Below are positions 1 to 64,000 of a stretch of DNA of 64,000 nucleotides, piece by piece. This stretch comes from Phycisphaerae bacterium. Its GTDB lineage: Bacteria > Planctomycetota > Phycisphaerae > Phycisphaerales > SM1A02. The stretch's first letter is position 1, and each line of letters begins with the position of its first letter. The stretch is taken from assembly GCA_016795065.1 (NCBI GenBank), contig JAEUIU010000021.1, positions 186,001-250,000 of the forward strand. Direction: 5' to 3'. The notes below the pieces were generated by a model. It was given only the letters and a program-made list of their open reading frames with translations, made no database searches and had not been told where the DNA came from. The translations under genes were made by a program, and so were the position numbers.

Positions 1-1
1 C

Positions 2-1003
2 AACGAGGTGCCAGGCACCATCCGCAAGGTGCACTTCGATTCAGGTTCGGTGGTCGAGGCGAACCAGATCATCCTCTCTCTCGACGACTCCACCCAGCAG
101 GCCGATCTCGCCGCGGCCGAGGCGGCGGTGCGCGTCGCCGAGGCCAACGTGATCGTCGGCCGCTCGCGCCTCCAGCTCGCCGAAGTGGAATGGAAGGCGA
201 TCAGCGACGCCAACGCCGAGAACGCGGCGTCACCGATCGAGATGGATCGAAAGGGCTCCGAGGTCGATTCGGCCAAGGCCGAGGTCGCCCGACTGGAGGC
301 CGAGGTCGATCAGGCCCGTTCCCGTGCCGACCAGGTCCGCGTCGCCGTCGGAAAACACGTGATCCGGGCTCCCTTTCGGGCCCGGGCCGGACTCCGGACG
401 GTGCACGAGGGGCAGTATCTCGCCGAGGGCACCGGCTTCGTCCGCCTCGAGGAGATCAGCGACCGCATCTACCTCGACTTCGCGATTCCGCAGGAGTATC
501 TCGCCCGGGTCAAGCCGGGCCTCCAGGTGATGGCGACGAGCGCCGTGTTAGGTGACGCTCCCATTGCGATCGAGGTCGCAGCGATCGATGCAACCGTCAG
601 CAACGACACCCGCAACGCCCGCGTCCGAGGCATCGTCGACAACCCGCTGGTCAACCCGGCCGGCGAGGTGACCGGCGACCGCCGCATCCGGCCTGGCATG
701 TTCGTCCAGATCCGTGTGCCGGTCGACGCCCCGAGTAAGCGTGTTGCCGTTCCAGCGACCGCCGTGCGACGAGCCACCTTCGGCGATCACGTCTGGGTCG
801 TCGGTCCCGCCGAGAATCCAAACGTCCTCCGGGCCAAGCAGCGCCCGGTGCGGCTCGGCCCAGCCGTCGGCGATGACGTCATCGTGCTGGAGGGACTCCA
901 GGCCGGCGAGATCATCGCGACCAGCGGTTCGTTCAAGCTGCGCGAGAACGTCATGGTCATTGATCCCGACAAGATGCCACCGGCGCCGCCGTCAGCGCAC
1001 TGA
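2..1003 (+). CDS. RND efflux periplasmic adaptor (MFP/HlyD family), 5' truncated by window edge
   Basis: The reading frame is already open at the first bases, so the true start and signal peptide lie upstream. What remains (333 codons) runs from the first lipoyl half-motif (EVPGTIRKVHFDSGSVVE, SLDD), through an Ala/Glu/Val-rich alpha-helical hairpin (about residues 35-115), the second lipoyl half (RAPFRARAGLRTVHEGQYL), a beta-barrel, and a C-terminal membrane-proximal segment (VILEGL-like repeat near residue 290). This order is that of MexA/AcrA adaptors, which link an inner-membrane RND pump to an outer-membrane channel. The RND pump gene follows after 55 bases on the same strand, which supports the call. 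No outer-membrane factor gene is in view. The substrate cannot be told. Confidence 0.9.
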   Translation, partial: NEVPGTIRKVHFDSGSVVEANQIILSLDDSTQQADLAAAEAAVRVAEANVIVGRSRLQLAEVEWKAISDANAENAASPIEMDRKGSEVDSAKAEVARLEAEVDQARSRADQVRVAVGKHVIRAPFRARAGLRTVHEGQYLAEGTGFVRLEEISDRIYLDFAIPQEYLARVKPGLQVMATSAVLGDAPIAIEVAAIDATVSNDTRNARVRGIVDNPLVNPAGEVTGDRRIRPGMFVQIRVPVDAPSKRVAVPATAVRRATFGDHVWVVGPAENPNVLRAKQRPVRLGPAVGDDVIVLEGLQAGEIIATSGSFKLRENVMVIDPDKMPPAPPSAH

Positions 1004-1058
1004 GTCGACCGAGCTACGGCCCCTCGCCCTCCCCTATCGCCGCTCCACGGCTGACCCC

Positions 1059-4000
1059 ATGACCTCGATCACCGACATCTTCATCAAGCGACCGGTCCTC
1101 GCGATCGTCGTGAACCTGATCCTGCTCGCGGTGGGTTGGCGATGCGTCTCTGCCCTGCCGATCCGCCAGTACCCGCGGATCGAGTCGACCAAGATCATCA
1201 TCAATACGATGTACATCGGGGCCAGCGCCGAAACCGTGCGCGGCTTCCTGACCACGCCGATCGAGCAGGCGGTCGCGGCGATCGACGGCATCGACTACAT
1301 CGAGAGCGCGTCGACGCCGGGCATGAGCATGATCACCGTGAACCTACGGCTGAATCATGACAGTAACGACGCGTTAGCCGAGATCAACGCCCGGCTCAAC
1401 CAGGTCCGCAGCGAGCTGCCGCCGGAGGCCGAATCACCGATCATCCAGATCCAGCGCGCCGACCGGCCCTTCGCGACGTTCTACGTCAGCTTCACCTCCG
1501 ACACGCTCGACCTCACCCGACTCAACGACTATCTCGCCCGCGAGGTCCAGCCCCAACTCTCGACGATCGAGGGAGTGCAGCGGGTCGGCATTGAAGGGCC
1601 TCGCAACCTGGCGATGCGCATCTGGCTCGACGAGCCGCGCCTCACCGCCCTGGACGTGACCCCAAGCGAGGTCTGGGACGCGATCCAGCGCAACAACTTC
1701 GTCGCCGCGGTCGGCCGTACCAAAGGCAAGGAGGTCCAGGTCGATCTCCTCACCGACACCGACCTTCGCACCGTCGCCGAGTTTGATTCCCTCATCGTGC
1801 GAGAGCGAGAGGGTTCGATCGTCCGGCTTCGCGACGTGGCCCAGGTCGAACTCGGCGGCGAGGAGCCGCAGGGCGAGGCCGGATTCCAGGGCAAGCCGGC
1901 GATCTACCTTTCGGTCTGGCCGCAGCCGCGGGCCAACGAAATCGAGGTCTCCGACCGGCTCACGAAGCGAATGAACGAGTTGCGTCCGACGCTGCCGCCG
2001 GCGATCCAGATGGATCTTGCCTACGACGGCACCTACTACATGCGGAACGCCCTGAAGGAGATCGGCAAGACCCTCGCCGAGACGATCGGCATCGTTGCCC
2101 TCGTCGTCTTCCTCTTCATGGGCTCGATTCGCACCGTGCTCGTTCCGCTCGTGGCGATCCCGATCTCGATCGCCGGGGCGTGCATCTTCATGTACCTGAT
2201 GGGATTCTCGCTGAATCTCCTCACGATTCTGGCGATCGTTCTCTCGGTCGGTCTGGTCGTCGACGACGCGATCGTCATGGTCGAGAACGTCGAACGCCAC
2301 GTGCGCGAGGGGCATGGCCGCATCCACGCCGCGCTCATGGGGGCCCGCGAGCTGCTCAGCCCTGTCGTCTCGATGACGATCACGCTCGCCGCCGTCTACG
2401 CTCCGATTGGTTTCCAAGGGGGCCTCACCGGTGTCCTTTTCCGCGAGTTCGCCTTCGCCCTCGCCGCGTCGGTCGTGGTCAGCGGCATCGTCGCGATCAC
2501 CCTTTCGCCGGTCATGAGTTCGCGGCTGGTATCGGCCCACGGCAAGGAAAGCCGCTTCACACGCTTCGTGAACGGCGTCTTCGATCGCCTGCGGACCCTC
2601 TACGGCCGCACCCTCGACATCACCCTCTCGCTTCGCTGGACGATGGCCATTGCGGCCGTGCTGATCGCCCTCGCCGCAGCGCCCCTCTACATGTTCTCGG
2701 GGAAGGAGCTTGCCCCGACCGAGGATGAGGGCGGCGTCTTCTTCGTTCTTCAGGCGGCCCCTGACGCCTCGCTGGACGCGACCCGCACAGCCGTCTCGCA
2801 GATGTCCGATGCCCTGCGGACCATTCCCGAGACGAAGTTCGTCTGGCGTGTGTTGATGTCCCCCAACTCCGGCTTTGGCGGCATGCAGGCCGTGCCGTGG
2901 AAGGAGCGCGAGCGGACCACCCGACAGATGCAGGGACAGGCGTTCGGCCTCGTCTCCCAGATCGCCGGCATCCGGGCCTTCCCAATCCTGCCGCCGCCGC
3001 TTCCCGGTGCCGGACAGTTCGACGTCGAGCTCGTGATTAGTAGTTCCGATCCGCCCGAGCAGATGGCCGAACTCTCCGGCGCTCTCGTCGGCGCCGCATT
3101 CGGATCGGGCAAGTTCATGTTCGCCGACTCCGACCTCAAGATTGATCTGCCCCAAACCCGGCTCATCATCGATCGCGAGAAGGTCGCCGACATGGGGCTC
3201 GACATGGCCACGGTCGGCCGCGACCTCGCGGTCATGCTGGCCGGCGGCTATGTCAACCGCTTCAATCTCGACGGTCGCAGCTACAAGGTCATCCCGCAGG
3301 TCAAGGACGAGGGCCGCTCGACTCCCGACAGCCTGCTTCAGATGAAGATGCGAACCGTCAACGGCGGACTGGTCAGCGTCAGCAGTTTCGTGAAGCTCGA
3401 GACGGTCGCCGCTCCGCGATCGCTCAACCGTTTCCAGCAGAAGAACAGCGTGAAGATCTCCGGCGGCGTCGCCCCCGGCGTCACCAAGGCCGACGCCCTC
3501 AACGCCCTCGAGGAGGCAGCGCGACGGATCCTCCCGCCCGGCTACACCATCGACTATGCCGGCGAGTCGCGGCAGCTTCGACACGAGGGCGCGTCGCTCG
3601 CGGTCACGCTCGGCTTCGCCCTTGGCCTGATCTACCTCGTTCTGGCCGCCCAGTTCTCGAGCTTCCGCGATCCGCTGATCGTCCTGTTGGGTTCCGTCCC
3701 GCTGGCGATCTCGGGTGCCCTGGTCTTCACCTTCCTCGGCTGGACGACCATCAACATCTACTCGCAGGTCGGGCTCATCACCCTGGTCGGACTCGTCGCC
3801 AAGAACGGCATCCTGATCGTCGAATTCGCCAACCATCTCCAGTTGGAGGGACGCACCAAGTACGAGGCGGTGCGTGAGGCGGCGATGACACGCCTGCGTC
3901 CGATCCTCATGACCAGCGTGGCGACTGTCGTCGGTCACTTCCCGCTCGTCCTCGTGACCGGCGCCGGTGCCCTCGCCCGCAACTCGATTGGCATGGTGCT

Positions 4001-4163
4001 CGTGACCGGCATGATCATTTCGACGGCGTTCACGCTGCTCGTCGTGCCCTCGATCTACATGCTCATCGCGGCGAGGAAGACGCGTCACGCCGACGCTGAG
4101 GCGCATGCGGCCCGTAGCTCGCACGCCTCTTCCGACATCGCCGCGACGCCGCTGCCGGCCTGA
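1059..4163 (+). CDS. RND-family efflux pump, inner-membrane subunit (AcrB/MexB-like)
   Basis: The 1034-aa product matches the usual length of HAE1-type RND pumps. The ATG at 1059 is chosen because the protein then begins with the family's N-terminus (TSITDIFIKRPVLAIVVNL). A longer frame from 714 would run through the adaptor gene in another frame. Visible features are the first transmembrane helix at residues 10-30, a periplasmic porter domain, a block of membrane helices near residues 335-560 with the motif VGLVVDDAIVMVENVERH (the two adjacent Asp residues of the proton relay), a second porter domain, and a closing helix block (VGLVAKNGILIVEFAN). It would use the proton gradient to export compounds through the adjacent adaptor. 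The two genes form an operon. Confidence 0.93.
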   Translation: MTSITDIFIKRPVLAIVVNLILLAVGWRCVSALPIRQYPRIESTKIIINTMYIGASAETVRGFLTTPIEQAVAAIDGIDYIESASTPGMSMITVNLRLNHDSNDALAEINARLNQVRSELPPEAESPIIQIQRADRPFATFYVSFTSDTLDLTRLNDYLAREVQPQLSTIEGVQRVGIEGPRNLAMRIWLDEPRLTALDVTPSEVWDAIQRNNFVAAVGRTKGKEVQVDLLTDTDLRTVAEFDSLIVREREGSIVRLRDVAQVELGGEEPQGEAGFQGKPAIYLSVWPQPRANEIEVSDRLTKRMNELRPTLPPAIQMDLAYDGTYYMRNALKEIGKTLAETIGIVALVVFLFMGSIRTVLVPLVAIPISIAGACIFMYLMGFSLNLLTILAIVLSVGLVVDDAIVMVENVERHVREGHGRIHAALMGARELLSPVVSMTITLAAVYAPIGFQGGLTGVLFREFAFALAASVVVSGIVAITLSPVMSSRLVSAHGKESRFTRFVNGVFDRLRTLYGRTLDITLSLRWTMAIAAVLIALAAAPLYMFSGKELAPTEDEGGVFFVLQAAPDASLDATRTAVSQMSDALRTIPETKFVWRVLMSPNSGFGGMQAVPWKERERTTRQMQGQAFGLVSQIAGIRAFPILPPPLPGAGQFDVELVISSSDPPEQMAELSGALVGAAFGSGKFMFADSDLKIDLPQTRLIIDREKVADMGLDMATVGRDLAVMLAGGYVNRFNLDGRSYKVIPQVKDEGRSTPDSLLQMKMRTVNGGLVSVSSFVKLETVAAPRSLNRFQQKNSVKISGGVAPGVTKADALNALEEAARRILPPGYTIDYAGESRQLRHEGASLAVTLGFALGLIYLVLAAQFSSFRDPLIVLLGSVPLAISGALVFTFLGWTTINIYSQVGLITLVGLVAKNGILIVEFANHLQLEGRTKYEAVREAAMTRLRPILMTSVATVVGHFPLVLVTGAGALARNSIGMVLVTGMIISTAFTLLVVPSIYMLIAARKTRHADAEAHAARSSHASSDIAATPLPA

Positions 4164-4198
4164 GTCCCCGTCAAGTCCGCGCACCGCGCATGATCAAA

Positions 4199-4221
4199 CC
4201 CCGCTGCATCCTGCAACGGGG
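4199..4221. terminator. Hairpin downstream of the RND operon (possible bidirectional terminator)
   Basis: The stem CCCCG / CGGGG continues inward into TGCA / TGCA around a three-base TCC loop, with one mismatch. It lies 36 bases after the pump stop codon. On the minus strand it is followed by TTTGAT, so it could also end a minus-strand transcript. There is no long U tract on either side. Confidence 0.4.
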
Positions 4222-4448
4222 CTTGACTGAGCCTCTTTCGAGGCGAGCAGGGTCGACGTGGAGCGAGGACCCGTAAGATGTCGAAGCGAAGCCCCGAAAT
4301 CCCCGGAACTGGAAGTCCGAATCCGTCAGGCCGTCCGCTGATCCCAGACATGGGGAACCAACTCGTTGTGGAGCAAGACAGCCGACGACGAAGCGTGATC
4401 CATCACACCGAAAGACCGTGTGCCGACGAAGGAGCGTCGGCCTGAAAT

Positions 4449-4544
4449 TCAGCAGAGGCCAGCAAAGGCGAGAGCCGTAAGAAGAAGCACCCGGCGTGTC
4501 CGATCCTCGACGGCAAGCATCCGAAGAGCGAGTGCGGTAACCAT
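4449..4544 (-). CDS. Possible 31-aa small protein or leader peptide
   Basis: A 31-codon ATG frame sits directly downstream of a strong Shine-Dalgarno run and a structured leader (hairpin 4574-4615). The product begins MVTALALRMLAVEDRTRR and ends in a hydrophobic stretch (VLLLTALAFAGLC), so it could be a single-span membrane peptide. A hairpin at 4422-4441 follows the stop by about 8 bases. Nothing homologous is recognised. The only support is the leader/Shine-Dalgarno/hairpin arrangement; chance occurrence cannot be excluded. Confidence 0.25.
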   Translation of the reverse strand: MVTALALRMLAVEDRTRRVLLLTALAFAGLC

Positions 4545-4849
4545 GGGTGCCTTTCCTTCCTTTCCTGTTGGAGTCCGCGGCTGCGTTGCGAACGTCTTGC
4601 CCCGCAACACGCGGACGTCTCGATAGGATCAAAGGCCGTGCCATGCCCCGGTCCGCGCGCCGGCCCCGAGCGCTCGCCCGTTCGCGAACCCCCGATTTCG
4701 GGGCACGCGGGGCATGCAAACCGCACCCAAGACGCCCCAAGACACCGAAAAAGACCGTTATGCCCGCCTTTGGGGGCTCTGATTGGTCCTCACGCTTCTG
4801 GTTCTCAGCCGTCGCTTCCAAGCCACGCTCCTTCCGTCGGTGACACCCG

Positions 4850-7015
4850 ATGCCCATACGCGACACCCTCTGTTGCCTTTTCACCGCATGCGTGGCGTGC
4901 CTCCCCCCTTTGGGCGCCTTGGGAAGCACCATCGCTGGGTTCACACTCCCAGAAGAAGCGGCGCACGCAATGGCCTTGGGTGATGACCACGGTCAGCACG
5001 CCCCACCACCTGGGGAACATGAACCGCCGCCGTCCGAGAAGCCGCACGACCCGGCGGGCCAACCAGCACAGCCGGGGCCCCCTTCCGGTGGTCTCAGCGC
5101 TCCGCCCATGGATACGCCGCGTGAGCCTGATGTCTCATCGTGCGTGAATGCCTTCCTCGCCGCTCGCGAGTGGGTGTCGATGATGAAAGCCCCAGCGACC
5201 TCCGACGAGGCGTCAGCGATCTCGCTTCCGGGCGTGCGCGGCATCGCCGTCATGCTTCGATTCGAAGGTCGGGTGATCGGTGGCGGTGAGGACTGGCCAG
5301 GCGGTGTCGGGGACGACCGCATGCTGCGACGGGCGGTGGCCCGAGCTATCGCCGAGGCCATGGGCGACGACCTCATCCGCAATCTTGATCCAGTTTTGCG
5401 GGACTCTTCTGGCCAGCGTCTCTCGATCGAAATCGACTTCGCGGGCCGACCGGAGCCCCTCCTTGGCCGCACCTTTGACGACTGCGCGAGCCGCATCGAC
5501 CGGGGCCTGGACGGCATCGCCTTGCGTCGCGGCTATCCCGGCTCGATTTCCTGGCATGTCGCCTTTCCGTCGCACCTCATCGCCAGCAACACCGCCCGCT
5601 CGCCGCGTGGGACCATCGAACGCCTGGTGCGCGAGTCAGGACTGCCTCCGAAGGACCTCGATGAGCTCAGCCGGATCGAGCCGATCGGCATTTTCCGATT
5701 CGTCTCGTTCCGACTCGCCCAATCCTCACCGACAGCTCCGCCGCAACCTCGTGGCCGAGGCGTCTCTCGGGTGATCGATGGCGAAGTGACGCGGGCATCG
5801 GTGGTGTCCCACGCGATGGGCATTCTGCGCCGCTTCAGTCGAGCCCTCCCGCCGGAGGAAGGCAACGAAGCCATGCCCAAGGGGATCGGGCTCTTCGGCA
5901 ACTATTCGCCGGTGCGCGACAGCTACGAGCCGCTCATCGCTCCCCCACAGGATCAAGCCTTCGTGGCTTGGGCCGCCGCAGCGGTTGCCGTGTCGCCGTC
6001 GTTCACGGATGCGGATCGTGCCGAGGCCCGAGCGCTTTCGCTTCGCGTGCTCCGGGATTTCATTGAAACAACACCCACCGAGAGTCGCCCGCTCGACACC
6101 GTGCCGGCGATGGCCGGGGTCGTCTGCGCGATCGAACTGCTGATCCAGACCCCTGATTCCGATGGCATGCCGCCGCCCGAGGACCTGCTCGAGACCGCTC
6201 GATTGGCTCGCGAGAAGCTCACCGAAAGGCTGATGCGCGGCAACAACATCAACGAACGGGCGCTCGCCTCGCTGGCCGCGGCGATGACCGTGGGAACGGA
6301 GCGGCGCATGGTGCTCGCCGCAGAGCTTCGCAAGCTCCTCGTCTCGCTGTGGGGACTACCCAAGCAAGACTCCAGCCGGGACTCGAGCAGAGATCAGTTC
6401 ATTTCCATCCTCCCGTGGCTGGTCCTCTCGGATACCCATTACGCCCGGGCAACCGGAGAGCCCTCGGTCCACACCACGGAAGCCCACGCGGCGATGCGGC
6501 TTCTCCTGCTCGTCCAGGCGGGCTTCTCCGAACTGGTCAGCGAGACGGACTTGCGGGGCGGCTTTCGGCTCAACGGGGAACGACGGGCGGGCGTCACCAG
6601 CCAATCGCTGCGCCCCGGCCTCGCTTTGGCGGGCATGCTCGCTCACGGGGGCTTCATGCCGGCAGAGACCCCGGAGGACATCCAGACCATCGCCACGTTC
6701 CGGGAGCGGTTGGTGGCCCTCCTTCGCTTCTCGCAGGAACTCACCATGACCGGCGACCTGCCGCTCTTCTTTCGCAACCCCAAGCGCGTAGAAGGCGGCG
6801 TGCGCGAGGCCCTGTGGGACTCGGACCAATCAGTTCCAGCCAACGCCATGGCCGTCCTGGTTGATGTGACGGCCCTCCAGACCGACTTGTGGGCTCCCCT
6901 TCCCAAGCCAGCGGCGGTGCCAGAGGCAGCAACGACTTCGAGTGAGCCAGAACACGCGGCCAAGGACGGCGAAACGGTCCCTGAAACGCCGGAGACGCCC
7001 TCGCGACATGAGTAG
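4850..7015 (+). CDS. Exported protein of unknown function, 721 aa
   Basis: The ATG at 4850 gives a hydrophobic N-terminus (TLCCLFTACVACLPPLGALG) that reads as a signal peptide, although no Shine-Dalgarno or close -10 is evident. A Pro/His/Gly-rich low-complexity stretch follows (about residues 45-85). Then comes a mixed alpha/beta body, and from about residue 360 an Ala/Leu/Arg-rich helical region with repeated amphipathic helices that could be an alpha-alpha toroid or other helical repeat. The C-terminus (about 690-721) is acidic, Pro/Thr/Glu-rich and probably disordered. I recognise no family and no catalytic motif. The gene stands alone, followed by the promoter of the next gene. Confidence 0.7.
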   Translation: MPIRDTLCCLFTACVACLPPLGALGSTIAGFTLPEEAAHAMALGDDHGQHAPPPGEHEPPPSEKPHDPAGQPAQPGPPSGGLSAPPMDTPREPDVSSCVNAFLAAREWVSMMKAPATSDEASAISLPGVRGIAVMLRFEGRVIGGGEDWPGGVGDDRMLRRAVARAIAEAMGDDLIRNLDPVLRDSSGQRLSIEIDFAGRPEPLLGRTFDDCASRIDRGLDGIALRRGYPGSISWHVAFPSHLIASNTARSPRGTIERLVRESGLPPKDLDELSRIEPIGIFRFVSFRLAQSSPTAPPQPRGRGVSRVIDGEVTRASVVSHAMGILRRFSRALPPEEGNEAMPKGIGLFGNYSPVRDSYEPLIAPPQDQAFVAWAAAAVAVSPSFTDADRAEARALSLRVLRDFIETTPTESRPLDTVPAMAGVVCAIELLIQTPDSDGMPPPEDLLETARLAREKLTERLMRGNNINERALASLAAAMTVGTERRMVLAAELRKLLVSLWGLPKQDSSRDSSRDQFISILPWLVLSDTHYARATGEPSVHTTEAHAAMRLLLLVQAGFSELVSETDLRGGFRLNGERRAGVTSQSLRPGLALAGMLAHGGFMPAETPEDIQTIATFRERLVALLRFSQELTMTGDLPLFFRNPKRVEGGVREALWDSDQSVPANAMAVLVDVTALQTDLWAPLPKPAAVPEAATTSSEPEHAAKDGETVPETPETPSRHE

Positions 7016-7124
7016 CGACAACTCGATGCGAACGGTCGTGTCCGAGGGCTGGACGGGGCGCCGAGCGTGACGTTCCGAATCACCCAATCCGCGTCATTCC
7101 TCGATGATTCAGCGAAGAAAAGTG

Positions 7125-7152
7125 TTGGTGCACGCGAGAACGTCCGTATATT
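7125..7152 (+). promoter_or_regulatory. Sigma70-type promoter
   Basis: A TTGGTG -35 (7125-7130) and a TATATT -10 (7147-7152) are separated by 16 bases. The predicted transcription start is near 7159, giving a 5' leader of about 80 bases before the ATG at 7239, which has its own Shine-Dalgarno. Confidence 0.55.
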
Positions 7153-7238
7153 CCCCAGTGTAGACTTCTGTGGGGATCTGCCCGAAGGAACCGAACCGCT
7201 CGATGGCTCGAATGCGAGCTCGACTTTGGAGGTAACGC

Positions 7239-8369
7239 ATGCGTGGTCCGACTCTCATGACGGGTTCATCGATGGGCTTGATCTGCCTCACGCTCCTGTG
7301 TGGTCCCTGGGGAAGCGCGGCGGCCAACGCCCAGTCACTCTCCGACCGACTCGAGGGCGTCGCTCGCCAGAAGCAGGACGCCCTGTCGAAGAACACGACG
7401 AAGGCCTCGCTCTTGGGCGCGCTTCTCTACACCGACATCACCTGCGACTTCAAGGCGACCCCGGCGCGTGACGCCATCAACTACGTCGGCAACGCTCTCG
7501 GCGTTTCGCTCGTCGCCCGCTACAACACCGACAAGTCCGGCAACGGCATCGATCCGGAAATCGAGATCACGCTGAAGGCCGAAGGCAAGCCCGCCCTCGC
7601 GGTGCTGGAACTCATCCTCGACCAGTGCGGCACTGACGAGCCCTGCACTTGGCAGATCCGCGACAGCTTCATCGAGGTGGGTACGAAGGAACGCCTCAGC
7701 GTGCCGTCGGCCCAAGAGCTGCGGATGTACCCGATCAAGGACCTCCTCTTCGAAGCCCCTCGTTTCGGCAACGCACCTGAGTTCAACCTGAGCCAGTCGA
7801 TCCAGCAGGCCAATCAAGGTGGCCAAGGTGGCGGCGGTCAGGGCGGCGGCGGTGGCGGTGGTGGCTTCGGTGGTGGTGGTGGCGGCGGCGGATTCGGTGG
7901 CGGCGGAAGCGGTGGCGGTGGCGGCAGCGGCGGTGGCGGCGGCAACATCTTCGGTGATGAAGGGGAAGACCCTGAGCGCCGGCCCGAGAGCGAAAAGGCT
8001 CAGGAGCTGATCGACATCATCACCGAGACCATCGAGCCCGAGGCGTGGCTCAACGCCGACGGCGGGGCGAGCATTCGCTACTACCAAGGCGTTCTGGTCG
8101 TCCGAGCTCCGGACTGGATCCACCGTCAGCTCGGTGGCTACCCCTTCGCGGCGGCCCCAGTTCGCACCCAAGTCGTTGAGTCTCGCTATGTGACGTTCAC
8201 CCCGGGCTTCTCGGTGGTCGACAACGTCAGCTTCCGCAACGTCCGCGTCAACGGCGCCGCTGGCGGCGGACGGACGGGTGGCGGGACCGGTGGCGGCAGC
8301 CCGATCAACAATCCTCCCTCCACTCCCAGCACCCCGGGCAGCGGATCAGGAGGCGGCAAGAGCAAGTAA
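7239..8369 (+). CDS. Exported secretin-N/STN-like protein with Gly-rich linker
   Basis: The start is fixed by a perfect GGAGG six bases upstream of the ATG. Residues 1-32 are a signal peptide (LICLTLLCGPWGSAAANAQ). Residues 63-140 have the helix-strand pattern of short secretin/TonB N-terminal domains (ARDAINYVGNALGVSL, ALAVLELILDQC). A linker of almost pure glycine follows (about residues 194-237). The C-terminal domain (EPEAWLNADGGASIRYY, VLVVRAPDWIHRQLGG) resembles a module often seen in planctomycete proteins of unknown role. The next gene is a diverged paralogue with the same two domains. A part in envelope assembly or secretion is possible but not shown. Confidence 0.75.
   Translation: MRGPTLMTGSSMGLICLTLLCGPWGSAAANAQSLSDRLEGVARQKQDALSKNTTKASLLGALLYTDITCDFKATPARDAINYVGNALGVSLVARYNTDKSGNGIDPEIEITLKAEGKPALAVLELILDQCGTDEPCTWQIRDSFIEVGTKERLSVPSAQELRMYPIKDLLFEAPRFGNAPEFNLSQSIQQANQGGQGGGGQGGGGGGGGFGGGGGGGGFGGGGSGGGGGSGGGGGNIFGDEGEDPERRPESEKAQELIDIITETIEPEAWLNADGGASIRYYQGVLVVRAPDWIHRQLGGYPFAAAPVRTQVVESRYVTFTPGFSVVDNVSFRNVRVNGAAGGGRTGGGTGGGSPINNPPSTPSTPGSGSGGGKSK
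7818..7945 (+). repeat. Low-complexity GGC/GGT tract encoding the poly-Gly linker
   Basis: This is an imperfect GGN repeat inside the gene at 7239, encoding Gly with sparse Gln, Phe and Ser. Such tracts vary in length by slippage and are prone to assembly error. Confidence 0.85.
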
Positions 8370-8370
8370 C

Positions 8371-8398
8371 TCTGGGCTCTGGGCTTTGGGCTCTGGGC
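8371..8398 (+). repeat. Four tandem copies of a 7-bp unit
   Basis: The unit TCTGGGC is repeated four times, the third copy reading TTTGGGC. It begins two bases after the TAA stop of the preceding gene. Confidence 0.8.
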
Positions 8399-8476
8399 TC
8401 ACCGGTTTTGCGCAAAGTGCCGTTCACTTCGAGGATGGCCGGCAAAAACCTCCGTGAATGCCGTATTGAACTGAAG

Positions 8477-8514
8477 ACGACGATCGCCGATGGTCCTCCG
8501 TCGGCGATTGTCGT
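8477..8514. terminator. Strong 14-bp hairpin between the two paralogues
   Basis: The stem ACGACGATCGCCGA pairs with TCGGCGATTGTCGT (one G-U pair) around a 10-base loop. It may terminate the upstream gene or attenuate the downstream one. No U tract follows. Confidence 0.5.
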
Positions 8515-8556
8515 TGGTAGAACCATGCCAACCTGTGGCGATCCTCGGAGATCCTC

Positions 8557-9657
8557 ATGCTGACGCGCGGTCTCGGTTCCCCTTGCCTGCGATCCTCTCG
8601 TTTGGCGATTGTCTGTTCGCTCCTCGCAGGAATCCCGCTCCTCGGAGCGGCAGGCGCGAGCCCGACGCCGGAACCTCCTCGTCTTACTTCACAACTGCCG
8701 TCCCAGCCGCCGTCCCAGCCCACAGCGAAGCCCGCTTCCGAACCGGCCGTCACGACCCCCGCGAAAGCCAAGAGTCCCGCCCCGTCGACAACCGGCAAGC
8801 GCGTGCCGCAGGTCGCCTTCCGGGAGTGGACGAAGACTCGCGAGGCAGCCTCACCGAAGGATGATCAGGACCAAATCGCCTTGGGGCGCCTCACCTATGG
8901 TCGCGTCGATCTGACCTGTGACGACACGAAGGTGGGTGAGAGCATCCGGGCCCTCTGCGACGCCCTGGGCCTGAACTTGGCCATGAAGTTTGACATCGAG
9001 TTCGTGGACGACACACCAGTCTTCCTTGAACTCACCAACGTCGACGGCCTTGCAGCACTCGAGGCGATCATCGACCAAGGCGGTACGAACGGGACGTGGC
9101 AATTGCGGCGAGGAATCCTCGAAGTGGGATCGCGCACATTCCTTTCCCGGTCCAACGCCCGACGCAGCCAGCTCTACGACGTCTCCACGCTCGTTTTCGA
9201 TGTCCCGTACGTACCAGCCGGCGACATCGCCCCGCCTGATCTCTCGATGCCCGGCGCTCGCAACCCGACCTTCCGGCCGCAGTTCACGCTCGGGCCCGAC
9301 CCCGAGGTCTACCGTCGCAAGGCCCCGGTCGAGCTTGCAGCCGATCTCATGCAGGCCATCGTCAACCAAGTCGAGCCCGAAGCATGGCAGCCGCAGCCGG
9401 AAGGCGATGGCACCGAGGGAACGAAGGGTCCCCCGCCGAAGCTCTCACCGAGCTCCGGTTCGCGAAACCACGGACAGCGGAACCAATCGACGCTCGGCGA
9501 CCGGAACTTCGACGCGGGCATCGGTCCGCCCTTTGTTCGAGGTAAGTGGGCGTCCATGGACTATTACCGGCAGGGCGCCCATCTGATCGTCTCGGCGCCG
9601 GACTTTGTCCATCGCGGCATCGGCGGCTACCCCGAGCCGTTGCCGGTCGCTCCGTAG
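8557..9657 (+). CDS. Exported paralogue of the preceding STN-like protein
   Basis: The ATG at 8557 is preceded by CGGAG with a six-base spacer. The product has a signal peptide (LAIVCSLLAGIPLLGAAGA), then a Pro/Ser/Thr/Lys-rich linker (about residues 36-80). The same core as its neighbour follows: an STN-like region (ESIRALCDALGLNLAM, LAALEAIIDQGG, WQLRRGILEVGSR), a strand-rich middle, and the C-terminal module (IVNQVEPEAWQPQ, HLIVSAPDFVHRGIGGYPEP). The Gly-rich linker of the neighbour is absent and replaced by a Pro-rich N-terminal linker. It probably arose by tandem duplication. Function is unknown. Confidence 0.75.
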   Translation: MLTRGLGSPCLRSSRLAIVCSLLAGIPLLGAAGASPTPEPPRLTSQLPSQPPSQPTAKPASEPAVTTPAKAKSPAPSTTGKRVPQVAFREWTKTREAASPKDDQDQIALGRLTYGRVDLTCDDTKVGESIRALCDALGLNLAMKFDIEFVDDTPVFLELTNVDGLAALEAIIDQGGTNGTWQLRRGILEVGSRTFLSRSNARRSQLYDVSTLVFDVPYVPAGDIAPPDLSMPGARNPTFRPQFTLGPDPEVYRRKAPVELAADLMQAIVNQVEPEAWQPQPEGDGTEGTKGPPPKLSPSSGSRNHGQRNQSTLGDRNFDAGIGPPFVRGKWASMDYYRQGAHLIVSAPDFVHRGIGGYPEPLPVAP

Positions 9658-9691
9658 ATGCGTAGAAGCCCGCAACGGCGCCACAAGTCCG

Positions 9692-9697
9692 TACGAT
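9692..9697 (+). promoter_or_regulatory. -10 element for a probable leaderless mRNA
   Basis: TACGAT ends 7 bases before the GTG at 9705, placing the predicted transcription start at or beside the start codon. There is no Shine-Dalgarno. Confidence 0.5.
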
Positions 9698-9704
9698 TCG
9701 GGCC

Positions 9705-11111
9705 GTGTCCCGGCCGACCACCGCCCCTTCGAGCAACGAGCCGATTCCACCCGCTCCGCTCGAACGCTCCGCCCAGCGCCAACGGCTGCGATCTGACCTT
9801 TCCGCCTGCACCGGCGACGGCGTCACCTACTCCTTCATGGTCGGAACGGGCGAGACCTACCTCGCCCAGTTTGCGGTCGCTCTTGGGTTCTCTGGCGTCA
9901 CCAGCGGACTCATCGCCGCGGCGCCGCCGATTGCCGGAGGCGTCGCCCAACTCGCTGCACCTTACGGCTCGCGCCTGATCGGCACGCCGCGCCGATGGGT
10001 CATGGTGTGCGCGGCACTGCAAGCGATGAGCCTTGTCCTCTTGATGGTCGGAGCGGTGATCGGCCGGATGCCCGCTTGGACCGTTTTCACGTGCGCGAGT
10101 CTCTACTGGGCCGGCGCGCTCGCGGCGGCAAGCGTCTGGAACACTTGGGTGGGAGAGATCTTCCCCGCGCGGCTTCGGGCCCGCTACTTCAGCAAGCGCA
10201 ACCGACTCTGCCAGTTCGCGACGCTCGTCGGCCTCATTGCCGGGGGAAGCCTGATCGGCGCGGGCGACCGCTATGGCCATCCGCTCGTCGGTTTTGCTGC
10301 CGCGTTCGGCCTCGCCGCTGCAAGCCGTTTCCTCTCGCTTCTCTACCTTGCGGCGCAAGGCAATCCGGAGACGCCGCCGCACGCCCACCGGCACACGTCG
10401 CTCACAACCATACTTCGGGCCCGCACCGAATACGGCCGCATCATTCTCGCGATGATCCTCTTTCAGGCCGCGGTGCAAGTCGGCCAACCCTACTTCAACC
10501 CCTTCATGCTGAAGGCACTCGACTTCAGTCCGACCGTATACACCGTGGCGATCGCCGCTGCCTTCGTCAGCAAGAGCCTCGCCCTTCCCTTGGCCGGCCG
10601 CCTTGCCGATCGGCATGGGGCGAAGCGCGTCCTCATCGGGGCGGCCATCGGCATCTCGATGCTGGCCCTCGTGTGGATGGTCTCGGCCTCGCCCTATTGG
10701 ATCATCCCGACGCAGTTCGCCGCAGGAGCGATCTGGGGCGCGTACGAACTGGCTCTCTTCCTTCTCCTGTTGGAGACGATACCGACCGTCGAACGCACCA
10801 GCGTCATGACGTGGTATTACCTTCTCAACTCCCTCTCCATGCTCTCGGGATCGCTGGTCGGCGCTGCGATCCTCCACGGCGAGGAAACTTGGATGGGGTA
10901 CGCGACGGTGTTCGCAGCCTCGACGCTCCTCCGATTCGTCGCGGTGACCCGCTTCGTCAGCCTGCATGCCGATGTCCATGAACACACCCCACTCACCATC
11001 GGCACCCTTGCCGTGCGAGCCAGCGCCGGGTCCATCGACACGCCCCAGGGCGGTGAGGGCAGCCGTTTAGGCGAGGTGTTCCATTCGCATCATGAAAGGG
11101 ACCTTCCGTGA
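9705..11111 (+). CDS. Major facilitator superfamily transporter
   Basis: The 468-aa protein starts at a GTG supported by the -10 element 7 bases upstream. It has about 11-12 hydrophobic segments in two halves, separated by a polar loop near residues 220-250. A short MFS-like signature is visible between helices in the second half (GRLADRHGAKRVLIGAAIG), and the first half has IFPARLRARYFSKRNR in the equivalent loop. Residues 1-30 are a polar cytoplasmic tail. The stop overlaps the next start by four bases (GTGA), so it is translationally coupled to the membrane glycosyltransferase. Substrate is unknown. Confidence 0.85.
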   Translation: MSRPTTAPSSNEPIPPAPLERSAQRQRLRSDLSACTGDGVTYSFMVGTGETYLAQFAVALGFSGVTSGLIAAAPPIAGGVAQLAAPYGSRLIGTPRRWVMVCAALQAMSLVLLMVGAVIGRMPAWTVFTCASLYWAGALAAASVWNTWVGEIFPARLRARYFSKRNRLCQFATLVGLIAGGSLIGAGDRYGHPLVGFAAAFGLAAASRFLSLLYLAAQGNPETPPHAHRHTSLTTILRARTEYGRIILAMILFQAAVQVGQPYFNPFMLKALDFSPTVYTVAIAAAFVSKSLALPLAGRLADRHGAKRVLIGAAIGISMLALVWMVSASPYWIIPTQFAAGAIWGAYELALFLLLLETIPTVERTSVMTWYYLLNSLSMLSGSLVGAAILHGEETWMGYATVFAASTLLRFVAVTRFVSLHADVHEHTPLTIGTLAVRASAGSIDTPQGGEGSRLGEVFHSHHERDLP

Positions 11112-12811
11112 GTGAGCCGCGCCGCTTCCGCTTCTCGCCATGGGCCTCCGGAGCGATGGCCGCGGCTGCTGGCGTGAGCCTTCTCGGCGTCCTCTTGACT
11201 CCGTCGTCGTTGGCAGCGTGGATGGCCCACCCGACGCGACTTGGCCCCAACGGAGCGATTCCCGCGACCACCATCGCCGGCGCCGAGTGGCTTCGCTTGG
11301 CCCTCATTGTTCTTCCGTGGATCTGGCTCGCGCTTGGCGCTGCCACCGCGGCGCTCGCCCGGCCAGCGACAACGAGCGAAACACGGCCGCCGATGCAGCG
11401 CCCCGAGGTGGTCGGCCTCATCGGCATCGTGGCCCTCGGCGTGATGCTTCGAGCCCCGCTCCTGGGACAGAGCCTCTGGTATGACGAGATCGTCGCCTTC
11501 GCCGGCTACAGCCTTCAGGGTCCCGGCGCGGTGGTGGGCAACTACTATTCGCAGGCGAATCACATCCTCTCCCAGCTCTTGATCTGGGCGTCGACGGCAC
11601 TCCTTGGCGCCGATGAGTTCACGCTCCGCGTGCCGGCCCTTCTCGCGTCGATCCTGGCGATCGTCTTCGTGTGGGGAGCGGCGCGCGAGGTGACGCACGA
11701 GCGAACCGCCCTCTTCGCCGCCTTTGCGATGGCGGTGATGCCACTTCAGGTGCTGGCCGGAACCGATGCCCGCGGCTATGCGATCGCGATCGGCCTTGTC
11801 GCGCTGGCCCTCTGGGGAGCGGCGCGAGGGCGCCGGTGCGGCTCCGCATCGGCGTGGACCCTCTTCTCGATTGCCATCGCCTGTGCGGTGTGGGCCCATC
11901 TGGTGACTGTCTGCTTCGCCTTGGGTCTCGGCGCCGCGTGGGCATTCGACGCCCTTCGCTCGCGTGATCGCCGGGCGAGCGCCGGACTCGTCGCTCTCCT
12001 CAACGCAGCGGTGGTGACGCTCCTCCTCTACGCTCCCGTGCTGCCTGACCTGGCCGCGCGGCGTGCCCAGTTCGGGGCCCACTCCGCGGGTGTCCCCTCA
12101 CTCGTCGGGCCCGAAACGTGGCACGCTCTCCTTGGACTCGGTGGTGCGTGGGTCTGGTGGGCGGCGGCTCCCGGACTGCTTCTGGTGTGCCTGGGCCTGA
12201 CCAACCTCCGCCGCTCGCCGGAGTTCGCTCGCCTTGCGATCGCGGGTCTGCTCGGGCTCCCGATCGCTTTTGCCTTGGCCGCGGCGGCAAACTCCTGGCT
12301 CTACGCCCGATTTCTCCTCTTTACGCTCCCGGCGATTGCCATGCTCATCGCCTTGGGGTGCGAGCGGCTCAGCCGCATTCGACAACCGGCCGGAGGCGTG
12401 GCGATCGCTTTCTTGGGTGCGATCGCTGCGGCGAGCATTCTCACCCTTCCGCCGCGCCAACCCCTTCGCGAGGCCCTCTCGCTCGCCAGTGCCGAGGCCG
12501 GACCGAAACGACCGGTGGGCGTGATCGGCCTGGTCGACAACCCGCTCGCCTATTACGGGCTGGTGCAAGGCGTCGAACTGGTCGACTATGGCGATCGCGG
12601 CTCGCGACTGGAGGAAGGCCTCAGCGGCCCGCGCGCGGGATCGGCGCCGAGCGCCATCGTCGTGCTCTATCCGACGACACTTCCCCAAGCAGTGCGCGAA
12701 TCGTTAGGTCGACACGACTACGTCGCCAAGGCGACGCTTCCAGGATGGATCGATTGGGGAGCGGGCGCAGTCGAGATCTGGTCGAAGCGAGCAGGCTCGC
12801 CGGGCGTGTGA
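11108..12811 (+). CDS. GT-C-fold membrane glycosyltransferase (GT39/ArnT-like)
   Basis: The GTG start overlaps the transporter stop (GTGA). The 567-aa protein is polytopic. After two N-terminal helices comes the motif QSLWYDEIVAFAG, whose Asp-Glu in the first external loop is the catalytic/metal position of GT-C enzymes such as ArnT and PMT. It continues with repeated Leu/Ala-rich helices (about residues 185-430) and a soluble C-terminal domain. GT-C enzymes take a sugar from a polyprenyl-phosphate donor and add it to lipid or protein on the outer side of the membrane. Acceptor and donor cannot be told here. Coupling to an MFS protein suggests a joint role, perhaps lipid or glycan handling. 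Confidence 0.8.
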   Translation: MSEPRRFRFSPWASGAMAAAAGVSLLGVLLTPSSLAAWMAHPTRLGPNGAIPATTIAGAEWLRLALIVLPWIWLALGAATAALARPATTSETRPPMQRPEVVGLIGIVALGVMLRAPLLGQSLWYDEIVAFAGYSLQGPGAVVGNYYSQANHILSQLLIWASTALLGADEFTLRVPALLASILAIVFVWGAAREVTHERTALFAAFAMAVMPLQVLAGTDARGYAIAIGLVALALWGAARGRRCGSASAWTLFSIAIACAVWAHLVTVCFALGLGAAWAFDALRSRDRRASAGLVALLNAAVVTLLLYAPVLPDLAARRAQFGAHSAGVPSLVGPETWHALLGLGGAWVWWAAAPGLLLVCLGLTNLRRSPEFARLAIAGLLGLPIAFALAAAANSWLYARFLLFTLPAIAMLIALGCERLSRIRQPAGGVAIAFLGAIAAASILTLPPRQPLREALSLASAEAGPKRPVGVIGLVDNPLAYYGLVQGVELVDYGDRGSRLEEGLSGPRAGSAPSAIVVLYPTTLPQAVRESLGRHDYVAKATLPGWIDWGAGAVEIWSKRAGSPGV

Positions 12812-12840
12812 GCGCACGTTGGCACCAGCTTGTCGTCCCG

Positions 12841-14808
12841 TCACTTGTCGTCGACGTGGGCCTCGATCCGATCGTTGAGGGCGTTGGCCTCGCCCTTCTT
12901 CCCGATCCCCCGCAGGGCTTGCACGTACTTCTTCCCGACGCGATACCACGAGCTGTTCTTGCCGAAGAGTTTCGCCATGTCCTTCGGCGGGGTCATCCGC
13001 GTGAAGACCGATTCGTAGAGAGCCGCCAGGCTGCGCGGCTCGTCGCGCCGCTCGAGCATCGAGGCGAGCTTCGCCAGTGCCGCCTCGGTCGGCGGTCCTG
13101 CATCGGGATAACGCTTCAGCACGAGGCCGTACGCCTTCGCCGCCCGCTCGTCGTCGCTGGCCTTCTCCCACATCGCGCCGTCAGCGATCAGGGCCTGAGA
13201 GGCAAGGTCGGCCCGCTTCGACAGGTAGTCAGCCAGGCTCAACCATAGCTTGTGCTGATCCGTCGTCTCCTTGAGCGACTTGATCAGCGGGGCGCTGACC
13301 TCAAGCACCATCTCCGGATACTTCTCGCCGCAAAGGTCGGTGATGCGCCCGAACCAGAGTTCCATTTCACTCAGCTCCAGTCCGCCGCTCGCACCGAGGT
13401 CGCGAAGCTGGAACCACGAACGCACATCGGTCGGACAGCGCCGCAGCGACGCGGTGATGAGGGCCTCGCGCAGTTCACGGAGAGCCTCGATGTCGGAGGA
13501 GCTCAGGATCTCGATGTCCTTGTCCTCGACCTTCAGCTTCGCGTTGCGCTCCGAGTCGCGAACCCGTGTCTCGATACGCTCATCCGCCACCCGCAAGATG
13601 GATGAAGCGATGCGCTCGGCCTTTGGCTCGAGCCCCCACTGAACGAGCATCGCCAGCACGGCGTCGTTCTGGGCCTGACCAGTCTGCGGATTCCGGTAGA
13701 CACCGGTGACGCCCTTGTAGGAGTCGTAGCGCCCCGAGACGTCCCACACTGGCTTCTTGCCGTCCATCCGAACGAAGCCGGCCCAGGCGTGTCCGGTCGT
13801 CGAGTCCTGTCCGATCGTGTAGACCGCGGGAATGCCGAGGCTCTTCGCGACGGTGGTGGTGAAGTAGGCCTGGTCGGCGCAGATGCCGCCATGCTTGAGG
13901 ATGTTGGGCAGGTTCCAACCGGCGACGTTGGACTTCTTGGGCTTCCCCTTGAGCGACTCGAAGTCGTATTCGATCTGTTGGTAGAGCGGGCCGATCTCCT
14001 TCGCTCCGCCGAAGTTCTTGTGCGCCCAACCGATCTCATCGATGCCGGCGGGGACGTCCACGATCAGCGTGAGAAGCTCCGGTGCGAGATCGATTCCGAA
14101 GCGCATCGAATCGGCCTTGGACGTGTACCACTTCCAGACCAAGTCGGGCTCGGGAGAACGACCGCGATTTTCATTCACGGTCAGCGAGACGTTGCCGGTG
14201 TCGTAGACCACGCAGATGGCCGCGGCCAACTCCGGGTGACGATCAACCATGGCCGCGTCGGTCGCGACGATCTCGGTCGCGAGTTGCCAGACGCCGGAGA
14301 GCGTGTCCCGTTCCGGATCGACGGTCATGGCCAGCGTGTGAGCGAAGGTCGGACTCTGCTCGAGGGCCTTCCAGAAGGCCGATCCTTCCTTCGGCGAGAG
14401 ATCTCGGGCGACCTGGGTCAATCGCCAGGCGGCTACCGCGGAGGTGAGGCGAGCCTGCAGGTCGGCACTGAGGAGCGAATCGCTTCCCCCCTTGCCGCGG
14501 TCATCGCCCTTCCCGGGCTTGCGCTTCTCCCGCTTCTTCGGGTTGATTTTTTCGTCCTGCGCTGCCAAGAGCGCGGCCTTCATCTCATCGATGATCCCGT
14601 CGAGCCGGACCCGGATGCGCCGACTGCCGGCGGGATCGCACTGACGGATGGCGGCGGTCATGTCCTCCCGATCGACTGGAAGGAAGAGGTCCTCGGCGCC
14701 GGCCGACGCGGCTCCCCAAGTCAGCAGGGTTGACGCGATGCAGCCGAAAAGGAGGGTCGGACGAGAAGCCGCGCGGAGGGCGGTACGGGCGAACGGGATC
14801 GCGGACAT
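12841..14808 (-). CDS. Exported transglutaminase-like protein
   Basis: The 655-aa protein has a signal peptide (residues 8-39) and a Lys-rich segment near residues 88-108. Its central transglutaminase-like fold has a complete triad: Cys310 (GGICADQAYF), His340 (TTGHAWAGF) and Asp356 (VWDVSG). The C-terminal 250 residues are helical and repeat-like (TPR-like spacing, e.g. YGLVLKRYPDAGPP). In bacteria such domains are usually cysteine proteases or amidases acting outside the cytoplasm. The target is unknown. It is convergent with the glycosyltransferase gene (29-bp gap). The start has a TATCCT hexamer 9 bases upstream and no Shine-Dalgarno. Confidence 0.8.
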   Translation of the reverse strand: MSAIPFARTALRAASRPTLLFGCIASTLLTWGAASAGAEDLFLPVDREDMTAAIRQCDPAGSRRIRVRLDGIIDEMKAALLAAQDEKINPKKREKRKPGKGDDRGKGGSDSLLSADLQARLTSAVAAWRLTQVARDLSPKEGSAFWKALEQSPTFAHTLAMTVDPERDTLSGVWQLATEIVATDAAMVDRHPELAAAICVVYDTGNVSLTVNENRGRSPEPDLVWKWYTSKADSMRFGIDLAPELLTLIVDVPAGIDEIGWAHKNFGGAKEIGPLYQQIEYDFESLKGKPKKSNVAGWNLPNILKHGGICADQAYFTTTVAKSLGIPAVYTIGQDSTTGHAWAGFVRMDGKKPVWDVSGRYDSYKGVTGVYRNPQTGQAQNDAVLAMLVQWGLEPKAERIASSILRVADERIETRVRDSERNAKLKVEDKDIEILSSSDIEALRELREALITASLRRCPTDVRSWFQLRDLGASGGLELSEMELWFGRITDLCGEKYPEMVLEVSAPLIKSLKETTDQHKLWLSLADYLSKRADLASQALIADGAMWEKASDDERAAKAYGLVLKRYPDAGPPTEAALAKLASMLERRDEPRSLAALYESVFTRMTPPKDMAKLFGKNSSWYRVGKKYVQALRGIGKKGEANALNDRIEAHVDDK

Positions 14809-14817
14809 CGTGCCGTG

Positions 14818-14823
14818 AGGATA
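14818..14823 (-). promoter_or_regulatory. -10 element for a probable leaderless mRNA
   Basis: On the minus strand TATCCT ends 9 bases before the ATG of the transglutaminase-like gene. The spacer is at the upper limit of the pattern, so a leader of 2-3 bases is possible. Confidence 0.4.
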
Positions 14824-14877
14824 TCGGCTCGACCGCCCGCGGCGAATCGGTCGGCCCGAAAACCGGTCGATGCGAAC

Positions 14878-16206
14878 TCAGTCGTGGCGCAGCGCGACGA
14901 TCGGATCCTTGCGGCTGGCGATGATCGCGGGGTAGATGCCGAAGACAAGGCCCACGCCGGCGGCGACCAGGAAACTGACCACGATCGACCAGGTCGTCAC
15001 CTGCGGCTCGAGCACCAGCCGGCTGGTGGCCATTTCCCGGAACCAACCGAGCTTCAGGAGGGCCGGGATCGCCCTACCGAGACCTAACGAGACGCTCACC
15101 CCTAACACGATGCCCAACACGCCGCCGACCGCGGCCAAGGTACCGGTCTCGACGAGGAACTGGAGAATGATGTGCTTGCGGGTCGCCCCGAGAGCCCGTC
15201 GAATGCCGATCTCGCGGGTTCGCTCCGTCACCGTCGCCAGCATGATGTTCATGATGCCGATGCCACCGACGAGAAGCGAAATCGCCGCGATGGCGATGAG
15301 CATGACGTTCCAGGTCATGAGGGCCTTCTTCGCGTTCTCGAGAAGCTCCCACGGCACGATGACCTGCACGTCGGTCAGTTTCGGATGGCCGACCTCCATG
15401 ATCCGCTTCACCCGTTCGGCCACGTTCAGGACCGTGTCGGTATTGGGGGCGACGACGTAGATCTCCGAGAGCTCGATCTCCTCGCCCGAGAAGGAACCCG
15501 CGGTCCGGCGCATGACGACGTTCCCGAACTGGCTCTCGGCCGTGGTGAGCGGGATGTGAACGTCCTTGTTCAGGTCGCGGCCGACCAGGGCCGAACCCGA
15601 TCCGCCCGCCAGCCCGACCGGGCGAAGGACCCCGATCACCCGGAACACCTGGGAGTCAATGCGGATGTCGGCCCCAAGCGGGTCGTCCAGCCGGAAGAGC
15701 TGTTTCGCGACCTCGCTTCCGATGACGCAGACCGGCGCCCGGGCGTTGATGTCCTCGTCACTGATGTAGCGGCCGCGCGGCTCCAGCCGCAGTCGGGCGA
15801 CCTCTAACAGTTCGCTTGAGACGCCGAAGGCCTGGCTCTGCACGCGGTTGGCGCCGACGCTGATCTCGCTGCCGACGGACTTGAGCGGAACGATCGCAAT
15901 CGCATCGGGAAGCGAGTCCATGATCCGCCGGCGATCCTGGAACTGGATGCCGTAGGAGACGATCATCGACCGCTGGGTGTTGTTGGAGTTTGCGTCCGGC
16001 GGCTTCATCGACCGCACGATGACGTTGGTCGCCCCGAGGGCCTGAATGTCACGGAGGGCCGCCCGCTTGTTGCCCTCGCCGATCGCGGTGACCACGATGA
16101 CAGCTGCCACGCCAAGGATGATGCCAAGGCTGGTCAGGGTCGACCGCAGCTTGTGCAGCCGAAGGTTCTTCAGACCCAGGCGGATGATCTCGAACAGGAA
16201 GTGCAT
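14878..16206 (-). CDS. MacB-type ABC transporter permease
   Basis: The 442-aa product from the ATG at 16206 begins with the family's N-terminus (FEIIRLGLKNLRLHKLRSTLT). A longer frame from 16290 adds 28 unlikely residues. One helix follows at about residues 20-42 (SLGIILGVAAVIVVTAIGEG), then a large periplasmic domain (about 45-300) and three C-terminal helices. The cytoplasmic loop has the conserved LATVTERTREIGIRRALGAT. Such permeases act in mechanotransmission or export with a separate ATPase and adaptor. Neither partner is adjacent, which is unusual. The stop is 69 bp beyond the start of the neighbouring minus gene. Confidence 0.9.
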   Translation of the reverse strand: MHFLFEIIRLGLKNLRLHKLRSTLTSLGIILGVAAVIVVTAIGEGNKRAALRDIQALGATNVIVRSMKPPDANSNNTQRSMIVSYGIQFQDRRRIMDSLPDAIAIVPLKSVGSEISVGANRVQSQAFGVSSELLEVARLRLEPRGRYISDEDINARAPVCVIGSEVAKQLFRLDDPLGADIRIDSQVFRVIGVLRPVGLAGGSGSALVGRDLNKDVHIPLTTAESQFGNVVMRRTAGSFSGEEIELSEIYVVAPNTDTVLNVAERVKRIMEVGHPKLTDVQVIVPWELLENAKKALMTWNVMLIAIAAISLLVGGIGIMNIMLATVTERTREIGIRRALGATRKHIILQFLVETGTLAAVGGVLGIVLGVSVSLGLGRAIPALLKLGWFREMATSRLVLEPQVTTWSIVVSFLVAAGVGLVFGIYPAIIASRKDPIVALRHD

Positions 16207-16275
16207 GTGGCGGCGCAGAGGGGAACCGCATCCTACCCCGAGCGGGCGTGTCGGCTGCAGACAGCGTCGATCTGC

Positions 16276-16281
16276 TACGCT
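16276..16281 (+). promoter_or_regulatory. -10 element for a probable leaderless mRNA
   Basis: TACGCT ends 7 bases before the ATG at 16289. It probably drives the small gene and pdxH together. Confidence 0.5.
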
Positions 16282-16288
16282 CGGGTGC

Positions 16289-16666
16289 ATGCCCGACGGT
16301 TCGAGAGTTCCATCGCCCGAGGACGGCCAGGACCGCGCGTCCGAGATCGGCCGACGCCGTGAGGCGCCGATTGCGGTGGAGATCCTCGGCGAGCGCGAGA
16401 TCCCGCAGGCCTGGGAGTATGACGCCCAGGTACTGACCGGCTCGGGGTCGCTTGAGCGAAGCGTGCTGGTCCTCAGTTGGGCTGACTATCAGCTCTGGTC
16501 CCCTGACGGCGCCATTCCCCCGTCCCGCGTCGCCGAGGCCGTTCTTCTCTTTCTCGCTCGCCACCGCGAGGCCTTCGCCGGACTCGAACGCATCGACGCC
16601 GCGATCGCCCGACGCAAGGTCCGCGGCGCCGACGCCGCCATCGCCGACATCCTTCATGACTCCTGA
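16289..16666 (+). CDS. Small uncharacterised protein, 125 aa
   Basis: The ATG at 16289 is chosen because it follows a TACGCT -10 element by 7 bases; upstream in-frame codons overlap the divergent permease gene. The product is soluble and acidic, without signal peptide or Cys pairs. It contains VLVLSWADYQLWSPDG and a helical C-terminus (VAEAVLLFLARHREAF). I recognise no family. It ends 15 bases before pdxH and is presumably co-transcribed with it. Confidence 0.7.
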   Translation: MPDGSRVPSPEDGQDRASEIGRRREAPIAVEILGEREIPQAWEYDAQVLTGSGSLERSVLVLSWADYQLWSPDGAIPPSRVAEAVLLFLARHREAFAGLERIDAAIARRKVRGADAAIADILHDS

Positions 16667-16681
16667 CGCCGAACACGCCCC

Positions 16682-17359
16682 ATGTCACTCCTGGATCCGC
16701 TTGAAGAACTACGTTCGCGGCTCGGTCTGCCCGAGCCCCTCCCCCTCGACCCGATGCCACTCTTCGCCCAGTGGTTCGACGAGGCCGTGCGCAAGAAGGC
16801 TGAGCCGAATCCCAACGCGATGATCCTTGCGACCGCAACCCGCGAGGCCCGCCCGTCCGCACGGGTTGTCCTGTGCAAGTCGGTCGATGTCGTCGGCGGT
16901 TCGATCGTCTTCTTCACTAACTACGAGAGCCGCAAGGGCCAGGAGCTTCTCGACAACCCGCAGGTCGCGACGGTCTTCCATTGGGACCACGCCGAACGAC
17001 AGGCCCGGGTCGAAGGTCGCGTCGAACGGGCGAGCGACGCCGAAAGCGACGAGTACTTCCGTTCGCGGGCCCTCCTCTCTCGTCTCGGCGCGTGGGCGAG
17101 CCACCAGAGCCAGCCATTGGCCGCCCGCGGTGACCTCGTCTCGCAGATCCGCGAGACGATGCGCCGCTTCGGAGTCGGCCTCCACCACCTGGCGATGCCG
17201 TCGATGGCTCCGGAGATCCCAAGGCCTCCTCACTGGGGCGGCTTCCGCGTCATGATCGAATCGTTAGAGCTCTGGCAAGGGGGAAGCGGACGACTCCACG
17301 ACCGCGCCCGCTGGACGCGCGTCGGCCCGGGCTGGAACGCCACGCGGCTCAATCCGTAA
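16682..17359 (+). CDS. pdxH: Pyridoxamine 5'-phosphate oxidase
   Basis: The 225-aa product has the family length and order of motifs: FMN-binding RVVLCK (about residue 61), FFTNYESRKGQEL (77-89), ASHQSQPL (about 139), and the C-terminal signature IPRPPHWGGFR followed by ELWQGGSGRLHDR. PdxH oxidises pyridoxamine/pyridoxine 5'-phosphate to pyridoxal 5'-phosphate in the cytoplasm, using FMN and oxygen. The PLP-dependent aminotransferase at 44.5-45.4 kb would be one user of the cofactor. It lies 15 bases after the small gene at 16289. A strong hairpin (17387-17421) follows. Confidence 0.95.
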   Translation: MSLLDPLEELRSRLGLPEPLPLDPMPLFAQWFDEAVRKKAEPNPNAMILATATREARPSARVVLCKSVDVVGGSIVFFTNYESRKGQELLDNPQVATVFHWDHAERQARVEGRVERASDAESDEYFRSRALLSRLGAWASHQSQPLAARGDLVSQIRETMRRFGVGLHHLAMPSMAPEIPRPPHWGGFRVMIESLELWQGGSGRLHDRARWTRVGPGWNATRLNP

Positions 17360-17386
17360 GCGTCGCTCTCATCAGGCATCATCACC

Positions 17387-17421
17387 GGCGGAGCGGATGT
17401 CTCCTCCACATCCGCCCCGCC
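17387..17421. terminator. Bidirectional hairpin between convergent genes
   Basis: The stem GGCGGaGCGGATGT pairs with ACATCCGCcCCGCC (one mismatch) around a seven-base CTCCTCC loop. It lies between pdxH and the convergent kelch-type gene. No U tract follows on either strand. Confidence 0.6.
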
Positions 17422-17443
17422 AATGACGTTCGGTAGGGGGCGG

Positions 17444-19909
17444 CTACATCCACGCCCCGAGAAGGATCGCAAGGTCAGCGCCGTTCACGCTGCCGTCGGC
17501 GTTCAGGTCCGCGGCCCGATCGGCCGTTCCCCACGCCCCCAGCAACACGGCCAGGTCGGCACCGTCCACGTCGCCGTCGCCGTCCAGGTCGCCTAACACT
17601 TCGTCCATGCCGCTGGTCCACATGACCGCTTCCCAGCGGGCCGTGGTGGTGTTGTAGGCCGAACCGACCACGACCATCGAACCATCCGCGAGGACCTCAA
17701 GATCCGCCAGCGAACTGGCGGTGAAGTTCCCCGGCAGGAATTCGTGCAGGTCGACGGCGCTGGCGGCGGTGCCGTTCCAGAGCGTCGCCCGTTCGATGCC
17801 GCCGATGGTCGCGAATCCGCCCTGCACGCCAGCCATGCAGGCGGCCAGTCCGCTTCGCGTGGCGCCGGCCGGATGAAGGGAGAGATGGCTGACGGCGGTT
17901 CCGTACCACACCGCGGCCTTCGAATCGTTGTACCAGCCCGTCGTGCCGACTTGCTGTCCCTCATCCGCATCGCTGATGGCACTTGCGGCGAACCCCGCCG
18001 GATGCAGGTCCATCCAAGCGCTCGTGCTTCCGTTGGGAAAGCGTGCTGCGTGGTTGGTCGGCCCTGGATAGGGCGTCTGGATCGAGCCAAAGTAGTCGCC
18101 CCCATCCACGCCGCCCACGAAGCTCGCGGAGGTGTTTGGGGCAGAGAGGGCAGTGCCCCAGAAGTTCGGGGCGGTCCAGACCGCGCCAAAGGAGCCTGGG
18201 AGCCCCTCCTCCGGAGTCTGGGACCCGCCGATGACGCCATCGTGCACCACGCTCGCGGACCCGACGTCGTTGCCGCTGATCTGAAGTTGGTCATGGACCA
18301 TCGACAGCGGCGTGTCGATCCCGGTCCAACGGCAGGCCTGCCAGTAGTAGCAGGTGTACCACTGGCCGCTCACGTAGCACTGGAACGGCCACCACCACGA
18401 ACCAACGGCGGTGTCGCCCTCCATGTCAAGGACCGCGCCGCCCACACTCCCTCCGGGCGTGATGTTGAGCGCCGAACCCGCGGTCCCTTCCCAGAGAACC
18501 GGCTGCTGGAGGTTGTTGTAGCTGGCAACATCCATGATGCCGTACCCGCCCTGTCGACCGTTGGAGACGCACGTCGCGCCGGACGCCTCGGCCCAAGCGG
18601 GGTGCAGGTTCGTCACGGTCCAATGCGCGGGAATCGGCGGCGGCACCCGAAGTGAAAGGGCGATGACGGGACTCAAGGACGATCCGCACCCGTTGGTCGC
18701 GTCCAAACGGTAGCTCCCGACGTCGGAAGGGCCGAAACTCACGATGGTGAGCGTCGGTGTGGCCGAGCCGCTCACGGTGCTGCCACTGCCGGTCGGGCCG
18801 TCTTCGAGCGGAACGCCGTCGCGATTCCACTGGAACGTCATCGGTGTGCCGCCGCCGACGCTCGCGCTGATCGAGATCGTCTGTCCAAGCCACGGCTGCG
18901 CCGATGGCGATTGAGTGAGAAACGTCGGGCAGGTCGGCGCGTAGAGCTTCTCGGCGCTCGAGAGTTCCGTACCGCCAGTGCTCGTGCCGCCGGCGATGAC
19001 GATGTGGTCGTCACTGGCAAGCATCGCAGCCGCATCGCGGCGCGGAACCGACATCGCCGGCGCAGCGGACCAAGTGTTGTCGATCAGGTTGAGGACATAC
19101 GCCGAACTCAGGACCGTGCCGCCCGGAATCGCTCCGCTCTCACCGCCCAGGACGTAGATGCGCTGGTCGTTCCCGAGGACCGCGGCGGCGTTGGTCAGCG
19201 CCACCGGCATGTCCGGCACGAGCGTGTTGTTCCAGGTGCCCAGCGCTACGTCGAAGCGCCAGACGTCGGCGCTGCGGGCCGTGCCGTTGGCGTTGTAGCC
19301 ACCGAAGACCAGGATGTGTCCGGCGCCGTCGGAACAGGCACACGCGTCAGCAAGCGCCACGGGAACGCTTGCCACCTGTTGCCAGGCGTCGGTCGTTGCG
19401 TTGTAACGCTCGACGAATCCCGTGTTGGCCCCCAGCGGTCCGGCTCCGCCCCCGATGGAGTAGAGCCGCCCCTGGGCATCGCGGGCCACTGCAAAGTGCA
19501 GGTGTGGCGCCAGGTCATGACGATCGGCGATCGAACCCTGGGCCCCCTGGTTCGGGTCATAGACCTTGCCCGAGGCAGCATCGCCATTGTCGGAGTTGAT
19601 GCCTCCAAAGACGACGATCCGGTTCAGCCCGTCGAGTCCCCCGCCGAGGCCCAGGACGGGTCCCTCGCCATCGATTGGTTCGGCGGTCGTCCACAGACCT
19701 TCAGAGAAGCGGAAGACGGAGGCGTCCTCATCGCCCCGGTTCACCCACGGCGGCCCGCCGATGACATACAGGGTTCCGGCCACCTGAACGCCTACCGCAT
19801 GGTGCTTGGCACCTGGCATCGAGGGCAGCGCCGTCCACCCTTCCGCGTACATCGGGGTAGCGAGCCCCATGACGAAGCTGGCTGCCGCAATACCTCTGGT
19901 TCCGCGCAT
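17444..19909 (-). CDS. Exported kelch-repeat/Ig-like protein with C-terminal dockerin-like pair
   Basis: The ATG at 19909 has AGGAG upstream and gives a signal peptide (AAASFVMGLATPMYA). Residues 25-335 hold about six kelch-type repeats (e.g. LYVIGGPP, ILVFGGYN, IYVLGGES, IVIAGGTS), predicting a beta-propeller. An Ig-like domain follows (about 340-430: SPSAQPWLGQTISISASVGGG, VGSYRLDATNGCG). A strand-rich region with repeated NLHPA / DLHPAG motifs comes next. The C-terminus has two dockerin-like repeats (GDLDGDGDVDGADLAVLLGAWG, DLNADGSVNGADLAILLGAW) that probably bind calcium. It is the last gene of the apparent sigma/CHAT operon, 94 bp after the subtilase gene. Function is unknown; an extracellular binding protein is likely. 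Confidence 0.8.
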   Translation of the reverse strand: MRGTRGIAAASFVMGLATPMYAEGWTALPSMPGAKHHAVGVQVAGTLYVIGGPPWVNRGDEDASVFRFSEGLWTTAEPIDGEGPVLGLGGGLDGLNRIVVFGGINSDNGDAASGKVYDPNQGAQGSIADRHDLAPHLHFAVARDAQGRLYSIGGGAGPLGANTGFVERYNATTDAWQQVASVPVALADACACSDGAGHILVFGGYNANGTARSADVWRFDVALGTWNNTLVPDMPVALTNAAAVLGNDQRIYVLGGESGAIPGGTVLSSAYVLNLIDNTWSAAPAMSVPRRDAAAMLASDDHIVIAGGTSTGGTELSSAEKLYAPTCPTFLTQSPSAQPWLGQTISISASVGGGTPMTFQWNRDGVPLEDGPTGSGSTVSGSATPTLTIVSFGPSDVGSYRLDATNGCGSSLSPVIALSLRVPPPIPAHWTVTNLHPAWAEASGATCVSNGRQGGYGIMDVASYNNLQQPVLWEGTAGSALNITPGGSVGGAVLDMEGDTAVGSWWWPFQCYVSGQWYTCYYWQACRWTGIDTPLSMVHDQLQISGNDVGSASVVHDGVIGGSQTPEEGLPGSFGAVWTAPNFWGTALSAPNTSASFVGGVDGGDYFGSIQTPYPGPTNHAARFPNGSTSAWMDLHPAGFAASAISDADEGQQVGTTGWYNDSKAAVWYGTAVSHLSLHPAGATRSGLAACMAGVQGGFATIGGIERATLWNGTAASAVDLHEFLPGNFTASSLADLEVLADGSMVVVGSAYNTTTARWEAVMWTSGMDEVLGDLDGDGDVDGADLAVLLGAWGTADRAADLNADGSVNGADLAILLGAWM

Positions 19910-20003
19910 CGGTGACTCCTGGGGCACCCCGTGGTGCCGACCATTCAGGTACCGCGCGCGACCCAGTGAATACGGGAAACTCACCAATTCGACGCTGGTC
20001 GCA

Positions 20004-21425
20004 TCAACCGGTCCAGCTACCAATCAGGATGCTCAGGTCGATGGCGTTGGTCGTGCCATCCCCATTCAGGTCGGCCACCGGCGTCCCCCATGCGCCAAGG
20101 AGAACCGAGAGATCGTCCATGTCAATCCGCCGGTCATGGTCGAAATCGCCCGGCATCGGGATCGCATCGACCGCACCTGCTGCGTCGACTCGTCCGGCAC
20201 CGAGGGCTGCTCCTGCCTTCGGGTTCTTCTTGCTGATCGGAATGGCCGTCTCCTCGACGGTGATATGGGCGACATCGCCATTGCATTGATCTTTGCTCAT
20301 GACCAAGGCTGCCGTCCCGCTGATGATCGCGGCCGCGGCACTGGTGCCATCGGCGATGACGTATCCGCCGCCTGGAAATGCGCTCACGATGCCGACGCCC
20401 GGAGCGCAAAGCGAGACATACGGCCCCGAGTTGGAGAATGGCGCCTTCACGTCATATGCATCGGTTGCCGCCACGGCACAAACCGGCCCCATCTTGGCGG
20501 GGAAGGTGCCGTTGCTCTCTTGGCCGCCGTTGCCTGCCGAAACAACCACCATGACGTCGTCACTGACGATCGCATCGAGGATCGGCTCCAGCACGCCGAT
20601 GTCTTCGCCATTGCTGAAGCTCAGGTTGATGATGTGGGCACCACGTTGGTGGGCCTCGACCAAGGCGCCGGCAATGGCGAAGGCCGTGCCGCGACCGTCG
20701 GTATCAATCGCCCGCAACGGGAGAATCGAGGCCGCGGGGGCGATCTTGGTGATCAGTCCCGCAAGATAGGTTCCGTGTCCGGCGAGTTCGTCGATCGCGC
20801 CGTCGCCGTCGTCGTCCTCACCGTTACCCAGGTCGTCAAAGCCCATGCCGTCGTTGATGAAGTCGACACCCGGCAGGATGGTCGTGTTGGCGAAGATCGG
20901 ATGGCTTGCGCTCAGTCCCGAGTCAATGATGGCAATGACGATGCCCTCGCCGAGCGTCTCGGTCTGGGCGTCGGTCAATCGGATTGTCGGCCAGAGGTAC
21001 TGACCATCGAACTGCGACTGGCTCGACGCGAAGAAGAAGCTCTGGGTCTGGCCCTCGACGCTTTCGCCGGTCTCGTTGTATTCGGCCTCTTCGACGCCAG
21101 GCAAAGCCATCAGCGTCAAGACCAATTGCTTCTCGCAGATCGGATCGGGGGCGCTCAGAAGATAGAGGTCTTCCTCGGGAAAGGCGAATGCGACTTCGAC
21201 TCCCGGAAAGAGCGGAGTCACGATGGCCATCACCTCGTCGATCGAGGCGTTGTCCATCAACTCCAGCACCACCTGGTCAGGAACGGCATCGCCGGGCAAG
21301 CAAGGGTTGCCGCTTCCGCCGCCACCGTTGTCCGCAATAGCCCTGCTCGACACCAGTCCTGTCGCAACCTGGATCGTGAGAATCGAGAGGAGAGGGAGGC
21401 TGGCGAGGCGATGGGATATCTTCAT
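20004..21425 (-). CDS. Exported subtilisin-like serine protease (S8) with dockerin-like tail
   Basis: From the ATG at 21425 the 473-aa product has a signal peptide (LPLLSILTIQVATGLVSSRAIA), a propeptide-like region to about residue 145, and an S8 catalytic domain with the complete triad: Asp168 (AIIDSG), His217 (GHGTYLAG) and Ser362 (DGTSAAAA). An acidic insert (GNGEDDDGDGAIDE) between Asp and His could bind calcium. The C-terminus carries two dockerin-like repeats (DFDHDRRIDMDDLSVLLGAWG, DLNGDGTTNAIDLSILIGSW). It starts 42 bp after the stop of the TPR-CHAT gene. An alternative ATG at 21467 would add 14 residues. The substrate is unknown. Confidence 0.88.
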   Translation of the reverse strand: MKISHRLASLPLLSILTIQVATGLVSSRAIADNGGGGSGNPCLPGDAVPDQVVLELMDNASIDEVMAIVTPLFPGVEVAFAFPEEDLYLLSAPDPICEKQLVLTLMALPGVEEAEYNETGESVEGQTQSFFFASSQSQFDGQYLWPTIRLTDAQTETLGEGIVIAIIDSGLSASHPIFANTTILPGVDFINDGMGFDDLGNGEDDDGDGAIDELAGHGTYLAGLITKIAPAASILPLRAIDTDGRGTAFAIAGALVEAHQRGAHIINLSFSNGEDIGVLEPILDAIVSDDVMVVVSAGNGGQESNGTFPAKMGPVCAVAATDAYDVKAPFSNSGPYVSLCAPGVGIVSAFPGGGYVIADGTSAAAAIISGTAALVMSKDQCNGDVAHITVEETAIPISKKNPKAGAALGAGRVDAAGAVDAIPMPGDFDHDRRIDMDDLSVLLGAWGTPVADLNGDGTTNAIDLSILIGSWTG

Positions 21426-21467
21426 ATTCGGTTCCAGTTCGTTTGTCAGTCCCCTTCGTTCCGTCAC

Positions 21468-24374
21468 TCAGGCGTCGACCCTGCCATAAGCGCTAAATGC
21501 ACCCCACTCGACCAGCCGAGGGCGCTCGCGCCTCGTTTCCATCATCGCGTCGCGCAGGGCGCTGCCGCACGAGGCGTCGGTGCCCCCCAATCGTTCCGGG
21601 GTTCCCAAACGCTGGTGAAACGACAACATCAGATCCAGCGTCGCTTCATCGTGCGCGAGCCAGGCGCTCAAGACAAGCCCAGACGCGCCAGCTGCAAAGA
21701 ATCCTCGCTGTAGGCCGCTCAATTCGTCGCCACCTTCGACTGCAACCCGTCCGGTATCACAGCCGCTGACAACGACGATCGTTCTGGGAATGTGCCAGCG
21801 GAAGAGGTCCGTCACGGTGACCCAGCCATCGCCGAGGCGAATTCCCGACCGCAGCGGGCTTTCAGCGACGAAACGTCCGTGACTCGCGCAGTGCAGGATA
21901 GCCGCATGCTGGCTCGCCTCCCTCACCCGTTGGCAGGTCGCTTCCTCTCCGAGAAGGAGTCGCTCCGTTCCCACAAGGCCCGCGATGGCCTTCGCCTCGG
22001 TGGCGATGGACGGCGCGGCAGCATCGGCCACACCCACCACCACGCGACCACCGGTGGCGCGGCCCCGGCGAGTGTGAGTCGCAAGGGCCAACTCCAGCCC
22101 AATGCTTGGAACCGACACCACCGGCCGCGACGCGATCAGGGCATCTCCTCCTATCGGCAGAAGCCCAAGCGGCACGGCATGCAGTGGTCCTGCGGGCACA
22201 ACCTGCACCGCGTGCGCCGATGTAAGCAAATCCGCGAAAGGCGCGACCACCAGATCGGCGATCGCTCCGAGTGCGGCAAGCAAGTCCTGCTCAATCCGCT
22301 TCGCCCGCGCACCAGCGCTCATGAGCGAGCGATGCACCTGGAATCGGAATCGCTCTACGCGCTCGGCAATCTCCACTGCCTCACCGAGATCCGCACCCCG
22401 GATCGTCCCCCCCACCGTCACGATGGCGACCAACCGCGAGCCAGCGACGCAGGTGACCAGATGGGCCGTCGGCGAGGCGATGACGCGTTCGATCTCCTCG
22501 TGGCTTGGCGTTGAGGCGACGGAGCCGCGCAACCGCTCTCGCGCCCCTAAACGCGACTCCACCAGTCGCTGCCTTGACTCGATCGACAAGACGGCCTGGC
22601 GCCACTCCTCGTTCTTTGCCACCTCAGGCTGTCGATCGAGGCGGCTGAAAAGGACGTTGGCCTCATGCCGAATGGTGGCCGCCTCGCGGAGAAGGTCCCC
22701 TGATTCGGCCCCGCCCTCGGAATCGCCTTCGATGTTGACGTCGATGGGGACAGCGCCGGCGATCGCGTCAAGGAGCCCTCGACTTCGCACGCCTTCCGAC
22801 ACCCGGAGCGCCTCGCGCAAGGAGTTCGGATCGCCTCGTCGTACCAACGCGAGCAGCAATTCACTTGCGGCAGAGGTGTTCTCGGCAACGAAAGCACTTC
22901 GCAGCCGCGACGCCTGAAGCGTGCCGCGAACCCGTTCGAGCGTGTCGACGGAGGACCTCAAGGCGCTCATGGCCGCTTCCTCGTCACCGTCGGAGCGAGC
23001 ACACCGCGCCAACTCATGAAGAAGATCCGCTTCGAGCGGTCGTAGGAGGTGACTTCGTGCCACTTCGAGCGACTCACCGATCAGGGCCCTTGCGGAGCTG
23101 ACCTCGCCAAGCTCCCGACGTGCGGTCGCGAGCCGAGCTCGGGCGACGGCCTGCTCCGTCGGTCGCGACACGAGGAGAGGAATGGCCTTCGACAATTCGG
23201 ATTGGGCGCGCAACGCATCGCCCGTTGCCAGGGCAAGTTCGCCTTGCACCGTGTGAAGCACACCGTCGTGAATTGGGCCGACCGCGGCGCCGGGCTGGTC
23301 TTTGGTCAAGTCAAGCACTTCGAGCACGCGGGCGGCTTCGTCGAAGCGCGCCAGGCGTCCGAGGGCACGGGCGAGGCCAAGGCGGGCCCGAAAGGCCTCC
23401 AGCCGCAGGCCACAACGTTCCAGTTCAACGAGCGCCCCGTGGTACTCCGCGACGGCCTCACCGATGAGGCCCGTGCGGGCGAAGGCATCGGCCTCCTCGG
23501 CCTGCAGTCGGGCGGCGTCACCGCGAGCATCGATCGACAGGTATCGGCGGCGCACCCGCTCGTAGTGCTCCAGTGCTTCGCTGAGTCGGCCCTGCCGGCT
23601 GAGGAGGTCAGCGAGATTCCCTTCGACGATCGCAGCGGCGTGGGTGACGTTGGCGGCCTCGAGCGCCGCGAGGGAAGTTCGAAACGCCTGTTCCGCCTCG
23701 ACGAAGCGATCCAGATCCAGGAGGGCCTCGGCCAGGTTGCTGGTGAGTTGGGCTCGCGCCACCGGGTCAGCTCCCCACGTGGCAAGAGCGGCCCTGAAAC
23801 GCTCGATGGCCCGTTCGGGGCGCTGACGCATCCGTTCCAACACGCCGAGGTTGGCGTGCCCGCGGGCAGCAAGCTCGCTGGCACCCATCGATTCCAGTGA
23901 GACAATGGCGGCCTCCCCAGAAGCTGCGGCGTCGTCGAGACGCCCAAGCCGAGCGAGCGCGTGCACGCGAGCCAGACCGATGCGAGCCAAGAGAATGCGA
24001 GAACGACGCTGATTTTCCGACTCGCGATCGTCAAAGCGCTCGCCAAGCGCGTCTGCCTCGGCAAAGGTCGCCAAGGCCGTCTCGAAGGCATTCCCGTAAG
24101 ACTGCGAGATGCCCGAAGCGAGCCGACTCGCGAGTCGGCCGGCGTGGTCTCCCACCGCATCGCTCAAGGCTACCAAGCGGAGGGCGGATCGCGTCGCGTG
24201 AGCGACGTCGCGCATCGCCCCGCGATGAAGGGTCTCGGCGGCTGACTCCAAAGCAAGCGAGAGAGATCCGAGGTCAGCCCCACACCACCGCGTGGCGCAT
24301 GCGAGAACGTCCTCCTCGCCTGCGAGCGAGGAGAGTATCTCGTCGGGGGTGGGAGTCGTTTGCGCGGTCGTCAT
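21468..24374 (-). CDS. TPR-repeat protein with C-terminal CHAT protease domain
   Basis: The 968-aa protein has no signal peptide and should be cytoplasmic. Residues about 1-560 are Ala/Leu/Glu/Arg-rich helical repeats with TPR spacing (e.g. ALEHYERVRRRYLSIDARGDAARL, ALLDLDRFVEAEQAFRTSLAAL), predicting some ten TPR units. The C-terminal third is a CHAT domain of the caspase-like clan: His832 (ILHCASHGRF) and Cys872 (VVVSGCDTGR) form the expected dyad 40 residues apart, followed by GGDELSGLQRGFFAAGASGLV. CHAT proteases cleave protein partners after a sensor domain is engaged. Its neighbours are an unknown 231-aa protein and an ECF sigma upstream, and a subtilase downstream. The natural target may be one of the upstream partners. 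Confidence 0.92.
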   Translation of the reverse strand: MTTAQTTPTPDEILSSLAGEEDVLACATRWCGADLGSLSLALESAAETLHRGAMRDVAHATRSALRLVALSDAVGDHAGRLASRLASGISQSYGNAFETALATFAEADALGERFDDRESENQRRSRILLARIGLARVHALARLGRLDDAAASGEAAIVSLESMGASELAARGHANLGVLERMRQRPERAIERFRAALATWGADPVARAQLTSNLAEALLDLDRFVEAEQAFRTSLAALEAANVTHAAAIVEGNLADLLSRQGRLSEALEHYERVRRRYLSIDARGDAARLQAEEADAFARTGLIGEAVAEYHGALVELERCGLRLEAFRARLGLARALGRLARFDEAARVLEVLDLTKDQPGAAVGPIHDGVLHTVQGELALATGDALRAQSELSKAIPLLVSRPTEQAVARARLATARRELGEVSSARALIGESLEVARSHLLRPLEADLLHELARCARSDGDEEAAMSALRSSVDTLERVRGTLQASRLRSAFVAENTSAASELLLALVRRGDPNSLREALRVSEGVRSRGLLDAIAGAVPIDVNIEGDSEGGAESGDLLREAATIRHEANVLFSRLDRQPEVAKNEEWRQAVLSIESRQRLVESRLGARERLRGSVASTPSHEEIERVIASPTAHLVTCVAGSRLVAIVTVGGTIRGADLGEAVEIAERVERFRFQVHRSLMSAGARAKRIEQDLLAALGAIADLVVAPFADLLTSAHAVQVVPAGPLHAVPLGLLPIGGDALIASRPVVSVPSIGLELALATHTRRGRATGGRVVVGVADAAAPSIATEAKAIAGLVGTERLLLGEEATCQRVREASQHAAILHCASHGRFVAESPLRSGIRLGDGWVTVTDLFRWHIPRTIVVVSGCDTGRVAVEGGDELSGLQRGFFAAGASGLVLSAWLAHDEATLDLMLSFHQRLGTPERLGGTDASCGSALRDAMMETRRERPRLVEWGAFSAYGRVDA

Positions 24375-24402
24375 GCGGGCGGTAACACCCGATCGTCAGA
24401 AC

Positions 24403-25098
24403 TCAGGTCCGAAGGACAAGACCTCGCACCACCAGGGCGGCCTCGCCGGCCACCAACTCGATGGCGAGGGTCGCCTCACGGCAATCAGCCGTGATGGTGA
24501 AGGTGCCGTCGTCCGCGATCGCCTCGCTTGCCACGACCTCTCCGGTGGAAGCGTCGATCAGGTGGGCAACGGCTGCCTCGGCTTCCCCGTCGCACGTGAC
24601 TTGCCCGCGAAGACGAACGCCGGTCGAGAGTTGCTCGACCTGCAGGTCAAGCCATGCCTCGTTCGCGTCAGACCGATGCCCATCTTCCGTGGTCAAACCC
24701 CGGTAGGTTTGAATCGGGGCCGCAGCGCCGCGGAATCCCGCAAGGCTGGGGACCATGCCGTCCGCCCCGCCCGCAACGCCTGGCTGCACCAAGTCCATCG
24801 CAACCTGTCGAGCGGCGTCCAGCCAACGACGGACCAAGGCCCGCAGGTCGACCCGATCCGCCAGCAATCGCTCGGCTCGGGCTCGCATTGCATTGGACGG
24901 CCGCTCCATGGGCGCCTCGCGGAGAAGGACGATCAACTCTCGAAGGGCGCCCACAGTGGACGCGTCTGGTGTGACCGACCCAGTCGGCTCGCCGAACGCG
25001 GCCCGCACGGCGACGTCGAAGGGCCGCTCGGCCGCGCCCGACGTGTCCCCACAGGAGGGGTTGGACGGCTCGTCGGGATGACTTGATTCGGGGTGCAT
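24403..25098 (-). CDS. 231-aa protein of unknown function between sigma factor and CHAT protease
   Basis: There is no signal peptide or membrane segment. Residues 1-45 are polar and probably disordered. Residues 48-105 are predicted helical (STVGALRELIVLLREAP, RARAERLLADRVDLRALVRRWL). Residues 145-231 are strand-rich with alternating hydrophobic residues (WLDLQVEQL, VRLRGQVT, GTFTITADC, LVVRGLVLRT), suggesting a beta-sandwich. No zinc-binding anti-sigma motif is present. It lies 172 bp after the ECF sigma gene and 28 bp before the TPR-CHAT gene. Position makes it a candidate sigma inhibitor or CHAT substrate, as Csx30 is in type III-E CRISPR loci; no sequence similarity to Csx30 is claimed. 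Confidence 0.75.
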   Translation of the reverse strand: MHPESSHPDEPSNPSCGDTSGAAERPFDVAVRAAFGEPTGSVTPDASTVGALRELIVLLREAPMERPSNAMRARAERLLADRVDLRALVRRWLDAARQVAMDLVQPGVAGGADGMVPSLAGFRGAAAPIQTYRGLTTEDGHRSDANEAWLDLQVEQLSTGVRLRGQVTCDGEAEAAVAHLIDASTGEVVASEAIADDGTFTITADCREATLAIELVAGEAALVVRGLVLRT

Positions 25099-25270
25099 AG
25101 GTCAACCGTGGGGTAACAGTCGAGGAGGAGGAACGGGCTGCGGCAATTGCCGCACGCCGTTGGTAAGGTCGCGGCAAGGCTTCCCCTGATACGGAAAGGT
25201 CTCATTTCGCATGTGCAAACGGCGGACGGTGCGGCATGGGGTGGTTTTGCGGCAACCCATACCTCGTCGG

Positions 25271-25981
25271 CTAGACATTGGAAGTACATGGACCACCCGA
25301 CTCGGTGGCGGAACCGGTCCCTCCGCAATTGGATCCCAGATCGGCCCGAAGCGACGGGGGCAGCAGTTGGGACAGCCGCTCCAGACAGCGGGCACGCTTC
25401 GGTCCGATACTCCCAATGGGCATGCCAAGCGACTTCGAGAGTTCGGCATAGGAGGACTGGCCCTCGCGAGCGATGGCCATCAGTAGGTCCCGACACGCCG
25501 GATCGAGTCGATCAAGCGCGTCCGCGACCTGACGACCTCGCTCGGCGCGTTCGACGAAATCCGTTTCCGGCAGGTCGACCAACGCACGCTGCGGAGCGTC
25601 GAGCAGCCCCTCCGTCGAGCCGGCCCGAGATCGGGCTCGAGCGGCCGCCCGCAAGGCAATCCGTCGGGCTGTGGTGATGAGCCACTGCGGAAGGGCTTGC
25701 TCGTGCTGAAGCGACGAGAGTCGCCGCACGAGAACGACCCACACCTCCTGGAAGGTCTCTTCGACCAGCTCTGGTGAGACTCCCAGTCGTCGCGGAACCG
25801 AATACACGAGTCGCTCATAGCGCTGAATCAGTCGAGACCATGCCGCCTGGTCACCTTGGCGACAGAGGCGAATGAGTTCCCCGTCTGTGGGCTCGCCTGT
25901 CGCCGCTCCAGTCGACAACTCCCGCCCCTTGGACGGGGAGTTGGGAGGAACGGCTTTCGAGGCAGCATCGGGCTGCGACAT
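25271..25981 (-). CDS. ECF-type RNA polymerase sigma factor (first gene of the CHAT operon)
   Basis: The 236-aa product has a polar N-terminal extension (about 30 residues), region 2 (DGELIRLCRQGDQAAWSRLIQRYERLVYSVPRRLG, EETFQEVWVVLVRRL) and region 4 (ALDRLDPACRDLLMAIAREGQSSYAELSKSLGMPIGSIGPKRARCLERL). The C-terminus is short and Gly/Ser-rich. It heads a minus-strand run of five genes. No zinc-type anti-sigma gene is adjacent, so control by the 231-aa protein downstream is the natural suspicion. A TACGCT hexamer lies 9 bases before the ATG and there is no Shine-Dalgarno. Confidence 0.92.
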   Translation of the reverse strand: MSQPDAASKAVPPNSPSKGRELSTGAATGEPTDGELIRLCRQGDQAAWSRLIQRYERLVYSVPRRLGVSPELVEETFQEVWVVLVRRLSSLQHEQALPQWLITTARRIALRAAARARSRAGSTEGLLDAPQRALVDLPETDFVERAERGRQVADALDRLDPACRDLLMAIAREGQSSYAELSKSLGMPIGSIGPKRARCLERLSQLLPPSLRADLGSNCGGTGSATESGGPCTSNV

Positions 25982-25990
25982 GGGGTTCGT

Positions 25991-25996
25991 AGCGTA
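25991..25996 (-). promoter_or_regulatory. -10 element of the sigma/CHAT operon, near-leaderless
   Basis: On the minus strand TACGCT ends 9 bases before the ATG at 25981, so the leader would be 0-3 bases. Confidence 0.45.
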
Positions 25997-26040
25997 CCGA
26001 CTTGCCTCGGGCGATTAGCGGGAATCGGTACATCCAGCGG

Positions 26041-27642
26041 TCAGACAGGCATCAGCGGAGGCAGTTCCTTCGCCCTCCACGCCATCGGAAGTTCGACGCT
26101 GAACGTCGCACCCTTACCGGGCTTGGAGACAACGGCGACGGTCGCCCCCAAGATCTCGGCCAACTCCCGGCAGATCGCCAATCCGAGCCCCGTACCCGAG
26201 TGCTGGCGGGTGTGGCTCGCGTCGACCTGGCGGAACTTCTCGAAGATCGTGTCCTGCATGTCTTCGGGAATGCCCGGCCCCTCGTCGATCACGCCAATCC
26301 GAAGGCCCGGCGTCCCGTCACCGCGAACGCTACGGCCGGCGAAGACCGTCACCGTGCTTCCCTCGGGCGAGAACTTGATCGCGTTGGAGAGGAAGTTGTA
26401 GAGGATCTGTTGGACCTTGCCGGCATCCGTGTCCACCGTCGGGAGTTCGGGCTCGACCCGGACCAGGAGCGAGATTCGCCTGGCTTCCGATTGGGGCCGC
26501 ATCACCGTCATGAGGCCCTCAATCAAGTCACTGACGCTGGTCGGGGCAATGGTCAGCTCGACACGACCGGCCTCGATCTTGGCCATCTGCAGCAGCTCGT
26601 TGATCATGTCCAGGAGCGAACGACCGCTTCGGAGGATGTTGGCGATGTAGCGGAGACGCTTCGGATCGGCCGCGGTGTCGGACTTGGCGATCTCGTCTAA
26701 CAGTTCGGCGAAGCCGATGATCGAATTCAGCGGCGTGCGAAGCTCGTGGCTCACGTTGGCGAGGAACTCACTCTTGAGCCGGTTCGATTCGTAGAGGCCG
26801 ATGTTGGCTTGGGCGAGCTCACTCACCTTCAGGTCTAACGTTTCGTTCATAGCCCGCAGCCGCTGCTGGCCCTTCTCGATCTCGTCGAGCATCGCGTTGA
26901 AGGTCTCTGAGAGCCGCTCGAAATCATCGCCGGTGCGGATGGTGGAGCGAATGGCCAAATCGCCGCGCTCAACCTTCTCGGCCACCTCGGTCAGTCGGCA
27001 CACCGGCCGCAACACCAAGCGCGAGAGGATCACGCTGAAGATGAGGACCGCCAAGCCACTGGCGATGGCCCCGCTGATGATGAGGGCAAGCCGGTTCTCC
27101 TTCACCTGAGCCTCGGCGAAGGGGCTGGCCCGGTCGATGACCAGGATGGCACGCAGGGTCTTCTGGTCCGCCGCGGGACGCGAGTGCCCCAGAGCGAAGC
27201 TCAGGAACGCCTGGTCGGGGATTCGCTGCCATTCGCGTTCGCGGAGAGCCCGGAAGTAGCGATAGAGCGGATCGCCATCGCGCTGCACCACCTCGAAGCG
27301 GTCGACCGTATCGGGCTGGCTTTCGAAGGTCTCCATCGCCGAAAGCAGGAGCTTGTCCGGTTCGATCTCGGGGACCACGCTCTCGGCAAGCACCACCTTC
27401 ATCGGAATGGTGATGCCCTCGGAGCGGCCGAGAGAGAATCCGTTCTCCAGCCAGGTCTCGGCGAGCTGCCGCGAGACCTCAAGCTGGCTCTGGTCGACCA
27501 AGGTGCTGGTGCGCATCCACGGCACACTCAGCGCACCGGCGACCAGAGCGACCACCGCGCCGCCGAAGAGGAGGCGACTCTTGTTCGCGAGTGAGATTCG
27601 GGTTGTCCGCCGCGAGAGGCGCGGAGGGAACTCGCCAGCCAT
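26041..27642 (-). CDS. Membrane sensor histidine kinase
   Basis: The ATG at 27642 follows TACACT by 7 bases and gives 533 aa. There are two membrane segments (about residues 22-43 and 180-203) bounding a periplasmic sensor domain of about 135 residues. A HAMP domain follows (LVLRPVCRLTEVAEKVERGD), then a coiled segment, then the H-box with the phosphorylated His (FLANVSHELRTPLNSIIGF). The ATPase domain has the N box (NFLSNAIKFSPEG), G1 (VIDEGPGIP), F (IFEKFRQVD) and G2 (GTGLGLAICREL). It would autophosphorylate and pass phosphate to a response regulator. None is adjacent, so it is an orphan here. The signal is unknown. Confidence 0.93.
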   Translation of the reverse strand: MAGEFPPRLSRRTTRISLANKSRLLFGGAVVALVAGALSVPWMRTSTLVDQSQLEVSRQLAETWLENGFSLGRSEGITIPMKVVLAESVVPEIEPDKLLLSAMETFESQPDTVDRFEVVQRDGDPLYRYFRALREREWQRIPDQAFLSFALGHSRPAADQKTLRAILVIDRASPFAEAQVKENRLALIISGAIASGLAVLIFSVILSRLVLRPVCRLTEVAEKVERGDLAIRSTIRTGDDFERLSETFNAMLDEIEKGQQRLRAMNETLDLKVSELAQANIGLYESNRLKSEFLANVSHELRTPLNSIIGFAELLDEIAKSDTAADPKRLRYIANILRSGRSLLDMINELLQMAKIEAGRVELTIAPTSVSDLIEGLMTVMRPQSEARRISLLVRVEPELPTVDTDAGKVQQILYNFLSNAIKFSPEGSTVTVFAGRSVRGDGTPGLRIGVIDEGPGIPEDMQDTIFEKFRQVDASHTRQHSGTGLGLAICRELAEILGATVAVVSKPGKGATFSVELPMAWRAKELPPLMPV

Positions 27643-27649
27643 GATTTGA

Positions 27650-27655
27650 AGTGTA
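27650..27655 (-). promoter_or_regulatory. -10 element for a probable leaderless mRNA
   Basis: On the minus strand TACACT ends 7 bases before the ATG of the histidine kinase. Confidence 0.5.
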
Positions 27656-27719
27656 CGCGGAAGCGAAAGGCTCCAGCCGAGCGAAAGCGGCTGGACCGAC
27701 ACCCACCGGCCGTCGGCGA

Positions 27720-27725
27720 TACCCT
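27720..27725 (+). promoter_or_regulatory. -10 element for a probable leaderless mRNA
   Basis: TACCCT ends 6 bases before the ATG at 27732. It is divergent from the histidine kinase promoter, with only 89 bp between the two start codons. Confidence 0.5.
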
Positions 27726-27731
27726 CCTGAC

Positions 27732-28073
27732 ATGCGCCGCGATGGCACCGACCCCAACAACGTCCAGATGGAAGATGTCCTCTGCGACTTCTGTCGCCGA
27801 TCCTGGACCGAGGAGACGCCCTTCATCGAGGGGCACCACGGAAGTTGTGTCTGCGGCCCTTGCCTGACCGCGGCGTATCGTCATGTCATTCTCGGAGGCG
27901 CTGATGATCGCGTCCCCGCCTACCGCTGCACGATGTGTCTTGAGGAGCGAGAGGACCGTTGCTACCGCAGCCCGACCCACCAGGAGGCCTTCCTTTGCGA
28001 GCGTTGCATCAAGCTCGCGTCGGGAGCGCTGGTGCGCGATAAGGAATCGGGCTGGTCACGGCCGACCGCGTGA
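27732..28073 (+). CDS. Small protein with two ClpX-type zinc fingers
   Basis: The 113-aa product contains two C4 zinc-binding motifs. The first (CDFCRRSWTEE ... SCVCGPCL) matches the N-terminal zinc finger of ClpX. The second (CTMCLEERED ... FLCERCIKLA) has the same spacing. There is no AAA+ domain. In ClpX this finger dimerises and binds adaptors or substrates, so a free tandem version could act as an adaptor or competitor. That is inference. The start is set by the -10 element 6 bases upstream; an earlier ATG in frame would overlap the divergent kinase promoter. Confidence 0.75.
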   Translation: MRRDGTDPNNVQMEDVLCDFCRRSWTEETPFIEGHHGSCVCGPCLTAAYRHVILGGADDRVPAYRCTMCLEEREDRCYRSPTHQEAFLCERCIKLASGALVRDKESGWSRPTA

Positions 28074-28197
28074 ATGCGAAGTCAGTTCCGTGAGCCGAGC
28101 GGGATCGCCGTCACCTGCACGACCGTCCATCGCGATCGCTCGTGTCTCTTGCCGCCCCTCAAGGATGCGACGCCGGCCAGTCGTATCCCGTTCCTGT

Positions 28198-28203
28198 TAC
28201 GCT
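28198..28203 (+). promoter_or_regulatory. -10 element for a probable leaderless mRNA
   Basis: TACGCT ends 7 bases before the ATG at 28211 of the helicase gene. Confidence 0.5.
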
Positions 28204-28210
28204 CCTTCCA

Positions 28211-29950
28211 ATGACTGCATCATTTGAAGCGCTCGGGCTCGGTCCGAAGCTGCTCGCCGAGCTCGCGAGCCTCGGGTACGAGGAGCCCACGCCGATTCAA
28301 GAGGCGGCGATTCCGCCGCTGGTCGCGGGGCGCGATCTCCTTGGGCAGGCAGCGACCGGCACAGGCAAGACTGCCGCGTTCGCCCTTCCGATCCTCGAAC
28401 GGATTGGAGGCGAACCTGCCCTACCCCACAAACCGCGGGCGCTGGTCCTCGTCCCAACCCGCGAGTTGGCCGTCCAGGTCGCCGAGGCTTTCCACCGCTA
28501 TGGCCGAGGCGTGGGCATTTCCATCGTGCCGATCTACGGCGGCCAGGAGTTCCATCGGCAGATCATTGCCCTGCGACGCGGCGTCCATGTCGTGATCGCC
28601 ACACCCGGTCGTGCCCTTGACCACTTGCGCCGCGAGACGCTCGACTTCTCCGAACTTCGCTGCGTCGCTCTTGACGAGGCCGACGAGATGCTCGACATGG
28701 GCTTCGCCGAGGACATCGAGGTGCTCCTCGAGGCGACGCCGGAAACGCGGCAGACCGCCCTCTTCTCGGCGACGCTTCCGCCGCGCATCGCCGCGATCGC
28801 CGAGCGGAACCTTCGCGACCCGGTCCGGATCCTGATCCCCCGCGACAAGGCCACGAAGGGCTCGCTGCCGAAGGTGCGTCAGACTGCATATGTCGTCCCA
28901 CGGGCCCACAAGATCACCGCACTCGGTCGGGTGCTTGACATCGAATCGCCGACGCTGGCCCTCGTCTTCTGCCGCACGCGGCTCGAGGTCGATGAGCTTG
29001 CCGAACGTCTCGTCGGTCGCGGTTTCTCCGTCGAGGCCCTGCACGGCGGTATGTCGCAGATGGATCGCGATCGGGTGATGCGGAAGGCCCGCGGCCAGAT
29101 GGTGGACCTCGTCGTGGCGACCGATGTCGCCGCCCGCGGGATCGACATCGATCACCTCTCGCATGTCGTCAACTTCGATGTGCCGAGTTCGCCCGAAGCC
29201 TATATCCACCGCATTGGCCGCACCGGCCGCGCCGGCCGCGAAGGCGTCGCCATCACCTTTGCCGAGCCGCGCGAACATCGCCTCCTTCGCAACATCGAAT
29301 GGGCGACCAAGCAGACGATCGCGATCTCGACCGTGCCAACGCCGCTGGATGTGAAGGCCCGGCGGCTGGACCTGACGAAGGCTGCTGTGCGCGAGGCCAT
29401 CGTCGCGGGTGACCTCGACGGCTTCCGAGTCGTCGTCGAGTCGCTCGCAGCCGAGTTTGACCCGATGGAGGTCGCCGCAGCGGCAGTGCGTCTCGCTCAT
29501 GAAGCGACGTCCGGAAGTGCTACCGAAGAGGACACGGTTGAGATTCCCTCGCCGCACACGCGCCCTCAGCACACGGGACCTCAGGGCCGTCCTCAGTCCA
29601 GGCCACAGGCTGGCGGCTGGGGCGGCGGCGGGCCAGGCGATTGGCGAGGAAACGACGGCCCGCGCAGCCGACAGCAGCCTCCGCACGGTCGCCCCCCGAG
29701 CCTCGTCCGGATCTACATCGCCGCCGGCCGCAACGCCAACCTGCGTCCGGCGGATCTGGTCGGAGCGATCGCCAACGAGGCGGGCATCAACGCCCGCGGC
29801 ATCGGCGCGATCGAGATCGGCGACCGCTTCTCGCTCGTCGAACTGCCCGAGCAGGACGCCGAGCGGGTGATCGATGCCCTCCGAAACGCCACCCTGAAGG
29901 GACGCAAGGTGACCGTGCGTCTCGACGATGGCCGCCGTCGGGCGAGGTGA
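28211..29950 (+). CDS. DEAD-box ATP-dependent RNA helicase with DbpA-like C-terminal domain
   Basis: The ATG at 28211 gives 579 aa starting with the family's Q-motif region (SFEALGLGPKLLAELASLGYEEPTPIQ). Motif I is AATGTGKT, motif Ia is PTRELAVQ, motif II is DEAD (ALDEADEMLDMGF), motif III is SAT, and motifs V-VI are ATDVAARGIDI and HRIGRTGRAGR. Residues about 445-495 are a Pro/Gln/Gly/Arg-rich linker. The C-terminus (VRIYIAAGRNANLRPADLVGAI, IGAIEIGDRFSLVELPE) is the RNA-binding domain found in DbpA/CsdA. These helicases remodel rRNA or mRNA structure. A role in ribosome assembly or cold adaptation is likely from family knowledge. Confidence 0.94.
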   Translation: MTASFEALGLGPKLLAELASLGYEEPTPIQEAAIPPLVAGRDLLGQAATGTGKTAAFALPILERIGGEPALPHKPRALVLVPTRELAVQVAEAFHRYGRGVGISIVPIYGGQEFHRQIIALRRGVHVVIATPGRALDHLRRETLDFSELRCVALDEADEMLDMGFAEDIEVLLEATPETRQTALFSATLPPRIAAIAERNLRDPVRILIPRDKATKGSLPKVRQTAYVVPRAHKITALGRVLDIESPTLALVFCRTRLEVDELAERLVGRGFSVEALHGGMSQMDRDRVMRKARGQMVDLVVATDVAARGIDIDHLSHVVNFDVPSSPEAYIHRIGRTGRAGREGVAITFAEPREHRLLRNIEWATKQTIAISTVPTPLDVKARRLDLTKAAVREAIVAGDLDGFRVVVESLAAEFDPMEVAAAAVRLAHEATSGSATEEDTVEIPSPHTRPQHTGPQGRPQSRPQAGGWGGGGPGDWRGNDGPRSRQQPPHGRPPSLVRIYIAAGRNANLRPADLVGAIANEAGINARGIGAIEIGDRFSLVELPEQDAERVIDALRNATLKGRKVTVRLDDGRRRAR

Positions 29951-29964
29951 ACCCGATGAGGACA

Positions 29965-29988
29965 CCGAGCGCGGCGTCGGAAGCTCGG
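29965..29988. terminator. Hairpin between convergent genes
   Basis: CCGAGC pairs with GCTCGG around a 12-base loop, 14 bases after the helicase stop. It is a weak candidate without U tract. Confidence 0.3.
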
Positions 29989-30022
29989 GTGCGCGACACG
30001 AAATTGGGCTGGGCGCGCCGGC

Positions 30023-32494
30023 TCAGCTCCATTGGCCGAGCAACACAGCGAGATCCGCACCGCCGACGCTGCCGTCTCCGTCCAGATCGGCGACCGGACT
30101 GGGTTGGCCCCAGGCGCCCAGCAGGACCGCGAGATCCGCCGCGTTAATGACCCCGTCGCAGTTGAAGTCGCTCAATCCGCCCGGCTTTCCGAACGCTTCG
30201 AGATAGGTATCCGCAGGGGTCGAGTCGTAGTAGCCGATGCCGCCGGCGACGAGCAGCGTGCCGTCAGAGAGGGCCCCTGCAGCCCAAGCCGAGGTCGAGT
30301 AGCCCTTCATCGGCATGTCGTAGCCCTTCCACGTCTGCGTGTTCGGATTCCACAGCATCGCGATCGGTTCGTTCACGGCGCCGTAGTAGTGATAGCCGCA
30401 GGCCACGACATGGTTCGCATCGCTGGCGGCGATGCTGAAGAGGAAGTTCCAACCGGCACCGCACGCAGGACTTGGCACGTGGCTCCAGGCCGTGCCGTCG
30501 AAGTGCATCGTCATGGTCTGATGTCCCGACCCCGGCACGAACATGTCGCCCGCGACCCAGATGTCATCGGCTCCGACGGCGAACATGTCATAGATGATTG
30601 GGCTGGTCTCTGGCTGCGGCACATTCGGGACAGTCGTCCAGTTGCGGCCGTTGAAACGATAGATCGTGGCCTCCCAGTCGTCGCCCTCGGGCAGCACCGC
30701 ACCTGCGACGTACACGTGGTTGGTTCCTAACGATTCGACAGTCCAGAGTTGGCGATAGAGCGTGTTCGCGGCGACGGGAAGCTCGACCGGGCTCCATTCG
30801 GCGCCGTTCCAGTGGAGGAACAGAAACTGCGTCGCATCGGCCTGGTAGCCGCAGACGTAGACGTCGCTGGGCCCGTTCACGGCGATGTCACTGACGTAGG
30901 CGCCGGCGATCGGCTGGGGCATGGGAACGATGGTCCAGTGCGAGCCGTCCCATCGCGCCGACACGATGTGGGTTACGCCGTTCACGACGTAGTTGCCGCA
31001 GGCCCAGACTTCGTTCGGGCCGGTCGCCTCAACGCCTTCGAAGTGCACCGAGATGCCGTTGACCGAAGGCACCGGAGTCACCGTCCACGATGTTCCGTCG
31101 AAGTGAGACGCAAATCCGGCTGCGCCGACCATCCAGATGTCGTCGTCGCTGATGACTTCCATCCCGCGAACGTTGATCGGCATCGATCCGTCCGGCGCGT
31201 CCGGAGTTGTCCACTCCGCACAGTCCGCCAGCGGCGCTGGCGGATCGTTGCTTCCCGGCGCGGGCGGCGTTGGGCAGGCGGCGCCGGACACGTCGATGTC
31301 CGCGACGACCATCGCATAGATCGCGCCGAGCGGCACGGAAGGCTCGCTCAACTGAGCCCGGAATGCCAGACGATGTCCAGAAAGGGCCCGGTGGTTGAAG
31401 TCGATGTTGAGAAGTTGGCGACCATTCACCAGCATGCCAGTACGGGCGACCTCGAAGGCCGCGCCGTTGCCGATGCGAGCGACAAGGACCGAGCCGGTCG
31501 GCGAGAGGGGCGAGCCGAGCGACGCTTGGTAGACGAGAAGATCTCCTTCCACCGCGGGTGCGCCGAAGCTGGACATCGCACCGCCGCCCGGGGCGAGTTC
31601 GCCGTCGATCGCAACTTTCGATACCACGGTGGAGCCGAGCGGAGCCGAGAAGATGCCGACGCGGCCGCCGAAGCCGATGAAGCCGTTCTTGCCGGTGAAG
31701 ACGACGGTGGCGTCGTCGGTGTCACAATCGAACATGGCATCAAACTTCAGGTTCGACGTGCCCGGCATCGTGGTGTTCCAGTTGGCGACCAGCGAGATCT
31801 GGTTGGTCAGCGAGTTCCAGGTGTAAGCGCCGCCGCCGGTGCCGCCCGGCTTGTTGCAGAGGGCGGTGAAGGCCATGTGGAGGTTGCCCATCGCAGGCAC
31901 GGCCGGCTCGGTCTTGATGAACGTCCCGCCGCCGGGTGCCGCGCCGCCGCTCGCGTAGACCTTGGCAGGTGTCGGATTGACGTACTCGACGAACCAAGGG
32001 ACCTCGAATCCGCCCTTGCCGACGAAAGCGGCACCGTTGGCGCCCATGGACGGCCGCGGATAGGGCGACGGCATGCCGGCGTGTGAGTCGACAAGGGTGA
32101 CGATGGTCGTCCCGTCGGTCCAGTAGAGGCCGTCGGCGTCGTTGGTGTTGCCGCCGGTGAAGGTCACCGCCCCGTCGCGCACCGCCGCATTCTGGAGCGA
32201 GTAGAAGTAGGTCATGAAGGCCTCGTTCGGCACGAGGTCATGCGAGTTCACCATGAGCTCAAACGGCCCGGAAAGGTCAGCGGGAACGGTGTAGATCCCG
32301 GTGAGATTCGTAGCCTTCCAGGTGCCGTAGAACGCGACGTCGTTCCCCCAAAGCGCCGGCGTATCGCCGATTCCGTCGATCGAGGTCGTCTGGTCGGTGA
32401 GCACCGTGTAGCAGACCGACTGGGCCGAGAGAGTCGGGGCGACGCTGGCGACGAGGATAGCGGTCAGAAGGGTCGACGGGAGGCAGGTGGGCAT
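30023..32494 (-). CDS. Large exported protein with dockerin-like C-terminus
   Basis: From the ATG at 32494 (no Shine-Dalgarno seen) the 823-aa product has a signal peptide (TLLTAILVASVAPTLSAQ). Residues about 25-390 hold repeats of the kind found in the exported protein at 60.65 kb (short blocks such as NDVAFYGTW, GAAFVGKGG, ATVVFTGKNGF). Residues about 420-770 hold WD-/kelch-like blades with recurrent phrases (DIWMVGAAGF, EVWACGNYV, DVYVCGYQ, DIWVAGDMF) and Trp-containing strands (WDGSHWTIVPMP), so a beta-propeller is likely. Two dockerin-like repeats end the protein (SDFNCDGVINAADLAVLLGAWG, DLDGDGSVGGADLAVLLGQW). Function is unknown; a cell-surface or extracellular role is likely. Confidence 0.75.
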   Translation of the reverse strand: MPTCLPSTLLTAILVASVAPTLSAQSVCYTVLTDQTTSIDGIGDTPALWGNDVAFYGTWKATNLTGIYTVPADLSGPFELMVNSHDLVPNEAFMTYFYSLQNAAVRDGAVTFTGGNTNDADGLYWTDGTTIVTLVDSHAGMPSPYPRPSMGANGAAFVGKGGFEVPWFVEYVNPTPAKVYASGGAAPGGGTFIKTEPAVPAMGNLHMAFTALCNKPGGTGGGAYTWNSLTNQISLVANWNTTMPGTSNLKFDAMFDCDTDDATVVFTGKNGFIGFGGRVGIFSAPLGSTVVSKVAIDGELAPGGGAMSSFGAPAVEGDLLVYQASLGSPLSPTGSVLVARIGNGAAFEVARTGMLVNGRQLLNIDFNHRALSGHRLAFRAQLSEPSVPLGAIYAMVVADIDVSGAACPTPPAPGSNDPPAPLADCAEWTTPDAPDGSMPINVRGMEVISDDDIWMVGAAGFASHFDGTSWTVTPVPSVNGISVHFEGVEATGPNEVWACGNYVVNGVTHIVSARWDGSHWTIVPMPQPIAGAYVSDIAVNGPSDVYVCGYQADATQFLFLHWNGAEWSPVELPVAANTLYRQLWTVESLGTNHVYVAGAVLPEGDDWEATIYRFNGRNWTTVPNVPQPETSPIIYDMFAVGADDIWVAGDMFVPGSGHQTMTMHFDGTAWSHVPSPACGAGWNFLFSIAASDANHVVACGYHYYGAVNEPIAMLWNPNTQTWKGYDMPMKGYSTSAWAAGALSDGTLLVAGGIGYYDSTPADTYLEAFGKPGGLSDFNCDGVINAADLAVLLGAWGQPSPVADLDGDGSVGGADLAVLLGQWS

Positions 32495-32657
32495 AGGAGG
32501 CACTCGGATGTGGCAGCGCGCGTCCGTACCGCCGACCCGCAGAGAGGGCCAATCTGGCTCGCAGATACACGTTCCTGTCCATTCTCTCGAATCCAGCCCC
32601 GAGTCACCATCTGCCGGTTGAAACACCTAGGACGCCTTCAGCAGACTGGAAGAACGA

Positions 32658-32691
32658 GGGGCTGCGTGACCATTCTTGGTCGCGCAGCCCC
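32658..32691 (-). terminator. Strong hairpin terminator of the gene at 32753
   Basis: The stem GGGGCTGCGtGACCA pairs with TGGTCgCGCAGCCCC (one mismatch) around a four-base loop. It lies about 62 bases after the stop of the minus-strand gene and is followed by a short pyrimidine run rather than poly-U. Confidence 0.7.
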
Positions 32692-32752
32692 TTCGTCCGC
32701 CCTGCTCTGTTCACTTCCGTGGCACAGCGGCTCATCCGATCTCGCAAACGGC

Positions 32753-33904
32753 TCAGTTGTTGCAATCCACGTCGATACTCAACTCGAAGTTCCCCTTCGC
32801 CCCGTTGTAGCCCGAGACGCGGACGAAGTAGAGGGTGGGCCCACCGAGCAGAAACTGGACGCGGCTCTTGCGGTTGAGGCCATCGATCTGGCAGCTCGGA
32901 TCGGTGAAGTCATCGTTGCAGGCGACGAAGAAGCCCGGGCAGCCCCCTGGGCTCGAGGCCCAGACCGAAATCGTGGTATCGAAGTCCGTTCCCGCATGGC
33001 AGGTCGAGATCGTCACCAAGCCGTCCACGTGACCGCAGTCGCTGGCGAACATGTACCACTTCGCGACCGTGTCGCCGAGCGCGCAGGGCGACTGGTCCTC
33101 GCCGGCGTCGTAGATCAGCGTGCTGCCTTCAAGGAACTCCGAATAGGTAATGCCAAGGTCGATCGCCTCGTTGCAGACGGCGCCGAGCGGGTCGAAGTCC
33201 AGGTGGAGCGTGCCTTCGCCGCTCCAGCCGATGTAGCCGCCGACGCGGATCTTGTACTCCTGGCCGGCGACGGTTGAGAAGGTGACGAGCGACCCATTGC
33301 CGCAACCGGCATGGTCGTCGTTGCAGGCGACGATCTCAGTGTCGCTGAATTCGGAGATCGGGCATTGGGCGACCTGCGACCCGCTGGTGGTGTAAACGGC
33401 CAGTCGCGTGTCCCACGAGACGCCGCAGGTCGAGAGGGTGACCTCACCGGCCTCCGGGGCGATGAACGAGTACCAGACGTCCGCCGTCATGCTGTTGTAA
33501 CCAAACTCGACGCAGCCCGAGCCAGCCGAGTACGGCGGCGCTTCGGTGCCCGCGCCGAATGTGCAGAAGGCGGTGTCCCCTTCAAAGATCGGAGCGGCGT
33601 TCTGGCAGAGGTCGTTCGACGGGATGCCCGCGCACGGGCCCCAGCTTCCCAGCAGGATGCTCAGGTCAGCGGCATCGGTGGTGCCGTTCCCGTCGAGGTC
33701 GGTGCCGGGCGAACCCCACCCACCAAGAAGCGCCGCGAGGTCGGCGGCATCGATGGAACCGTTCCCATCGAAGTCGGACGGGCAGGGACAGAAGAGGCCT
33801 GCAAGACCGCCACCGACCTGCTTGGCAATAGCGTTTGCGGGGGCGCCGCGCTCGGCGGCAGAAGCGATGGCAGCGACAAGAACGAGTGAGTTGATCGTGA
33901 GCAT
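32753..33904 (-). CDS. Exported protein with N-terminal dockerin-like pair and two PPC-like domains
   Basis: The ATG at 33904 has AGGAAGG upstream and gives 383 aa with a signal peptide (LTINSLVLVAAIASA). The dockerin-like pair is at the N-terminus (about residues 42-90: DFDGNGSIDAADLAALLGGWG, DLDGNGTTDAADLSILLGSWG), not at the C-terminus as in the other four such proteins here. Two similar beta-rich domains follow (about 95-245 and 250-383), each with Trp-Tyr-x-Phe strands, paired Cys and VACNDD/DTxxxV motifs typical of PPC-like extracellular domains (DVWYSFIAPEAGEVTLSTC; WYMFASDCGHVDGLVTISTC). A role in extracellular binding is likely; the ligand is unknown. Confidence 0.82.
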   Translation of the reverse strand: MLTINSLVLVAAIASAAERGAPANAIAKQVGGGLAGLFCPCPSDFDGNGSIDAADLAALLGGWGSPGTDLDGNGTTDAADLSILLGSWGPCAGIPSNDLCQNAAPIFEGDTAFCTFGAGTEAPPYSAGSGCVEFGYNSMTADVWYSFIAPEAGEVTLSTCGVSWDTRLAVYTTSGSQVAQCPISEFSDTEIVACNDDHAGCGNGSLVTFSTVAGQEYKIRVGGYIGWSGEGTLHLDFDPLGAVCNEAIDLGITYSEFLEGSTLIYDAGEDQSPCALGDTVAKWYMFASDCGHVDGLVTISTCHAGTDFDTTISVWASSPGGCPGFFVACNDDFTDPSCQIDGLNRKSRVQFLLGGPTLYFVRVSGYNGAKGNFELSIDVDCNN

Positions 33905-33923
33905 GGGGGACCTTCCTGAGAGG

Positions 33924-33942
33924 GCCTCCCATCCGGGGAGGC
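33924..33942 (-). promoter_or_regulatory. Hairpin in the 5' leader of the gene at 32753-33904
   Basis: GCCTCCC pairs with GGGAGGC around a five-base loop, 19 bases upstream of the start. A possible extended -10 (TGATACTTAG) lies just upstream, at 33947-33956, on the minus strand. If so, the hairpin sits at the very 5' end of the mRNA and could stabilise it. Confidence 0.35.
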
Positions 33943-34060
33943 TCACTAAGTATCACGCAAAGCGGACCGGGCGGGCGCAACGTCACAACGCGATGCCGCG
34001 TCCAGATTCGATCCGGTTCCGTCCTGACGCCCTCGCCTCACCCGCCGCAGGTCGCACCGC

Positions 34061-34723
34061 TCACCGCCGCCGCAACGTCATCGCGTGAAACGGCCGGCCC
34101 TCGCGCTTGTACTTCCGCTCGAAGTTGGTCCCGACGACCTCGCCCTCGCCGGCGCTGGCAGGGCGCTCGAAGGCGATTCGCTCGAAGATGTGTGCGTTGC
34201 GGGTCGCGTGCTCCTCGTACCAGGCCCAGAGGTCGTCGTGGTCGGTGACGAGGCGCAGGTCGCCGTTGGGGACGAGCACGCGATGGAACTGTTCAAGCGT
34301 CGCGTCCTGGACGACGCGCCGCTTGTGGTGGCGGGATTTTGGCCAGGGGTCGCTGAAGTACAGGTGAATCACGCGTGTGCAGGCGTCGGGCATCCACCAC
34401 TTCACGAACTCGGTCGCATCGTGCCACATCACCTTCACGTTGGTGAGCTGATGACGACGTATGCGATCCGCCGCGTATCGGTAGAACTCGCCGGTCCATT
34501 CGATGCCAAGGAAGTTCGTCTCGGGCTCGAGCTCGGCCTGCTGGAGAAGAAACGTGCCCTTGCCCGAGCCGATCTCCAAGTCGAAAGCTCGCTCGGGGTG
34601 CGCGAACCATTGCCGTGGGTCGAGCCGCTCCTTGCCGGACGGGTCAAACGACGGAAGATCGTCGCGGCTGATGCCGACGGCGCCAACGTCTAACTTCTTC
34701 CCTCGCGAGAGCCCAAACGACAC
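34061..34723 (-). CDS. trmB: tRNA (guanine-N7-)-methyltransferase
   Basis: The GTG at 34723 is chosen because it lies one base after the TAA stop of the upstream hydrolase gene, with AAGGGA at Shine-Dalgarno distance. A TTG 22 codons upstream would lie inside that gene. The 220-aa product has the SAM-binding motif (FDLEIGSGKGTFLL), the LGIEW strand, and the family signature DPWPKSRHHKRR, then TDHDDLWAWYEEH and a C-terminal TNFERKYKREGRP that contacts tRNA. TrmB makes m7G at position 46 of tRNA variable loops. Confidence 0.95.
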   Translation of the reverse strand: MSFGLSRGKKLDVGAVGISRDDLPSFDPSGKERLDPRQWFAHPERAFDLEIGSGKGTFLLQQAELEPETNFLGIEWTGEFYRYAADRIRRHQLTNVKVMWHDATEFVKWWMPDACTRVIHLYFSDPWPKSRHHKRRVVQDATLEQFHRVLVPNGDLRLVTDHDDLWAWYEEHATRNAHIFERIAFERPASAGEGEVVGTNFERKYKREGRPFHAMTLRRR

Positions 34724-34724
34724 G

Positions 34725-36725
34725 TTAGGTAGTTCCCTTCGGAGCCTGGGCGGGGGCGGCTTCTGGTTGGGCTTCTGGCTTCTCTTCAACCTTGCCTTCG
34801 GGCTTCGCCGGCGGCGGCGATGGGGCCGGCGTCCTCGCCTTCGGCTTGATCGACTGGAGCGACGGGTCGTTCGCCTTCGCGACCACCCACTCCACCAGTT
34901 CCTTCAGAGCGGCCGGATCGAAGGTCGTCTCGATCGTGCCGTACTCATCCAGCGAGCCGGTTGTGGCCGGCTGGAAGAGGTGATTCAAATTCGGGAATCG
35001 CTTCACGGTCAACGGAACGTTGCCCGCCTTGGCTGCGGCCTCGATCGCAGGCAGGTTCTGGTCGGCATCAACCTGGACATCGAGCCCGCCCTGCATCGCG
35101 AGCACAGGAATCGGCAGGGCCGTGATCCAACCGCGCGGATCATGCGATGCGAACGTGCGCATCCAAGCCGAGCCCAGTTCCGCTGTCGCGGCTGCCGTCA
35201 TTTGTTCAAGGTCCACGTTGGGCATCGCCTGGCCGTGCGCCTGGGCAATATCCAATTGCCTCGCGACAAGCAGGCGAACGAGCGGTGTGAGCTCCTCGTT
35301 GGTCTTCTCCTCACGCAACGCGTTCATGGCCGCGATCTGAAGGACCGAGACACTCTCGATCTCCTCGGCCGTGGCGCCTCCGGATGCCATGAGCTTTCGC
35401 ATCTGGACCTCAAGCACCTCGGCCCCGGAGACGCCCGGACCGGCGAGGAGGACGACAAAGCGCACCGCGGTGGCCGGATCGCCCTCCTCCCATTGCCACT
35501 TCGCCACCATCGGTGCAATCAGGCCGCCCTCGCTGTGGCCGATGATGCCGATACGCGACGGATCGATGTCGGGTTGACCTCGCAGCCATTCGGTCGCCTC
35601 GTCGCAATCGGTCGCAAAATCGTGCGAGGTGGCGGAGCTGAAGTTGCCCGTTGACTTGCCGACGCCGCGATCGTCGTAACGCAGCACCGCGATGCCGGCT
35701 CGGCTGAGGGCATCAGCCAAGATGAGGAAGGGCTTGTGTCCGAAGATGGTCTCATCGCGATCTTGCGGCCCGCTGCCGCTGACAAGAACGACGGCCGGAA
35801 GCCTTGGTGAAGGCTTCCCATCGGCCGCCGCCGGTCGCGGCGGGAGCGTGAACGTTCCTGCAAGCGTGTGGCCGAATCGGTGTGGGATCGTCACTTCGCG
35901 AATGGCGTACGGAAATGGCGGCACCGGCAGTTGCGGCCGAGCCAATCCGCTGACCGCCTTATCGCCAGCCCTCGAGAGCGAGATCGGGAAGCTCATGCCG
36001 GCCTGGCGCATCTCGCCGACGAGGAGTCCCTCCTTCGGCGTCACCTCAATGACCGCTTCCGCGCCGACTGGGATTCGAATCGTGAGCTTCCCCGCCTCGC
36101 CCTTCGTCACCATCGTCGGGAAGCCTTCGAGCGATTGCATCGGGATGTCGATCGCCCCCAGCGGACCGAACGTCGGATGCTCCGCCACCGTGATGGCGAA
36201 CGGCAGCTTCGTGCCACCGACGTCGAGCGTTCCCTCCCATCGTTCATGGCCCGGCGTCGTCTTCGCGTCGCCGGTTCGCTCCAATGTGAACGGGACCTTG
36301 AGCGGGTCGCCTTGGCCGCCGGAGAGCGTCAGTTCACCGGCATAGGACTTGCCATCCGCGGCGACCTCGCCCTGGAACTGGCCCGAGAGGCCCGCGGCCT
36401 TCAGGGTCAACGCGAGCTTCGGACCTTCGAGCGAGACCTCCTGCGCCTCCTGCTTCAAGGCCATTGCCTGCGGCAGGGTGACGAGGGCGACACCGTGGCC
36501 ACCCTCCAGTCGAGCCTCGATGCGAACGAAGAGGGCGCCATTGCCAGCGAGCACCATGCCTTGCCAGATGCCTTCGGCCGACGGACCAGCGGTCGGCGGC
36601 TGCGCTGCGGTCGCCGCTGCCGGCGCCGGCGGGTCCGCCAGGCTGCCTTCGTGAACGGCGCCGACGACGAGACAGAGGCCTGTCGAGAGCGACGCGAGCA
36701 CGTGAGCGGTCGGAAGCGGAAGCAT
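34725..36725 (-). CDS. Exported alpha/beta-hydrolase with N-terminal beta domain
   Basis: The ATG at 36725 has GAGAGGT upstream and gives 666 aa with a signal peptide (HVLASLSTGLCLVVGAV). Residues about 45-280 are strand-rich repeats (GIWQGMVLAGNGALFVRIEAR, KLPFAITVAEHPTFGPLGAIDIPM). The hydrolase domain (about 300-610) has the oxyanion strand VVLVSGSGPQDRDE, the nucleophile elbow GHSEGG, and a late His region (FPNLNHLFQP). The Asp is likely in the segment LAMQGGLDVQVD. The C-terminal 45 residues are Pro/Glu/Lys-rich and probably disordered. It is probably a peptidase- or esterase-like enzyme of the envelope. It is coupled to trmB downstream (one base between stop and start). Confidence 0.85.
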   Translation of the reverse strand: MLPLPTAHVLASLSTGLCLVVGAVHEGSLADPPAPAAATAAQPPTAGPSAEGIWQGMVLAGNGALFVRIEARLEGGHGVALVTLPQAMALKQEAQEVSLEGPKLALTLKAAGLSGQFQGEVAADGKSYAGELTLSGGQGDPLKVPFTLERTGDAKTTPGHERWEGTLDVGGTKLPFAITVAEHPTFGPLGAIDIPMQSLEGFPTMVTKGEAGKLTIRIPVGAEAVIEVTPKEGLLVGEMRQAGMSFPISLSRAGDKAVSGLARPQLPVPPFPYAIREVTIPHRFGHTLAGTFTLPPRPAAADGKPSPRLPAVVLVSGSGPQDRDETIFGHKPFLILADALSRAGIAVLRYDDRGVGKSTGNFSSATSHDFATDCDEATEWLRGQPDIDPSRIGIIGHSEGGLIAPMVAKWQWEEGDPATAVRFVVLLAGPGVSGAEVLEVQMRKLMASGGATAEEIESVSVLQIAAMNALREEKTNEELTPLVRLLVARQLDIAQAHGQAMPNVDLEQMTAAATAELGSAWMRTFASHDPRGWITALPIPVLAMQGGLDVQVDADQNLPAIEAAAKAGNVPLTVKRFPNLNHLFQPATTGSLDEYGTIETTFDPAALKELVEWVVAKANDPSLQSIKPKARTPAPSPPPAKPEGKVEEKPEAQPEAAPAQAPKGTT

Positions 36726-36788
36726 GCGAGGCACCTCTCGGATGAGACATCGAGCGGGACGCACCGTGCGAATCCGACCCAACGTAGC

Positions 36789-37160
36789 TCACTCGGGATC
36801 GTATTCGATGCGCTGGGCGATCCGATTGTCGGGCGTGCAGAGCACCACCTTCGGCCGGTGCGTCCGCATTTCCTCGTCGGTCATGAGGGCGAAACTCATG
36901 ATGAGGACGACATGGCCGATGCCGCAGAGCTTGGCCGCCGCACCATTGACGCCGACCACCCCGGTCCCCCGCTCACCCTTGAAGATGTAGGTCTCGAAGC
37001 GATTGGCATTGTCGACGTCGGCCACAAGGACCTTCTCGTTGATCCGCAGACCAGTTGCATCGAGAAGATCGGGGTCGATCGTGATCGAGCCCATGTAGTC
37101 TGGGTTGCAGTGGGTCACCGTCGCCCGGTGGATCTTCGCGTAGAGCACTTCGCGGAGCAT
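36789..37160 (-). CDS. panD: Aspartate 1-decarboxylase (proenzyme)
   Basis: The 123-aa product has the family length and the self-cleavage site Gly24-Ser25 (PDYMGSITI), where Ser25 becomes the pyruvoyl cofactor. Lys9 (LYAKIHRA) and Tyr58 (FETYIFKGERGTG), which act in catalysis, are present, as is GVVGVNGAAA. PanD makes beta-alanine from aspartate for pantothenate and coenzyme A synthesis. It starts 31 bases after the rsfS stop on the same strand. No other pan gene is in view. Confidence 0.95.
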   Translation of the reverse strand: MLREVLYAKIHRATVTHCNPDYMGSITIDPDLLDATGLRINEKVLVADVDNANRFETYIFKGERGTGVVGVNGAAAKLCGIGHVVLIMSFALMTDEEMRTHRPKVVLCTPDNRIAQRIEYDPE

Positions 37161-37191
37161 GCTGATCCCGACCTCTTCTCAATCGGCCAAT

Positions 37192-37890
37192 TCAGTCGAT
37201 GTTGGTCGTTCGGGTCCGCCGGCTCTTCGCCGGGGCCTTCTTGCTCGAGGCAGGCGAGCGTGACGTGCCCGAACCTGATTTGGAGGATCCCGTTCGCGGG
37301 GAGGCTCCTGCTGCCTTGGACTTGGAGTTCGACTTGGTTGTCGACTTGGTTGTCGACTTGGTTGTCGACTTGGAGTTCGACTTGGTCGTCGGCTTGGACG
37401 CCGCCTTGGAAGCGGACTTCTTCGTCGGCGCTTCCTTCGCGGGCTTGGTGACCTTCGGGGTCACGGCTGCCGCTGCTGCCGCGCCGGTCGCCCCGGCCGC
37501 GCCTGCTGGCTGCGCTGAACGTTTCCAATCGATCCGTCGAGCCTGCGACCACATGAGTTCAAGGTCGTAGTAGAGACGCTGCTCAGGTTCGAAGAGGTGC
37601 ACCACCACATCCACGAAGTCGACCACGATCCAGGTCGTGCCGTCATCACGATTGGAACGGAAGGCCGACATCCCCACCGAGGCGCCCAAGTCGGCGACAT
37701 CGGCCGCTACTGACTTCATCTGACGTTGGCTGGTGCCGCTGCCGATGACGATGTAGTCGCAGACCTGGCTGTGGCCCTGCACATCGAGGAGAACGACCTC
37801 GGTGCACTTGAGGTCAGTCAGCAGCCGGGCCGCCTCGACGGCGAATCCGCGAACCTGTTCTGGGTCTGCGTTGGAGTAGGTACGGGTCAT
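37192..37890 (-). CDS. rsfS: Ribosomal silencing factor RsfS with Lys/Ser/Thr-rich tail
   Basis: From the ATG at 37890 the 232-aa product has a normal RsfS domain (residues about 10-120): VVLLDVQGHSQVCDYIVIGSGTS, SQRQMKSVAADV, WIVVDFVDVVVHLFEPEQRLYYDLELMW. RsfS binds uL14 on the large subunit and blocks subunit joining when nutrients are scarce. The family normally ends near residue 120. Here about 110 further residues form a basic, histone H1-like tail of repeated Lys-Ser-Thr-Thr and Lys-Ser-Asn-Ser units, encoded by 12-bp tandem repeats. The tail could bind RNA or ribosomes; that is inference. An upstream frame to 38055 looks non-coding. Confidence 0.92.
   Translation of the reverse strand: MTRTYSNADPEQVRGFAVEAARLLTDLKCTEVVLLDVQGHSQVCDYIVIGSGTSQRQMKSVAADVADLGASVGMSAFRSNRDDGTTWIVVDFVDVVVHLFEPEQRLYYDLELMWSQARRIDWKRSAQPAGAAGATGAAAAAAVTPKVTKPAKEAPTKKSASKAASKPTTKSNSKSTTKSTTKSTTKSNSKSKAAGASPRTGSSKSGSGTSRSPASSKKAPAKSRRTRTTNID
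37325..37396 (-). repeat. Six tandem 12-bp units in the rsfS tail
   Basis: On the plus strand the unit GTTGTCGACTTG occurs three times in a row (37337-37372), flanked by variants GAGTTCGACTTG (twice) and GTCGTCGGCTTG. On the coding strand the units encode Lys-Ser-Thr-Thr and related tetrapeptides. Confidence 0.9.
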
Positions 37891-38078
37891 GGGCGGCACA
37901 CTGACAGGACATCCGACTTGGCCCGATCCGAGGTAGGCGGACCGGGCATCGCTCAGCGCGAGAAGAGTAGGGCTGCCAAACGTCGCCGCTGCGCGCCACG
38001 GAGCGTATGCGCCTGAGCGTGACGACAGGCCGTTCAGGCCGGTGTGATCTGACAATTGACCCGAAACCGGTCGGGCTG

Positions 38079-38432
38079 TTAGCCGCGAGGACCGCTGCGA
38101 CCGCCGCCGCTACGGCCACCGCCGCTGCGACCGCCACCGCTTCGACCACCACCGCTGCCGCCACCGCTGCGAGCGCCGCCACGACCACCGCCGCTGCCGC
38201 CACCAGCACGCGGACCGCTGCTGGAGCCGCCGGCGGAACCGCTGCGACCACCGACCATCATGCTACGGGGCTCGGTCCGACGGGCATCGCGACGACGACG
38301 CTCGGAGGGCTTCTCGTAGTACTGCTTGCGCTTCACGTCCTTGGTGAGGCCTTCCTTCTCGCAGACCTTCTTGAAGCGCCGGAGCATCTGCTCGGCAGTC
38401 TCGCCCGCGCGGGCCTTGATTCGAATCGCCAT
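38079..38432 (-). CDS. rpsU: Ribosomal protein bS21 with Gly/Ser/Arg-rich extension
   Basis: The ATG at 38432 is preceded by GAAGG. The first 60 residues are a standard bS21 (IRIKARAGETAEQMLRRFKKVCEKEGLTKDVKRKQYYEKPSERRRRD). The family normally ends near residue 60-70. Here about 57 extra residues form a low-complexity tail of RSGGG/GSGGG units. bS21 sits on the 30S platform by the anti-Shine-Dalgarno. An extended tail there is of interest in a genome where many mRNAs appear to lack a Shine-Dalgarno. It is followed by rsfS 188 bp downstream on the same strand. Confidence 0.93.
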   Translation of the reverse strand: MAIRIKARAGETAEQMLRRFKKVCEKEGLTKDVKRKQYYEKPSERRRRDARRTEPRSMMVGGRSGSAGGSSSGPRAGGGSGGGRGGARSGGGSGGGRSGGGRSGGGRSGGGRSGPRG

Positions 38433-38795
38433 GCGTGAACCTTCGTAGAAGCTTGAAGCCAATCGGCTTCCGACAGATGCGGAACGGCCGACGATCCGGA
38501 TCGCCAGCCTTGTCCATGATGGATCAAACGGCACCCCGGGCAACCGGAGGACCGACGCGACCGAACCCGCCCCCTCCTGTCCAGCCCGCTGGGGGCCGCC
38601 GAGGGACCGAGTCCTTTGAAGCGAGCCGAACAGTAGAACGGATTCCCAATGATTTCGCAAGGCATGGGCGAGCAGCAGCCGGGAAACCCCTTCGGGCCGG
38701 GCTTGGCGGGGGTCGGGAGGACCGCGGGGCCAGTCAGTGCTCGCGGCGAAGTCCCAAACCCCGAGCTCCCTTCCCGAGGGTGGCCGCGTCAGAGG
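38433..38795. other. Gap upstream of rpsU
   Basis: About 360 bp between rpsU and the acetyltransferase terminator. It must hold the rpsU promoter, but no clear -10/-35 pair was found. It was scanned for tRNA, RNase P RNA, SRP RNA and tmRNA landmarks and none was recognised. Confidence 0.4.
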
Positions 38796-38831
38796 GGGGC
38801 TTTCGCCCCGTCTTCTCCCTGACTGTCAGGG
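38796..38831 (-). terminator. Palindrome at the stop codon and GNRA-loop hairpin after the acetyltransferase
   Basis: On the minus strand a near-perfect palindrome (CCCTGAC-A-GTCAGGG, 38817-38831) overlaps the TGA stop at 38826-38828. A hairpin GGGGC-GAAA-GCCCC (38796-38809) follows it, with a stable GAAA tetraloop. Confidence 0.5.
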
Positions 38832-39362
38832 CCATTCACTCGCCCCGCTTGGGCGATCGGAGCCAGAACCCGACGCTTCTCCAATGACCCGATGCATGAT
38901 GAGGGCATCCACGAAGCCTCGCGTCGGGTGGTGGTAGGCGCCCGGCGAACATCCGATGATCGAGAAGCCGAGCCGCTTCCATAACTCGACTGCCCGCTGG
39001 TTTGTGCTGACGACAAAATTGAACTGCATCGCCCGGAAGCCTCGCTCCTCGGCCCGTTTGAGGCTGTGCAGGCACATCGCGCTGGCAACCCCGCTCCCCC
39101 ACGCGCTCGGCAGGACCATGTAGCCGGCATTGGCAACATGACTGCCTGGCCCCAATTGGGCCGGGCGGATGAAGTAGGTCCCGACGACCTGGCCATCGCG
39201 ATCGGCCACCCAAGTCTCCATCGCCGGGGCAAGCCAGAAGGCCAAGGCCGCGTCGCGGGTCCAGTCTCGTGGCAACGCCCACGTTTCTCCCGCACGGGCG
39301 GTGGGCTCGATGATGCGCCATAGCGCATCGTGATCCTGCGGGTTGGCCAAGCGTATTCGCAT
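38826..39362 (-). CDS. GNAT-family N-acetyltransferase
   Basis: The 178-aa product has the GNAT order: motif C/D strands (MRIRLANPQDHDALWRII, WVADRDGQVVGTYFIRP), motif A (ANAGYMVLPSAWGSGVASAMCLHSL), where the acetyl-CoA loop reads SAWGSGVASA instead of the common QxxGxG/A, and motif B (FNFVVSTNQRAVELWKRLGFSIIG). The last 25 residues are polar. Acyl acceptor is unknown. A TAGCAT -10 ends 6 bases before the ATG. It is divergent from the NYN gene, 61 bp between starts. Confidence 0.9.
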   Translation of the reverse strand: MRIRLANPQDHDALWRIIEPTARAGETWALPRDWTRDAALAFWLAPAMETWVADRDGQVVGTYFIRPAQLGPGSHVANAGYMVLPSAWGSGVASAMCLHSLKRAEERGFRAMQFNFVVSTNQRAVELWKRLGFSIIGCSPGAYHHPTRGFVDALIMHRVIGEASGSGSDRPSGASEWP

Positions 39363-39368
39363 GGAGGC

Positions 39369-39374
39369 ATGCTA
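39369..39374 (-). promoter_or_regulatory. -10 element for a probable leaderless mRNA
   Basis: On the minus strand TAGCAT ends 6 bases before the ATG of the acetyltransferase gene. Confidence 0.45.
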
Positions 39375-39411
39375 CCGGTGCACCGTTTGGGTCGATCGAT
39401 TGGGCATCCGC

Positions 39412-39417
39412 TACCCT
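39412..39417 (+). promoter_or_regulatory. -10 element for a probable leaderless mRNA
   Basis: TACCCT ends 6 bases before the ATG at 39424. A TTGGGT 19 bases further upstream (39387-39392) could serve as a weak -35. Confidence 0.5.
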
Positions 39418-39423
39418 CCCCTC

Positions 39424-40176
39424 ATGCCGCTCGTCGTGGATGCCTATAACGTCCTGCACGTGACCGGGGTGTTGCCGCCCGAGATCGCGGGACTTGATCT
39501 CAATGGGCTGGCCGACCTGATCGAGGCGAGCGCGATCGGGCCTGACGAGGTTTGGATCGTCTGCGATGGCATGAAGTCGGAGACCACGCAGCCGAGGCGA
39601 CGCAATCGCGTCTGGTTCTCGTGGGCCGGTGCGGGAGCGAAGGCCGACGACCTGATCATTCAACTGGTGCAGCGCTCCAGTTCGCCGCGACGGATGACCG
39701 TCGTAACGGCCGATCGTGCCGTGCAGCGCTCGGTGAAGCGACGCGGGGCGACAGTCCTCACCAGCGAGGCGTTCCTCGAGCGCCTCGCCGCCGATTGGCG
39801 GGCGGGGCATCCACGCTCAGCGGCAGCGGCGGCCAAGCGCGTCCCGTCGCCGCGCGAGACCTTGCCGCTAGCCGCCCCGGAGGTGCGGGTGTGGCTTCGG
39901 ATCTTCGGGCTCGACGAGGAGATGCGGGAGCTTGGACCGAGCCCCGCAGCGAAAGCCGAGCGAAGGCCCAAGACAGATCGCTCGTCGACGACGGCACCGC
40001 CGGCAGCGGCCGATCCGTTGCCCGCAGCCGACAAGGGTGCCACGCCAAAGCGTGTCGAGGCGACCGATGATCCGCTCGAACTCGCGGGCATCGACCTCGC
40101 ATCGCTGTTGGCGGGCGCACCGCCCCCTCGCGACGATGCCCGGGCCCCGCGCCGCACTCGCCGTGATCGTCGTTGA
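39424..40176 (+). CDS. YacP/Rae1-like NYN-domain RNase candidate
   Basis: The ATG at 39424 is set by the -10 element; the protein then begins LVVDAYNVLHVTGVL, the first acidic motif of NYN domains. Later acidic positions follow: WIVCDGMKS, AGAKADDLIIQLVQRSS and TVVTADRAVQRSVKRRGA. This is the PIN-like fold of YacP/Rae1, which cleaves mRNA on ribosomes. Residues about 140-250 form a long extension with a central helical segment (PEVRVWLRIFGLDEEMREL) and Pro/Ala/Arg-rich low complexity, absent from classical YacP. Function as an endoribonuclease is inferred from the fold. Confidence 0.82.
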   Translation: MPLVVDAYNVLHVTGVLPPEIAGLDLNGLADLIEASAIGPDEVWIVCDGMKSETTQPRRRNRVWFSWAGAGAKADDLIIQLVQRSSSPRRMTVVTADRAVQRSVKRRGATVLTSEAFLERLAADWRAGHPRSAAAAAKRVPSPRETLPLAAPEVRVWLRIFGLDEEMRELGPSPAAKAERRPKTDRSSTTAPPAAADPLPAADKGATPKRVEATDDPLELAGIDLASLLAGAPPPRDDARAPRRTRRDRR

Positions 40177-40181
40177 CGCGG

Positions 40182-43100
40182 CTACTCGTCGCCTGAATCG
40201 GCGGCCCGACGGGCCTTCCACTCGCCGCGCGGGGCTCGCCTCGGAGGCAGGTAGCCACCGCGCACGCGCACTCCGCTTGCTCCAAGGAAGCGACGCAGCC
40301 GGTCCAGCAGCGGTGCATCGGGCACCACCCGTAACCGCTCGCTCGCCAACGTCACTCGCTTGTCGGCGAGATCGACGTGGATCGAGACCGGCACGGGTCG
40401 CCCTTGAAGGCTTGCCACCGAACCACTTGCCTGGCGCAGCGTTCCGGCGAGCATCTTCAGGGTTGGCTCGATCGGTTCGCCGTTCGGGTCACGATCGCCC
40501 TCGATGATGAGGTCCAACCGCTGGGCGAGATGCTGGGCCGCGCAATCAATCGGCACCACGCGCTCGACGATCACGCAGGGCTCCGCCCGCCCGCGGTCCG
40601 CGTAGCCGACCAGGAGAACGCACTTGTCCATCTGGAGGGCGTCGCCGAACTTCGCGAAGGTGTCGGCGAAGAGAACGCCGTCGACCGTGCCGCGTCGGTC
40701 GGTCAGGGTCATCATCGCCATCTTCTTTCCGGTCTTGGTCATGGTCGGCCGGATCCGCGAGATCAGCCCGCCGATCACCACCGGCGCATCGTGCGGCACG
40801 TTCTGCATGCCGATCGAGTCGGCCGAACAGAAGGTCGTGATGGCCTCGCGCCACTGGTCGAGCGGATGGCCCGAGACGTGGAACCCGAGGGCTTCCTTCT
40901 CGGCCTGCAGCGCGGCCATGCGGTCCCAGGGCGGTACGCGCTTGAGGCTCGCCGCCGCCTTCGTCGCCGCGGGAGCGACCGCCTCAAAGGCACCAAAGAA
41001 AGTCTCCTGCCCCGCTGCCCGGTCGGAGGCAAGCGAGTGGCCGGCCGCGACCGCAGACTCAAGCGACGCCAGGAGCGACGCCCGGTCATCGACGGAGTGC
41101 ATGGAATCGAAGGTGCCGGCCTTCACTAACGATTCGATCATGGCCTTGTTGACGCTCTTCAGGTCGACGCGCTCGCAGAAGTCGAAGAGGCTCTTGAACG
41201 CTCCCTTGCGCTTGCGTTCCTCGACAATCGCCCGGATGCCCGACTCGCCCGCGCCCTTGATCGCCTTCAGCCCGAAGCGCACGTGCCCGTGGCAGTTGGT
41301 GTGCGTTTCGCCAGGCATGAAGACGACGCTGAAGTCTTCCTCCGAGAGATTCACGTCAGGCGGCTTCACCTCGACGCCGATGTGGGCCTTCGCCACCGTC
41401 GTGTCGGGGAAGATTGTTCGTTTGCAGTCCTCGAGATAGACCGCCCACTCCTCGACCTTACGGGCCTGGCTCTCATAGCTCAGCACCGCGGCCATGTATT
41501 GGTTCGGGAAGTAGGTCTTCAGGTAGGCCGTCTGGTAGGCAATGATCGCGTAGCCGGTCGAGTGGCTCTTGTTGAAGCCGTAGCCCGCGAACTTGAGGAT
41601 GAGGTCGAAGAGATCGTTGGAGGTCTGGGCCGAGACGCCGCGCTCGGCGGCGCCTTGCACAAAGTCGCCGCGGGCGGCGTTGATGACGTCTTCCTTCTTC
41701 TTCGAGATCGCCTTGATGATCGTGTACGCAGCCCGCAGCGGAATGCCGCCGAGGCCGTGCAGCACCTGCATGACCTGCTCCTGATAGACCATGATCCCGT
41801 AGGTCTCTCGGGTGTACCGGTCGACGACCTCGTGCACCGCCGGCACCGGTTGTCGCCCGTGCTTGCGGTTGTTGTAGTCGGGGATGAGGTCCATCGGCCC
41901 CGGGCGGTAGAGGGCGTTCGCCGCGATGAGGTCCTCGAGCCGGTCGGGCTGCATGTCCACTAACAGTTTGCGCATGCCGCCCGATTCAAACTGGAAGATG
42001 CCGGAGCAGTCGCCGCGGCGGAAGAGGCCGAGCACCTTCTGGTCGTCGAGCGGGATGCGCTCGAGGTCGAGCGGGTGCGGAATGGACGCGTCGGGAGCGG
42101 CCGGCATCGTCCGACCGACCGAGCGCCAGATCGCCTCCTCCGGAAGCGACGAGCGGATCAGCCGCTTGGCCAGCTCGATGGTCGAGAGCGTGCGCAACCC
42201 GAGGAAGTCCATCTTCAGGAGGCCGACTTTCTCGCACGTCGGACCGTCCCATTGCGTGACCACCTCGTTCTCGCCGCCGGCGGCGCGGCAAAGCGGCACG
42301 ACCGTGTCCAAGGGCTGGGTCGCGACAATGACGCCCGCGGCGTGCACGCCCTGGTTCCGGGCGTGGTCCTCGAGCGCTTCGGCCTGGTCCAGCAGCCGGC
42401 GAATCGTCGCGTCCTCTTCGTAGAGGCGCTTGAGCTCCGGCTCCTTCTGCTTCGCCTCGGCGATGGTGATGTGCAGTTCGTTGGGAATCAGGTTCGCAAG
42501 GCGCTGGCCGTCGCTGGGGGCAAGGCCCATCACCCGAGCGACGTCCTTGATCGCCGCCTTCGCCTTGAGCCGCCCGAAGGTGATGATCTGGGCGACGTGT
42601 CCATACTTCTTGCGGACATAGTCGATGACCGCGCCGCGTCCGTCCTGACAGATATCAATATCGATATCGGGGTACTCGCTGCGGTCCGGATCGGTGAATC
42701 GTTCGAAGAGCAGCCCATACCGCTCGGGGCACGCGTTGGAGAGGCCGAGCACGTAACCGACCATGGTGCCGACGCCCGAACCACGGGCGTTGGCCGGGAT
42801 GCCGCGCTGCCGGGCCCAGTTCACGAAGTCCCAAACGATGAGGAAGTACGCCGAGATGAGCTTGTCGGCGAGGATCTTGAGTTCGCGCTCGGCGCGGGCC
42901 CGGATCTCCGGGGTGATTCCCTGCGGGCCGTATCGCCAGATGAGCCCGGCCTCGGCGAGGTCGCGCAGGGCGGCGTCGCAACTCTCCTTCAGTTCCTTCG
43001 GATCGACCGTGTCCTTCGTCGAGTCGAAGGGAATGAGCTCGAAGCGGGCGCAGTAGCGCTTGAACCACTCGGTCAGGTCGCCGTCGCGGGCGGCGTCGTA

Positions 43101-44102
43101 ACTCGGCGGTTCACCGGGACGCTTCACCTTCACGACCGGGGCGTAGTTCTGTCCGCTCTTGAGATCGACGTTGCAGCGGCGGGCAATGAGCCCCGCGTTC
43201 TCGATCGCCTCGGGGCAGTCGCTGAAGAGCTCCTCCATCTCCCGCGGACTCTTGACGTAGATGTCCTCGGGGTACTTCAGGCGATCCGGCGCATCCTTGG
43301 TCTTGCCCATGCTGATGCAGCAGAGCGTGTCGTGGATGTCGTGGTCCTCGCGGCGGAGGAAGTGGGAGTCGTTGTCGCAGACAAGCGGGAGCTTCAACTC
43401 CTTCGCGAGTCGCTTGAGGAGCGGGTTGATCGCCTCCTGCTCCGGCACGTGCCGCTGGAGCTCGATGTAGAAGCGCGGCTCGCCCCTCTCGTTGGGCCTG
43501 AAGGTCCTCGCGTGCCACTGGGCTTCCTCGACGGCGAGCTTCCAGTGCTTCTCGTCCTTCGAACGGACGTAGTTGGTCAAGTGGAAGGCGATCGAACTGC
43601 CGAGGTGGCCGTTGATCGCGATGAGTCCGTCGTACCACTGCGAGAGCGTCGACTTGTCCATCCGCGGCCGGTAGTAGAAGCCGTTGATGAAGGAATCGCT
43701 CGAGAGCTTGAGTAGGTTCTTCCATCCGGCCAGGTTCTCGGCCAGGAGCACCAGGTGAAGGCCGCCATCCATCTGGCCGGTGTGCGTCCGGTCGCGGCGG
43801 TCGCCGGGCTTGCCGTCACGGTCCGGTGCAACGTAGGCCTCGATACCCAAGATCGCCTTGACGCCCGAGCCTTTCGCCTTGGTGTAGAACTCCATCGCCC
43901 CGAACAGGTTGCCGTGGTCGGTGACGGCGACGGCGTCCATGCCGAGTTCCTTTACCCGCTTGAGGAGGCGATCGATCCGGTTCCCGCCGTCCAAGAGCGA
44001 ATACTCGGTGTGCAGGTGCAAGTGGGCGAAGACGGGTGGCGACGTCGCCTCCGCGCCGCTTCCGTTCGCTCCGACCGTTGCTGTCGCGGCTCCATCCGCC
44101 AT
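40182..44102 (-). CDS. dnaE: DNA polymerase III alpha subunit
   Basis: The ATG at 44102 follows AGGAGG by 8 bases and gives 1306 aa. The PHP domain is at the N-terminus (FAHLHLHTEYSLLDGGNRID, VTDHGNLFGAMEF), with its metal ligands apparently intact. The polymerase core has the catalytic aspartates (YPDIDIDICQDGRG), preceded by GSGVGTMVGYVLGLS and followed by NQGVHAAGVIV and FNKSHSTGYAIIAYQTAYLK. A helix-hairpin-helix region and an OB fold (VVIGGLISRIRPTMTKTGKKMAMMTLTD) follow, then a variable C-terminus. It is the replicative polymerase. Its stop is 5 bp from the convergent NYN gene. Confidence 0.97.
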   Translation of the reverse strand: MADGAATATVGANGSGAEATSPPVFAHLHLHTEYSLLDGGNRIDRLLKRVKELGMDAVAVTDHGNLFGAMEFYTKAKGSGVKAILGIEAYVAPDRDGKPGDRRDRTHTGQMDGGLHLVLLAENLAGWKNLLKLSSDSFINGFYYRPRMDKSTLSQWYDGLIAINGHLGSSIAFHLTNYVRSKDEKHWKLAVEEAQWHARTFRPNERGEPRFYIELQRHVPEQEAINPLLKRLAKELKLPLVCDNDSHFLRREDHDIHDTLCCISMGKTKDAPDRLKYPEDIYVKSPREMEELFSDCPEAIENAGLIARRCNVDLKSGQNYAPVVKVKRPGEPPSYDAARDGDLTEWFKRYCARFELIPFDSTKDTVDPKELKESCDAALRDLAEAGLIWRYGPQGITPEIRARAERELKILADKLISAYFLIVWDFVNWARQRGIPANARGSGVGTMVGYVLGLSNACPERYGLLFERFTDPDRSEYPDIDIDICQDGRGAVIDYVRKKYGHVAQIITFGRLKAKAAIKDVARVMGLAPSDGQRLANLIPNELHITIAEAKQKEPELKRLYEEDATIRRLLDQAEALEDHARNQGVHAAGVIVATQPLDTVVPLCRAAGGENEVVTQWDGPTCEKVGLLKMDFLGLRTLSTIELAKRLIRSSLPEEAIWRSVGRTMPAAPDASIPHPLDLERIPLDDQKVLGLFRRGDCSGIFQFESGGMRKLLVDMQPDRLEDLIAANALYRPGPMDLIPDYNNRKHGRQPVPAVHEVVDRYTRETYGIMVYQEQVMQVLHGLGGIPLRAAYTIIKAISKKKEDVINAARGDFVQGAAERGVSAQTSNDLFDLILKFAGYGFNKSHSTGYAIIAYQTAYLKTYFPNQYMAAVLSYESQARKVEEWAVYLEDCKRTIFPDTTVAKAHIGVEVKPPDVNLSEEDFSVVFMPGETHTNCHGHVRFGLKAIKGAGESGIRAIVEERKRKGAFKSLFDFCERVDLKSVNKAMIESLVKAGTFDSMHSVDDRASLLASLESAVAAGHSLASDRAAGQETFFGAFEAVAPAATKAAASLKRVPPWDRMAALQAEKEALGFHVSGHPLDQWREAITTFCSADSIGMQNVPHDAPVVIGGLISRIRPTMTKTGKKMAMMTLTDRRGTVDGVLFADTFAKFGDALQMDKCVLLVGYADRGRAEPCVIVERVVPIDCAAQHLAQRLDLIIEGDRDPNGEPIEPTLKMLAGTLRQASGSVASLQGRPVPVSIHVDLADKRVTLASERLRVVPDAPLLDRLRRFLGASGVRVRGGYLPPRRAPRGEWKARRAADSGDE

Positions 44103-44205
44103 TCGCGTTGCCTCCTGCTGTCTTCGCTGACATCCGACTCGTCCGGGCATCGTATCGGGCGGGCGAACTTCCCCCTCGCGTGCGAAACCTGTCGGAACCG
44201 ATTCC

Positions 44206-44211
44206 TATACT
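44206..44211 (+). promoter_or_regulatory. -10 element for a probable leaderless mRNA
   Basis: TATACT, close to consensus, ends 7 bases before the ATG at 44219. Confidence 0.6.
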
Positions 44212-44218
44212 CCCCCCA

Positions 44219-44515
44219 ATGGCCTTCGGACCCTCCATTGACAGCGCCCGTCGCGGCGCGAGCCGCTTCTGGCAGGCTCGGACCGGTGACGGCCCGATTG
44301 CCCGTGTCGCATGGACGCTCCTGGCCATCCTCCTGGCCATTCCCATCGCCCTCTTCATGTTGGCCTTTCTGCTCATCCTGGTCGGCACGGCGGTGGCGCT
44401 CGTCTTCATTGGCTGGATCCGCCGATCGCTCTTTGGCCCAGGTGTCGCGTCGCGCGTGCCCGACGAGACTGGACGCGAGAACGTCCGCGTCGTGCGCCGC
44501 ACGAACATCGGTTAG
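44219..44515 (+). CDS. Small membrane protein, 98 aa
   Basis: The ATG at 44219 is supported by a TATACT 7 bases upstream. One long or two short membrane segments lie at residues about 28-62 (VAWTLLAILLAIPIALFMLAFLLILVG, ALVFIGWI), with polar ends on both sides (basic loop RRSLFGPG). No enzyme motif is visible and no family is recognised. It is divergent from dnaE and convergent with the aminotransferase gene (5-bp gap). Confidence 0.7.
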   Translation: MAFGPSIDSARRGASRFWQARTGDGPIARVAWTLLAILLAIPIALFMLAFLLILVGTAVALVFIGWIRRSLFGPGVASRVPDETGRENVRVVRRTNIG

Positions 44516-44520
44516 CGGCG

Positions 44521-45447
44521 TCAGCCCAGCGCCGATGTCTCGCGCTCGACCCGCTCGCGCCACGCGGCTCGCAGAGCGGCGGCCACCGGACCGGGTGTTC
44601 CCTGGCCGATCTGCGTGCGCTCGATGGCAATCACCGGCAGGACGCCCCACGAGGAGTTGGTCAAGAAGATCTCCTCGGCGGCGAAGACGTCCTCGATCGA
44701 GAGCATCGTCCGCTCGGCCCGCAGGTCGAGACCTTCACCCTGCTGCCCCTGAAGGCCGGACTCGATCAGTTCGAGCATGACCGAACGGGTGATGCCCGGA
44801 AGGACCGGCGCCGGCAGCGATGACTTCGCCTCCTCACCGTGGGCATACGGGGTGAGCACGACGCCGTCACGCACCAGGAAGATGTTCGAGACGCAGCCGC
44901 TGGCCAGGTGGTTGGTCACCGAGAACCAGACGGCCTCGCTCGCGCCGACCGCGCCGGCCTGCTGCAGGGCGGCGAGGCGCGACCAGTAGGAGAGGCTCTT
45001 GTGTCCCGCGAGACGATCGAGCGGATTGACCCGACCGTCAGCCACCATCACCCGCACGCCCTTGGTGAACAGGTCCTCCGGATAGCGGGTCGGGGGCTGG
45101 GCGACGATGAGGATGGTCGGCTCGTGGGTCGAACGCTCACCCGAACTCTGGAGAAGGTTGAGGTCGCCGCCTGTCACGGTGAGGCGCACACGGGCCTCAC
45201 GCAGGGCGTTGCGTTCGATCACCGACTGTACGGCCTCGGCCAGCGGCTCGATGTGCAGCGACTCGGTCAGGCGCAGCTCGACGGCCGACCGTCGCAGCCG
45301 CTCCAGGTGATCCCGCACCCGAAAGACCCGGCCGTTGCGGGCCACCATCGTCTCGAAGAGACCGACGGCGTGCTGGAAGCCCGCATCGAAGACCGAGACC
45401 TTCGCTTCGTGACGGTCCAACCAGGTGCCATTGAGCCAGACGTCCAT
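44521..45447 (-). CDS. PLP class IV aminotransferase/lyase (IlvE/Dat/PabC-like)
   Basis: The 308-aa product has the class IV fold: N-terminal VWLNGTWLDRHEAKVSVFDAGFQHAVGLFET, the PLP lysine in LAGHKSLSYW (about residue 158), the Glu-containing EAVWFSVTNHLASGCVSNIFLVRDG, and PVLPGITRSVMLELIE. Branched-chain aminotransferase, D-amino-acid aminotransferase and aminodeoxychorismate lyase share these motifs, and I cannot choose between them from sequence alone. GAGAGGT precedes the ATG. The PLP cofactor is supplied by the pathway that includes pdxH at 16.7 kb. Confidence 0.88.
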   Translation of the reverse strand: MDVWLNGTWLDRHEAKVSVFDAGFQHAVGLFETMVARNGRVFRVRDHLERLRRSAVELRLTESLHIEPLAEAVQSVIERNALREARVRLTVTGGDLNLLQSSGERSTHEPTILIVAQPPTRYPEDLFTKGVRVMVADGRVNPLDRLAGHKSLSYWSRLAALQQAGAVGASEAVWFSVTNHLASGCVSNIFLVRDGVVLTPYAHGEEAKSSLPAPVLPGITRSVMLELIESGLQGQQGEGLDLRAERTMLSIEDVFAAEEIFLTNSSWGVLPVIAIERTQIGQGTPGPVAAALRAAWRERVERETSALG

Positions 45448-45499
45448 CGATCACCTCTCTCGCTCGCGTGCCATTCGGGGGAACGAATGGCCGACGGGC

Positions 45500-45886
45500 T
45501 CATTCGACTGCGCCTGCACCCGGCTCGAACATGCCCACAATCGCCATCCGATCGGGGTCGGAATCGTACCGGCAGCGCAGGCCAAGGAATGCAAGGCCGT
45601 CGACCCGGACCATGACGACATGCGACGCAGCGCCGTCCGGGGCGGGTCCTCCGTCGCCCTCGCGCACCTCCAGCGTGTAGGCGCGTCTATCCGCGAGCCG
45701 TCTCCGAACCGCCTGTTCGAGCACCGGCTCGGTGGCGCCGGCCGCTCCGCCCGAGACGACCTGCGAGGCGAACGCCTCCATCGCCGCCATTTCGGTGGCC
45801 CGGCGATGTCGACCGTTCCAGGTCAGAAATCCTGCAATCACGAGGATCACAACCGGAAAGAACAACCGTCTGGTCAACGGACGCAT
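45500..45886 (-). CDS. Small membrane-anchored protein, 128 aa
   Basis: The ATG at 45886 has TACGAT 7 bases upstream. An N-terminal signal anchor (residues 7-22, RLFFPVVILVIAGFLTW) is followed by a small soluble domain with alternating hydrophobic strands (SHVVMVRVDGLAFLGLRCRYD). No family is recognised. The upstream in-frame extension to 45997 overlaps the divergent gene and is rejected. Confidence 0.65.
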   Translation of the reverse strand: MRPLTRRLFFPVVILVIAGFLTWNGRHRRATEMAAMEAFASQVVSGGAAGATEPVLEQAVRRRLADRRAYTLEVREGDGGPAPDGAASHVVMVRVDGLAFLGLRCRYDSDPDRMAIVGMFEPGAGAVE

Positions 45887-45893
45887 GGCTCGG

Positions 45894-45899
45894 ATCGTA
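45894..45899 (-). promoter_or_regulatory. -10 element for a probable leaderless mRNA
   Basis: On the minus strand TACGAT ends 7 bases before the ATG at 45886. Confidence 0.5.
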
Positions 45900-45922
45900 C
45901 GCGAGCCTTGCGCCTTCCCCGA

Positions 45923-45928
45923 TACACT
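45923..45928 (+). promoter_or_regulatory. -10 element for a probable leaderless mRNA
   Basis: TACACT ends 8 bases before the ATG at 45937. The two divergent start codons are 50 bp apart. Confidence 0.5.
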
Positions 45929-45936
45929 GGCTTTCG

Positions 45937-46803
45937 ATGGCGTCGAGCCCCGCGGAATCATCTTCCTCCCCCGCTTCCTCCTTGGGCGACGACGCACCGA
46001 TCATTGGGAAATTCGACGCCGACCGCCTCTGCCTCCGTTGCCTTCACCAGCAGCACGGGGCGATCGTCTATCAGGATCCGCGCCTCGGCATCATGTACAT
46101 CCGCTGCACCGAATGCGGCACCAGCTCGGCTGTCACCGAGTACCCGATGGCCTGGCGATGGCTCAGGCGGTTCGGCATCCTGATCGCTGGGATCCTCGCC
46201 TTGGTGGCTCTTGCGCTCCTTGCAGGCGATGTTGCTGCGACGTGTGCGAGCACCTATGAATTCACGTGGGAAGCCACCCGCGATTTCTCCGACGCGATCC
46301 AGGCGGAGGGACAGCGTCGCGATGCGAACGCGACGTGGCAGATGTCGCCGGAGCTCCGCAGCGATACGGGGGCGATCCAGAAGGCGGTTGCTGACCCGGT
46401 CGTGATCCGCAACGCGGAATGGCGATTCCGCTACGGCCTGATCCCACTAAGCATGGTCCAGATCGGCTTCGGCATGGCTTGGGCCTGCCTCCTTCTGCAT
46501 CGCCGCATCTGGTTATCGCTTCTCTTCCAGCTCCTGCCGGTGGCGCTCGCCATCGCGTTCTTCGCGCTGGTCATGTTTCTGGATCGTCCCGTTGGCGCTT
46601 CGAGTTGGAGTTACCGGCAGTACGCTGCCATGACCTTCGGGCCCGCGATCGCTCTGTATTACATGGCGTGGAACACGGCTGTGCGCATGACAGCGGTCTT
46701 GCTCGCCAGGCCATTCCTTCGGGTCTTCCTGTGGATGGTGGTCCCGAAGAGGATTCGCCGCGCGGTCGAAAGCGTCTGGACGGACGACGCGATCCCTGGC
46801 TGA
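45937..46803 (+). CDS. Membrane protein with N-terminal zinc ribbon
   Basis: The 288-aa product has a polar Ser-rich N-terminus, then a zinc-ribbon-like pair (LCLRCLHQ, IRCTECGTS; about residues 32-63). Four membrane segments are predicted (about 78-100, 170-192, 195-217 and 230-252), with a polar loop of about 70 residues after the first. Function is unknown. The gene uses the only in-frame TTA codon in the window not followed by G. It is followed by the ABC-F gene 101 bp downstream. Confidence 0.72.
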   Translation: MASSPAESSSSPASSLGDDAPIIGKFDADRLCLRCLHQQHGAIVYQDPRLGIMYIRCTECGTSSAVTEYPMAWRWLRRFGILIAGILALVALALLAGDVAATCASTYEFTWEATRDFSDAIQAEGQRRDANATWQMSPELRSDTGAIQKAVADPVVIRNAEWRFRYGLIPLSMVQIGFGMAWACLLLHRRIWLSLLFQLLPVALAIAFFALVMFLDRPVGASSWSYRQYAAMTFGPAIALYYMAWNTAVRMTAVLLARPFLRVFLWMVVPKRIRRAVESVWTDDAIPG

Positions 46804-46904
46804 GATGCTGGTTTGGGAGACGGTCCAAGGTTGCGGACCGGATGGCGAGATCGTCCGTGTCCCGACCCACGGGCGCTCTCCTGCTACCATCGTCGCCCCT
46901 CGCT

Positions 46905-48881
<1,977 letters not shown>

Positions 48882-48905
48882 CGTCGCGCCACTGGAATCG
48901 CCGCG

Positions 48906-48925
48906 CCCCCCCCCCCCCAAAAAAA
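48906..48925. repeat. Homopolymer pair: 13 C followed by 7 A
   Basis: Thirteen C residues are directly followed by seven A, between the convergent ABC-F and anti-sigma genes. On the minus strand this reads T7 G13. It is the longest homopolymer run noticed in the window. It could be a slippage site or a sequencing error. Confidence 0.9.
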
Positions 48926-48992
48926 CCATCGCGCCGCCGAGGCCCGGGAAGAGAGCGACCGGGCGACGGCGGCGCGGGAGGAAAGAGTCTAG

Positions 48993-49925
48993 TCAGGCGG
49001 AGCGGAGAACGACCTTGCCGGCTCCATTCAGCAGTTCGAATTTCCGGCCCATGAGTTCGGGCGAAATGCTCGCGATGGTGGACGAGGCGGGGCCGTCGGA
49101 GTTGAAACTCTTGATGACGGTGGCGTTTCCTTGGTCATCGACCGAGCGAAGGGTGTAGGGGCCTTCGTCGCCATTCAGACCGAACGCCACGAACAGGGTT
49201 TCGCGGGTCTCCGGGTTCACGAAGATGAAGGCGGCGGCATCGACGGCCCGATCGACGCTCGTCAGCGTGCGGATGTCGGAGTCACGGAAGATGAAGTCGT
49301 TGAGATCGGGAACAGCCTCACGGAGCTGCTCGCCGATGAGTCGGCCAGAAGCAAGCTGAGCGATCCGCTCGGCGGTTCGCATGGTGCTGCCGAGGAAGTA
49401 CAGGCTGGCGACCAGCCCGGCAGCGAGGAAGAAGGCGGCGGCTCGCCAATAGGGCGTGGAGCGGTCGCGATCGCCGATGGAAGCGCGGGCCCGAATCTCG
49501 GCCACGAGCTCGCGCATCGTTTCGTCCTGCTGGAAACCTGACGTCGGTGTGGTGTCGGCGACGCCGACTACCTCGCTGGTTGCCCGGTGCATGAGCACGC
49601 CAGCCGTTCCGACCGCGCTCACGCCGGCTGCCATTCCGCCGATGGTGGCGAGTGGCTTGAGCTGTTCCGCGGTCTCGTCTACCTCTTCAGCGATCCGGAT
49701 GAGGACCTTCTGACGAAGGAGTCCGCGGGGCTCGTCGTTGGACAGGAACGCGCCGTCTTCGGCGAGCTGAGCCTGAAGGGCCCGAATCTCAGCCTGGACG
49801 GTCGCTGGAGCATGATGAAACGAGCGGTTAAACAGAGCCGCCTCGTAGTCATCGAGCAATCCATATGCATCGAGCGGTGCAAGCTCGATCAACTCTTCGC
49901 GCGACATGGGGTCCGAACTCGTCAT
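48993..49925 (-). CDS. RskA-type transmembrane anti-sigma factor
   Basis: The ATG at 49925 has GGAG six bases upstream; earlier in-frame ATGs at 49931 and 49955 fit the Shine-Dalgarno less well. The 310-aa product begins with the short anti-sigma motif region (REELIELAPLDAYGLLDDYEAALFN), typical of SigK-type anti-sigmas, without zinc ligands. One membrane segment is clear (about residues 170-190, WRAAAFFLAAGLVASLYFLG), with a weaker hydrophobic stretch near 90-115. The C-terminal half is an extracytoplasmic RskA-like domain (FIFVNPETRETLFVAFGL). It should hold the sigma factor encoded upstream at 50575-51144. Confidence 0.82.
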   Translation of the reverse strand: MTSSDPMSREELIELAPLDAYGLLDDYEAALFNRSFHHAPATVQAEIRALQAQLAEDGAFLSNDEPRGLLRQKVLIRIAEEVDETAEQLKPLATIGGMAAGVSAVGTAGVLMHRATSEVVGVADTTPTSGFQQDETMRELVAEIRARASIGDRDRSTPYWRAAAFFLAAGLVASLYFLGSTMRTAERIAQLASGRLIGEQLREAVPDLNDFIFRDSDIRTLTSVDRAVDAAAFIFVNPETRETLFVAFGLNGDEGPYTLRSVDDQGNATVIKSFNSDGPASSTIASISPELMGRKFELLNGAGKVVLRSA

Positions 49926-50574
49926 TGACATCTCCGTGCTGACCGAGGACCTCACATTCGTCTGAACTCCGTTGACTTGATCGACCGGCTCCGCTGAGCG
50001 ACCTCATGCGGTTTCGGCGATCGCACACGGGCCACCATCCCCAAAAGGTGGTCGTGCAACGAGTTCCGCAAGTCGTCCCTCCGATGGAACGGCACCTGCG
50101 TCGACGGCGGCTGGAAGGGCATTGGAGAGCATCGAATCGACGCCCTCCTCCGGTCCGTTCCAACCGACTACCCAGCCCCCGGACCCCACGGCAACCAGAC
50201 GATCCGCGAGCGGCGCGTTCTGGATGCAGTCATCCCCAACCATTTGCTAGGCGAGAGTCAAGATCCGTCGTTGCTCCGGGGATGAGCGGGAGAGCGACGG
50301 CGCTTCCGAATCAACACTGGTGTGATCCAGTGACATCGCTCCTTACGCAGGCCTCGCCAAAGTGTTGCAGCAAAGCATGTTGATGCTGCGATAGGGCGTC
50401 CGCCGGAGATTCGCTGCATCGCCTGTTCGGCAACGAACGACGATAACTTGCCGAATCGTTCCCGCGAATCGACATCCAGGCGATCGCTGTCGCCACAGAC
50501 ACATCCACGCGCTGACAATCCGCGTGTCCGACCTGAGCCCCTTGGTCGCCACAGACAACCCGTTTCTCAGTTCG
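49926..50574. other. About 650-bp gap inside the SigK-type sigma/anti-sigma unit
   Basis: Apart from the weak 79-codon frame at 50004-50243, no gene is convincing. A perfect six-bp hairpin (CACTGG/CCAGTG, 50315-50332) is present. SigK and RskA-type genes are normally adjacent, so the gap may hold a decayed gene, a regulatory RNA, or a separate promoter for the anti-sigma. Confidence 0.4.
50004..50243 (-). CDS. Possible 79-aa protein between sigma and anti-sigma genes
   Basis: An ATG frame of 79 codons with moderately coding-like third positions. The product contains ADRLVAVGSGGWVVGWNG and ends GDGGPCAIAETA. There is no Shine-Dalgarno or close -10 element. No family is recognised. It lies in the otherwise unexplained gap of the sigma operon. 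Confidence 0.3.
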   Translation of the reverse strand: MVGDDCIQNAPLADRLVAVGSGGWVVGWNGPEEGVDSMLSNALPAAVDAGAVPSEGRLAELVARPPFGDGGPCAIAETA

Positions 50575-51144
50575 TCAGCCCAAGGCCTTGTCGCTGCCCG
50601 GGCGGTCGCGCAATCGGAGAAGCCCCCGGCTCAAGGCACTCTTCACCGTGCCGAGCGGAGCATTCAATTGCTCCGAGACCTCGCGAAGTGTAAAGCCTTG
50701 CAGATACGTGCGTTCAATCACGCTTCGCTGCAGCTCGGGAAGCTCTCGCAAGCGGTCCTTGAGCCATTGGCGCTGTTCGTCGGTGACCTTACCACCCGTC
50801 CGTGGATCCCCACGGTCTGAGTCGTTGTTCGGTAGAGCTGGCTCCGCCTCAAGGGTCGCTGCGTCGATTCGGACACCCCTCCGGCGGAGCTTGTCAATAA
50901 GGTGACGACGGGTGATCAGCATCACCCAAGTGACCAACTTGGCGCGCCGGGGGTCGTACCGCTCGGCGGTTCTCCAGAGGCGCACAAAGACCTCTTGGAC
51001 CGCATCCTCAGCTTCGGCCCGAGAGGGAAGTGCCTGACGGGCAGCCTTATAAACAAGGGGTCCGAAGCGGTCATACAGCTCTGCGATCGCAGCATCCTCG
51101 CCTGCGGCCACACGCTGCATGAAGTTCCAATCTTCGTCCGCCAT
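50575..51144 (-). CDS. ECF sigma factor, SigK-like
   Basis: The 189-aa product has region 2 (AIAELYDRFGPLVYKAARQAL, AEDAVQEVFVRLWRTAERYDPRRAKLVTWVMLITRRHLIDKLRR) and region 4 (LRELPELQRSVIERTYLQGFTLREVSEQLNAPLGTVKSALSRGLLRLR). The WTRA/D-rich end of region 2 and the overall length match the SigK-type ECF group. Its likely regulator is the RskA-type anti-sigma downstream on the same strand. No clear -10 element or Shine-Dalgarno precedes the ATG. Confidence 0.92.
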   Translation of the reverse strand: MADEDWNFMQRVAAGEDAAIAELYDRFGPLVYKAARQALPSRAEAEDAVQEVFVRLWRTAERYDPRRAKLVTWVMLITRRHLIDKLRRRGVRIDAATLEAEPALPNNDSDRGDPRTGGKVTDEQRQWLKDRLRELPELQRSVIERTYLQGFTLREVSEQLNAPLGTVKSALSRGLLRLRDRPGSDKALG

Positions 51145-51892
51145 GGGTTTCGAACCGTTTCAGACGGCCCGGACCAAGCACTCTCGCACAAGCGTTCGCG
51201 AGAAAATGTCCTAGTCTAAGCCTGTCTCAACAATACGTCACGTACCACGAAACCTCGCAGCCACAACAGTCGGCGACGCGAATTGGCTTCGTTCCGGTAG
51301 AGACCCCACGCGTATTGAAGACGTTCCCACGGAGTAGACCGAACTGCAAACGCAAATTCCCCACTTGCCCAAAAGGCAGGTCGGGAAGGTACGGCCATCA
51401 CCAGCCATGGACGAGGCCACGGCAGAGCATCGAAAGTGGGTCAATCTCCCCCTCCACGATGCCAGCTCCCCAAGGCCCCAGCCACTTCCCCGGCACTGAG
51501 AAAAACAGTACTGGGCAAAATGACGCAGGCTCCGCTGTGGAGCGAATGGCCGGCCACACGATGCGGGCTCGGCAAACACCGGAGTTCCCTCCTCACAAGG
51601 TCCCGGAGCGCCGACTATACCTCGGCTTCTTTCGAGGAAAAGCGAGTGCAGGGTGATTTCTGCCGATTTCGGGTTAGACTCAGGTTGTGTTTGGGGCTCG
51701 TGGTTCCGGATTGTCCGGGCGGGGTTCCATTCCACCGAGAGTCATGACGACAGGTCGCAGCAAACCTGTCACCGTGACTTCGATCTGGGGCACCACACGA
51801 GCTTCGCAGTGCGAAGTTCGCGCTACGAGATAGCTGTGCGACGACGTTCCCAACGTCACACGCGAGACTCGATCGGTTCACCTCTTCCGAGA
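51145..51892. other. About 750-bp divergent intergenic region
   Basis: It separates the ECF sigma gene (minus) from the prepilin-like gene (plus). Frames up to 165 codons exist on both strands but look non-coding (Cys/Ser/Arg-rich, no motif). One hairpin is visible at 51749-51770 (GACAGGT/ACCTGTC, eight-base loop). No tRNA or known ncRNA was recognised. Confidence 0.5.
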
Positions 51893-52630
51893 GTGAATGT
51901 GATATCGGTCTTGTCGCAGCGCCCCGCGCCACACGCGGGCTTCAGCCTCGTGGAGCTGCTCATCGTCTTACTCATTGTCGTTGTTCTCACGTCGCTCCTG
52001 ATGCCAGGACTCCGCGCTGTGCGAGAGACCGCGAACCGGCTGGGGTGCGCGTCGAACCTCCGGCAGATCGGCTGTGCGATCACGGTCTACTCGACGGACC
52101 ATGACGAGCGCCTCCCGTTCAGCTATTTCGGGAGCCCAGAGATTCAGCAGTATTCGGAGATGATGGCATTGACCACGGGCGGTGGTCCCACCGCCTCGAA
52201 CAGCATGGACGGGCTCGGTCGTCTGCTCCCGCGCGCCGGACACTACCTCGATTGCGCTGGCTGCATGTTCTGCCCGAGTCATCGTGGCGAGCACACCATC
52301 GAACGATACCAGGCGACGCTTGACAACCCGTGGGCGAGTAGCGAGCGGGCGTTCTCAAACTACCACTACCGTGGCGACGTCGATTCCGAATCGGGCGTCC
52401 GCTACCGGTTCTCCAACGATCACTCCTTCCTGCTCGCAGCCGATGGCCTCCGGACCAAATCCGACTTCAACCACGGCAACGGCTTGAACCTGCTACACGG
52501 GGATTTGGCTGTGACGTGGCTGAGCGATACCGATGGTTCCCTGATCGGTTCGCTCCCTGAAGCGCCAGCCGAATTCCAGCCCCCAGTGTTCGACGAACTC
52601 TGGACGGATCTGGTCAAGGTCGAGAAGTAA
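51893..52630 (+). CDS. Type IV prepilin-like protein (DUF1559/GspG-like)
   Basis: The GTG at 51893 (or GTG at 51899) is the likely start, placing a short leader before the prepilin peptidase site. Then comes the methylation motif GFSLVELLIVLLIVVVLTSLLMP, with Glu at position +5 of the mature protein. The globular domain contains NRLGCASNLRQIGCAITVYSTDHDERLPF, a paired Cys segment (CAGCMFCPSH) and the late motif FNHGNGLNLLHGDLAVTW, a variant of the H-x9-DG motif of planctomycete DUF1559 prepilins. It probably assembles into a pseudopilus or a planctomycete-specific surface structure. No pilin assembly gene is nearby. Confidence 0.88.
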   Translation: MNVISVLSQRPAPHAGFSLVELLIVLLIVVVLTSLLMPGLRAVRETANRLGCASNLRQIGCAITVYSTDHDERLPFSYFGSPEIQQYSEMMALTTGGGPTASNSMDGLGRLLPRAGHYLDCAGCMFCPSHRGEHTIERYQATLDNPWASSERAFSNYHYRGDVDSESGVRYRFSNDHSFLLAADGLRTKSDFNHGNGLNLLHGDLAVTWLSDTDGSLIGSLPEAPAEFQPPVFDELWTDLVKVEK

Positions 52631-52791
52631 ACCAAAGCATTGGGTCCAAAGCGGCCTCCGCTGTTGGATCGGATGCAACTCGCCTCGACCAAGTCGACGT
52701 TGCCGCTCGGTTGCGACGACCGTCCGCGTCGAGGCGCGCGGGGTCACCGGTCTCTTCCGAACGGCTTTTATCGCACCGCTACCCGATTAAC

Positions 52792-53796
52792 TCAGTCTTG
52801 GGAGTCATCACGTCGCAACGTGACGTGCTGCGCGCGATGCACTCGCGATCCGAGATCAAGGAACCGCACCTGTGTTGCCCGGATCGCTGGGCCAATCAAC
52901 ACGTGATCGATCTGAAGAAGCGGGATGATTCGTGGCCACGATCCCCCGTAGCCTCGTCCGGCATCGTTCCATGCGCTACGGTGGTCCGGAAACGCGACCC
53001 CCAGCGAGGCACTTCCACGCGGGATGTTGGCATCGCCGACAATGATGTCGACGTCGCCCAACGGCATGCCAGCGAGATCATCCCGCAGCCTCTCGGCAAT
53101 GTCCGAGCGAGAGGCCCACGCCTCCGAAGGCAAGTCAATCGGCATCACCGTCAGCGGCTCGCCGCGCCAAACCGTCCGCACCAGAGCCGCGATTCGGCCT
53201 TTCGCAGAGGTGACGACACGAGCTTCCGTCACCGGAAGTCGGCTCGCGACCAGAAACCAGCCGAGGTTGATCACGTCGTAACCAGCAGCTTGCCAAGCCT
53301 CCCCTCGACCGTCGGCGAACAATTTGTAGGGATTCGAAATGACAGCGATGTCAGGCTCGAGCTCAAGGAGGCGTTCCGCGGCGTCAGCGCCCCCAAGTGA
53401 TCCGGGCCAACTGGCGTTCCACTGGACGAGCTGAAGTCCGTCCGCATGCGGGTTCCATCGTCGGAAACCAACGTCTCGAAGGCAGATTCCAACCACCATC
53501 GAAAGGCAAGGAAGGCACCACGACCACCGGCCGCAACGCCTCAGGAAGCTCGATCGGGTACCCCGATCAGGCTGCATCAGGGCAATCGTCGCTGCCGGTA
53601 GCGCCAGCCCGGCGAGGACCGGATGCGGAATCCACCAGATGAACTGGGACCAATGGAAGCGATCCGTCAGGGCAAGCCCAACGAGCCAGCAGAATGCGGC
53701 CGTCGCCGCGAGGTATCTGGAAGCCCACGCTAGCCGGGAAGGCCAAGGACGTTGCACCGGCCAACGGAGGCCTTCGCACCCGTGCTCGCGGCTCAA
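52792..53796 (-). CDS. Endonuclease/exonuclease/phosphatase-family protein, membrane-anchored
   Basis: The TTG start overlaps the upstream stop (TTGA), so it is coupled to the phosphatase gene. Residues 22-105 hold about three membrane segments (YLAATAAFCWLVGLAL, PHPVLAGLALPAATIAL, SWCLPCLSMVVGICL). The EEP-fold domain has WNASWPG (Asn), the short DIAVISNPY segment where the metal Glu is normally found, VGDANIPRGSASL (Asp-x-Asn), IDHVLIG and HRAQHVTL (the catalytic Asp/His ends). The usual Glu after the first strand is not evident, so activity is uncertain. Family members cleave phosphodiesters in nucleic acids, lipids or sugars. Confidence 0.8.
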   Translation of the reverse strand: MSREHGCEGLRWPVQRPWPSRLAWASRYLAATAAFCWLVGLALTDRFHWSQFIWWIPHPVLAGLALPAATIALMQPDRGTRSSFLRRCGRWSWCLPCLSMVVGICLRDVGFRRWNPHADGLQLVQWNASWPGSLGGADAAERLLELEPDIAVISNPYKLFADGRGEAWQAAGYDVINLGWFLVASRLPVTEARVVTSAKGRIAALVRTVWRGEPLTVMPIDLPSEAWASRSDIAERLRDDLAGMPLGDVDIIVGDANIPRGSASLGVAFPDHRSAWNDAGRGYGGSWPRIIPLLQIDHVLIGPAIRATQVRFLDLGSRVHRAQHVTLRRDDSQD

Positions 53797-54854
53797 CGTT
53801 GGTCCCCCGAAGGCGACACATCCACGTCAAACTCGCGATCAGCAGCGCGACAAGCCTCGACCGCACGGGCATGCAGCCACGGCGCAGCACAGAGAATCCC
53901 GCGATTGCCCTCGATCTGTCTCCCTCGTCCGAAGCGCAGCGGAACGCCATCGCAATCGGTCATGATTGCTCCGGCCTCCTCCGCGAATACGACTGCCCCA
54001 GCGTAGTCCCACACCATGTCCCGGTTTCGCTCGCGTTCGCGCGATGCCAGCCGCACGGCAAGGTCTGCCTCCCCTGCCGCCACCAGCACAAACTTGCATT
54101 GACTCTCCATCGGCCGTGCTGAGAGCGGCGCGCCCAGCAGTTCTCCAATGCGGCGCAGCCTCGACTTCGCCCGATCCGACGCGCCTGACGATTCGCAGGC
54201 GATGAGTGTTGACCTGTTGTTTCCAGTCGCCAGCATCGCGACGGGCGGTACGCTGAAGTCACCAAGGTCCCAAAGCCAGGTGCCGCCACCACGCACGGCT
54301 CCCATGAGCCAGCCGCGAGGGCCAAGTCGAGGACAGCCTGCAAGGCCGAGAACGGGAATGCCGTCGCGAACGAGAGCGAGACAGACACAGTACTGCTGTC
54401 CGCGCATGTAGCCCCGCGTTCCGTCGATCGGATCAATGATCCAGTGTTGGCTCGACGTGCCGTCCGCGTTGCCGCTCTCGATCGCCTCGTCGATGTCGCT
54501 GTCGGACTCGCCCGGCGTAGCGAGCCTGGCGAACTCATGCACATGACTCCGCAATTCCGAACCCTGAGGTCCGGTGAAGACGGCGGTTGACTCTTCCCCA
54601 ACCACGGGGATCGCCCCGTATCGCTTCGTCAGCGCGCGGACGAGAAAAGCCTGAAGCGCCATGTCGGCGGCGGTCACGGGGCTGGCATCGGCCTTCGAGC
54701 TCGACCCGCGGTCCTTCCCTTTCAGCAACTCCCCGAAGCGGATGGCCCAAAAGGTCGCTTCCACAACAGACGCGACGGCTCCCGCAAACTCACCGAGGGC
54801 GGGGGGCATCACGAGGGACGAAGAAGTTGGCCACGGATGGGGACCACGAGGCAT
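53793..54854 (-). CDS. HAL2/CysQ-like 3'(2'),5'-bisphosphate nucleotidase (inositol monophosphatase superfamily)
   Basis: The ATG at 54854 is chosen because TACGCT ends 8 bases upstream; a later ATG at 54809 is possible. The 353-aa product has the metal-binding motifs SPVTAADMALQAFLV, PVVGEES (Glu), the signature DPIDGTRGYMRGQQYCVCLAL, and the late motif VWDYAGAVVFAEEAGAIMTD. The GQQYCVCLAL...VLGLAGCP stretch is closer to HAL2/SAL1 than to IMPase. Such enzymes hydrolyse 3'-phosphoadenosine 5'-phosphate from sulfate assimilation. The next gene is coupled by a TTGA overlap. Confidence 0.87.
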   Translation of the reverse strand: MPRGPHPWPTSSSLVMPPALGEFAGAVASVVEATFWAIRFGELLKGKDRGSSSKADASPVTAADMALQAFLVRALTKRYGAIPVVGEESTAVFTGPQGSELRSHVHEFARLATPGESDSDIDEAIESGNADGTSSQHWIIDPIDGTRGYMRGQQYCVCLALVRDGIPVLGLAGCPRLGPRGWLMGAVRGGGTWLWDLGDFSVPPVAMLATGNNRSTLIACESSGASDRAKSRLRRIGELLGAPLSARPMESQCKFVLVAAGEADLAVRLASRERERNRDMVWDYAGAVVFAEEAGAIMTDCDGVPLRFGRGRQIEGNRGILCAAPWLHARAVEACRAADREFDVDVSPSGDQR

Positions 54855-55272
54855 GGGCTGCGAGCGTATCGCTTCGAGGCGGGGGTGTTCATGCCAGAAC
54901 GGCAGGAGAAAATGAATCTCCGCTGCATTCCGGAACTGCTCGGCAGGCGGCGCCGCTTTGGGGACCAGAGACCAACTCGGCCAGGGCAGCGTCGGAAGGG
55001 GGCAGAGAAGTCGATCCCCTCGCCACGCTCCTTGCCCCCCTCCCATTGATGTTTGGCACCGGAGTTGCCTGTCCCCGCTCGTCTTCGCGACGCCAGCCGC
55101 TGGCCGCGAGCCTCATACCAAGAGCCTCGACCGTCCCCCTGCACCACCTTCAGGTTTGACCCCGATACGGGCCGAACCCGCAAGTACGACCGGGGCCGGT
55201 CTCCGACGCTTCGAATATGGTTCGTTGAGAGGTTGCGAAGGTCATCGGCACTCGAGAAGGAAGGAACCCCCC
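54855..55272. other. 418-bp divergent region upstream of dnaK
   Basis: It holds the minus-strand -10 at 54863-54868 and presumably the dnaK promoter. A TATGGT hexamer at 55215-55220 would start transcription about 50 bases before the dnaK ATG, but no matching -35 was found. No CIRCE inverted repeat was seen. In-frame codons upstream of the dnaK start look non-coding. Confidence 0.4.
54863..54868 (-). promoter_or_regulatory. -10 element for a probable leaderless mRNA
   Basis: On the minus strand TACGCT ends 8 bases before the ATG at 54854, which helps choose this start over the ATG at 54809. Confidence 0.45.
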
Positions 55273-57198
55273 ATGGCAAACCCCGGCTCCGGCAAGATCA
55301 TCGGTATTGACCTCGGCACCACCAACTCCGTGGTCGCCATCATGGAAGGTGGCCAGCCGAAGGTCCTCATTAACTCCTCCGGCAACCGAACTACCCCATC
55401 GGTCGTCGGCTTCACCGACAAGGGTGAACGGCTGGTCGGCCAGGCCGCAAAGCACCAGCAGGTCACCAATCCCAAGAACACCGTCTTCTCGATTAAGCGG
55501 TTTATGGGCCGCCGGCACAACGAAGTGCAGCACGAAGAGAAGCTCGTCCCCTACGGTGTCGTTGGCGGACCGAGCGAGCTGGTGAAGGTCGACATCCGCG
55601 GCAAGCAGTACACGCCGCCGGAGGTCTCGGCCATGATCCTCCAGGAGCTCAAGAAGGTGGCCGAGGATTACCTCGGCGAGAAGGTCGAGCGGGCGGTCAT
55701 CACCGTCCCGGCCTACTTCAACGACAGCCAGCGCCAGGCGACGAAGGATGCCGGTGAGATCGCCGGCCTCAAGGTCGAGCGCATCATCAACGAGCCAACC
55801 GCCGCGGCCCTCGCCTACGGCCTCGAGAAGAAGAAGAACGCCCGCATCGCGGTCTTCGACCTTGGCGGTGGTACCTTCGACGTCTCGATCCTCGACGTCG
55901 GCGACGGCGTCTTCGAAGTCCTCTCGACCAACGGCGACGGCCACCTCGGTGGCGATGACTTCGACCAGCGGCTCATCGAGCACCTCGCTGAGGAGTTCCG
56001 CAAGAAGGAAGGCATCGACATCAAGAAGGATGCGATGGCCCTCCAGCGTCTCAAGGAAGCGGCCGAGAAGGCCAAGATCGAACTCTCCACCCAAATGGAG
56101 ACGACGGTCAACCTGCCCTTCATCACCGCCGACCAGAACGGTCCGAAGCACCTGCAGGTGACCCTCAGCCGGGCCAACTTCGAGCGGATGTGCGACGACC
56201 TCTTCACCCGCCTCCGTGGCCCCTGCGAGCAGGCCCTCCGCGACGCGAAGCTCAAGCCCACCGACGTCCAAGAAGTCGTCCTCGTCGGCGGATCGATCCG
56301 CATCCCCAAGGTCCAGGAGATCGCCAAGGAGATCTTCCAGACCAAGGAGCTCGACAAGAGCATCAACCCCGACGAGGTCGTCGCCATCGGCGCCGCCATC
56401 CAGGGCGGTGTCCTCCAAGGTGAGGTCAAGGACGTTCTCCTCCTCGACGTCACCCCGCTTTCCCTCGGCGTCGAGACCCTTGGCGGCGTGATGACCAAGC
56501 TCATCGAGCGCAACACGACGATTCCGGCGAGCAAGAAGGAGACATTCTCGACCGCCTCCGACAACCAGACGTCGGTGACGATCCATGTCCTGCAGGGCGA
56601 GCGCGAGTTTGCCAACGACAACCGCAGCCTCGGCCGCTTCGACCTTGCCGGCATCGCCGCCGCACCGCGCGGCATGCCTCAGATCGAGGTGGAGTTCGCC
56701 ATCGACGCCAACGGCATCCTCAATGTCACGGCGACCGACCGGAACACCGGCAAGAAGCAGGAGATCAAGATCACCGGCAGCTCCGGCCTCTCGAAGGACG
56801 ACATCGAGCGCATGAAGACTGATGCCGAGGCGAACGCCGCGGCCGACCGGGCCCGCCGCGAGCTGATCGACCTGAAGAACCAGGCCGACGGCATCGTCTA
56901 CCAGACCAAGAAGCAGCTCAGCGAGCACGGCGGCAAGCTCTCCGGCGAGTCGCGCAGCAAGATCGAGTCCGCGGTCTCCAACCTCGAGGACAAGATCAAG
57001 GGCGACGACAAGTCGGCGATCGAGGCGGCGATGAAGACCCTCTACGGTTGCATCGACGAACTCAACAAGGCCGCCTCGACCGGCGGTGACGCCGGAGCCT
57101 CTGGGGCAGCCGGTGCAGGCCAAGCGGCGGGCGCGGCTGGATCCGGCAAGAAGGACGACGTCATCGACGCCGAGTTCGAGGTCAAGGACGGGAACTGA
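55273..57198 (+). CDS. dnaK: Chaperone DnaK (Hsp70)
   Basis: The ATG at 55273 follows AAGGAAGGAA and gives 641 aa, the family length. The nucleotide-binding domain has [78 protein letters not shown] and [16 protein letters not shown] (VGGS-I in place of the usual VGGS-T). The substrate-binding domain starts near [17 protein letters not shown], and the C-terminus is Gly/Ala-rich then ends in [14 protein letters not shown], a standard DnaK end. It refolds proteins with DnaJ and GrpE, neither of which is in view. A strong hairpin follows. Confidence 0.97.
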
Positions 57199-57254
57199 AT
57201 CCCAACCGGGCGGTGAGTCACCTCGGACTGCCGACCTCGCACCCCTCTGATCAA

Positions 57255-57292
57255 GACAACGCCGGAGCCCTTCACCGGGCTCTGGCGTTGTC
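57255..57292 (+). terminator. Strong hairpin terminator after dnaK
   Basis: GACAACGCCgGAGCCC pairs with GGGCTCtGGCGTTGTC around a six-base loop, a 16-position stem with one mismatch, 56 bases after the dnaK stop. It is followed by GTTGG rather than a U tract. Confidence 0.75.
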
Positions 57293-57350
57293 GTTGGCGA
57301 ACAGCCTGCGGCAGAGCCTTCGTCCACCACCGTCGCCGTCAGGTTCGCTC

Positions 57351-58076
57351 TCACTTTCCGATGAGCAGGGCCTTCACGTAGCGGCACTCGGCCTCGCGAT
57401 CCGCCTGATCCGAGCAGCCGAAGCCCGCACGCCGTTCGACGTGACGAACAACCCGTCGGTGCACCGTCTCGATGCGATCGGCGGCGGTGCGAGGATCGAG
57501 TCCGATGGCCTGACCTATCTCGGTCAGCGACGGCACCGGACCTCCGCTACGCACAGGCAGGATCCGATGGCGCTCAAACGCCTCCCAATGGAGCTCTTGC
57601 CCCTTTCGGCGGCATTCCGCTTCGGCATCGCGCAGGGCGTCCTCGAGAAGTGCGTGGGCCCACGCCCGATCAAACGCCTCGTCCGGACCATGATCTTGAA
57701 CCACCAGATCAATCGCATCCAGTGCGGCGGGGTCCCCAAACGAAAGGGACCGGGGCCGGTCGCCGCTTCTCCCCCGCTCCTTCCGGATCGCATCGACCCG
57801 GAAATGGGCGAGGGAGGTGCGAAGGAACGAGCGGAACGAGCCACGTTCCTCACGGGCGCTAGTCAGGAACCGCCCATCGAGGACATGGCGGGCGAAGAAC
57901 TCCTGGGCGAGATCCTCCGCGTCGAGGCGGTCACAGCCGAGTTGCCGGAGGAATGCGTAGGTCGGCCGAAAGTATCGTGCACAAAGTTCGGCTCGCGCTG
58001 CGGGATCTTCCGCCGCGCTCCGTACCAACATCCACGAGGTCACCGGAAACTCTTGGTTGGATTCGTTGTCGGCCAC
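57351..58076 (-). CDS. ECF-type sigma factor divergent from a Ser/Thr kinase
   Basis: The GTG at 58076 gives 241 aa. Region 2 is ELCARYFRPTYAFLRQLGCDRLDAEDLAQEFFARHVLDG followed by REERGSFRSFLRTSLAHFRVDAIRKERG. Region 4 is recognisable but atypical (SLTEIGQAIGLDPRTAADRIETVHRRVVRHVERR). The pattern of a sigma factor beside a kinase gene is common in planctomycetes. The two start codons are 33 bp apart, so they share a promoter region and probably a regulatory circuit. Confidence 0.88.
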   Translation of the reverse strand: MADNESNQEFPVTSWMLVRSAAEDPAARAELCARYFRPTYAFLRQLGCDRLDAEDLAQEFFARHVLDGRFLTSAREERGSFRSFLRTSLAHFRVDAIRKERGRSGDRPRSLSFGDPAALDAIDLVVQDHGPDEAFDRAWAHALLEDALRDAEAECRRKGQELHWEAFERHRILPVRSGGPVPSLTEIGQAIGLDPRTAADRIETVHRRVVRHVERRAGFGCSDQADREAECRYVKALLIGK

Positions 58077-58109
58077 GGTCCCCCGAGTGGATCACTAGAC
58101 AACCACCGA

Positions 58110-60170
58110 ATGCTCACGCCTGATCAAGCCCGCACGATAGCCGAATCGCTCTTCGGTTCGACAACGGATCCGCCACCTTTGGCGAATCTCCAGACCGTGG
58201 GGCCCTATCGGATCGTCCGCGAGTTGGCTCGGGGAGGGATGGGCGTGGTCTATCTGGCGACCCGCTCCGAGGGCAGTTTCTCGGAAGAGACCGAGGTTGA
58301 AGCGTCAGTCGCGATCAAGGTCATTCACGCATCGCACTCCTCCCTCGCGGCGAAAGATCGGCTTCGCCGCGAGACTGCGATTCTGGAACGGCTCAACCAC
58401 CCTTCCATCGCGAAGATCCTCGGCGCGGGGACGTTGCCGGAGGACGGCCGCCCCTGGTTCGCGATGGAGTACGTCGTTGCAGGCCTGCCAATCACCGAAT
58501 TCGCTCGTACGCGTTCCCTCGACCGGCGGGCCACCATCAATCTGTTCCTGAAGGTCTGCGAAGCGGTTGAGCATGGCCATCAGAAGGGCATCATCCATCG
58601 CGACCTCAAGCCTTCGAACATCCTGATCGATCAGGTTCTCGAGATCCCCAAGGTCATCGACTTCGGCGTTGCCCGCTCGACCGATATCGATATCGCCGCG
58701 ACCACGACCATGACCTCGGTCGGAGAGGTCGTGGGGACGCTTCGATACATGAGTCCGGAGCAGTGCGAGGGAGATCCGACGCGCATCGAAACGCGCACCG
58801 ATATCTACGCCTTGGGGGTCATCCTGCACGAGCTCCTATGTGGTCGGATGCCCTACGAGGTCCCGACCCACAGCATTTTCGCCGCGGCTAACGCGATCCG
58901 AACCCAACCGCCGCTCCTCGATACTGACCACACACTCGATGGAACGCTGGCGACCATCCTCCGCACGGCCCTTGCCAAAGACGCCGCGTCGCGCTATCGA
59001 AGCGTCGATGCCTTTGGGCGCGATCTGCGGAGTTACCTCGATGGTGACCCGATCGCAGCAGCGCCACCCGGCGTGTGGACGCGCACCACGCGCTGGGTGG
59101 CCCGCCATCCGACCTTGACTGCGATCGCCCTCTTCGCGTGCCTGAGCTGCGTCACGATTGCGTCCGGACTTCTCACCCGCCGCTACCTTCAGAACGTGGT
59201 CGAGATCGTCCGCCGCCAAGACAGTCGGTACCTGGATCTCTGCGATGGGCTTGGCTTCACCCATCGCACCTTCGATTCGCACATGCCGCGCGGCATCGAT
59301 GCTGCGGAACTCCTCCCGCGCGACGAGGCCCATGGGCACCCCCCGCTGCTCCTCCTGGCGATGAGTCATGACGCTCCCGTCGAGCACGCTGGAAAGCTCC
59401 TCGCCTACGCCCCCGACGGCGGGGAGCAGCCGCTCTGGATCAGTGGGGTGCGCGCTACTGACTGTCCGGACACCGATCCCGAAACGGTTGCGAAGGTCAA
59501 CGCCGGCCGCTTCTTCATCCACTCGATCCTCATTGCCGACGTGTTCCCTGACCTCCCTGGCGACGAGATCATCGCCGTCCACGATCACTCACCGGGTCCC
59601 TTTGGCGTGGTCCGGGTCATCGATCGCGATGGCTCGCTTCTCTATCAGTCCTGGCATCGCGGCGCGATCCGAGCCCCGTTCTGGTCACCGGCGGCGCGAC
59701 AACTCTGCATCACGGGATGGAACAACGAAGGCGCCTGGGAGGATCGCGTCGGCGGCGAGCGCATGCCCGCCGGCGTTCGGCCGCTCTTCATCTGTGGGCT
59801 TCGGCCAACCAACGACGGCGGCACCTCTCGTTGGATCGCCACTGGAGACGCCGCTCGCGAGCACGAACGTCAGCCGGCCTGGTATCGCGTCCTGTTGCCC
59901 TCGCGGTTTGCCGAGTGCATGAACGATGGGGTGCACTTCTTCTTTTCGCCGCGCAGCCAAGTCGGCTCGGGAATCGTCCGCTTCGAAATGCACGTAGGAG
60001 GCAGCGGTGAAGGCGTGACCGTCGTCATCGACGGCGAAGGCAACGAGATCATCGGGGAGCGCATGCCAAGCGATTCCTATCGCCAGAACCCTAAACTACC
60101 CCCGGTGAGCGAAACCGAACTGCTGTGGGGCCCGATGCCTCCGCGATGCACAACACCTGTGACGGGGTGA
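58110..60170 (+). CDS. Membrane Ser/Thr protein kinase with large extracytoplasmic domain
   Basis: The ATG at 58110 gives 686 aa. The kinase domain (about residues 30-300) has the Gly loop ELARGGMGVVYLA, catalytic Lys in VAIKVIHAS, HRDLKPSNILID, IDFGVARS (DFG) and MSPEQCEGDP (APE-like). One membrane helix (about 330-352, LTAIALFACLSCVTIASGLL) separates it from a strand-rich C-terminal domain of about 330 residues with no recognised family. The domain would sense an extracytoplasmic signal. The neighbouring ECF sigma is the likely downstream output. Confidence 0.92.
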   Translation: MLTPDQARTIAESLFGSTTDPPPLANLQTVGPYRIVRELARGGMGVVYLATRSEGSFSEETEVEASVAIKVIHASHSSLAAKDRLRRETAILERLNHPSIAKILGAGTLPEDGRPWFAMEYVVAGLPITEFARTRSLDRRATINLFLKVCEAVEHGHQKGIIHRDLKPSNILIDQVLEIPKVIDFGVARSTDIDIAATTTMTSVGEVVGTLRYMSPEQCEGDPTRIETRTDIYALGVILHELLCGRMPYEVPTHSIFAAANAIRTQPPLLDTDHTLDGTLATILRTALAKDAASRYRSVDAFGRDLRSYLDGDPIAAAPPGVWTRTTRWVARHPTLTAIALFACLSCVTIASGLLTRRYLQNVVEIVRRQDSRYLDLCDGLGFTHRTFDSHMPRGIDAAELLPRDEAHGHPPLLLLAMSHDAPVEHAGKLLAYAPDGGEQPLWISGVRATDCPDTDPETVAKVNAGRFFIHSILIADVFPDLPGDEIIAVHDHSPGPFGVVRVIDRDGSLLYQSWHRGAIRAPFWSPAARQLCITGWNNEGAWEDRVGGERMPAGVRPLFICGLRPTNDGGTSRWIATGDAAREHERQPAWYRVLLPSRFAECMNDGVHFFFSPRSQVGSGIVRFEMHVGGSGEGVTVVIDGEGNEIIGERMPSDSYRQNPKLPPVSETELLWGPMPPRCTTPVTG

Positions 60171-60545
60171 TGTTCGGAGGCGACGCTCGAACCTCTCCAT
60201 AGAAGGCGACGACCTCGGGTCCGTCGCCTGAGGCGCGATCCCGTTGATGGCCTTGTAGACGTCGGTTTCCATGGTGTACCCGCGGGCTCCACTCCCTACG
60301 GCAATCAGGTCCCTGACCAGTGCAACCGCATGCGGTCCGGCCTGCTCGGCCGCCTTGATGGCGGCTGCGACCATCGCCAGATTGGGGTGATGGAGGCGTT
60401 CCAGCATCACCCCAAGGTTCGACGCGACGAACGGACGAAGGTGCCCGAGTCCCTCGAACGCGACGGCCGGTCCGTTCGGTCCTTCCCCGTGCCGAACGAT
60501 CTCAAAGGTGGAACGCTCTCGCTCTCCATGTGCGGGCCATCGCAC
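60091..60545 (-). pseudogene. Possible frameshifted gene remnant
   Basis: One minus frame (to about 60220) reads as plausible protein (AAIKAAEQAGPHAVALVRDLIAVG, YTMETDVYKAINGIAPQ) with GC-rich third positions. Shortly after, the adjacent frame takes over with similarly protein-like text (SGDGPEVVAFYGEVRASPP, ITPSQVLCIAEASG) and ends at TAG 60091-60093. Joining them needs a one-base indel near 60220-60228. The 3' end overlaps the kinase gene on the other strand by about 80 bases, which weakens the case. Confidence 0.25.
60204..60229. terminator. Hairpin downstream of the kinase gene
   Basis: AGGCGACG pairs with CGTCGCCT around a ten-base loop, 34 bases after the kinase stop. No U tract follows. 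Confidence 0.4.
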
Positions 60546-60650
60546 GGCGGGCCTCCACGCGGGCCTCTTCTGGGAATTTTCTCACCTCGTTGTCCCCTCT
60601 CCGGTCGCCACGTCGCCTCTCTGCGGGACCCCAACATCGAGAGGATGACC

Positions 60651-62381
60651 ATGCTCACACCAATCCGCCATCGTGCCCCCCTCAGCCTCGCCGTCCTGAT
60701 CGCAACCGCACCCTTCGCTGCCGGCGACGTCTACGACTTTCGGGTCGTGGCCGAGAGCGGTGATCCCGCCCCAGGTTCGATCGGCGGCTCGTTCACCTCG
60801 TTCTCCGGAGTTTCGATCAACGCCTCGGGCCAAATCGCGTTCCGGGCCGACAGTACCGGCGCCATTGCCGAGAGCGGGTACTGGAAGACAGCATTCAACA
60901 ACCCACAGCTCATCCAGCTCATCGTCGGCCAGGACTATCCGGTGCCTAACAGCGGCGGCCAACACTTCGGTGAGTTCTGGTCGAGCTTCTACACGCCTCA
61001 CCTCAATGATGCGGGCAATGTCGGCTTCAGCGCTCCGGTCGGTGATGACGTCGTCAACACCGGCATCTTTCGCATGGTGAACGGCAGCATCGAGACCATC
61101 GCCCTGCCGGGCGACCCGGCTCCGGGCGCCGGCCCAGGGGTCACCTTCACCGCGCTCCTCAACCTCATTGCCTTCAATGATGACAACCTGATCGCGACCC
61201 GAGCCCATCTGGCCGGACGAGGCGTCAACGCCTCCAACGACAGCGCTCTCTACCTCACCTGGTTCGGGGGCTTTCAGCTCGTCGCCCGCGAGGGCGGAGG
61301 AGCGCCGGGCCTTCCCGGGACGACGTTCGGTTCGATCGAGGTCACGATGCCGCTCCTGGGCAACAACGGACAGATTGCCTTCGACGTCTCGCTGAACGGC
61401 GCCGATGCCGCCTTCAGCAGTCGTTGGCGAGGTTGGCCTGGTTCGCTGACCTGTCTGGTGAAGGACGGCGATCCGACGCCAGAGGGCGGAGTCTTCAGCA
61501 ACGCCTCACCAAGCTTCTGGACCATGAGCCTGAGCGAAACGGGCGCCGCCTTCCGCAGTTCGATCGAGACGCCAGCCGGTTTGACGCCTGCACTCTGGCA
61601 CGCGTCGGGCGGCCCCGGCAACGTCGTCACGCCGTTGGCGGTGGTCGGCGATCTTGGACCGCTCGGTTTCTACGACGTTCTCGGCTGGGAGGTGCCGAAC
61701 ACGGCGATCGACGGGGCCTCGGTGTTCTCGGCTCGCTTCGCCGCGTTCGGATTGCCCGACGCCACCGACAGCGCCATCCTTCGCGGCACGCCTGGCGGCG
61801 CGACGGAGGTGCTCCTGCGCGAAGGCAACCCCGCCTATGGATTCGGGGCAGGCGTCGTCATCGACGACGTCGTCGAGTTCTCCGACAGCACCACCTTCGG
61901 CACGACCGACTCGGGCTGGACGCTCATTCGGGCTCGCGTGCGGGGCTTGGGAATCAACGACTCCAACAACCTGGGGCTCTGGACCGTCGACCCCGACGGT
62001 GAGATCCACTACATCATCAAGACCGGGACCCTCCTTTCCCTTGACGGTCAGCCCGCCCGGTTGGTGGAATCGATCCACCCCTTCATCAGCGTCGGCCAAC
62101 AGAGCGGCCGACGCTCGTCGATCAACGAACGGGGAGACGTCGCCTTGAGCATTCGATTCTCCAACGGCGACGAGGCTGTCGTCGTCGCCCAACTCCCGGA
62201 TTCCTGCCCGGGTGACCTCGACGAGGATGGCATCGTGGACGCGACCGACCTGGCAATCCTCCTCGGCGGTTGGGGGGTATTCGGCCCGGTCGGAACCGGG
62301 GGTGACGTCGATCGGGACGGCGACACGGACGCCCTGGACCTTGGCGTCCTCCTCGGAGCGTGGGGTCCGTGCGAGGGGTAA
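60651..62381 (+). CDS. Exported repeat protein with C-terminal dockerin-like pair
   Basis: The ATG at 60651 is chosen over the in-frame ATG at 60645 because GAGAGG is then at proper Shine-Dalgarno distance. Signal peptide: LSLAVLIATAPFAAG. The body (about residues 25-520) contains spaced repeats of the type INASGQIAFRAD, LNDAGNVGFSAP, LGNNGQIAFDVS, INERGDVALSIRF, each about 70 residues apart, a pattern seen in exported planctomycete proteins. The C-terminus has two dockerin-like repeats (DLDEDGIVDATDLAILLGGWG, DVDRDGDTDALDLGVLLGAWG). It lies between the two sigma/kinase pairs and could be one of their targets. Confidence 0.85.
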   Translation: MLTPIRHRAPLSLAVLIATAPFAAGDVYDFRVVAESGDPAPGSIGGSFTSFSGVSINASGQIAFRADSTGAIAESGYWKTAFNNPQLIQLIVGQDYPVPNSGGQHFGEFWSSFYTPHLNDAGNVGFSAPVGDDVVNTGIFRMVNGSIETIALPGDPAPGAGPGVTFTALLNLIAFNDDNLIATRAHLAGRGVNASNDSALYLTWFGGFQLVAREGGGAPGLPGTTFGSIEVTMPLLGNNGQIAFDVSLNGADAAFSSRWRGWPGSLTCLVKDGDPTPEGGVFSNASPSFWTMSLSETGAAFRSSIETPAGLTPALWHASGGPGNVVTPLAVVGDLGPLGFYDVLGWEVPNTAIDGASVFSARFAAFGLPDATDSAILRGTPGGATEVLLREGNPAYGFGAGVVIDDVVEFSDSTTFGTTDSGWTLIRARVRGLGINDSNNLGLWTVDPDGEIHYIIKTGTLLSLDGQPARLVESIHPFISVGQQSGRRSSINERGDVALSIRFSNGDEAVVVAQLPDSCPGDLDEDGIVDATDLAILLGGWGVFGPVGTGGDVDRDGDTDALDLGVLLGAWGPCEG

Positions 62382-62416
62382 CCAGCGATCTCCTCAGCTC
62401 GCGGCGGCGATGCGCG

Positions 62417-63124
62417 ATGATCGGTTCGCGCATCGCCCCGCGGGCCTCAGCGGTTAGAGTGTCACCGACGGTCACACCCGACACTCCCGTGGGACTCCAG
62501 CGAGACAGCACCGGCGCCGGACAGCCCGGCGCGGACGACATCACCCGACTCCTTCGCGAGTCGTGTGAAGGTGTCGAGTCGTCCCGCGATGCCCTGCTCA
62601 GCGCGGTGCATGGCGAACTGTTAGGAATGGCCCGCGTACAGATGCGCGGCGAGCGTTGCGATCACACCCTGGGTGCCACGGCACTTGTGCACGAGGCGTA
62701 CCTCCGGCTGTTCCGGGCCCTCTCCCCGGGAAGCGCGCCGGACTGGGCTAGCCGAAGCAACTTCTACGCGGCGGCGGCGACGGCCATGCGGCGAATCCTC
62801 GTGGACCACGCCCGAGGCCGCGCCCGCGAGAAGCGTGGCGGCACCGCGAGGCCGTCGCAACGGATCTCCCTCGACGTGCTCGAGGCCGCCCGCACCACCG
62901 ATCCCGAGACGATCATCGCCCTCGACGAGGCGATCGATCGTCTGGCGGCGATAGACGCCCGAGCTGCCGAGGTCGTGCGACTCCGCTTCTTCGCCGGGCT
63001 TGAGCAGGCCGCGGTCGCCGAGATCCTCGGCTGTACGGAACGGACGGTGAAGCGCGACTGGGCCTTCGCCCGCGCTTGGTTGCACGACGCGTTAGGGACC
63101 CTTCGCACGGACTCCAGCCCATGA
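62417..63124 (+). CDS. ECF sigma factor coupled to a Ser/Thr kinase
   Basis: The start is uncertain: ATG 62417 is used, GTG 62459 is equally plausible. The product (about 235 aa) has a polar N-terminus, then region 2 (HTLGATALVHEAYLRLFRAL, NFYAAAATAMRRILVDHARGRAREKRGG) and region 4 (LAAIDARAAEVVRLRFFAGLEQAAVAEILGCTERTVKRDWAFARAWL). This is the ECF group common in planctomycetes, encoded beside a kinase. The stop overlaps the kinase start by four bases (ATGA), so the pair is translationally coupled. Confidence 0.92.
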   Translation: MIGSRIAPRASAVRVSPTVTPDTPVGLQRDSTGAGQPGADDITRLLRESCEGVESSRDALLSAVHGELLGMARVQMRGERCDHTLGATALVHEAYLRLFRALSPGSAPDWASRSNFYAAAATAMRRILVDHARGRAREKRGGTARPSQRISLDVLEAARTTDPETIIALDEAIDRLAAIDARAAEVVRLRFFAGLEQAAVAEILGCTERTVKRDWAFARAWLHDALGTLRTDSSP

Positions 63125-64000
63125 TCCAACTCGACTGGAATCTCGTGAAGGAGACGATGGCCGATGCCCTCGATCTCGCCCCGGAGCGGCGGGCCGAGTT
63201 TCTTCGCAGTCGCTGCGCGGAGAACAGGGAACTTCACGCTGCGGTCGAGCGACTTCTCAGCGGCCACGACTCGGCCAGCGGATTTCTCGACGCCGAACCG
63301 GTGCGAGAGGAGCCGGTGACCACCGTTCCCGAGCGGATCGGCCCGTATGTGTTGCGCGAACGGTTAGGCGAGGGGGGCTTCGGGGTCGTCTATCGGGCGA
63401 CGCAGGTCCATCCGTTCGAGCGCGAGGTCGCCATCAAGCTCCTCAAGGTCGGCCCGCAGGCCAGTGCCGTCGCCGAACGCTTCCGAATCGAACGCGACGC
63501 CCTCGCCCGCATGGATCATGAGGACATCTGCCGCGTTCTTGACGCCGGCCTGAGTGACGATGGCTCGCCGTTCGTCGTGATGGACCTCGTGCGCGGCAGC
63601 CCGATCGGCGAACACTGCGCTCGCCATGGTCTGGATCTTCGGGCCCGTGTCGCGCTCGTGGCCCGCGCTGCGCGGGCGGTGCATCACGCCCACCAGCGGG
63701 CAGTCATCCACTGCGACGTGAAGCCGTCCAACATCCTGGTCTCTCTCGACGATGGCGCCACGCGGGTGCGCCTCATCGATTTCGGCATCGCCCGGGCGAT
63801 CGACGAGGCTGAAGGAACCGGCCGAACGCGAAGCGACCTTGCGGGCACGCCTCGCTACATGAGTCCTGAGCGGCGCTCAGCGAGTGGCGCGGCGGATGTC
63901 CGCTCTGACGTCTACTCGTTGGGGTCGGTCCTTGGAGAACTCCTTCAGGCCTCGATCGAGGCAAAGTCGGCCGGCTCTCCAGCCCTGGTCCGCGACGTCC
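63121..64000 (+). CDS. Ser/Thr protein kinase, 3' truncated by window end
   Basis: The ATG at 63121 overlaps the sigma stop (ATGA). The 293 visible residues begin with an N-terminal segment (1-75) typical of planctomycete sigma-linked kinases (APERRAEFLRSRCAENRELHAAVERLL). The kinase domain follows: Gly loop LGEGGFGVV (82-90), catalytic Lys106 (VAIKLLKV), catalytic loop HCDVKPSN (197-204), DFG as IDFGIARA (220-222), and MSPERRSASG. The catalytic loop has Cys198 where most kinases have Arg (HRD), so it is a non-RD kinase, although Asp199, Lys201 and Asn204 are kept. The C-terminal part is not in the window. Confidence 0.9.
   Translation, partial: MIQLDWNLVKETMADALDLAPERRAEFLRSRCAENRELHAAVERLLSGHDSASGFLDAEPVREEPVTTVPERIGPYVLRERLGEGGFGVVYRATQVHPFEREVAIKLLKVGPQASAVAERFRIERDALARMDHEDICRVLDAGLSDDGSPFVVMDLVRGSPIGEHCARHGLDLRARVALVARAARAVHHAHQRAVIHCDVKPSNILVSLDDGATRVRLIDFGIARAIDEAEGTGRTRSDLAGTPRYMSPERRSASGAADVRSDVYSLGSVLGELLQASIEAKSAGSPALVRDV

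Follow-up and report, generated by a model that had tools for sequence, protein, structure and literature searches.

According to the literature, the signalling arm of craspase (Csx29, Csx30 and CASP-sigma/RpoE) couples a TPR-CHAT protease to a sigma factor. Csx29 cleaves Csx30, the N-terminal domain of which binds the sigma factor (PMC10028731), and the C-terminal part of Csx30 is the main element for both protease interaction and cleavage (PMC11106740). A second described case is that of the ECF54 sigma factors (Casas-Pastor et al. 2021, as reported in a review, PMC8999054), which were proposed to be controlled by proteolysis with no anti-sigma factor involved. In the account given there, the proposal was made because the ECF54 gene context repeatedly includes proteins with carboxypeptidase, subtilase and CHAT domains; the model member listed is actinobacterial (Geodermatophilus). 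Conventional ECF anti-sigma factors, such as RskA, RseA, ChrR, RsiW and RslA, have an N-terminal anti-sigma fold and are encoded beside the ECF sigma gene.

In the window, i.e., the whole 64,000-nucleotide stretch of planctomycete DNA that was analysed, the initial annotation had reported a minus-strand run of genes for an ECF sigma factor, a 231-aa protein and a TPR-CHAT protease. This run is real: the ORFs were confirmed and are separated by 172 and 28 bp (Table 1). The three genes belong to a conserved four-gene unit, which encodes an ECF sigma factor, a two-domain soluble protein (hereafter the middle protein), a TPR-CHAT protein and an S8 subtilase. The gene order, domain make-up and conservation described below are direct results of the computation. 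The initial annotation had overlooked the subtilase gene, and also that the triad occurs a second time in this genome.

Table 1. Features of the four-gene unit (positions are those of the window)
Feature	Coordinates	Strand	Basis
ECF-type sigma factor, 236 aa	25271..25981	-	TIGR02937, Sigma70_r2; orthologues directly precede the middle gene
GTATC word in the gap between sigma and middle genes; candidate -10-like promoter or another strand-specific signal	25188..25192	-	
Middle protein, 231 aa: putative reduced helical domain of anti-sigma type, joined by a linker to an Ig-like beta sandwich	24403..25098	-	
Middle protein, helical part (residues 26-104), putative reduced anti-sigma domain	24787..25023	-	AF2 model
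Middle protein, Arg123 in the linker; candidate site of cleavage or docking	24730..24732	-	
Middle protein, Ig-like / CarboxypepD_reg-like beta sandwich (residues 129-228)	24415..24714	-	AF2 model
TPR-CHAT protease, 968 aa	21468..24374	-	
Catalytic His832 of TPR-CHAT	21879..21881	-	Aligned relatives, 58/59
Catalytic Cys872 of TPR-CHAT	21759..21761	-	Aligned relatives, 57/58
S8 subtilase with signal-like N terminus and C-terminal dockerin-like repeats, 487-aa open frame	20004..21467	-	

Pfam analysis of the 968-aa protein revealed TPR repeats and a CHAT domain (115 bits, residues 701-964). The catalytic dyad that had been read as intact is indeed present, and among the aligned relatives His832 is kept in 58 of 59 and Cys872 in 57 of 58. 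By its profile match and His-Cys dyad, the protein is a CHAT (PF12770) protease, and no signal sequence was seen on it. When the CHAT domain of the window was searched by itself against the PDB, nothing relevant was returned; solved relatives emerged only with the CHAT profile, and these were the craspase TPR-CHAT proteins (Csx29), separases and one other CHAT protein. In separase, Asp D2151 reads the P1 arginine of the substrate, and its counterpart in a craspase TPR-CHAT protein is K670 (PMC9729208). This pocket position aligns to L913 in the window CHAT domain and is mostly Ala, Thr or Arg in the relatives. Since the pocket position is variable here, it does not predict Arg-specific cutting. 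The invariant D909 (58/58) was considered as an Arg-pocket aspartate and rejected, because alignment to craspase TPR-CHAT puts the pocket four positions later.

The sigma factor matches TIGR02937 (sigma70-ECF) with 77.8 bits (cut-off 42.9) and Pfam Sigma70_r2 with 37.8 bits, while region 4 falls below its Pfam cut-off. With region 2 and a TIGR02937 score above the cut-off, it is classified as an ECF sigma factor by profile.

Of 294 genomes of the phylum that were searched for CHAT, 28 contain relatives, the window's own genome being one of these, and a scan of a genome collection added 25 further loci, all in records titled Planctomycetota or subgroups of it. A search for the triad elsewhere had been suggested in the initial annotation, and it found the gene order kept in other genomes: in all 24 loci uncut by a contig end, an ECF sigma gene is found immediately upstream, and the gene between sigma and CHAT encodes a protein of about 190-235 aa. 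An S8 subtilase follows CHAT in 23 of the 25 sigma-type loci. This four-gene order far exceeds chance neighbourhood. The window's own genome has two CHAT genes, the second of which (locus L001) stands in a triad of sigma, 222-aa protein and CHAT, with no S8 gene adjacent. The sigma factors of the two copies are 41% and the CHAT proteins 32% identical, and BLAST between the two middle proteins (231 and 222 aa) gave no significant match. Another genome of the same genus also has two copies, each with all four genes. Direct searches with the 231-aa sequence against the paralogue and 198 genomes gave almost no matches, since the family diverges fast, and profiles were needed. Of five plasmid-borne CHAT relatives from outside the phylum, the two with annotation, in Azospirillum and Streptomyces sp., have unrelated gene contexts, and profile scanning around those of Nonomuraea and Paraburkholderia yielded no sigma, middle-protein or S8 match.

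An AF2 model of the 231-aa protein, built from an alignment of 25 members, has four helices (residues 26-104), from which a linker of low confidence leads to a beta sandwich (residues 129-228), with pLDDT values of 90-97 from residue 151 onward, except for one block at 85. The sandwich, to which the second examination of the model by VIA was confined, resembles Ig-like domains (VIA Z up to 10.1). Pfam CarboxypepD_reg matches, all weak, were found in 5 of the 25 family members, and Foldseek with the entire model gave no match reaching E 0.001. The N-terminal ~90 positions of the middle-protein profile match other proteins with E-values of 1e-7 to 1e-10. Nine of the proteins matched in this N-terminal part only could be checked, and each is encoded next to an ECF sigma gene; most of the seven such proteins scanned match zf-HC2, RseA_N or FecR. 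In other planctomycetes, relatives of the middle protein carry an H..C..C zinc-type pattern, and these zinc-type proteins form one family with the window-type proteins (hhalign 99.6%).

For an AF2 model of the corresponding domain of one relative (L068), 13 of 14 Foldseek matches in the PDB were anti-sigma chains solved with an ECF sigma factor (RskA, ChrR, RslA, RsiW and RseA). The E-values are only 3-9 because the domain is small; in this model-based comparison, it is the specificity of the list, rather than the E-value, that carries the weight. VIA superposed the domain on RskA, RsiW, RseA and ChrR with an rmsd of 1.1-1.8 A over 45-48 residues. At the level of the family, the N-terminal domain thus appears, from profiles and predicted structures, to be an anti-sigma domain, which agrees with the link to the sigma factor suggested earlier for the 231-aa protein. 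With such a domain in the family, it is natural to suppose that CHAT acts on a protein that binds sigma.

The window's own copy of the domain is reduced. It has four helices, compared with five in the canonical member L068, so that one has been lost; its isolated sequence does not score above shuffled controls, and it falls short of a complete anti-sigma domain. The full-length window protein scores 58.9 bits against a family profile from which it and its closest relatives (L066 and L067) had been left out, the match beginning at residue 46. It is through the full-length family that the window's domain is linked. The window middle protein appears to be a disguised sigma inhibitor, the binding being deduced from family homology and fold.

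In four loci of other planctomycetes (L042, L043, L060 and L065), the CHAT gene is preceded by a histidine-kinase-like gene and a gene for an Ig-only protein of 130-156 aa. This small protein shows homology to the zinc-type middle proteins over their C-terminal half (hhalign 93.6%); with the window-type alignment, hhalign gives 50% only. Since the Ig-like domain stays with CHAT where sigma and anti-sigma are absent, these loci suggest that it is through this domain that the middle protein meets CHAT.

A single residue, R123, is invariant in the middle-protein family (53/53 members, which are not all independent and include near-identical pairs). Its context is mostly G-[F/L/Y]-R-[G/S/A] or A-L-R-[S/G], and pLDDT is below 60 in the blocks of the AF2 model that surround it. 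Its position within this low-confidence linker suggests a linear motif, which might serve as a cleavage site or as a docking point. That CHAT cuts at R123 is a guess, because the separase P1-Arg residue is not kept at the aligned position. Furthermore, craspase orthologues cleave at non-conserved sites (PMC11106740), so that a conserved arginine need not be the CHAT cut site.

The word GTATC is present in 20 of 26 regions between the sigma and middle genes, mostly 40-140 bp ahead of the middle gene start, and about 2 sites would be expected from the locus-wide rate; it was spotted by eye and then counted in one and the same set of regions. Its reverse complement occurs in none of these 26 regions. 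Within 300 bp upstream of sigma it was found in 3 of 22 cases, which is no enrichment, and in the four histidine-kinase loci it does not exceed background. The simplest guess would be a promoter read by this sigma factor. No clear -35 partner was seen in the regions between sigma and middle genes, a promoter motif search upstream of sigma gave nothing above chance, and an Rfam scan gave a single sub-threshold match on the opposite strand.

The likeness to the craspase arm consists in a TPR-CHAT protease, an ECF-type sigma factor and a third, two-domain protein. In craspase, this third protein binds sigma N-terminally and faces the protease with its C-terminal domain, and it probably does so here. 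The two differ in that the window genome has no RAMP or Cas1 gene match and an exported subtilase is added here. The RAMP search (PF03787) gave no match in the window genome, which is 95% complete, while control genomes gave matches; a Cas1 search of the entire genome was also without a match. The initial annotation had seen no cas gene, and for these two this now holds genome-wide. Membership of the operon in type III-E CRISPR was rejected, there being no gRAMP (Cas7-11) RAMP domains and no cas1. A profile of 25 middle proteins searched against the PDB listed no Csx30 chain at E up to 5. With no Cas1 or RAMP match, no sequence link to Csx30 in that search and CHAT being widespread, the idea of a Cas-free counterpart of the craspase arm stands as regards logic and layout; shared descent of the whole arm, be it descent from type III-E or ancestry of it, does not follow.

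By gene context, the locus also resembles ECF54 as the review describes it, in that sigma has CHAT, subtilase and carboxypeptidase-domain neighbours, although the carboxypeptidase-regulatory match behind this resemblance is weak in single members. ECF54 is described there without an anti-sigma factor, whereas here a masked anti-sigma domain appears to be fused to an Ig-like, carboxypeptidase-regulatory-like domain. The absence of an anti-sigma factor from the context, by which ECF54 is characterised in that source, does not apply to this locus, given the family-level anti-sigma domain. In comparison with RskA, RseA, ChrR, RsiW and RslA, the window family has a C-terminal Ig-like domain in place of sensor or membrane parts and, unlike conventional ECF anti-sigma factors, is encoded with a cytosolic caspase-like protease.

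The operon is real, conserved and partly anticipated in print, and its mechanism is a proposal. We consider the chances to be about evenly balanced that it is a cytosolic protease-gated sigma switch. In such a switch, the middle protein would hold the ECF sigma factor via its N-terminal anti-sigma domain, as family homology and fold indicate, and would present its C-terminal Ig-like domain to TPR-CHAT, as their persistent pairing indicates. The TPR region would read a signal and render CHAT active, upon which CHAT would free the sigma factor by cutting the middle protein, the invariant linker arginine being a possible site. Free sigma might then drive transcription of the middle, CHAT and subtilase genes, possibly from a promoter at GTATC, so that the output would include an exported subtilase, on which a signal sequence is seen. 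Cleavage of the middle protein by CHAT is a step that we infer. Alternatively, in a soluble anti-sigma system of this kind, TPR-CHAT may bind the Ig-like domain and alter sigma release by binding alone, or may cut another protein. The invariant arginine could then be a docking residue, and the joint persistence of the Ig-only protein and CHAT without an anti-sigma domain would fit; however, the retention of the dyad in nearly all relatives points to proteolysis, for which craspase offers a precedent (PMC10028731), and we regard this alternative as somewhat unlikely.

The subtilase often remains near CHAT even where no sigma gene is adjacent, with up to three S8 genes in a row, and sigma release may therefore not be the core function. 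CHAT and the exported subtilase could instead be a two-protease module for envelope or extracellular proteolysis, with CHAT and the Ig-like protein acting elsewhere, for instance in the making of exported proteins, and with sigma/anti-sigma or histidine kinase as interchangeable expression controls. In line with this, S8 stands beside CHAT in most sigma-type loci and in many others where no sigma gene adjoins, and a histidine kinase replaces sigma in some loci. Nevertheless, S8 has a signal sequence and CHAT no visible one, so the two should act in different compartments, and the second copy in the window's own genome lacks an adjacent S8 gene; we judge this explanation unlikely. A role in phage defence or cell death, like that of CHAT-gasdermin pairs or craspase, is highly improbable: CHAT proteases occur in defence (PMC9729208) and the S8 protein matches a PADLOC subtilase model (73 bits), but the PADLOC match of CHAT is marginal (BovA, 14 bits) and sigma and middle protein have none, the genome gave no Cas1 or RAMP match, each of the two genomes of the genus retains two copies, and the neighbour is an exported dockerin-type protease.

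Returning to the protease-gated sigma switch, its widest form would be a widespread CRISPR-free device in which a caspase/separase-like TPR-CHAT cuts a soluble anti-sigma factor at the invariant linker arginine and releases the ECF sigma factor, the CHAT/Ig pair is re-used under histidine kinases, and the sigma arm of craspase is one case of a wider transcription module under CHAT control. This is a tentative generalisation, on the doubtful side. If true, ECF regulation by a cytosolic caspase-like protease would be a device of bacteria in general rather than one peculiar to CRISPR, and the view presented in the review, that no anti-sigma factor is involved with such ECFs, would need correcting at least in Planctomycetota. 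Already in print, in the same source, is the proposal that ECF54, whose neighbours are of the same kinds, is controlled by proteolysis (PMC8999054). New are the putative anti-sigma domain on the 'carboxypeptidase-like' partner, the modular Ig/CHAT pair, the one invariant linker arginine and the GTATC word that marks the inner gap.

The open frame of the window subtilase opens one base past the CHAT stop, and its likelier start is the ATG at 21425. The protein matches Peptidase_S8 with 112 bits and Dockerin_1 weakly, and its signal-like N terminus is hydrophobic. Dockerin-like repeats end many other open frames of the window's genome as well.

The strand-specific word GTATC occurs in 20 of the 26 gaps between the sigma gene and the middle gene (the window, the second triad copy L001 of the same genome, and loci L066–L090 of other planctomycetes), against about two sites expected. 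No clear -35 partner of GTATC was found in these gaps. The word is possibly a promoter element specific to the sigma factor of the operon.

Features of the window and of locus L001
Feature	Position	Strand	Remark
GTATC word	25188-25192	-	gap from sigma to middle gene, window
Kelch/Ig/dockerin protein	17444-20023	-	immediately downstream of S8 subtilase
HAMP-type sensor histidine kinase	26041-27702	-	directly upstream of sigma gene, same strand
Site beside second triad copy	L001:9833-11653		no subtilase

The Kelch/Ig/dockerin gene may be a fifth member of the operon. Kelch relatives occur close to the sigma-CHAT genes in L072, L076 and L056. In L001, the place beside the triad is taken by a convergent dockerin-type protein, and the subtilase is present in its same-genus counterpart, L109. 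In loci L049, L045 and L040, where the CHAT gene has no adjoining sigma gene, it is directly followed by a tandem array of S8 subtilase genes, with two to three members or more.

The HAMP-type histidine kinase of the window has matches in only three of the loci compared from other genomes (27–37% identity). In L042, L043, L060 and L065, the position of sigma and anti-sigma, upstream of CHAT and an Ig-only protein, is occupied by a histidine-kinase-like gene.
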